Shown here in pieces: positions 1 to 36,071 of a stretch of DNA of 36,071 nt (the stretch's first letter is position 1; the number at the start of each line of letters is the position of its first letter). Origin of the DNA: Aquificales bacterium. GTDB taxonomy: Bacteria > Aquificota > Aquificia > Aquificales > Aquificaceae. Below the pieces are notes generated by a model. That model ran no database searches and was not told the DNA's origin. It worked only from the letters and a program-made list of their open reading frames with translations. The DNA is taken from positions 1 through 36,071 of the forward strand of contig JALWWX010000232.1 in NCBI GenBank assembly GCA_027078675.1. Reading direction: 5' to 3'. A program made the translations under genes and the position numbers.

Positions 1-1
1 T

Positions 2-127
2 GGGGATAATGTGGAGTTGGAGGTGGAGTTGATACAGCCTGTGGCGTTGGAGGAGGGATTGAGGTTTGCTATAAGGGAGGGAGGAAGGACGGTAGGTGCT
101 GGAGTAATCACTAAAATCTTAGAGTAG
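2..127 (+). CDS. tuf: Elongation factor Tu, C-terminal fragment (5' end outside window)
   Basis: Frame 2 reads [41 protein letters not shown], the classic EF-Tu C-terminus; directly upstream of rpsJ. Confidence 0.95.
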
Positions 128-136
128 AGTAGGGAG

Positions 137-457
137 ATGATGATGGAGCAAGACAGGATTCGCATAAAATTGAAATCGTATGACCACAGGCTCCTTGATC
201 AGTCAATAAAGCAGATTATTGAAACTGTCAAGAGGACTGGAGGTATGGTAAAAGGTCCTATTCCTCTCCCTACAAGAAGAAGAAGATGGGCAGTATTGAG
301 ATCGCCTCATAAATTTGATCAATCAAGAGAGCATTTTGAAATCAGGGAGCACAGTAGAATACTTGATATTACAAGGATCACACCTCAAACCATAGAATCT
401 CTTATGGAAATAAATCTTCCCGCTGGTGTTGATGTAGAAGTAAAGATGAGGGGTTAA
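137..457 (+). CDS. rpsJ: 30S ribosomal protein S10
   Basis: [29 protein letters not shown]...GPIPLPT; first gene of S10 operon. Confidence 0.97.
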
Positions 458-461
458 TAGT

Positions 462-1172
462 ATGCCTATAGGAATGATAGGTAGAAAACTTGGTATGACG
501 CAAGTGTTTTTGAAAGATGGTACAGCTTTGCCCGTCACAGCTTTAGAGATACCTGTAAACTATGTCGTACAAATTAAAACAGTGGAAAAAGATGGGTATT
601 CCGCTATACAGGTGGGAGCATTTGAGGAAAAGGAAAAGAATACTCCAAAGCCAATGCTTATAAAATTTCAAAAGGTAGGGTTAAAACCATTAAAGGTGCT
701 TAAAGAATTTAAAGTAGATGATGTTTCTTCCTTCAAGGAAGGTCAACAGCTGATAATCACAGATGTTTTTAATACGGGCGACTTGGTTGATGTTGTTGGT
801 ACATCAAAAGGTAGAGGATTTGCAGGTGCTATGAAAAGGTGGGACTTTGCAGGATTCCCCCGTTCACACGGTCATAGGTATCACAGGGCGGTAGGTGCTA
901 TAGGTAACAGAACTGATCCTGGAAGGGTATGGAAAGGCAAGAAAATGCCTGGTCATTATGGAAATGAAACCGTTAGGGTACAAGGATTACTAATTGTGGA
1001 TATCATTCCTGAAAAAAACGTTATTCTTGTAAAAGGCAGTGTTCCTGGACCTTCAAAGGGTATAGTATATGTTGAAAAGAGTAAAATAAGCAATCGTAAA
1101 AGTCAAAGGTTAAAACTGCAGAAATTGAAGCATATTAATGAGAACCTTGTTAAGGCGGGAGAAGAGGTATGA
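462..1172 (+). CDS. rplC: 50S ribosomal protein L3
   Basis: GMIGRKLGMTQVF...GTSKGRGFAGAMKRW...GHRYHRAVGAIGNRTDPGRVWKGKKMPGHYG motif. Confidence 0.97.
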   Translation: MPIGMIGRKLGMTQVFLKDGTALPVTALEIPVNYVVQIKTVEKDGYSAIQVGAFEEKEKNTPKPMLIKFQKVGLKPLKVLKEFKVDDVSSFKEGQQLIITDVFNTGDLVDVVGTSKGRGFAGAMKRWDFAGFPRSHGHRYHRAVGAIGNRTDPGRVWKGKKMPGHYGNETVRVQGLLIVDIIPEKNVILVKGSVPGPSKGIVYVEKSKISNRKSQRLKLQKLKHINENLVKAGEEV

Positions 1173-1768
1173 AAATAGGTGATGTTGAGTTAAAAGACGA
1201 AGTCTTTAATGTTGAAGTTAACAAGCATGTGTTGTGGGAAGTTGTTAAATGGCAACTTGCATCAAGAAGAAGCGGAACCCACAGCACAAAGACGAGGGGA
1301 GAAGTTTCATACAGCGGTAGAAAACTGTTGCCTCAAAAGGGAACAGGTCATGCGAGACACGGTGACAGGGGTGCTAACATATTTGTGGGAGGAGGAGTAG
1401 CTCATGGTCCAAAACCAAGAGATTACTGGTACCCTCTTCCCAAAAAGGTAAGGAGACTCGGCTTAAAGATGGCCCTTTCAGTAAGGGCTAAGGAAGGGAA
1501 CATATTAATAGAGGACAGGATAGATATAGGTGACGTGCCTAAAACGAAAAAGGCTGTGGAGTTTCTTAAAAGTAAGGGTATTGATGGCAATAAGGTTTTG
1601 ATAGTGTTGCCTCAAAAGGATGAGATAATTATGAAGTCCTTTAGAAATCTTAAAAATGTTAAGGTATTACCAGTTGAGGGCCTTAATGTCTATGACATAC
1701 TGTGGAGCGATAAGCTTCTGCTGTTGAAAGAAAGTATAAATAAAATTTATGAGAGGTTAGGGGTATGA
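1169..1768 (+). CDS. rplD: 50S ribosomal protein L4
   Basis: [54 protein letters not shown]; overlaps rplC by 4 nt. Confidence 0.97.
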
Positions 1769-2067
1769 GTAGGAGGAAACCTTATGAAATTATTATAAGG
1801 CCAATAATAACAGAGAAAAGTAACAGATTGATGGATGAATATAATAAATATACTTTTGAGGTTGCCCTTGACGCAAGCAAACACGAGATAAAGTGGGCTG
1901 TTGAGGAGCTTTTTAAAGTAAAGGTAAAGAAGGTTAACACTATGATAGTCAAGCCGAAGAAGAAGAGGATATTTGGAAGATTCAGAAGGTACGGGACTAC
2001 GAGGAAGTATAAGAAGGCTATAGTGACTCTTGCACCTGATAATAAGATAGATCTTGTTAACTTTTAA
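1765..2067 (+). CDS. rplW: 50S ribosomal protein L23
   Basis: [50 protein letters not shown]; operon position. Confidence 0.97.
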
Positions 2068-2079
2068 GGAGCAGTTGAG

Positions 2080-2943
2080 ATGGGTGTAAGAAAGCTTAAA
2101 CCTGTAACAAATGGACAAAGGCATGCGGTTCTTTATGATTTTGCGGAGCTTACAAAGGATGAACCGGAAAAGTCTCTTCTTGTTCATTGGGTAAGGGCTA
2201 AGGGAAGATCAAGACAACAAGGTAAAATAACCGCAAGACACAGAGGAGGTGGCCATAAGAAAAGATACAGGCTTATAGATTTTAAAAGGGATAAGAGCCT
2301 TGTACCCGCTAAGGTTGTATCCATAGAGTATGATCCGTTTAGATCTGCCAGGATTGCCCTTTTACATTATGTTGATGGTGAAAAAAGATACATAATATGG
2401 CCTGAGGGTTTGAAGGTGGGCGATACGGTAGTTTCCATAAGCTATGAGGATGCGGAAGCTGGAAAGGAGCTTCCAGAGATAAAACCTGGTAATGCTTTGC
2501 CTCTCAAATATATACCGGAGGGTACATTTATACATAATATAGAACTTGTACCTGGCAGAGGCGGTAAAATAGTAAGGGCTGCAGGTACTTCAGCCCAAAT
2601 ACTCGGAAAATCAGATAAATATGCGCAGGTAAGACTGCCTTCTGGCGAAGTGAGGCTGATAAATTTGAAATGCATGGCGACCGTCGGCGCGGTTGGTCTT
2701 GCGGAACATGAGCTAATAAAGTACGGAAAGGCTGGAAGGTACAGATGGCTCGGATGGAGACCTTCGGTAAGGGGTACCGCTATGAATCCCGTTGATCATC
2801 CCCATGGAGGCGGTGAAGGTAAAACCAAGGGTAAGCATCCTGAATCACCGTGGGGTTGGAAAACTAAGGGATATAAAACCAAGAGGGGTAAGAGAGCTAA
2901 GAATAAATTTGTTCTTGTTACACGGAAAGGAGGAAAGGTCTAA
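2080..2943 (+). CDS. rplB: 50S ribosomal protein L2
   Basis: [31 protein letters not shown]...[25 protein letters not shown]. Confidence 0.98.
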
Positions 2944-3404
2944 TGGGATTCAGAGGTGCTTGGAATAAAAGAAACAAGCTTATAGAGGATCTTGATAAAT
3001 TTTACAGGCTTTATAAAAAGACTCAAAGAATATACAAAAAGGTAAGGTATGCCCAGAAAAGGAAAGATCCGGAGATGCTTGAGAGGGCTATAAAGAAATA
3101 CAACGAGGTGTGGGAGGAGTACAGAAAGCTTGTTGACAAAAAGGCTTGGGTTCATCCCAAGTTGTGGAAGAAAATAAGGGAGATGAACGAACAGGGCGAA
3201 AGGAAGGTTATTAAAACATACAGCAGATCAACAACTATTATACCCGAGTTTGTTGGACACACCATAGCTGTACACAACGGTAAAACCTTTATTCCCGTTT
3301 ATATTACTCAGGACATGGTAGGGCATAAGCTTGGTGAGTTTGCGCCCACCAGAACCTTCAGAGGACATCCTGAAAAGACTGCGAAGGCGGTTAAGAAGAA
3401 ATGA
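2943..3404 (+). CDS. rpsS: 30S ribosomal protein S19 with a long N-terminal extension
   Basis: C-terminal half [51 protein letters not shown] is S19; about 60 extra Lys/Arg-rich helical residues precede it. Confidence 0.95.
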
Positions 3405-3415
3405 GGGGTGATGAG

Positions 3416-3757
3416 ATGGAGGCAAAGGCTATATTGAGATATGCAAGAATATCTCCTTTGAAAGCAAGGCAGGTTTTGAGGCAGATACAAGGAAAGGAGG
3501 CTGGAGAAGCTCTCTATTTACTCAAGGTTTTACCTAAGAAAGCTGCAAGAATAATAGAAAAGGTTTTAAGAAGCGCAATAGCAAATGCGGAGCAGAAGGG
3601 TATGGATCTTGATAATCTTTATATTAAAAAAGCGGTAGCTGATAACGGTCCCATTTACAAAAAATGGATGCCAAGGGCGTACGGCAGGGCTACAATGCTG
3701 AGAAAAAGAACATCTCATATTACAATAATACTTGAGGAAAGGAAAAAGGAGGAGTAG
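3416..3757 (+). CDS. rplV: 50S ribosomal protein L22
   Basis: MEAKAILRYARISPLKARQVLRQIQGK...SHITIILEE; SD-like GAGGGGTG upstream favours ATG 3416 over 3401. Confidence 0.95.
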   Translation: MEAKAILRYARISPLKARQVLRQIQGKEAGEALYLLKVLPKKAARIIEKVLRSAIANAEQKGMDLDNLYIKKAVADNGPIYKKWMPRAYGRATMLRKRTSHITIILEERKKEE

Positions 3758-4453
3758 ATGGGACAGAAGACTCATCCTATAGGCTTCAGGTTGGGTATAG
3801 TTCACGATTGGCAGTCTAAATGGTATGCCTCAAAGAGGGATTATGCCAATTTTTTAAGGGAGGATCTTGAGATAAAAAAATACATAAAGAATAGGTACAG
3901 GGTTGCAGGAGTTTCAAAGGTTATTATAGAAAGAATAGCTTCAAAGGTAAAGGTAAGGATATATTCCGCAAGACCAGGTATTATCATAGGTAGAAAGGGT
4001 GCGGAAGTTGAACAGCTAAAAAAGAAGCTTGAAGAAATAACTCAAGGAAAAGAGATAACCATAGCAGTTGATGAGATAAGGATACCCGAGCTTGATGCTC
4101 AACTTGTTGCTGAAGACATAGCTATGCAGATAGAAAGGAGGGTATCTCACAGAAGAGTTATGAAGAGGGCTATAGACAATGCAATAAAAGCTGGAGCAAA
4201 GGGAGTTAAGATTCAGGTGAAAGGGAGATTGGGGGGTGCGGATCTTGCGAGGGCGGAATGGTTTTTGGTGGGAAGGATGCCCCTGCAAACATTAAGGGCT
4301 AACATAGACTATGGTTATGCGAGGGCTTCTACGAAATACAGTATAATAGGAGTTAAAGTTTGGATATACAAGGGTGATGTACTGAAGGGTGGTAAAGAAG
4401 AAATACTTCAGAAGATTGAAGAGGATCTTATGAAGGTGAGCAAGGAGGTTTAA
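3758..4453 (+). CDS. rpsC: 30S ribosomal protein S3
   Basis: [14 protein letters not shown]...[27 protein letters not shown]...[14 protein letters not shown]. Confidence 0.98.
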
Positions 4454-4455
4454 TA

Positions 4456-4881
4456 ATGTCATTCTTGCAACCTAAGAAGATAAAATGGAGGAAACCTCAT
4501 AGACCGAAACTTAAAGGCAAGGCTACGAGAGGTAACAAGATTGCCTTCGGGGAGTATGGAATACAAGCCCTTGAGCCTCACTGGATAACGCAGAGACAAA
4601 TAGAGGCGGTAAGGGTGGCTTTGGTAAGGGCATTAAGGAAGGGTGCAAAAGTATGGATCAGGATATTTCCCGACACTCCTTATACAAAGAAGCCCAATGA
4701 GGTAAGAATGGGTGGAGGAAAAGGAGATCCAGAGGGATTTATAGCTCACGTTAAACCTGGTAGAATAATGTTTGAGTTTTCCGGTGTTAGTGATGATGTT
4801 GCCCAAGAAGCTTTCAGGCTTGCTAAGGCTAAGCTTCCGATAAGGGTTAGACTGGTTAAGGCGGGAGGTGTCACCCTATGA
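4456..4881 (+). CDS. rplP: 50S ribosomal protein L16
   Basis: [55 protein letters not shown]...[12 protein letters not shown]. Confidence 0.98.
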
Positions 4882-5078
4882 AGGCTGCTGAGCTTAGGAA
4901 AATGAAAAGGGAAGAGCTTATAAAGAAGGCAGAGGAACTTAAAATGGAACTGTTAAGATTGCGTTTTAGAAATAAGATAGAGAAATTAAAAAATCCTAAT
5001 ATTATAAGACAAACAAGAAGAGATATAGCCAGAATACTTACTATTCTTAGGGAAAAGGAGTTGAGAGGTGAAGAGTGA
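4878..5078 (+). CDS. rpmC: 50S ribosomal protein L29
   Basis: [31 protein letters not shown]...[25 protein letters not shown] overlap with rplP. Confidence 0.97.
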
Positions 5079-5353
5079 TGGAAAAAGAAAAGCAAGAGAA
5101 AAAGTGGCATGAAAAAAGAAAGGAATTGGTTGGGGTGGTTGTAAGCAATAAGATGGATAAGACAGTAGTTGTTAAAGTTGAAAGAAGGGTCCCCCATCCC
5201 CTGTACGGTAAACATATAAAAAGAAGTAAAAAGTACCATGCCCATGATCCCAATAACGAGTGTGAAGAGGGAGATATAGTAGTCATAAGGGAGACAAGGC
5301 CTCTTTCTAAAACTAAGAGATGGGTTGTAGTAAAAAGGCTTGGAAAGCAGTAA
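5075..5353 (+). CDS. rpsQ: 30S ribosomal protein S17
   Basis: [70 protein letters not shown]. Confidence 0.97.
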
Positions 5354-5907
5354 TATTTCTTCTTTCATTTTTTTCATTTTCCTTTTCGGATACCCCTTTT
5401 TGTATTAGCTATATTGATTGTCTACCGGAGGACATAATTGAGGAGGATATATTAAACAAAAAGCATGTGGGTAAATTAAAACTAATTGAGGAAAGGATAA
5501 ATTCTATTGAGATTTCGGAGGGTATATTTGTAAACAGAAACTGCAAGATTCAAGAAGGTATAGCCTCATGGTACGGTGAGAGGTTCCACGGAAGACCTAC
5601 ATCTTCCGGGGAGCCTTTCTTACTTTACAGGTTTACTGCCGCATCAAGAAGTATACCACTTGGCACCTATGTGCTTGTGAGGAATGTGGAAAATAACAAG
5701 ATTGTTGTCGTTAAGATAAATGACAGAGGTCCTTATGTGGAAGGGAGAATACTTGATCTTTCTAAGGCTGCTGCAAGGGAACTGGGAATGGTAAAGAAGG
5801 GACTTGCAAGGGTACAGATTATTCCTCTCGGGTGCCTCACTCCAGATACAGCGGACAGATTGAACGAGAAAATTATAAGGGATATTGTAAGATCCCGTTA
5901 TAAATAG
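5320..5907 (+). CDS. rlpA: RlpA-like septal ring lytic transglycosylase (double-psi beta-barrel), signal peptide
   Basis: [22 protein letters not shown]...[54 protein letters not shown]; start lies inside rpsQ. Confidence 0.9.
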
Positions 5908-5912
5908 ATTTA

Positions 5913-6929
5913 ATGTCAAGGGCTGTTCTTGAAATAAGCGGGGAGAGGATAAGGGAAAATTGCAAAAATATTTGTAAATATACGGGAAAGAAAATAATAG
6001 CGGTAGTAAAATCGGATGCCTACGGTATAGGTATAAGATATATAGCACCGCTCCTTGAACACGTGGATGAGGTTGAGTATTTTGCAGTGGCATCTCCTGA
6101 TGAAGGTGCAATTTTAAGAAGTCTCGGAGTAAGGAAAAAGATACTTGTGCTCGGAGGGGTCCTAAGGGAAGAGATTGACACACTTTTAGAAAATCGTCTC
6201 ATTCCGGTTGTATCAGATATGAATCATTACAGGCTTGTAAAGGATCTTAAAATACCTTTCCATGTTAAATTTGATACGGGTATGGGAAGGCTGGGTTTTA
6301 CCGATCCCGTAAAATTGGAAGGTAGGGTTGAGGGTATAATGAGCCACTTTTCCTCTCCAGCGGATAAGGATTTTAGTATGGCTCAAATTGAAGCCTTCAG
6401 GAGAATTGTGGAAAAGTATAAGGACATAAGTGTTATACATATGGAGAGCTCCGCAGGGCTTATTTATAATCTTGACTTTACCACCCATGTTAGAATAGGT
6501 TTGGCTATATACGGTGAAAAGCCGATAAGAGATTATCCGGTTAGCATAAAACCGTCCCTTACCCTGAAGGCAAGGGTTATTTCCGTAAAAGAACTTCCGG
6601 GGGGTTATCCAATTTCCTACGGTAGAACCTACATAACACGCGGTCGCACTAAGATAGGAATTGTAGCCTTTGGATACGCGGACGGATTGATGAAAAGCTT
6701 GTCAAACAAGTTGAAGCTTATGGTTGGATCTCAAAATGTTCCGGTAATAGGCAATATAACAATGGATATGACCATAGTTGATATAACGGGTACGGATGTT
6801 AGAGAGGGGGATTGGATTTATATAGTTAATGAACATCAAACCTTTTCCCATATCTCAAAGCTTGCTGGGACAATTCCTTATGAAATTATGTGTAATCTCT
6901 CTTCACGGGTTGAAAGAAAAATCGTATAG
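5913..6929 (+). CDS. alr: Alanine racemase
   Basis: IIAVVKSDAYGIG PLP-lysine motif; FDTGMGRLGF; R-x-GLAIYGE; GNITMDMTIVDIT. Confidence 0.93.
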   Translation: MSRAVLEISGERIRENCKNICKYTGKKIIAVVKSDAYGIGIRYIAPLLEHVDEVEYFAVASPDEGAILRSLGVRKKILVLGGVLREEIDTLLENRLIPVVSDMNHYRLVKDLKIPFHVKFDTGMGRLGFTDPVKLEGRVEGIMSHFSSPADKDFSMAQIEAFRRIVEKYKDISVIHMESSAGLIYNLDFTTHVRIGLAIYGEKPIRDYPVSIKPSLTLKARVISVKELPGGYPISYGRTYITRGRTKIGIVAFGYADGLMKSLSNKLKLMVGSQNVPVIGNITMDMTIVDITGTDVREGDWIYIVNEHQTFSHISKLAGTIPYEIMCNLSSRVERKIV

Positions 6930-7952
6930 GGCTTTTGTTTTTAGTAAAAGTTCTTTGAACTCGGATTCTGGATCAGAATCCCATACTATACCGCAACCCG
7001 CATAGTAGTGAAATACTTTTTCTTTTCCAACTCCTGTTCTTATTAAAACACTCAAAGTAAAGTTACCGTTGGGATAAAGAATACCTCCGCATCCGCAGTA
7101 ATAACCGCGAGGATGATCCTCAAATTTATCTATAAGCTCAACCGCTTTTTTCTTGGGCGCACCAGTTACGGATGCGGGAGGAAAGGTGTTTTTAATTATT
7201 TCATTAAAATCTTTTTCCGTGTAAGCTTCAACTGTTGAGAACATCTGATACAATGTACGATACCTTTTTATCTTAAAAAGTTCAGTTACCTTTACACTTC
7301 CAGGTATGGCAATTCTTCCCAAGTCGTTGCGTACCATATCAGTTATCATGAGGTTTTCCGCCTTGTCCTTTAAACTCTTTTGTAAGAAGTATCTGCTGTT
7401 TGCTGTTCCTTTAATAGGGGAGGATCTTATATGTTTTCCTATTTTTTCAATAAACAATTCCATTGAACCAGAAACTATAAAAAATTCTCCCAGATCAAGA
7501 AAAAAACCAAAGGGAACGGGTTGCCTTTTAAAAAGAAGGGAAAATATTCCTTCTTCTTCACCATGGAAGCTAAAATCTATCCTCGTTGTAAGATTAATCT
7601 GATATATAGTTCCTTTTTCTATCTCTTTCTTTATTTTCTCAACCTTTTTTATGTAATCTTCTTTACTGTCCATTATAGAGGCGAATTCAATAGTTGTATT
7701 GCTATCAGATAATTCATAAGGTTTTATATCTTCTATCTCAACCGTTATAATTGAGGGATATATTTCCTTTTTAACGGGTACATGTAGTGTATTGCGTGTT
7801 TCTTGGTACGAAATTATAAGAAAAACAGGTTTTTTATCCGCTTTTATACCTTCAATGTCCTGGAGGAATGTTATTTTACCTGTACTGCATATAAATATAC
7901 CCTTTTTGTTGAACCATCCTCCTGATAGGAGTAGCTTTGAGGGTTTTTTCAT
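6903..7952 (-). CDS. pabB: Aminodeoxychorismate synthase component I (chorismate-binding enzyme)
   Basis: PIKGT signature (Lys typical of PabB rather than Ala of TrpE), MVRNDLGRIA, FPPASVTGAPKKKAVELI. Confidence 0.88.
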   Translation of the reverse strand: MKKPSKLLLSGGWFNKKGIFICSTGKITFLQDIEGIKADKKPVFLIISYQETRNTLHVPVKKEIYPSIITVEIEDIKPYELSDSNTTIEFASIMDSKEDYIKKVEKIKKEIEKGTIYQINLTTRIDFSFHGEEEGIFSLLFKRQPVPFGFFLDLGEFFIVSGSMELFIEKIGKHIRSSPIKGTANSRYFLQKSLKDKAENLMITDMVRNDLGRIAIPGSVKVTELFKIKRYRTLYQMFSTVEAYTEKDFNEIIKNTFPPASVTGAPKKKAVELIDKFEDHPRGYYCGCGGILYPNGNFTLSVLIRTGVGKEKVFHYYAGCGIVWDSDPESEFKELLLKTKALYDFSFNP

Positions 7953-7973
7953 AAAAAGTTATAATAGAACAAC

Positions 7974-8729
7974 ATGTTATCCGTTTCTATTGTAGCAAAG
8001 AATGAGGAGAGAACCATAGGCAGATGTATTGAGAGTGTTAAATCTATTGCGGATGAGATTGTCGTAGTTGACTCTGGCTCGGAGGATAGGACTGTTGAAA
8101 TAGCAAAAAGCTTAGGAGCTAAGGTAATATTCAGAGAGTGGACCGATTATGTAGATCAGGTTAATTATGCCATGGGATTGTGTTCGGGTGATTGGGTGCT
8201 TGTTCTTGATGCGGATGAGATAGTTTCTGATGAACTTTCAAAATCTATAAAAAAAGCTATACAAAATCCTGAATATACATGTTACAAGGTTAAAAGGAAG
8301 CTTTACTATTTAGGCAAGTTTTTAAGTTTTACAGAGGAAAGGATAAGACTTTTCAAAAAGGGTAAGGGAGTGTATGAAGGATTTGTCCACGAAAAGGTTA
8401 GATGTTTTGGGAATATAGGTATACTTGATGGATATCTTTATCACTATTCCTATGAAAGTATTTCAAGTCATATAAAAAAAGTGATGAAATATGCAGAGAG
8501 ATTAGCTGATGAAAATTGCAGAAGAGGATCAAAGTTTAGCTTTTTTAAGCTTGTTTTTAATCCTTTCTGGACCTTTATTAAATACTATGTTATAAAAGGC
8601 TGTTATAAAGATGGTCCTGCAGGTTTTATATTTTCTTCTGTAATGTGTTTTTACACATTTATGAAGTATGCTTTTCTTTTGGAAAAACAGTTGCTCCGTG
8701 AATTAGGAAAGGATGCATGGAGAAAATGA
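7974..8729 (+). CDS. Glycosyltransferase family 2 (LPS core type)
   Basis: SVSIVAKNEERTIGRCIESVKSIADEIVVVDSGSEDRTVEIAKSLGAKV...DWVLVLDADE. Confidence 0.9.
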   Translation: MLSVSIVAKNEERTIGRCIESVKSIADEIVVVDSGSEDRTVEIAKSLGAKVIFREWTDYVDQVNYAMGLCSGDWVLVLDADEIVSDELSKSIKKAIQNPEYTCYKVKRKLYYLGKFLSFTEERIRLFKKGKGVYEGFVHEKVRCFGNIGILDGYLYHYSYESISSHIKKVMKYAERLADENCRRGSKFSFFKLVFNPFWTFIKYYVIKGCYKDGPAGFIFSSVMCFYTFMKYAFLLEKQLLRELGKDAWRK

Positions 8730-9850
8730 AAATACTTTTGTTTTCTTCCGTATTTTTTTCATTCTTTTCTATAACTATATATGAGGGAATTATAATTATA
8801 TGGCTAATATTAGTCTTAGTATATGCGATAAAGCAAAGAAAAATTTTTAGAGGGTATTTTACCTTACCTATTTTAATGTTTTCTATACCTCAAATTATCT
8901 CAACTTCTTTATATAATTTTAAGTTTGTATATAAATCACTTGAGCAAGGGTTGTTTTCTTTCATATATTTTTCTACATCTTTTCTAAAATTGACGTATAG
9001 AGACTTAGAGAAACTGAATTATATTATTTTAGCATCAGGATGTATATCTTACGGTTTTTTTATATATAATCTAATAGAGAAAAAAGAAATTGCTTTTGCC
9101 AGAGGTGGGATTATTGAAGTTTCTCTTTTTTCTTCAATATTTGCATTCGTTTCTCTTTCAATGTATTTATATAAAAAACAAAAAATATATCTATTTTTAT
9201 TTTTATTGTCTTCTTTTTTTGTTTTTTTACCTGCGAGAAGATCATATATGATAGGTTACTTTTTGGCTATAGGTCTTTTGCTTTATTTGTTAAGACATAT
9301 TATAAATAAAAAATTATTTTATGGTATTTTATTTTTTTCTGCAGGGCTAATGTTTGCAAGTATTGTTTATTTTCTTCATAAAGATAATCGCTTTAAGTAT
9401 ATGTCTGAAGTTTTGACCGGTAAAACTAAGATCAGTGAAAATGTTGTTAATATTATAACATCCGGAAGATTGGATAAATTTAATAGAGGTGTTGATAGGG
9501 TAAGGAAATCCTGGAGGGAAGGAAATTATATAGCTTTTATATTTGGACACGGTATAGAGAAGGCAAAACCTTATTTATCTCCTCCCTACGAATCCATCTT
9601 CATACTTCAAGAGTTTATTGAGAGAGGTATTATAGGGCTATTAGGTATATTGTTGTTCTTTTACAGATATTTCAGATTGTTTTTTAGATTCTCTATCAGA
9701 AAAAGGGAAGATATCCTTCTTATTCCGTTCCTTATAATACCCGCTGTTAACATAGGTGCTACAATTTTTAATGTTTTTTGGAATGCTATGTTGCCTTTAT
9801 ATGTAATTTTCTTAGGAATTGTTGAATACTTTTATAATAGGAAATCATAA
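8717..9850 (+). CDS. O-antigen ligase / Wzy-like polytopic membrane protein
   Basis: Many TM segments, large loop, FGHGIEKAKPYL...HGIEK-type context, downstream of and overlapping GT2 gene. Confidence 0.7.
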   Translation: MEKMKILLFSSVFFSFFSITIYEGIIIIWLILVLVYAIKQRKIFRGYFTLPILMFSIPQIISTSLYNFKFVYKSLEQGLFSFIYFSTSFLKLTYRDLEKLNYIILASGCISYGFFIYNLIEKKEIAFARGGIIEVSLFSSIFAFVSLSMYLYKKQKIYLFLFLLSSFFVFLPARRSYMIGYFLAIGLLLYLLRHIINKKLFYGILFFSAGLMFASIVYFLHKDNRFKYMSEVLTGKTKISENVVNIITSGRLDKFNRGVDRVRKSWREGNYIAFIFGHGIEKAKPYLSPPYESIFILQEFIERGIIGLLGILLFFYRYFRLFFRFSIRKREDILLIPFLIIPAVNIGATIFNVFWNAMLPLYVIFLGIVEYFYNRKS

Positions 9851-9919
9851 TGTATGGTACATTTTGTTTAAGTGTGGTTATTGATGTATTTCCATATAAG
9901 AGTAGAAGAGGTATGTAGT

Positions 9920-11674
9920 TCAAGGATACTTTGTTGACCTTTCGGAAACAAAAGAAAGGCGGTGCCTGATCAATTTACCTATATCGGATCTCGTAACTAT
10001 TCCCACTATTATTCTTTTGTCCCCCTCGGTTACGACTATAGGAATCCTTCCTATTCCCCTGTTTATCATTATATTGAGTACATCTGATAGCTTTGTATCA
10101 GGGTGTACAAATATGGGATCTTTTGTCATTATATCTTGTATTTTTACTTTTCCCTTTTCTTCTTCCCTTATGCGTGATATGTCACTCTTTGTTACAATCC
10201 CTTGAAGATTTCCTTCCTTAGCGACGGGTATTCCCGATATAAGCTTATTTTTCATAACCTCTTCCGCTTCCTTTACGGTTGCTTCTGGGGGTAAGGTAAT
10301 GGGTTTGTTCATAACTTCCTTCGCCTTGTAATTTTCAAGTATGCTTATACCTATTTCTTCCCTCATAATTGGTGAATCTTCCCTTCTGTTTACCTGGCTC
10401 GGGAATATGCTTTTGTCTCCGCTTACTATATAGGCTATGGATACCGCTATAATTGAAGGAACCAACAAATTATAGCCGTGGGTCATTTCCGCCACAAGTA
10501 TCAGTGTTGAAAGGGGTGCTTTTGCTGCACCGCCGAAAAAGGCTGTCATACCTACTACTGTAAATGAAGCTATATTAAGATAATCTTCTCCGCTTATCAT
10601 GTTTACTATAAGGCTTGATATTGCCCCGAGGGTTCCTCCTATCATTATGGAGGGTCCGAATATTCCCCCTGATCCACCAGATCCGAGTATGAGGGATGCA
10701 CAAAACATTAAAAATAGAGGTGAAAGCATAATGGTTATAATTCCTATGAAATCTATGTGTCCGTCTATTATTATCTGAAGCCAGCCGTAGCCGTTACCTA
10801 TTACAAAGGGATTGATTATACCTATAGAGCCTGTTATAAATCCTGCAATTGCGGGTCTCAGAAAGGGAGGTATGTTTGATTTGGCAAAAGTGTTTTGGAT
10901 TTCCGTGAACATCTTTATGAAAAATCTTATGGAGAAACCGCATATAAAACCAAGAAGGGCATAATATATAAGATGATCCACGGATAAGGATGCTTTGCCG
11001 GAAGTTGGTATATTAAATAGGGGATCAAAGCCCATAAAAGAACCGAAAACTATATAGGAAGTGACAGAAGCTAAAAATCCTGGAACTAAAAGTTCAATAT
11101 CAAAGTCCTTTTTGTAAAAAACCTCCGCGCTTATTATTGCACCTGCGAGCGGTGCCCTGAAGATGGCTGCCACTCCCGCTCCCAAGCCTATAGCTACAAG
11201 TTTTCTCCTTTCCCTTTTGCTGAGCCTTAAAATGTCGGAAAGTAAAGAACCCATACCTGCCCCTATGAGGGCTATGGGTCCTTCCCTTCCTGAGGTACCC
11301 CCAGAGCCTATGAGTATGGCTGAGCTTATTAATTTAACAAACGGTGCCTTTGGATCAATTTTCGCATTGTTAAAATGATAAGCCTTTATGGCGTGATCCG
11401 TGCCAATACCTTCTGATTCCCTTGAAAGGAAGTAAACAATAATACCAGAGATAAGGCCTCCTGCCATGGTTATAAAAGGTAGAAAGTAAGGGTGTTCCAC
11501 AAAGGGTTTTGTCAAAATGTATGTACCTTCGCCAGCAGGTAAGGGATTTATGTAACCCGCAATATCCACAAGTATAAATTCTGTTATTATTTCAATGGAA
11601 TAGTTAAAAAGGACAGCATAAATCCCTATGATTATACCAAGGATTATAGGTGGTAGGAAATTTTTGTGGATCAC
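9920..11674 (-). CDS. CLC-family chloride channel/transporter with C-terminal CBS domain pair
   Basis: GSGGTSGREGPIALIGAGMGS, FRAPLAGAIISAEV, GSGGSGGIFGPSIMIGG, then two CBS modules (KAKEVMNKPI..., IMTKDPIFVHPDT...); GTG start. Confidence 0.93.
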   Translation of the reverse strand: MIHKNFLPPIILGIIIGIYAVLFNYSIEIITEFILVDIAGYINPLPAGEGTYILTKPFVEHPYFLPFITMAGGLISGIIVYFLSRESEGIGTDHAIKAYHFNNAKIDPKAPFVKLISSAILIGSGGTSGREGPIALIGAGMGSLLSDILRLSKRERRKLVAIGLGAGVAAIFRAPLAGAIISAEVFYKKDFDIELLVPGFLASVTSYIVFGSFMGFDPLFNIPTSGKASLSVDHLIYYALLGFICGFSIRFFIKMFTEIQNTFAKSNIPPFLRPAIAGFITGSIGIINPFVIGNGYGWLQIIIDGHIDFIGIITIMLSPLFLMFCASLILGSGGSGGIFGPSIMIGGTLGAISSLIVNMISGEDYLNIASFTVVGMTAFFGGAAKAPLSTLILVAEMTHGYNLLVPSIIAVSIAYIVSGDKSIFPSQVNRREDSPIMREEIGISILENYKAKEVMNKPITLPPEATVKEAEEVMKNKLISGIPVAKEGNLQGIVTKSDISRIREEEKGKVKIQDIMTKDPIFVHPDTKLSDVLNIMINRGIGRIPIVVTEGDKRIIVGIVTRSDIGKLIRHRLSFVSERSTKYP

Positions 11675-11689
11675 TTTATATATTATTAT

Positions 11690-12571
11690 ATGATAAGGAT
11701 TTTACCTTTTTTGTTAGTCATTGTATTTCAAAGTTACGGATTTTCCGTTGAAAAGTTTTTCTATCTTATGGGAACATATAGCACAATGGATCTTGATAAT
11801 CCTGATGATATAAGGAGGGCTTATAAGTATTTAAGGAAACTGGAAAATAAAATGAGCACATACCTGGCGGAGTCTGAGGTTTCCCTTATAAACAGATATG
11901 CAGGTATTAAACCCGTAAAGGTATCCGGAGAAATTGTGGAAGTTATTATGGAAGCATTAAAAATATCAGAAAAGACCTATGGATATTTTGACATAACAGT
12001 CGGAGCTTATACTATAAACCACGTGCGTAAAAGGTTATTGAAAAAGGAGGAAGCTTTAAGGTTGATAAACTACAAAGATGTTGTGGTTAACGGAGACAAG
12101 GTGTTTTTAAGGAAAAAAGGTATGGCTATTGATCTCGGCGGTATAGGGAAAGGGTATGCCTTAGAAAAGGTCCATGACTATCTGAATGTTGAAAGGGGAT
12201 TTATAAGCATAGGGGGTGATATGAAGATATGGGGTATGAGGAAGTCAATAGCTATATTGGATCCTTTAGAGGAAAGTATCATCGCATTTTTTGTCAATAG
12301 GGGAGACCTGTGTATATCCACATCAGGAAATTATCATCAGGATCATATAAGAACACAAAACAGAAACATTATACAGGTTACCGTCTTACACAGAAATTGT
12401 ACTTACGCTGATGCCTACGCTACCGCTTTATTTGCTATGCCTGAGGGGGAGATTAAAAGGTTTTTAAATGAAAATGAAGATGTTGGTGTATTTATTTTGT
12501 ACAAGAATAGGGAGGTTTATGTTAATTCCGCATTTTTGTCCTACTGTGAAAAATTTAAAATAGTTGAATAA
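11690..12571 (+). CDS. apbE: FAD:protein FMN transferase (ApbE family), signal peptide
   Basis: FYLMGTYSTMDL, YGYFDITVGAY, MAIDLGGIGKGYALEKV, GFISIGGDMKIWG, TYADAYATALFAM. ATG 11690 gives a signal peptide (MIRILPFLLVIVFQSYGFS); the track start at 11666 overlaps the divergent gene. Confidence 0.9.
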   Translation: MIRILPFLLVIVFQSYGFSVEKFFYLMGTYSTMDLDNPDDIRRAYKYLRKLENKMSTYLAESEVSLINRYAGIKPVKVSGEIVEVIMEALKISEKTYGYFDITVGAYTINHVRKRLLKKEEALRLINYKDVVVNGDKVFLRKKGMAIDLGGIGKGYALEKVHDYLNVERGFISIGGDMKIWGMRKSIAILDPLEESIIAFFVNRGDLCISTSGNYHQDHIRTQNRNIIQVTVLHRNCTYADAYATALFAMPEGEIKRFLNENEDVGVFILYKNREVYVNSAFLSYCEKFKIVE

Positions 12572-12637
12572 ATATATGACTTTTGTCATTGTTGAACTGT
12601 GTTTTTGAGATGATAATGAAATTAAATTTCAATTTCA

Positions 12638-13165
12638 ATGGCTGTGAAGGTAATTATTATGGTTATGGCTTCTTTAACCTTTGCTTATTCAAAGGTTGAT
12701 GTCACTAAGTATATAAGATTTTATTATCCGGATTCTGTAATAGAGATTAGAAATATAATCCTCAGCAAGGAACAGGTTAAAAGAGCAAGTAAGTTGGCAA
12801 AGGTAAAGATAAGATCAAGGCTTGTATCCTTTTACCTCATTAAGGATAAATCTGGTAACATAGTTGCATACGCTTATATAGATACTCACCGTGTCAGGAC
12901 AAAACCGGAAACAGTTCTTTACATAATTAGCAGAAATGGAGAGCTTGAAGTAGCAGAAGTTATAGCCTTTCTTGAGCCTCCCGAATATAAAGCTGATGAA
13001 AGATGGTTGAGCATATTTAAAGGAAAATCCCTGCATAAAGACAAATTGGCATTAAGGAGGGATATCCCTAATATAACTGGTGCTACCCTTACTGCAAGAG
13101 CAATTACTAAAAGTGTAAGAAAAGTGCTTGCGTTGTGGCAGGTTGTGTTTGGGGATAAGAAATGA
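12638..13165 (+). CDS. Periplasmic FMN-binding domain protein (RnfG/NqrC-type flavinylation site)
   Basis: Signal peptide, then C-terminal NITGATLTARAITKSVRKVL resembling the [S/T]GAT-x-[S/T] covalent FMN motif; directly after apbE. Confidence 0.82.
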   Translation: MAVKVIIMVMASLTFAYSKVDVTKYIRFYYPDSVIEIRNIILSKEQVKRASKLAKVKIRSRLVSFYLIKDKSGNIVAYAYIDTHRVRTKPETVLYIISRNGELEVAEVIAFLEPPEYKADERWLSIFKGKSLHKDKLALRRDIPNITGATLTARAITKSVRKVLALWQVVFGDKK

Positions 13166-14121
13166 GAATTTTTGTACAGAATGGCTCAAGAACCCAATAT
13201 ATGAAACATTTGATGATACTTATAGTTTTATTTTCTGGTTTGTTTTGGGGAGTTGATATTATAAACGCTTTTATGATTTACGGATACTCTTACGAAGATG
13301 TATATCTTTATTTCTACTCCGATTTTGAATATCCTGAAATTGCCCCCTTTAATGCCTTAATAGAAAATGTTCATATAAATCTTTACACGTCACTTTTATT
13401 TAATGTTTTTTTCTTACCCTTATTTTTAAAGCTCTATCCTAATAAAAAGTTTGCTTTTATTATATCTCTTATTATTTTTGCTTTATCTCTTTTATATTCC
13501 GTTTCTGATATAGCGGTATATCTGTGGGGTGTTATCTTTATATATATTAAGTTAATATCTTTTCTGAGCTATAAGGTTTTATCTCTGGTGGCATTGGCCA
13601 TTACATTTATATTAATCGTTTATAAACAAGTGGGAAGGGTTTATGTCGGTGGTGTTAACTTTATTGTTCTAATTTTTTCTTTTTCCTCTCTCTTTTTCTT
13701 ACTTATAAATTTGATTATGTTTTACACTAAACTGGGTTTTAATCCGGAGAATATTTATTACTATTACAATGGAAATGAAGAGCTATTTATAAAGGGTAAG
13801 AGTTTTGAAAGTATAATATCTGTTCTTGCATTACATATAGTGAGCGGAGGTGTGTTTGTTTTTGTCTTAAGCCATTTCTATATATTCACTGAATTTATTT
13901 ACAAGGGTATTGCCATCTATCTATCGTTTGTTTCAGCGATTATAGAATTTTTAAGCGGACTTTTTATAAAAATGGGGCTTTTTATTTTTACATACATTAA
14001 GCTAATTTCCTTCTTTATGATGGAATTCCTGCTTGCATTTATTACACTTTATGTTATAAAAGATATATTAAAAGGCAAATTGCAATGGACATCCGAAAAA
14101 AGTTCTCAGGAGCGATCATAG
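13162..14121 (+). CDS. Polytopic membrane protein of unknown function with internal pseudo-repeat and conserved-looking His pair
   Basis: At least 6-8 hydrophobic segments; overlaps preceding FMN-binding gene (4 nt) and following gene (37 nt). Confidence 0.75.
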   Translation: MRIFVQNGSRTQYMKHLMILIVLFSGLFWGVDIINAFMIYGYSYEDVYLYFYSDFEYPEIAPFNALIENVHINLYTSLLFNVFFLPLFLKLYPNKKFAFIISLIIFALSLLYSVSDIAVYLWGVIFIYIKLISFLSYKVLSLVALAITFILIVYKQVGRVYVGGVNFIVLIFSFSSLFFLLINLIMFYTKLGFNPENIYYYYNGNEELFIKGKSFESIISVLALHIVSGGVFVFVLSHFYIFTEFIYKGIAIYLSFVSAIIEFLSGLFIKMGLFIFTYIKLISFFMMEFLLAFITLYVIKDILKGKLQWTSEKSSQERS

Positions 14122-15065
14122 GTTCATCTCTCGGGGACGCTATAGGTAAGTGTGTAGAGGATATTACTAAGTATGATGTATATGAATTTTATGGAGGTCC
14201 TCTGAGAGGTTTCGCAGAACCTCATCCATTAAGTCCTGCCCACGGTAGAAAGCCGGAGGAAACCTCAGATGAAACTACCGTGTTTCGCATCTTGTTGGAA
14301 AGCATAATTGAGAGGAAAGAGATAGACGTTCAGGACTTTATAAGAAGGTTAATAATATGGTATGAGGATGAGTCTTCTCACAGATATCCCGATCCTACTC
14401 TTCTTACTGCAATTGATCTACTTTCAAGGGGATCCAGTCCTGCCTTGTACGGTTTAACCTCCGCCTCTGTTGAAGGTATACTCAGAAGTGTTGCTGTGGG
14501 ATTGTATCACTATTACAATCCCCTCCTTGCAGCGGAGGGTAGTAGGGTTGTTTCTTTACTAACTCACAGGAGTGAATATATATCAGCTGGTTCTGCTGTT
14601 TTGGGGGCTTTTATTTCCATGCTTGTATCAGATTGCGAGATAGGTTCCGTGGACGAAAAAATAGATCTTATAAATAAGTTACAAAGAATTTCAGATAGTA
14701 GCAGGCTTAACAAAGCGTTGGATAAAGTTAAGGAGCTATTATTGAATGGAGCTGATGTTGATACCGCCATATTTGAGTTGGGAAACGGGAGTTTTGTACT
14801 TGAATCCCTACCTCTTTCTGTCTTTATATTTCTTTCGCACGCTGACGATCCAGAGGAGGCTTTTTGGCAAGGTGTCAATTCCTACGGCGAGTTCGGCGGT
14901 GATACCGACTCAATAGGATTTATGGTAGGAGCTTTCGTGGGGGCAAAATTCGGCGTGGATGTTTTCCCCAAGGAGCTTGTTGATAATCTTGAAAATTCAG
15001 GTTATTATATAAATATCGCAAATAAACTTACGGATATTATTAAAGAATCTGTTAAAGGAGGATAG
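14085..15065 (+). CDS. ADP-ribosylglycohydrolase (DraG/ARH family)
   Basis: [57 protein letters not shown]. Confidence 0.9.
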
Positions 15066-15070
15066 AGAAA

Positions 15071-15313
15071 ATGGCCTATAAGTTACAGGAGAGTTTTCTG
15101 AACACAGCAAGAAAAAGAAGGGTTAAGGTATCAATATACTTGGTTAACGGTGTAAGATTACAAGGAAGAATAAAGTCTATAGACCTTTTTACCATTTTGC
15201 TTGAGGATTCAAGACAACAAACCCTTGTCTATAAACATGCGATAACAACAATAATACCACATGAAAGGATAGAAATAGAATTTGAAGAAGAAGGAGTGCC
15301 GGGAGCCTCTTAA
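15071..15313 (+). CDS. hfq: RNA chaperone Hfq
   Basis: [59 protein letters not shown] (Sm1/Sm2, YKHA). Confidence 0.96.
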
Positions 15314-15642
15314 AGAAGACCCGGCGGTTTTCCTTTTGAAACAACAAGCCTTTCTACGGGCTTATCACCTTTCAGGTGGCTTTCTATTATTTCGTCTATA
15401 TCTTCCGATTTGACATTTCCGTACCATACCCCTTCGGGATATACAACTATTGTAGGACCTATTGCGCATGGACCTAAGCAACCAGTAGGTGTAACCGCCA
15501 CATTCATCATAAGGTCTGGATCCATTTGAATTTTCTCCATAAGGGTTTGATAAATTTCCCTACTTCCCTTGTCTGCGCAGGAACCCATCGGGTGACCAGG
15601 AGGTCTTTGATTAACACATACAAACACGTGTTTAAATCCCAT
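15310..15642 (-). CDS. Thioredoxin-like [2Fe-2S] ferredoxin
   Basis: [26 protein letters not shown]...[26 protein letters not shown]; Cys pattern of the Aquifex Fd / NuoE-like family; SD AAAGGAGGTGG upstream. Confidence 0.93.
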
Positions 15643-15708
15643 CTTCCACCTCCTTTGGAGTGTGCAATTATTTTATCAGTAAGGTTTTGGAATATATTAT
15701 GAGTTTTA

Positions 15709-16377
15709 TCACTTTAAGACTTTACCTGTTGCTTTGTAAAACACAATAAGATCCAAAGTTGCCATATCCATATTCATTTCTCTGCTAATATCTTCAACCC
15801 TTTTTTCTGTTTCTTCATAAATTTTGGGGGTCAAAGTTTTGAAAGGTTTTATAAGTTTATTGGATACCAGAAACCTTATAACATGTCTGTCAAGTATTGC
15901 TATGTTTTTAAAACCTATATTTCTCAGGAAATGAGAGGCTTCTTTGTAACCCATTCCCTTTATTTTTAATGGGGATGAAGGATTTGCAATAAGCCTTCTT
16001 ATTGTTTTAGGATCTTCTTCCTTTAGAATTTTCAAAAGTTTCTCTATTTTGGATCTTGCCCCTGCAATTCTTTCTGCCCTCTGTTGGGGAAATCTGTGTC
16101 CGTACATTTTGAGTTTATTAGTAAGTTCATCTACACTAAATTTTTTAAACCCCTCTATTCCTATATTTGCTTGTATCCTTATACCCCTTTCCGCGGAGAA
16201 GTTTGCTGTTAAAAGACAAAAAGAAAGCTCAGAGAAGATATCGGCTTTGTATTCTAAGTCTATGTAGGGTTTAAAATTAAATAAGGTCTCTCCCTTTTCT
16301 CCCAGTTTTTTGAATTCTTTTATTCTTTGCCTTATATGTTTATAAACATCAGCTTCTATATTAAAGGGGTTATTCAT
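15709..16377 (-). CDS. N-glycosylase/DNA lyase, Ogg2-type 8-oxoguanine DNA glycosylase
   Basis: HhH-like IKGMGYKEASHFLRNIGFKNIAILDRHVIRFL...MATLDLIVFYKATGKVLK C-terminus typical of Ogg2. Confidence 0.85.
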   Translation of the reverse strand: MNNPFNIEADVYKHIRQRIKEFKKLGEKGETLFNFKPYIDLEYKADIFSELSFCLLTANFSAERGIRIQANIGIEGFKKFSVDELTNKLKMYGHRFPQQRAERIAGARSKIEKLLKILKEEDPKTIRRLIANPSSPLKIKGMGYKEASHFLRNIGFKNIAILDRHVIRFLVSNKLIKPFKTLTPKIYEETEKRVEDISREMNMDMATLDLIVFYKATGKVLK

Positions 16378-16385
16378 TTATTAAA

Positions 16386-16410
16386 GGGGCGGGACTCCCG
16401 CCCCTTCTTT
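16386..16410 (-). terminator. GC-rich hairpin terminator following the porin gene
   Basis: Perfect inverted repeat GGGGCGGG-act-CCCGCCCC at 16386-16404, immediately after the porin stop at 16413; U-tract modest on the minus strand (TTTAAT). Confidence 0.75.
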
Positions 16411-16412
16411 TG

Positions 16413-17462
16413 TTAGAACATGGATCTTAGATAAAGGGTGGGTTTTGTATCTACACCTTGAGGTGCGCTGACATTATCTGCACCTACATATATGACAGCT
16501 TTGTGACCTGCAAGATAGTATCCGAGATACACATCTACCCAGCTTTTTGCATCTTGATTGGGTACATTTTCACTAACGTACTTTATAGCAAGCCCAAGTT
16601 GTCCTATACCCACCTTCTGTCCAGACACAATGCTTCCTTGAGCGTAAAGGGTAGTACTTGCATCCTGATTAGCTGGCTTTTTATTTATATAACCTATCTG
16701 AAGGCCAGGCACTACCGCACCGAAGTTTTGCTCCCAGAATAGGTCTGCAGCAATATTTGTTTGCTGTTGACCCCCTATTTCCTCACTTTGATAACCAACA
16801 CCTATGGAGAGGACATTTTTCTTTCCGAGATATGAATCTTTAAGCACGTATCCCTTTTCAGGCTTAAATCCTAACATAGTGGGTGTAAACTGTATCCTTG
16901 CTCCTATAACATTTTTAGGTGCGTTAGTATCAATGGATCCATTACCGTAGGCGAGATGATACTTTAATAGTCCGTCTGCAATATTACCCCATATAACAAG
17001 CTGTCCATCCCTGAACTTGCCATCGGTTCCTAAAACGTAAAATATATCTGTTTCATTATATCCGGTCGGTACTATGTAGCCGTATGATGTTGTGAGGGAG
17101 ATTCTGCTAAAGGGTACCCTGAAGAGACCTGCCTGAATCCTGAATGCATCAGCAAACTTAAGACCAAAGAAGGCATCGGTTACCTTTTCCCTGAAAAGTG
17201 AATCGCCTTCACCTCCCTTGGTGTCAGCATCAATGTTGGTACCAAAGTAAACAATACCGCCTATCTTACCCTTAAAGGTTATCCTTGCACCGTCGATACC
17301 GAATGAAGTACCGTCGTCTCCTAATTCTGCTTTAATTTTCTGTCTGTACATAACATTGAGGTATGAGTTTTCATCAACCCTTATCTTTACAGCTTCTGCT
17401 GGAGAGGGGAGTAGCATACCCGCACCCATTACCGCCGATAGTAGTACGAGACCTTTCTTCAT
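16413..17462 (-). CDS. Outer-membrane porin-like beta-barrel
   Basis: Signal peptide MKKGLVLLSAVMGAGMLLPSPAEA, alternating beta-strand pattern, C-terminal ...LYLRSMF ending in Phe. Confidence 0.8.
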   Translation of the reverse strand: MKKGLVLLSAVMGAGMLLPSPAEAVKIRVDENSYLNVMYRQKIKAELGDDGTSFGIDGARITFKGKIGGIVYFGTNIDADTKGGEGDSLFREKVTDAFFGLKFADAFRIQAGLFRVPFSRISLTTSYGYIVPTGYNETDIFYVLGTDGKFRDGQLVIWGNIADGLLKYHLAYGNGSIDTNAPKNVIGARIQFTPTMLGFKPEKGYVLKDSYLGKKNVLSIGVGYQSEEIGGQQQTNIAADLFWEQNFGAVVPGLQIGYINKKPANQDASTTLYAQGSIVSGQKVGIGQLGLAIKYVSENVPNQDAKSWVDVYLGYYLAGHKAVIYVGADNVSAPQGVDTKPTLYLRSMF

Positions 17463-17597
17463 ATCTAACCCTCCTTTGGTGATTAATTACAGAATGTATT
17501 ATAAACCTTAAAAATTTTTGATGTCAATAAATTGGTTGAAGCAAGGCAATTTTGGTTTATACTATTATTCTGCAGAACTATTAAGGAGGTGATAATA

Positions 17598-17801
17598 TTG
17601 GCAGTTGTAGTAGTAGGTGAGAATGAACCTTTTGAAAAGGTTCTCAGAAGATTCAAAAGAGTTGTAGAGCAAGAGGGTATATTAACAGAGGTAAAAAGAA
17701 GGGAATTTTATGAGAAGCCAAGTCAAAAGAAGAAAAGGAAAGAGAGGGCTATGAGGAAAAGGTTGTTAAAAGCATTGAAAAAGAAGAAAAATATGCTATA
17801 G
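17598..17801 (+). CDS. rpsU: 30S ribosomal protein S21
   Basis: [64 protein letters not shown] 7 nt upstream of TTG 17598, so the 17532 start in the track is too long. Confidence 0.93.
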
Positions 17802-18875
17802 CTTTCCCATTTTGTATGCTTTCAGAACTTTTTTCTGTTCATTTAATATAAATTTCCTTATTTTATCTTCATAAGCTTTTGGTACATTTAAAAACTTTAC
17901 TCCGATGCATGTTTTTGTGTGTCCTACATTTCTGTTGCGAACTTCTCCTATAAGATTACTTATAGATGTCATTTCAAGGGTGAATTCAACAATTATATAA
18001 TCCTTTTCCTTTACAGGTATATAACCGTCTCTGCAAATTCTTATCCCTGAAGTACTTATGTCTTCAATTATTCCTTCTTCTTCGGGAAAATCTTCCTCCT
18101 TAAACTGAACTTTTATTTTTTCCAAATCAACTTTCTTACCAAGTATCCAGAATCTTACAGGTATATTCACCTTCCATCTCACACCCTCTCTCAGATGCAC
18201 CTTTTCAAGTTTATCCGTGTGTTCCACCACAAGTACCTGTTTTGTGCCTTCCATGTATATGTCCTTGACTGTGAAGTGAGCTACATACTTACCTTCATCT
18301 TCCCTTTGAAATGCAAACTTTATCTCATCACCCTTTTTTACCACAAAGGGCGGTTTGTCAAGAAGAGCGATATGCAACTCTGTTTCCGTTTTGTTCCAAA
18401 CAGCTGCGCTTACCATAAGTTTTCCTACCATTACAAATCCTGTTTGATAAAGATCTATTTCCCTGCTATTTGAGAGAGGTAGGAACCAAGGTATGGTATC
18501 AAAGTGGAGCTTTCTTCTTACAGATGAAATGAGATTTACTTTTTCTATCTCCGCATTTACTATCCTATTAACTACCTTCTCAAACAATGGTTTTGTTTCA
18601 AACACCTTTGTGGCATCGTATCCCATATCTTTTGAATATTTCCAAAGAAGTTCAATTTCTTCATCTGTAAGTCTTGCAGTCTTTGCCTTTTCAATAAATT
18701 CCCTGTGTATTCTTGAGACAGTTAAATATTTTGATATTATATAGGGTATAACGAGAAGTACTACAAATGCAATGAATATTCCTCCTACGACAAAGAGTAT
18801 ATCTTGCAGGCTCGGAGTTTGAAACATATAACGGGTTGCTTCTTTGAAAGTTTCAAACCCTCCCTGGTATTCCAT
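17796..18875 (-). CDS. PilZ-domain protein (YcgR-like, N-terminal TM)
   Basis: [15 protein letters not shown] (RxxxR) and [10 protein letters not shown] (DxSxxG) c-di-GMP motifs; N-terminal TM segment. Confidence 0.85.
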
Positions 18876-18888
18876 TTCAAAGCTCCAT

Positions 18889-19818
18889 TCACGTCCTTAT
18901 ACTGCTCAGATAGGCTTCCGCTTCTATTCCCGCAATACAGCCTTCACCTACCGCAACCGCCACCTGACCCGTAGAACCGCTTCTACAATCTCCCGCAGCA
19001 AATACGCCTTTTATATTTGTTCTCATTCTCTCATCCGTTATTATGTATCCTCTTTCATCCAGATTTATTTTCCCTTTTACAATATCAGTGTTGGGTTCCA
19101 TGCCTATGAAAATAAAAACACCGTTTACTTTAAGTTCTTCATCTGTCTCTTTTTCTTTGTTGAAAAGGATTATTCTTTCTACAAAGTCTTTACCTTCAAT
19201 CCTTTTCACTATTCTATTTGGTAAGAATATAATTTTCTCGTTTGAAAACATTCTTTCTTGAAGGTATTCCCTTGCCCTCAGTTTATCCCTTCTGTGAACT
19301 AAGAAAACCCTTCTGCAGAATTTTGTTAGAAATAAACTTTCCTGAACCGCTGAATCTCCCCCGCCTATCACTGCAACATCCATGCCTTCAAATAAAGGAC
19401 CATCACAAGTGGCACAGTAAGATACTCCCTTGTTAATTAACTCCTGTTCGCCAGGTACATTAAGTTTTCTGTGTTTCACCCCTAATGTTAGTATTACAGA
19501 AAGGGTTTTAATATCTACTTTATCTTTTAAAGTTACTATTTTCTTTTCCCCTTCCATGTATAGGTTAATCGCTTCATTTTTCATTATGTTAAGTCCGAAT
19601 TTTTCAGCTTGCTTTTTCATTCGCTGGGTAAGTTCTTTACCGCTTATTCCATCGGGGAAGCCTGGGTAATTTTCCACGAGGTCGGTTAAGGCTATTTGAC
19701 CTCCCAGGTTTTCCTTTTCAATAAGTAAAGTTTTTATTTTAGCCCTTGCACAGTAAATTCCCGCGGTTAGCCCTGCGGGTCCCCCTCCTACTATTACACA
19801 CTCATAATCATGAGACAT
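18889..19818 (-). CDS. trxB: Thioredoxin reductase
   Basis: VGGGPAGLTAGIYCARA, CATCDGP redox motif, VIGGGDSAVQE, GVFAAGDCR. Confidence 0.96.
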   Translation of the reverse strand: MSHDYECVIVGGGPAGLTAGIYCARAKIKTLLIEKENLGGQIALTDLVENYPGFPDGISGKELTQRMKKQAEKFGLNIMKNEAINLYMEGEKKIVTLKDKVDIKTLSVILTLGVKHRKLNVPGEQELINKGVSYCATCDGPLFEGMDVAVIGGGDSAVQESLFLTKFCRRVFLVHRRDKLRAREYLQERMFSNEKIIFLPNRIVKRIEGKDFVERIILFNKEKETDEELKVNGVFIFIGMEPNTDIVKGKINLDERGYIITDERMRTNIKGVFAAGDCRSGSTGQVAVAVGEGCIAGIEAEAYLSSIRT

Positions 19819-20137
19819 GTCCAGAGACCATTTGCTTTAAGGACTCTTTGGGCTGAACACCTATCCGCGTATCAACCACATCTCCATTTTTAAATAACAT
19901 CACGGTTGGAATAGCCCTTATGCCGTATTTCATAGCTATATTAGGATTTTCATCCGTATTTAATTTGCCTACCTTAAGCTTGCCTTCAAATTCCTCTGCA
20001 AGTTCTTCTATTATAGGAGCTATTATTCTGCACGGTCCACACCACGGCGCCCAGAAATCAACTAATACAGGCTTGTCGGACTCTATAACTTCTGTCTGCC
20101 AATTAGATTCGTCAAGAACTAAGACTTTTCCTGCCAT
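19808..20137 (-). CDS. trxA: Thioredoxin
   Basis: VLVDFWAPWCGPCRIIAPIIEELAEEFEGKLKVGKLNTDENPNIAMKYGIRAIPTVMLFKNG. Confidence 0.98.
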   Translation of the reverse strand: MAGKVLVLDESNWQTEVIESDKPVLVDFWAPWCGPCRIIAPIIEELAEEFEGKLKVGKLNTDENPNIAMKYGIRAIPTVMLFKNGDVVDTRIGVQPKESLKQMVSGHVS

Positions 20138-20427
20138 GATAATTCCTCCTTAATTAATATGTTGTATAGTTTTTTTACTCTAGGGTCTTTTATATAATAA
20201 CATATAAGTGAACCTTCCCTTCTGCATCCCACTATACCTTTATTTCTTAGTATGGAAAGGTGTTGTGATATGCTCGGCTGTGACATGTCAAGGGTTTCCC
20301 CGAGGTTTTTTACACATTGGGGTCCTTCCATAAGATTAATGATTATCTTTAGCCTTACTGGATGACTGAAAGCTTTAAAAAACTCTGATAATTCTTCAAG
20401 AATCTCTTCATCCTTGCTCATAATCAT
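20119..20427 (-). CDS. ArsR-family transcriptional regulator
   Basis: FKAFSHPVRLKIIINLMEGPQCVKNLGETLDMSQPSISQHLSILRNKGIVGCRREGSLICYYI wHTH; overlaps trxA by 19 nt. Confidence 0.93.
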   Translation of the reverse strand: MIMSKDEEILEELSEFFKAFSHPVRLKIIINLMEGPQCVKNLGETLDMSQPSISQHLSILRNKGIVGCRREGSLICYYIKDPRVKKLYNILIKEELSWQEKS

Positions 20428-20473
20428 TATTCAACCCTTTTAGCTTATTATTATATCAAAATATAATCACCTT

Positions 20474-22345
20474 TTATAGATTTTTCAAATATTTGAAAGC
20501 TTTTCTTAGCTCATCTTTGCTGACTTTCTCCTTTGAAAATCTGTCCCTTAAATATACATCTATTATATATTCAACGTATGAATATTCCTTTCTTCCTTTT
20601 AAATAGTCAAGTATCTGAGTAGGTGTTTTATATCTTATATGTGGTCCGAATTTTTTCTCCAGCTTTTTTAATAGATGTAAATAAAGTTTTGTTGATGTTC
20701 TTTTTCTGTCTTTAAGAATTAAGAGCGTAAAAATTGTAGCAATTATAAGGAGCATATAAGGGGAATATTTTTTTATTTCAGTGTTTTTTAACTCCTTAGG
20801 ATTGATAGAATTTAGTATATTTTTTTGATGCTCTGTTGAAAAATTAACTATATTTGAATACCAGAAGAATATAATTGAATCTTTCAATAATTCCAATCTG
20901 CTTACTTCCTTAGTGCCCGGAGGGGTGTAAGGAGGTGTGGTGTCTATTCTTATCCATCTATTGTTTACAAAGGCCTCCACCCATACGTGTGCCATTGAGT
21001 TTTTAACAATATAGTAATTGCCATTCGGATTTTTAATGGCACCCTTAAAGCCCCCTACCACCCTTGCTGGTATATCAAGCAGTCTCAGGAGCAAGGCTGT
21101 TGCGGATGCAAAGTATTCGCAGTTACCCTTTTTTGATACCTTAAGAAAATATTCCAGGGGATCTCCTTCATACTTGGGCAATACTGGTGTGTATTCAAAG
21201 TCTGAGAAAAATTCTTTTACCGCTCTTATTCTATCTTCAATATTTAAGTTTTCTCTCCTTATTTTGTCCGCTATGTCCCTAAGGTAAGGGGAGATATCTT
21301 TGGGAACTTCAAGTAATTTTTTATACTCTTCCCAGCTGATACCGTCTTTAATTTTTTCTGTGTAATAGGCTTTAATCCTTACTGGTGTGTTTATATTTCT
21401 ATCCATCTGGAAGTAAGTACCTACGAATTTCTTTATTTTTCCTTTTAATCCTTCCACCTTTTCTATACCTGTAGGGTAGTCAAGTAAAGGTATGTATTTT
21501 TCTCCGGTGGGGTTCAGAATAATGTAATAAGGATTTCCTCCCTGTGCTATAGGAACCTTCCACTTTTTAAGTTTGGTTTTCCAAATTCCTTTCTCATATG
21601 TGTCAAATACTTGTACTCTCCAATAGGGAGTTTTGCCTTCAAGGTTAAGATTATAAGCTCTTAACACAACACTTTTATCTTGCTGTATTTCTCCTACCTT
21701 TCCTAAGACAACTTCGGAGGATATACCAGTTTTTATCTTTGCTGTTCCTTCCCTCTGTATAAAGCCGAAAACCGGTTGGGGAGTCCTCGGTAATATTATA
21801 AATAGAGGCACAGAAAGTATAAGTGTAAGGATAAACAGGACTATACCAGTACTTAAGTATCTTTTTACCTGATTACTATTAATAAGCATATGACCTGTGT
21901 GTTTTGAGATGTTTAGAAATATAACTGAAGAAACCGCAAGAATTCCGTAGATTAAAAGTATCATAAGAAATGTTATATTCAGATTTAAGACCGTATATAT
22001 TGAGACGGAAAAAAGATTTATAAGTTGTATTTGATATATATCCCTTTCCTTCTTTTCTTCAAGGAGTTTTATTATTAAAGCGAGGATAAGCAGGTTTGAT
22101 ATGGGTTCAAACAGATTTGCTATGTTTATGCTGAGTAAAAGGGGAACCGCGAGGGTAAAGCCTGCTACTGTGAGCAGGGTTTTATTTATATATATCTTAA
22201 ATTTAAAATCGTTCATAAAGGAAAGGAAAATTACTGTTATTAATGAGTAAACGAAAACCGGTGATGCTACATTATAGAGAGAAAATAGGCTGATAAGGGA
22301 TGAACAGTAAGCCAATATCAGGGCAATTTCTTTAGCAGATAACAT
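20474..22345 (-). CDS. DUF3488/transglutaminase-like membrane protein (TgpA-like)
   Basis: Several N-terminal TM helices, then KKGNCEYFASATALLLRLLDIPARVVGGF...MAHVWVEAFVNNRWIRIDTTPP (Cys-His-Asp), C-terminal TM and helical domain. Confidence 0.9.
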   Translation of the reverse strand: MLSAKEIALILAYCSSLISLFSLYNVASPVFVYSLITVIFLSFMNDFKFKIYINKTLLTVAGFTLAVPLLLSINIANLFEPISNLLILALIIKLLEEKKERDIYQIQLINLFSVSIYTVLNLNITFLMILLIYGILAVSSVIFLNISKHTGHMLINSNQVKRYLSTGIVLFILTLILSVPLFIILPRTPQPVFGFIQREGTAKIKTGISSEVVLGKVGEIQQDKSVVLRAYNLNLEGKTPYWRVQVFDTYEKGIWKTKLKKWKVPIAQGGNPYYIILNPTGEKYIPLLDYPTGIEKVEGLKGKIKKFVGTYFQMDRNINTPVRIKAYYTEKIKDGISWEEYKKLLEVPKDISPYLRDIADKIRRENLNIEDRIRAVKEFFSDFEYTPVLPKYEGDPLEYFLKVSKKGNCEYFASATALLLRLLDIPARVVGGFKGAIKNPNGNYYIVKNSMAHVWVEAFVNNRWIRIDTTPPYTPPGTKEVSRLELLKDSIIFFWYSNIVNFSTEHQKNILNSINPKELKNTEIKKYSPYMLLIIATIFTLLILKDRKRTSTKLYLHLLKKLEKKFGPHIRYKTPTQILDYLKGRKEYSYVEYIIDVYLRDRFSKEKVSKDELRKAFKYLKNL

Positions 22346-23484
22346 ACCTCTTCCTTTATATAATCCGCGGAATATATTGAGTATCTTTCTATAGGCTTAA
22401 TACTTGAGATAAGCTCTGAAACTTCCTCCGCTGGTACTTCTTTCCCCTTTATGCTTATAAGTATCTTACCTTCGTAAGCTTTCTTCATAACCTTATCAAA
22501 TCTTATAAGCTCCGTATCAAACCTTTCAAGGAGTATGCTTTTAATTTTTTCAAACTCCTCTTTATCCTTTGTTGAGAAAACCTCCCTGAAGTGTTTTCTT
22601 TCAAGTATTCTTTCCGCATGCTTTTTATACCTGCTATCCGTGAAAAGAAGGGATAATATATAGGTATCGTTAAGTTTTATGTAGTTTGAAATATTATTCG
22701 TGTCAAATTTCTTGAATATATCCTTCATAAGATCAAGTATATGAAGGTTCATTATTCTGACAACCTTGTGAAAATACACCTGAAGATACATAAAGTATCT
22801 GCCCACTATAAAGTTTTCCAGGGCGCGGAGTCCACTTACATTTATGCATATCCCTCCTGAATCTCCAATATCTATAGTGTTAAGAAGCCTTTGATAGTCA
22901 AACAGGCCGTACGATACACCACAGAAAAGTGCATCCCTCCTTAAATAATCTATTCTGTCCGCTCCGAATTCACCTGTTATTATATCCGCAAGGATGGATT
23001 CTGTTTCTGTTTCGGGCTTTCCTGTGGCTACCCTTATTATCCTTTCTATATCTTCATCTGTGAACTGAAAGCTTCTTTTTATAATTTCCCCGAGCTGAGT
23101 CTCTTTTATAATCTTACCGGTCATGTGTTCATGATCTTTCTTATCTGGGAGTAACACTTCCGCTGTGTGCGAGAAGGGTGGATGCCCTATGTCATGCAGT
23201 AGGGCGGAAAGTCTTACTATTCTCCTGTAGTACTCCCTATCCGTTTTATCTCTGAATATGTAATCTTTAATTCTTTCATAAATGAGATCCGCCACAAACA
23301 TGACTCCTATTGAGTGTTCAAATCTTGTGTGATGGGCGGAGGGGAAGACAAGGTATGCTCCGCCAAGCTGTTTTATATTCCTGAGCCTTTGAAAAGGAAT
23401 ACTGTCTATTATTGGTAGCTCTTCTGGTAATATGCCTATGAATCCGTAGAGGGGATCAGACAGCTCCTTTGCATAGTGATTCAT
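22318..23484 (-). CDS. HD-domain phosphohydrolase (SAMHD1/dGTPase-like)
   Basis: FQRLRNIKQLGGAYLVFPSAHHTRFEHSIGVMFVA...LSALLHDIGHPPFSHTAE (H...HD) and later DYLRRDALFCGV. Confidence 0.9.
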   Translation of the reverse strand: MNHYAKELSDPLYGFIGILPEELPIIDSIPFQRLRNIKQLGGAYLVFPSAHHTRFEHSIGVMFVADLIYERIKDYIFRDKTDREYYRRIVRLSALLHDIGHPPFSHTAEVLLPDKKDHEHMTGKIIKETQLGEIIKRSFQFTDEDIERIIRVATGKPETETESILADIITGEFGADRIDYLRRDALFCGVSYGLFDYQRLLNTIDIGDSGGICINVSGLRALENFIVGRYFMYLQVYFHKVVRIMNLHILDLMKDIFKKFDTNNISNYIKLNDTYILSLLFTDSRYKKHAERILERKHFREVFSTKDKEEFEKIKSILLERFDTELIRFDKVMKKAYEGKILISIKGKEVPAEEVSELISSIKPIERYSIYSADYIKEEVCYLLKKLP

Positions 23485-24343
23485 TACTGATTTCTATCAT
23501 TAAATTTATATTTTTAAGATTTTTCGGTTTTCTTAATTTGTCCTTTATAATTTTTATCAGTTTCTTGAAAATGTTGCTTTCACCCTTAGAAGTCCTTATA
23601 AATTCTATGGTAAAAAATTCCGGAATCTTCTTGCGTTGGATATCTTTCATAAATCTTTCTGTATCCCTTTTTAGCTTTACTATGTTTACACCGTAAAAAA
23701 CGCCAGGTAGTGTTTCAAGCATCTTAATTGTATCGTTTAGCATGGCGACTGTGTTCTGGGGAAGGATGCCCTTTTCCATATCACAAAATATTTTTGACAA
23801 GTTTGAAATGGCTTTGAAGAAAGGTTTAGTCTTATCAAAGTACTCTTCGTTCAGGTTAATGTAAAGTTGTACTTCTTCATACAAGCCTTCATTAAATGCA
23901 AGGCATGATATGTATATGCTTTCCGCAACTATATTTCTTTTGCCATAGGTTGATATTCTGCTTAAAATATTCCAATACTTTAAAAGCTTATTGCAAAGGT
24001 TATTAAAATTTTCCCTGTATTCTGGAAGTAAGGTTACAAATAACCCATCCGTATCTGTAAGCCTTAGTATATCCTTGCCCGTATATAAATTTCCTTCTAT
24101 TGAATATATTTGGAACATGTTCAGTTCCGCAAGTATATCTTGCCAGTTTCCTCTGAGGGCTTTGAATGTTTTATTGGCACAGCTTATTAATCTTGATAGT
24201 TCAACATCAAAGGAATTCGTTTTCCTTACAAGCTGACAGTAGCAGATGGGGTACAGTAAGATTTCCTTTTTAAGGGGATAATCTATTATCTCTATGAATA
24301 AGCTTTCAAGTCTATCAAGTCCGTACCAGGAGTATTTAATCAT
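23456..24343 (-). CDS. Hypothetical helical protein coupled to HD gene
   Basis: 296-codon ORF with codon usage like its neighbours, overlapping the HD gene start by 29 nt; no recognised domain. Confidence 0.7.
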   Translation of the reverse strand: MIKYSWYGLDRLESLFIEIIDYPLKKEILLYPICYCQLVRKTNSFDVELSRLISCANKTFKALRGNWQDILAELNMFQIYSIEGNLYTGKDILRLTDTDGLFVTLLPEYRENFNNLCNKLLKYWNILSRISTYGKRNIVAESIYISCLAFNEGLYEEVQLYINLNEEYFDKTKPFFKAISNLSKIFCDMEKGILPQNTVAMLNDTIKMLETLPGVFYGVNIVKLKRDTERFMKDIQRKKIPEFFTIEFIRTSKGESNIFKKLIKIIKDKLRKPKNLKNINLMIEISNESLCKGAV

Positions 24344-24380
24344 AATTTTAATTTACTACTTTTTAAGCGCGAAAGCAAAT

Positions 24381-24409
24381 AAAAAAAAAGGGGGCATAAA
24401 AGCCCCCTT
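24381..24409 (-). terminator. Strong rho-independent terminator of the cytochrome gene
   Basis: Minus strand AAGGGGGC-ttttat-GCCCCCTT followed by a run of T (plus-strand A9), 14 nt after the stop codon. Confidence 0.92.
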
Positions 24410-24422
24410 GATTGTTCTGAAA

Positions 24423-26504
24423 TTAAGGCTGAGGCGGACAGTTGGGATCACCTTGGTTACAGTTACAGCTTCCCGGACCCCAATTTTTTGAGAGGTAGTC
24501 AACTATAGCGGTAAAGGCAGGACCATTAACACCTCCGGGAACTGCACAGCCATTCATATCTATCATCCTTACTACGGTCTGTTGCCAATCTGCGTTCTTT
24601 TTTCCATCCAGAAGTACCATTTGTAAGTTGTGTTTGTTCTGCGTTATTACACAATCCGGACCGGTACCTTGATTCATTATGGTTATACCGTGACATACAC
24701 TACATGCCCTTTGGACGATTTCCCTTCCGAGCCATGTTGATACATCAGTTGTCTTTGTAGGATCAGCTATAGTAGCCAGATGGTTGATGATAGCGGATGC
24801 ATACTGTCCGTCAAGACCCCCAGGTATTTCACAACCTTCCGTATTAATCATCCTGTCAAGGGTTTGATACCAGGCTGTACTATCTTTACCTTGGAGAAGT
24901 TCAAAGGAATGCTGATAAGGATGTCTTGTTACAACAACAGAGGAGGGTGAAATAGATCCATCTTTATTAAGTCCACCTACTATAACACCGTGACATGTGT
25001 TACATGCCCACTGTGTAAGGAATGCTCCGTCCGTAGGCAGATTGGTGGAAGTTATTCCTGGACCGTAGTTGTTTGCAAGCCATGATGCAAAAGCGGTTTT
25101 TGCGACACCTCTTGGATCTGACGGATCAAGGGGCAAGGTACATCCTTCAACATCTATCATCCTGTCTATTGTTCTTTCCCACTCCTGTTGTGTTTTACCC
25201 TGAAGTAGAGCCATATCCCTACCTATGGGCATGGCGGTAACCCTATTCTGCTTTATTACATTGTCGGGATTAGTAGCATCTATTCCTACAGTTATACCGT
25301 GACACTGACCGCATGTTACCTTTATAGCTTCTTCCGTGCTGGCAAAGTCATTTATTGTGTACTCTTGTACTGTGGTAGAACCAGACCCAAAGTTTTGATC
25401 AAGGTATGTAGCCACTTTATCTATAGCACAATCTTCAAGACATTTCTGAAGATTTTGCGCGTTTGCGCATCCGCAAGAGTCCGCAGAGTCTGTTAAGTTA
25501 GGCAACTGAGCACCGTTTGCATAGATCATCCTTCTTATTGTTCTTTCCCAACCCTTTTTGGTTTTCTTACCTATAACGACAACATCCCACAAGGTTTGTG
25601 CATCCGTAACCCTCACTTTATTCTTACCTACAACGATACCGTGACATATGGTGCATGTGTTTTGAACTATTGTTTGTGCTGCGTTTGGAGATGACAGATC
25701 AACAGTAGGTTTGGTTCCACAGTTTGCACATCCTGGTCCGTAGTTTTGTGTCAAGTGACAGACTATCTTTTCAAAGACTGTGGCCGTACCAGGGTTATTA
25801 TTAACCCATGTACAATCAACAACACCTGTTATTATGCCTGCCTGACCCTCATCCCTTATTTTGAGACAATCCGCCTCTACGGGAGTAGGTGTCGCGTTCG
25901 TATCTACATGGTACTGCGCACCACCTGGAATTGCACAACCGTTCTTCTTTATCATCCTACATACTACAAATTCCCACTCCCACTGTTGTTTTCCGTCAAT
26001 AAGATTGATTGGACCGTTCAAGGGACTTGTGGTTGTAATTGCATTTCCGTTGATGCTTAGGTTATGACATGGACCACAAGCCAGCGTAAATAGCTGTGCG
26101 GGATCGGTAGGCAGGACTTTTGCGCTAACAGTATTCGGACCGAAGTTTTCCGAAAGCCACGTCACTATCATATTGTATGTTTCACCACCTATACCCCCAG
26201 GAACATTACAGCCGTTTTCTTGTATCATTCTTGCTACTGTCTTTTCCCAACCGTCCCTTGTCTTACCGTCCAACAGTTTTACATCCCAGCCTGTGGGACC
26301 GCTTGTTATCCGCCTTTCACCTATGACTATACCGTGACATGCCCCACAGTTTTCGGAAATATAGGAAGGCACATTAACTTGTGCCTTAGAAACATCAGCA
26401 GTCACTGGTATATAGTCTTTACTTCCACTACCCCCACAGCCTGCAAGTATAAATATTCCAAATAACAAAGAGGGTAACATAAGAATTTTTTTCTTTACAC
26501 CCAT
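24423..26504 (-). CDS. Hexaheme c-type cytochrome lipoprotein made of six repeated single-heme domains
   Basis: Lipobox ILAGC; CxxCH at residues 53 (CGACH), 143 (CGPCH), 284 (CTICH), 398 (CGQCH), 501 (CNTCH), 601 (CSVCH), each followed by a W..T..RMI...G(C) segment. Confidence 0.9.
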   Translation of the reverse strand: MGVKKKILMLPSLLFGIFILAGCGGSGSKDYIPVTADVSKAQVNVPSYISENCGACHGIVIGERRITSGPTGWDVKLLDGKTRDGWEKTVARMIQENGCNVPGGIGGETYNMIVTWLSENFGPNTVSAKVLPTDPAQLFTLACGPCHNLSINGNAITTTSPLNGPINLIDGKQQWEWEFVVCRMIKKNGCAIPGGAQYHVDTNATPTPVEADCLKIRDEGQAGIITGVVDCTWVNNNPGTATVFEKIVCHLTQNYGPGCANCGTKPTVDLSSPNAAQTIVQNTCTICHGIVVGKNKVRVTDAQTLWDVVVIGKKTKKGWERTIRRMIYANGAQLPNLTDSADSCGCANAQNLQKCLEDCAIDKVATYLDQNFGSGSTTVQEYTINDFASTEEAIKVTCGQCHGITVGIDATNPDNVIKQNRVTAMPIGRDMALLQGKTQQEWERTIDRMIDVEGCTLPLDPSDPRGVAKTAFASWLANNYGPGITSTNLPTDGAFLTQWACNTCHGVIVGGLNKDGSISPSSVVVTRHPYQHSFELLQGKDSTAWYQTLDRMINTEGCEIPGGLDGQYASAIINHLATIADPTKTTDVSTWLGREIVQRACSVCHGITIMNQGTGPDCVITQNKHNLQMVLLDGKKNADWQQTVVRMIDMNGCAVPGGVNGPAFTAIVDYLSKNWGPGSCNCNQGDPNCPPQP

Positions 26505-26595
26505 GCACGTACCCTCCTTTTGATCAATAAGTTTCTATTTTAATATATTTTCCAAAAGGGAGTGTTGCAAATAAAGATGATTTATAATCCTTATA

Positions 26596-27618
26596 ATGAG
26601 AATGATTAAGGATTACATAAGGAAGATATCGGAATATAAGAACTTGACGGAGGAAGAGGCATACAATCTTATAAAGGCAATAATTGAGGGGGAAGTAAGC
26701 CATGCACAAATAGGTGCTGTATTGATGGGTTTAAAGATGAAGGGGGAGGATGTTGATGAAATTAAGGGAACAGCGAAGGTTATGAGAGAAAAGGCAAGGA
26801 AACTTCCCGTAAGCGATCCGGAAAACCTTCTTGATACATGCGGTACCGGTGGTGATAATGTTGGTACGTTCAATGTATCAACCGTTACCGCCTTTGTTGT
26901 TGCGGGTGCTGGTGGAAGGGTTGCAAAGCACGGAAACAGATCCATATCTTCCAAATGTGGTAGTGCGGATTTTCTTGAGATGGTGGGTGCGAAAATAGAT
27001 ATAGAGCCGGATAATATGGCAAAGATACTTGAGGAGATAGGTATAGGATTTATGTTTGCTCCTATATATCATCCCGCTATGAAAAATGTGATGGGTCCCC
27101 GTAAGGAGATAGGCATAAGAAGTATATTTAATCTTGTAGGACCTCTGTCAAACCCAGCGGGTGCGGGAAGGCAACTTTTGGGTGTATTCTCTGGGGATCT
27201 TGTTGAAAAACTTATACATGTTCTTAAAGATTTAGGGGTTAAAAGGGCATTTGTCGTTCACGGTGAAGACGGTATAGATGAGGTTTCTCTTTCAGCTCCT
27301 ACTATAGTGGGTGAGTTGAAAGACGGCAATATAAATATTTATAAGTTTGAACCTGAGGAGCTTGGGTTTAAAAGGATAGTTCTTGAGGATATATGTGTTA
27401 AGTCACCGGAAGATAGTGTGGAGGCAGGACTTTCCGTTTTAAGGGGTGAAGAGGGTCCCTATCTTGATATGGTTTTGCTTAATTCCGCTTTCGGAATAGT
27501 GGCATGCGGTATAACGGATGATCTTAAAGAGGCTGTTGATATAGCCAGGGAATCTATAAAGAGCGGTAAGGCTAAGGAAAAGCTTGATAAATTTATAGAG
27601 CTTACCAGAAAGTTTTGA
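26596..27618 (+). CDS. trpD: Anthranilate phosphoribosyltransferase
   Basis: LLDTCGTGGDNVGTFNVSTVTAFVVAGAGGRVAKHGNRSISSKCGSADFLE; NPAGAGRQLLGVFS. Confidence 0.97.
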   Translation: MRMIKDYIRKISEYKNLTEEEAYNLIKAIIEGEVSHAQIGAVLMGLKMKGEDVDEIKGTAKVMREKARKLPVSDPENLLDTCGTGGDNVGTFNVSTVTAFVVAGAGGRVAKHGNRSISSKCGSADFLEMVGAKIDIEPDNMAKILEEIGIGFMFAPIYHPAMKNVMGPRKEIGIRSIFNLVGPLSNPAGAGRQLLGVFSGDLVEKLIHVLKDLGVKRAFVVHGEDGIDEVSLSAPTIVGELKDGNINIYKFEPEELGFKRIVLEDICVKSPEDSVEAGLSVLRGEEGPYLDMVLLNSAFGIVACGITDDLKEAVDIARESIKSGKAKEKLDKFIELTRKF

Positions 27619-28386
27619 ATGCTTAGAATAGGAAAAGTTTATTATCTCAATACAATACCTTTATTTGAATTTATTGATTGCGAATTCGTTGAATTGGTTG
27701 AAGGCTCTCCTTCAGAGCTTGTTCATCTGTTAAGGAGGGGGGAGATTGACGGCGGTATAGTTTCATCCGTTGAATACTTCCTTAACGGTGACAATTACTG
27801 TGTTCTGCCTGATATATCTATATCTTCCAAAAGAAAGATCTGTTCGGTAATGATTTTTTCTAAGAAGCCTCTGTGGGAAGTAGGTAAGTTTTTTATAACT
27901 CCTGAGTCTTTAACATCAAGGATATTTTCTTTATATCTCCTAAGTTACATTTATGGTGTAAAGGTTGAGGAAGTAAAAAGCAGAGAGGAAGCGGATGCTA
28001 TTCTCTTGATAGGTGACGATGCCCTTTCGGAAATGCAAAGAGGTGTATATCCTTTTGTTTACGATCTTGCTGAGGAATGGTACAGAATATTTAAACTGCC
28101 CTTTATATTCGCTCTCTTCCTTTTCAGAAAGGATATTGTTAAATCAAAACATAGGGAGATTCATATATTTAAAAAACAAGTAATACATTCTATAAGAAAA
28201 TTTTATAATAAGCTCAGAACGGGAGAAATTTACTTCTATTCTGACCATATAGGTAAATATTTCCTAAGCTGTATTGATTACACTTTAACAGATGAACACA
28301 AGAAGTCACTATTTAAGCTTAGGGATATAGTTCGCCTTTTTCAACCCATCAGAGAAAAGAACCTGCCTTGCACTTGGTGTTTATAA
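27619..28386 (+). CDS. mqnA: Chorismate dehydratase, futalosine menaquinone pathway
   Basis: RIGKVYYLNTIPLFEFI...VEGSPSELVHLLRRGEIDGGIVSSVEYF typical MqnA N-terminus; starts right after the trpD stop. Confidence 0.88.
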   Translation: MLRIGKVYYLNTIPLFEFIDCEFVELVEGSPSELVHLLRRGEIDGGIVSSVEYFLNGDNYCVLPDISISSKRKICSVMIFSKKPLWEVGKFFITPESLTSRIFSLYLLSYIYGVKVEEVKSREEADAILLIGDDALSEMQRGVYPFVYDLAEEWYRIFKLPFIFALFLFRKDIVKSKHREIHIFKKQVIHSIRKFYNKLRTGEIYFYSDHIGKYFLSCIDYTLTDEHKKSLFKLRDIVRLFQPIREKNLPCTWCL

Positions 28387-28960
28387 TACCGTAATTTCCT
28401 CCTTTTTTCCTGTATGCTATTCTCAGTTCTCCGGTCTTCATATCAACAAAAGGTATAAAGAAGGCTCCGGATTCTTGAAGTTCCATTATTGCATCTTCCA
28501 CGCTCATAGGTTTTTCTATGCTAAGTTCTTCTTCTACGATGAGGGGTCTTTCTCTTTCCTCGGGCGGAAGGGGTTGGGGTGTATGCATCTCTTCCTTTAT
28601 TTTTGCACTTTTCCTTCTAAGTTCTAACCTCCTCTGTTTTAATTTTATAAGTTGCCTTTCAACTTCATCAAGAACTTTGTCAAGGGCGGTGAATACATCG
28701 GGGTCTTCTTCCCATGCATGTATAGCACCACCGCCAGCTGTCTTCAGATATATATCAAGATCAACCCTGTACATAGTAGGATGGCTTTCACCGGCAAAAT
28801 CCTTATGCTTTGACCTTACACTTGATAGGGTTACGATAGCTTCTATTTGATCCTCTCCCGCTTCTCTTAGATACCTGTTAAATCTGCTTAGTTTACCTTC
28901 AATAAAGCTTTTCATTGCTTCGGTAAATTCAATATCTTTTCCCCTGAATTCAATATTCAT
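28349..28960 (-). CDS. hpf: Long-form ribosome hibernation promoting factor
   Basis: MNIEFRGKDIEFTEAMKSFIEGKLSRFNRYL...DVFTALDKVLDEVERQLIKLKQRR plus C-terminal KPMSVEDAIMELQESGAFFIPFVDMKTGELRIAYRKKGGNYGII; SD GGAGG and ATGA overlap support start 28960. Confidence 0.92.
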   Translation of the reverse strand: MNIEFRGKDIEFTEAMKSFIEGKLSRFNRYLREAGEDQIEAIVTLSSVRSKHKDFAGESHPTMYRVDLDIYLKTAGGGAIHAWEEDPDVFTALDKVLDEVERQLIKLKQRRLELRRKSAKIKEEMHTPQPLPPEERERPLIVEEELSIEKPMSVEDAIMELQESGAFFIPFVDMKTGELRIAYRKKGGNYGIINTKCKAGSFL

Positions 28961-30456
28961 TCCCTTAACCTCCATATTCTGAATCCTGGTTTATTTAAAA
29001 TTCTACCCTTTCTTATACCGCTTTTGAAGGGTTGACTTTCTTCAAAGCCTTCTGATACAAATATTGTATCATCGCTGACTGTATTTGTTATTTCAACCCT
29101 TACTCCTTTGAAGAGGGAATCTTCTTTAATACCGAGCTTTTCTGCTGTTTTTTTATTAATGTACACTTTTTGTTCCCTTTCAAGTCCGTGAAGCCAAGGA
29201 TACCAGTGTCCCCATATTTCTACTGGGGAATCTCCTACTATTACATATATATCTCCATACCTTAAATCATAGGTTTCCTTCGTATCTATTTTTGAATCCC
29301 TGAGGTCATTTTTATAAATTGTAGGTTCCTCTTGTCCGCTTATATCAAATATGTAACTAATTGTATCTTCAACCGTGTATGGAAAATTTTGAAGTTTAAC
29401 GCTTTTAGTTTCATAAGCAAAGGGATTAAAGAGGGGGGTGGTTTCTCTTTCTTTGAAAAGGGGTAAGGGTATTATTACATTGCTGTTCATTGCTGTGAAA
29501 TCGGGAAGAAGGCTAAAGGAGATCCTTTCCTGATTTTCGGGAAGGCTATCAAATTCATAAAGGGTGTTATCTACGGAAATTATCAAGTCGTGACTTTCCA
29601 AGTTTATATCCTTAAGCTCTTTTATTTCCACATTTGTTATATTTCCTATGAAGGCGTATTCCGTTCCGTACGATGTTCTCAGATGTTTTATAAAGCTTAT
29701 TACAAAATACCTGAGTGGTGATTTGAGAAGAGTTTCGCTGACTATAATGAGGCTTTCTTTTGTAGTTTCAAGATAGGATTTTAATCTATTCCACGGTTCA
29801 TTCTTTCCTTCTAATATGTTTTCAAGTGTGTTTTTAAGTTGATAAGGGTTCATCAGTAAATTTATATTTGCTTTAGCGGACAGTGTGTTGTACCTTGAAG
29901 AGATATTAACAAGGTATGATCCCTTTTCCACCGCATCCATTATCCATCTTGTTGCCATAACTTCCGAGTTAACGGGATCCGTTTCCAGCGCTATTATAAG
30001 CTTCATATTTGACCATTCATAGGGAGGTACGGATGAAGGTTTAAAGGGCAAGAATACGCCCGTTGTATATATGTCTTTTGTAAGCTTTCTCAATACCTTA
30101 TAGTCTTCAATTGTTGAGAATTTACCCATGATAGCTGCGGGTTTCTTTATTGGCCTTTTTGATAAAAGTGCCTTCACTTCTTCTATATCACTTTTTATAA
30201 ATTCCCTTTCCTTTCTTATAAGAATGTCCTTTATCCTGTAAGGGAGTTTGTCCGTTTCACCTATGAGAGCTATTCCCTTATTGCACAGGCTTCCTACTGA
30301 GTTTTTATCGTAAGGGTGCCCGTATAAATCAACGATTTCTTCATCCTTCATATAAGCAATAAAACCACAATGGCAACCACATCCGAAACAATAACCACAA
30401 ACTTCCCTGTTAAATTTTTTTATGCTTAAGGGAACATCCGTGGGTTTCAGGTTCAC
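28957..30456 (-). CDS. Reduced molybdopterin-oxidoreductase / NuoG-like protein with N-terminal Fe-S motif
   Basis: VCGYCFGCGCHCGFIAYMKDEEIVDLYGHPYDKNSVGSLCNKGI resembles the Mo-bisMGD Fe4S4 domain; IIALETDPVNSEVMATRWIMDAVEKGSYLVNIS resembles the MGD-binding region; C-terminal AEKLGIKEDSL... resembles molydopterin-binding domain. GTG start. Confidence 0.75.
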   Translation of the reverse strand: MNLKPTDVPLSIKKFNREVCGYCFGCGCHCGFIAYMKDEEIVDLYGHPYDKNSVGSLCNKGIALIGETDKLPYRIKDILIRKEREFIKSDIEEVKALLSKRPIKKPAAIMGKFSTIEDYKVLRKLTKDIYTTGVFLPFKPSSVPPYEWSNMKLIIALETDPVNSEVMATRWIMDAVEKGSYLVNISSRYNTLSAKANINLLMNPYQLKNTLENILEGKNEPWNRLKSYLETTKESLIIVSETLLKSPLRYFVISFIKHLRTSYGTEYAFIGNITNVEIKELKDINLESHDLIISVDNTLYEFDSLPENQERISFSLLPDFTAMNSNVIIPLPLFKERETTPLFNPFAYETKSVKLQNFPYTVEDTISYIFDISGQEEPTIYKNDLRDSKIDTKETYDLRYGDIYVIVGDSPVEIWGHWYPWLHGLEREQKVYINKKTAEKLGIKEDSLFKGVRVEITNTVSDDTIFVSEGFEESQPFKSGIRKGRILNKPGFRIWRLRE

Positions 30457-31265
30457 TTCTCAAAAACCTCTTTTTTTATCTCCTCTTCTTTACCGAAAAC
30501 CCCCATTATATGATATCCATAATCCACATGTATAACTTCGCCCGTTATTGCCCTTGCTTTTTCACTGCACAAAAATACTGCAACATCTCCTACATCTTCT
30601 ATTGTTGTGGGTTTACCGAAGGGATTTACCTTTATTGAATGTTCCATAAGAAGATGAAAGCCTGTTATACTGAATGCAGCAAGTGTTCTTATGGGACCTG
30701 CGGATATACAGTTTATCCTGTGACCGAATTTTGCTATATCGTATGCAAGGTATCTTACAGAACTTTCAAGGGCTGCTTTTGCTATACCCATCACATTGTA
30801 ATGAGGAACCACCTTTTCCGCACCGTAATAGGAGAGAGTAAGTACTGATCCGTTCCTTCCTTCCATAAGAGGGAGTAATTCCCTTACGAGGGCAGTAAGG
30901 GAATAGACGGAAACCTCCATGGCTATTTTAAAGCCTTCTCTGGAGGTGTTAAGATAAGCGTTTTTAAATTCCTCCTTTGGAGCATAAGCTATGGAATGAA
31001 TTATTATGTCAAGGGCGCCCCATCTTTCCTTGATGGCTTCTTTTAAGTTTTTTATGTCCTCATCGGAAGTTACATCGCACTTAACAAGAAAGTCCGTTTC
31101 AAGGGCTTCCGCTACCGACCTTACCCTTTTGAGCAAATTTTCATTTGCATAGGATATACATAAGTCCGCACCCTCTTCTTTAAAGGCTTTGGCTATACCG
31201 TAAGCTATACTTTTGTCGTTAGCTATACCAGTAATAAGCGCCTTTTTCCCTTCAAGCAGGGCCAT
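30453..31265 (-). CDS. fabI: Enoyl-[acyl-carrier-protein] reductase (NADH)
   Basis: LEGKKALITGIANDKSIAYGIAKAFKEEGA...HSIAYAPKEEF...YYGAEKVVPHYNVMGIAKAALE...GPIRTLAA. Confidence 0.96.
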   Translation of the reverse strand: MALLEGKKALITGIANDKSIAYGIAKAFKEEGADLCISYANENLLKRVRSVAEALETDFLVKCDVTSDEDIKNLKEAIKERWGALDIIIHSIAYAPKEEFKNAYLNTSREGFKIAMEVSVYSLTALVRELLPLMEGRNGSVLTLSYYGAEKVVPHYNVMGIAKAALESSVRYLAYDIAKFGHRINCISAGPIRTLAAFSITGFHLLMEHSIKVNPFGKPTTIEDVGDVAVFLCSEKARAITGEVIHVDYGYHIMGVFGKEEEIKKEVFEK

Positions 31266-31277
31266 AAATTACCTCCT

Positions 31278-32075
31278 TTATTTGCGGAGTATTTCAAGGG
31301 CTTCTTCAACAGATCCTTTATTATAAACAATGTGAGCCATTGCCATTACCATTTTCTTTGGATCTTCCGCTTGAAATATGTTCCTGCCTATGGATAAACC
31401 CGCCGCTCCTGCATCCATAGCACCCTTTACCATTTCTAAAACGTCCCTCTCCGATTTCATCTTTGGACCCCCCGCTATCACAACGGGTATGGGGCATCCC
31501 TCAACCACCTTCCTGAAGCTTTCAGGATTTCCCGTATAAGGTACCTTTACTATATCCGCACCCAGCTCTGCACCTATTCTTGCGCAGTGTGCTACCACAT
31601 TTACATCGTATTGATCTTCAATATTCGGACCCCTTCCGTAAACCATAGCAAGCAGAGGCATCTGCCATTCATCACACAAGGCTGATACTTTACCGAAATC
31701 CCTCAACATCTCCCTTTCCATTTCCGCTCCTATGTTCACGTGTATTGATACCCCGTCCGCCCCCAGCTTTATGGCTTCTTCCACCGTACAGACCAAAGTT
31801 TTTTCATTCTTGGTAGGTGCCAAATCTGTTGATGCGGACATATGGATTATCAGTCCTATGTCCTTACCTTTGCCCCTGTGCCCAGCCCTTACCATACCTT
31901 TGTGTATAATAACCGCAGATGCTCCTCCCTCCGCCACGAGATCTATTGTTTTTTTGATATTTTCAATACCCTTTATAGGTCCGGAGCTTACACCGTGATC
32001 CATAGGAACAAAAATTGCATGTCCCGTATTTCTGTCTATAATTCGTTCAATCCTTACCTGCTTTCCTATACCCAT
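31278..32075 (-). CDS. DeoC/FbaB (DhnA)-type class I aldolase; fructose-bisphosphate aldolase or ADTH synthase-like
   Basis: [75 protein letters not shown]. Confidence 0.88.
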
Positions 32076-32078
32076 TTT

Positions 32079-32756
32079 TCAACCTCCCGTAAATCTAAAT
32101 ACAACTTCACCCGTTTGTACAAAATCAACGGGCAATGCTTCAAACTTAACCAGCTTTATATATCTTAACAGTGTACTGTCTATTTTGGCATTTCCGCTTC
32201 TTTGTACTATTACAGCCTTTATAACCCTTCCGTAAGGATTTACCCATATTTTAATCCTCAAAGGAGCCGGAAACTCTTGTGTTACAAGGTAAGGTAGTGG
32301 TGGAGTGTAGATTATCTTTCTATTTCCTGCGGAGAAAGTTATACCGCTTCCCGATACCACCGCGGATATGGAACCTATACTCTTTCCGTGGGCTGTAGTT
32401 CCCTTTTCCTTATGTTCCTTAAGCTTCTCCCTTACAGACTCTTGGATACTTGCAAGGATCCTTACATCCTCTTCTTTTTTCTTTTCCACCTTTACAGGTA
32501 CATCCCCTTCCTTGTGAGCTTTTTCAACTACAGCTGTTGCTTTTTTATTAACCTTTGAAACCTTTTTTTGCTTAGCCACTTTTGGAGGAGGACTTTTTAT
32601 CGTTACCTCCCTTATCTTTATCTTTAGTGGTTGGGATTCGGGAATATCAATGTGTGTTACGAGGAATAGGCTTGCAAATCCTGTGAATATAAGAAGGTTT
32701 ATAAATAAGGAACCTGTCCAGTAAGCGAGATCCTCTTTACTTATCCTTAAATTCAT
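32079..32756 (-). CDS. tonB: TonB-like energy transducer
   Basis: Single N-terminal TM, Lys/Pro-rich linker, C-terminal PAPLRIKIWVNPYGRVIKAVIVQRSGNAKIDSTLLRYIKLVKFEALP. Confidence 0.8.
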   Translation of the reverse strand: MNLRISKEDLAYWTGSLFINLLIFTGFASLFLVTHIDIPESQPLKIKIREVTIKSPPPKVAKQKKVSKVNKKATAVVEKAHKEGDVPVKVEKKKEEDVRILASIQESVREKLKEHKEKGTTAHGKSIGSISAVVSGSGITFSAGNRKIIYTPPLPYLVTQEFPAPLRIKIWVNPYGRVIKAVIVQRSGNAKIDSTLLRYIKLVKFEALPVDFVQTGEVVFRFTGG

Positions 32757-32762
32757 GGAATA

Positions 32763-32808
32763 TCAACAGATATTATATAATAGTTCAACAGATATTATAT
32801 AATAGTTC
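32763..32808. repeat. Perfect 22-bp tandem duplication (TCAACAGATATTATATAATAGT x2 + TC)
   Basis: 32763-32784 is repeated exactly at 32785-32806; each copy holds the palindrome ATTATATAAT with TATAAT on both strands. Confidence 0.97.
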
Positions 32809-32835
32809 GGAATACGGGCGGACGGGGGAAATAAA

Positions 32836-35141
32836 ATGCTTGTTTTAATGCTTTTGTTTCCTGTACTATTATGGGCTGCCAATCTATATGTGACTCCTAA
32901 TCCTTCTACTGGAGCGGATTGTAGTCAAACAAACCCTTGTGGTCTTCAGGATGCTTTAAATATTGCTGCAAGTAACGGGGAGTCTGATACGGTTTATCTT
33001 GAAGCGGGGACATATTCTTTGGGAAGTGTAGTCAGCTATACTCCTTCATCCACTGAAAATTTTAGTATCTATATAAAAGCTTTGGATCCAAATAATAAAC
33101 CCGTTTTGGATGGGGGAGGGTCGGAGATAATGAGCATAAATACTACAGGCTTGCCTGATGATTCCAATGTGGTGATAAGTGTTGAGAATATAGTCTTTTA
33201 TGCAGGCGGGGTAACAGCATCGGGAATTTCTGCTTCCGCTTTAGAGATAAAGACCTCGCAGGCTACGGTAAGTGTGGTAGGTTGTGAATTTAGGGGAAAT
33301 ACTTTTTCTTTAGACACAAGTGTATTATTTGTAAAAGCTAACACCGCCCAATTAAAGGATAACGTGTTTCAAGACAATAACATATTAGGTGCAAATGCTA
33401 CATCCTATCTTATTAAGTATGAGGGTTCATATGTTTCCTTTATCAATAATCTTATAGAAAACAACATATCAACCGGAAAGCCCGCAGTTGCGTTTTATTC
33501 TCAGGCTTCTCAGGTTGCCAATGTTATAGGAAATAGGATATTGAATAATTCCCAATATGCGGGTTTGAAACTTGATAACTCCGTATCCTATGTATATAAC
33601 AACTTCATTGTTGGTAATACTGCTGACACGGGTGATTATTACAGTAGTGGTGTTGGAAGTTGTATATATGTGTATGATAATCCTGCGGTCTATATATATG
33701 GAAATTACTGCGTTAACAATACCGCTGATGTGGGGTCAATTTCTATAGAGTCAGGTCCAGGCGGTAAGCAGAATGTTGAAATAGTCAACAATATTATATA
33801 TGGAAACCGCGCTGTATTGTCTGGAGGTGGTATTGGTATAGACATTTCTTACGGAAAAGTCGTTGTTACTAATAACACCATCTATAATAATACCGCACTT
33901 ATGGGGGGAGGTGTTTTTATATACTCTTCTCCGTCTGGTGATAGAAGGGCTTTCATTTACCTTTATAACAATATCATTTATGGAAATAAGGCTGATACGG
34001 GGGCAGAAGTACTTTTGATGTCGGAACCTTCTGCCAAACTTGACCTGAATATTCATTACAACATACTATCTTCGGAGGAGGGTGTAGAACTGGATGTTTG
34101 GAGTGATGATGTGAATGTCTACATGGATAACAATATCTTTGAAAATCCCCTTCTTGCAAATCCTTATGCAGGAGATTTCGGCCTAAGACCGGATTCCCCT
34201 GCAATTGATGCTGGTTACAACGATGCACCCGCCTTACCTCTTGAGGACTACAGGGGCGGACCCCGTATTGTAGGACCCAATGTTGATATAGGTGCTGTTG
34301 AGTATGACCCTTCCCTTCCGCCTTCCTATCCCAATATAAAGCTTGATATGGATGAGATTGATTTCGGGGATGTGTTAAAGTATGAAAGCAAATTTAAAGA
34401 TATTAATATAGCCAATGTGGGTAACGCTCCTCTTTCCGTGATGGATATTTATGTGCTGGGAAATAGGTTTAGCCTTGATGTTAATGGCGGGGACAAGCCT
34501 TGTGGAAATACCTCGTTTACCCTTAATCCCGGGGGTAACTGTACTGTAAGGATTTATTTTGAAGGCTCGGAGGAAGGTACCTATGAGGGAATACTTCTTA
34601 TATCATCCGATGATCCAGATTCACCAGAACTGAGTGTTGGTATAAGGGCTACGGTAGTGGGATGGTCGGATACGGGTGAAGTTAATACGAATTACGGTAA
34701 GATGATCTTTTATATAACGGAGGGCAAATTTGAGACTTTAAAGGCGGAAAGGATGACATGTAAACTTCCCGAAGGCTATAAGCTTTCGCCTTATGGTTCT
34801 GTGCGTTTGGGTATTGATTTAAAGGGAAGCTCGGATACACTGCTGAAGATAGAGTTGCCCAAAGTTAAAAGGGGGATCTTTGTATTCTTATGTGCTGATA
34901 GTAATGGTTATTTTGTTGAGAACGCATATGTAAGCGGGAACGGAATAGGTATAAGTTTGAGTGATGACGCGGACAAAAAAAGGGACGGCCGTATTAATGT
35001 TTATATTGCCTTGGGTGAGAAGGGCATTATTCAGAAGGTTGTAAAAGAAAAGGGATGTTATTTCTCCGGTTATTTTCCGCTTCTTATTTTGTTTATGGCT
35101 TTAATACACCTTCTAAGAATACGTTATAATTTATTTAGGTA

Positions 35142-35142
<1 letters not shown>
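32836..35142 (+). CDS. Secreted right-handed parallel beta-helix protein with a choice-of-anchor (ASH/Hydin-like) domain and C-terminal TM
   Basis: Signal peptide MLVLMLLFPVLLWAA; CSQTNPCGLQDALNIAASNGESDTVYLEAGTYSL; repeated N-N-I-I-Y-G-N ladder; IDFGDVLKYESKFKDINIANVGNAPLSV...; C-terminal GCYFSGYFPLLILFMALIHLLRIRYNLFR. Confidence 0.88.
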
Positions 35143-35234
<92 letters not shown>

Positions 35235-35244
35235 TCCAAAAGAT

Positions 35245-36071
35245 ATGAACATACTTAAGGAGTATCGCCTTATTCCTTTGGAGGAGGATGATCACAGAAT
35301 AAAACTTATGGTACCACCTAATTTCAAAGATGAAGATGTAGAAGAAATAAGGTTTTTAACTGGTAAGGATGTTGAACTTGTTGTTGTTGAAGAAGAGGAA
35401 TTCACCAAGGAACTACAGAACAGGTTGTCCATGGAAGAGGTGGTTATTGAGTCGGAAGAGGAAGAGATAGGGGATATAAGTAAGGATATTCTCTTAGAAT
35501 CCGAGGACAGCCCTATAGTTAATCTTGTCAATTCTGTGCTTATTAAAGCTTCCACCGCAGGGGCATCGGATATTCATTTTGAACCTTACGAAGATGAAGC
35601 CCTTATAAGGTTGAGACTTGACGGAATACTTCACGATTACCTTAAAGTTCCCAAAACCATGTATGAATCGGTGGTGTCTCGTATAAAGGTTATGGCAAAC
35701 ATGAATGTTGCTGAGAGAAGGATACCTCAGGACGGTAGGATAAGAATAAAAATAGGAAAAAAAGACCTTGATATAAGGGTCTCAACTGTGCCTACCGTTT
35801 TGGGGGAGAGGGTAGTGTTGAGACTTCTTGATAGATCGGGTTCTCTTCTTGAACTTGAAGATCTTGGACTTGAAGGTGAGGATCTTGAGAAGGTTAAAAA
35901 CCTTGCCAAAAAGCCTTACGGGATAGTCCTCGTTACAGGACCCACGGGTGCAGGGAAAAGTACTACACTGTACGCCATGCTTCTCTATGTGAAGGGACCC
36001 GAAAAGAACATAATAACCATTGAAGATCCTGTTGAATACCAGATTAAGGGTATAAGTCAGATTCAGGTAAA
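35245..36071 (+). CDS. GspE/PilB-type secretion/pilus ATPase (3' end outside window)
   Basis: Open frame from ATG 35245: MNILKEYRLIPLEEDD...ASDIHFEPYEDEALIRLRLDGIL...NVAERRIPQDGRIRI...VTGPTGAGKSTTLYAML...IITIEDPVEYQIKGISQIQV. Confidence 0.93.
   Translation, partial: MNILKEYRLIPLEEDDHRIKLMVPPNFKDEDVEEIRFLTGKDVELVVVEEEEFTKELQNRLSMEEVVIESEEEEIGDISKDILLESEDSPIVNLVNSVLIKASTAGASDIHFEPYEDEALIRLRLDGILHDYLKVPKTMYESVVSRIKVMANMNVAERRIPQDGRIRIKIGKKDLDIRVSTVPTVLGERVVLRLLDRSGSLLELEDLGLEGEDLEKVKNLAKKPYGIVLVTGPTGAGKSTTLYAMLLYVKGPEKNIITIEDPVEYQIKGISQIQV

Follow-up and report, generated by a model that had tools for sequence, protein, structure and literature searches.

The window analysed here, a stretch of 36,071 nucleotides from an Aquificales bacterium, contains an open reading frame whose predicted product is a lipoprotein carrying six tandem single-heme cytochrome c units (Table 1). 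The interval assigned to this gene in a preliminary description made from the DNA letters was right, and the gene sits on the minus strand; the same interval read on the plus strand contains many stops. The six CxxCH motifs lie at the residues listed there, and composition-preserving shuffling of the protein (20,000 trials) gave a mean of 0.025 and a maximum of 2 such motifs. The lipobox on which the lipoprotein claim depended is likewise present, with Gly at position +2. In Escherichia coli, a lipobox Cys followed by Gly is the rule for lipoproteins of the outer membrane, and the predicted mature N-terminus, Cys23 followed by Gly, points to that location, with either face of the membrane being compatible with the motif.

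Table 1. Positions of the cytochrome array, its long paralogs and the MtrAB-type cluster (window coordinates unless a locus is named; residues numbered on the precursor)
Feature	Location	Strand	Basis
Six-unit single-heme cytochrome c lipoprotein, 693 aa	24423..26504	-	ORF; PF13442 and PF00034 exceed cut-off; orthologs 88-90% identical
Predicted signal peptide up to lipobox LAGC23, Gly at +2	26436..26504	-	Sequence; lipobox-type Cys also N-terminal in orthologs and paralogs
Unit 1, aa 40-121: CGACH 53-57, W86, Met93, Cys99	26142..26387	-	AF2 pLDDT 87.1; best folds QHNDH alpha and SorB
Unit 2, aa 127-257: CGPCH 143-147, Met184, Cys190, ~45-aa Cys-containing insertion	25734..26126	-	
Unit 3, aa 266-372: CTICH 284-288, Met326, Ala332 replacing Cys, four-Cys insertion 344-359	25389..25709	-	
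Unit 4, aa 380-481: CGQCH 398-402, Met449, Cys455	25062..25367	-	
Unit 5, aa 485-577: CNTCH 501-505, Met552, Cys558	24774..25052	-	
Unit 6, aa 586-675: CSVCH 601-605, Met647, Cys653	24480..24749	-	
Cys/Pro-rich C-terminal tail GPGSCNCNQGDPNCPPQP	24426..24479	-	Identical in sole other full-length ortholog
Long array paralogs	G000:C10 (L037:5110-7698), C154, C200, C211, C249; G001:C39, C42, C43, C22, C47; G003:C20, C81, C119, C125, C142		
MtrAB-type cluster	G000:C177, L073:7018-12039; also L074:7332-12357	- (L073)	

Pairwise identity among the six units is 27-40%, and the linkers between them, measured between the helices of a low-confidence model, are 12-19 residues long. The mature protein contains 32 Cys, 12 of them within CxxCH motifs and one that would bear the lipid. 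The Cys-containing insertions of unit 3 (window 25428-25493) and unit 2 (25785-25919), together with a GCANC linker, are conserved in the orthologs and could form disulfides or a metal site.

The gene is 88-90% identical in three other genomes, with the same neighbours in the two where these were read, and it is therefore not an assembly artefact. Neighbouring genes match phosphoribosyltransferase and menaquinone-biosynthesis families, an HD-domain protein and others; the neighbourhood is of housekeeping type, with no redox enzyme obviously in need of a hexaheme cytochrome. Elsewhere in the window (11666-13165), an ApbE-type FMN transferase adjoins a protein that weakly matches RnfG/FMN-binding families; such parts are typical of flavin-based electron transfer in the periplasm. 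A 499-aa molybdopterin oxidoreductase-like protein (28957-30456) has weak matches to formate dehydrogenase alpha, is short for that family and is possibly degenerate or repurposed.

Domain family and probable heme ligands of the units

At the level of the whole protein, only general class I cytochrome families exceeded their Pfam cut-offs (PF13442 and PF00034). Assignment of the whole protein as a SorB equivalog was rejected, with a score of 37.1 bits against a cut-off of 93 for NF052246 (69.4 for a longer paralog) and no sorA in the neighbourhood. The same was true of QHNDH alpha, the alpha subunit of quinohemoprotein amine dehydrogenase, for which Dehyd-heme_bind (PF09098) was just under its cut-off (22.8 vs 25.2; a longer paralog exceeds it with 32.3) and TIGR03908 was far below (28.6 vs 274). 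At the level of individual units, across the 18 units of the hexaheme protein and its paralogs, the NCBIfam SorB model matched seven (best match 3.3e-9), QH_alpha four and Pfam Dehyd-heme_bind four. A unit profile compared with the PDB returned QHNDH alpha (1jju, 1.7e-5) and SorB (2blf_B, 2.2e-5) as the top matches. AlphaFold2 modelling of unit 1 from a 22-row unit alignment (pLDDT 87, pTM 0.77) predicted a CxxCH helix, short strands, a W..RM helix and a final helix, and a Foldseek search of this model against 350,542 PDB chains ranked 1jmx_A first and 2blf_B second (TM 0.51 and 0.54, with weak Foldseek E values of about 1). The preliminary description had likened the units to QHNDH alpha, a resemblance borne out by both profile and fold, although the closest named family is SorB (7 vs 4 of 18 units).

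Both relatives differ from the array in their architecture. SorB and SorU (2blf_B; PMC4760952) share with the units a single heme, the CxxCH motif, a W...V..M helix and a final helix, and SorB is their best NCBIfam match; however, each is one soluble domain paired with SorA or SorT, whereas the array has six domains, a lipid anchor and no such enzyme adjoining. QHNDH alpha (PF09098; 1jju, 1jmx), the top-ranked fold, aligns with the units through its first heme half, including GW..TV.RM, but it is a large enzyme subunit with two CxxCH motifs, of which only that first half aligns well. Besides the arrays, the only unit-profile matches at E<=1e-6 in the host's bacterial family were two short single-domain proteins, both sorB, encoded directly downstream of a sorA-type gene. 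With SorB and QHNDH alpha ranking first by sequence and fold, and single-domain relatives located beside sorA, the array is a multiplied SorB-type domain, and its units are class I cytochrome domains of SorB/QHNDH-alpha type, each predicted to carry a single heme. In a unit tree built with the unit 2 and unit 3 insertions trimmed, unit 3 of the hexaheme protein falls with the corresponding unit of the longer paralogs, and most other units are without resolved grouping.

The CxxCH Cys, Cys and His, one Lys, the Trp and the Met of an (R/K)M motif are invariant in all 18 units. From the first Cys of CxxCH to this Met there are 40, 41, 42, 51, 51 and 46 residues in units 1 to 6, respectively. In SorU, His/Met ligation has been shown, with axial ligands His51 and Met87, the latter 40 residues past the first Cys and so matching the spacing in unit 1 (PMC4760952); SorB 2blf_B has a sole Met in its aligned heme region, the one aligned to the (R/K)M Met. 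On the strength of this spacing and this sole Met, the (R/K)M Met is very likely the distal heme ligand, as had been proposed. An OmcS/OmcE-type nanowire, built on bis-His hemes, was rejected as a candidate: only six His lie outside CxxCH in the hexaheme protein, unevenly distributed across the units, and the Met is invariant.

The additional Cys described near this Met is present at the five residues named (99, 190, 455, 558 and 653), six residues past the Met, with Ala in unit 3. Across the 18 units it occurs in 14, with Ala or Gly in the others; it is absent from hexaheme unit 3 and from paralog units 5 and 6. Given that SorB and QHNDH have Ala or Val at this position and that several array units lack the Cys, it is probably a later addition within the array family. 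It is secondary, lying outside the heme-ligand signature, and may serve as a disulfide, metal or sulfur site.

Distribution of the arrays and an MtrAB-type cluster

Of the 136 Aquificota genomes searched, array proteins were present in all four that belong to one genus and absent from the remaining 132, so that six-unit arrays are confined to this genus within the set surveyed. Outside the Aquificota, arrays were sought in plasmids, with no match, and by a close-relative scan of genome contigs with a single protein, in which the only matches were three MAGs of the same genus, labelled 'Aquificales bacterium'. Sample prefixes of the genus (e.g. S141) recur in published work on deep-sea hydrothermal deposits (PMC9793634), making a vent origin likely.

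The genus also encodes longer paralogs of 847-862 aa, which combine six units with a seventh, different heme motif and a C-terminal Fn3-like domain. These are full-length in three genomes (G000, G001 and G003), and contig-end fragments indicate several further copies, suggesting that the genus invests heavily in the SorB-type domain. Each of these genomes has several near-identical paralogs whose N- and C-termini diverge and inside which contigs break, a pattern that suggests gene conversion or assembly collapse. Two large exported-looking proteins were also noted, at window positions 32836-35142 and at L037:2367-4880, the second of which adjoins an array paralog; one of the pair has a NosD-type match and the other has right-handed beta-helix and ASH/HYDIN-type Ig matches.

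Elsewhere in the genome, a single cluster encodes a porin of the MtrB/PioB family (E 2e-70), a decaheme-type cytochrome of the DmsE family that has 11 CxxCH motifs (257 bits vs a cut-off of 192) and two c7-type proteins with six CxxCH motifs each; the porin exceeds its Pfam cut-off but is under the NCBIfam MtrB/PioB one (184.7 vs 240). The cluster is also present in G001. All four genomes of the genus have the porin, whereas the rest of the 136 Aquificota genomes yielded only a weak partial match, in one genome. No OmcA/MtrC family protein was found in the genus. The array gene is physically unlinked to the cluster, and the co-occurrence of arrays and MtrAB-type conduit is a single evolutionary event. 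An MtrAB-type cluster with no detected OmcA/MtrC makes the array lipoproteins natural candidates for its outer partner.

Proposed role and its alternatives

We propose that the array is an outer-membrane-type lipoprotein whose six tethered SorB-type His/Met hemes link an MtrAB-type conduit, or a periplasmic partner, outward, a reading for which we see the chances as evenly balanced. Six SorB-type domains on a lipid anchor, each with a His/Met heme c and separated by short linkers, would pass electrons by hopping or by diffusive contact between adjacent domains, and would thereby join the MtrA/MtrB-type conduit (or periplasmic partner) to donors or acceptors at or beyond the outer membrane. The grounds are the six CxxCH motifs, the lipobox, the domain family, the invariant Met, the genus restriction within Aquificota and the MtrAB co-occurrence; from these we infer that the protein is loaded with heme and uses the Met as a ligand, that it is exposed at the surface and works with the conduit, and in which direction electrons flow. 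A precedent exists in PgcA of Geobacter sulfurreducens, in which separate tethered heme domains exchange electrons and which, by NMR and SAXS, consists of independent domains that extend over as much as 180 A (PMC11520253). The short linkers of the array could allow a more compact arrangement.

A serious rival, though on balance an unlikely one, is a role facing the periplasm, in which the protein would be anchored in the inner leaflet as a hub or buffer, storing electrons and relaying them among quinol oxidation, periplasmic enzymes and oxidases with no extracellular transfer. SorB-type domains act in the periplasm, lipoproteins can face inward, the best Pfam matches are general class I cytochromes, and His/Met hemes would suit ordinary c-type partners. 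However, within the Aquificota the array is confined to the one genus that has an MtrAB-type conduit, and its paralogs carry an Fn3-like C-terminus of a kind commoner in exported proteins, both of which count against this role.

The preliminary description had envisaged an extracellular or outer-membrane electron conduit in the form of a linear heme wire. The conduit part gains unforeseen support from the genus's own porin-cytochrome cluster of MtrA/MtrB type, but the wire part is unsupported. Linkers of this length between predicted helices would be compatible with units packed so that adjacent hemes lie within ~14 A edge to edge, but the full-length AlphaFold2 model (four orthologs; pLDDT 41, pTM 0.28) is of low confidence for the most part and predicts no packing, each unit models as a complete domain alone, and the insertions of units 2 and 3 disrupt the regularity. 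A rigid wire is therefore improbable; a model with this pLDDT is useless for heme distances, and so no inter-heme distance is claimed.

More doubtful still is a multiplied electron-accepting subunit of a sulfite- or amine-oxidising enzyme. It would account for SorB and QHNDH alpha being the nearest domain relatives, but no such enzyme gene adjoins the array in three genomes, single-domain SorB was not found in the genus, the one protein examined that matches PF00174 strongly is MsrP-like, 187 aa long and without a neighbouring sorB, and the whole proteins are far under the SorB and QH_alpha cut-offs. Hemes of TsdA and SoxA are Cys-ligated, and the Cys near the Met in five of six hexaheme units and most family units might in the same way ligate heme or carry sulfur, but such a sulfur-chemistry role is scarcely credible given an invariant Met and a variable Cys that replaces the Ala/Val of SorB/QHNDH as a probable later addition.

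Among known systems, the closest in design is PgcA, which shares with the array a lipid anchor and tandem single-heme domains, is exported and works as tethered domains. It has three heme domains, two of them His/Met-ligated as predicted for the array units, and its homologs reach six CxxCH motifs (PMC5732950) or 3-14 hemes (PMC11520253). The earlier remark that no array of six with a lipobox had been described thus needs correcting, tandem single-heme lipoproteins being known. The two differ in that one PgcA domain is bis-His, its linkers are long and PT-rich whereas those of the array are much shorter and without PT repeats, and its host belongs to a different phylum; the PgcA domains (8QJ6, 8QJG and 8QK0) were absent from the unit-profile PDB matches at E<=1. 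The surface decaheme cytochromes MtrC and OmcA sit on the outside of an MtrAB conduit, the position proposed for the array, but have bis-His, close-packed hemes and a different fold. Shewanella strains with MtrC knocked out reduce soluble Fe(III) but not insoluble Fe(III) (PMC7198977). New in the present case, within the Aquificota, plasmid and close-relative searches above, are the choice of domain, the phylum in which it is found and the combination of such an array with an MtrAB-type conduit.

Aquificota are usually viewed as hydrogen- and sulfur-oxidisers living on soluble substrates. In the literature searched, few papers name them together with extracellular electron transfer, and one of these reports Sox and rTCA in this phylum and mtrAB in others. 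As a more tentative suggestion, a thermophilic Aquificota genus may have multiplied a cytochrome domain of the sulfite-dehydrogenase type to build lipoproteins with six and seven hemes, which replace MtrC on an MtrAB-type conduit at the cell surface. If true, the tethered-heme design of PgcA would have been invented a second time, independently and from a different cytochrome domain, and the MtrAB-type conduit with its multi-heme surface-type lipoproteins would bring extracellular electron transfer to the Aquificota, by a pathway of a make-up previously undescribed in this phylum.
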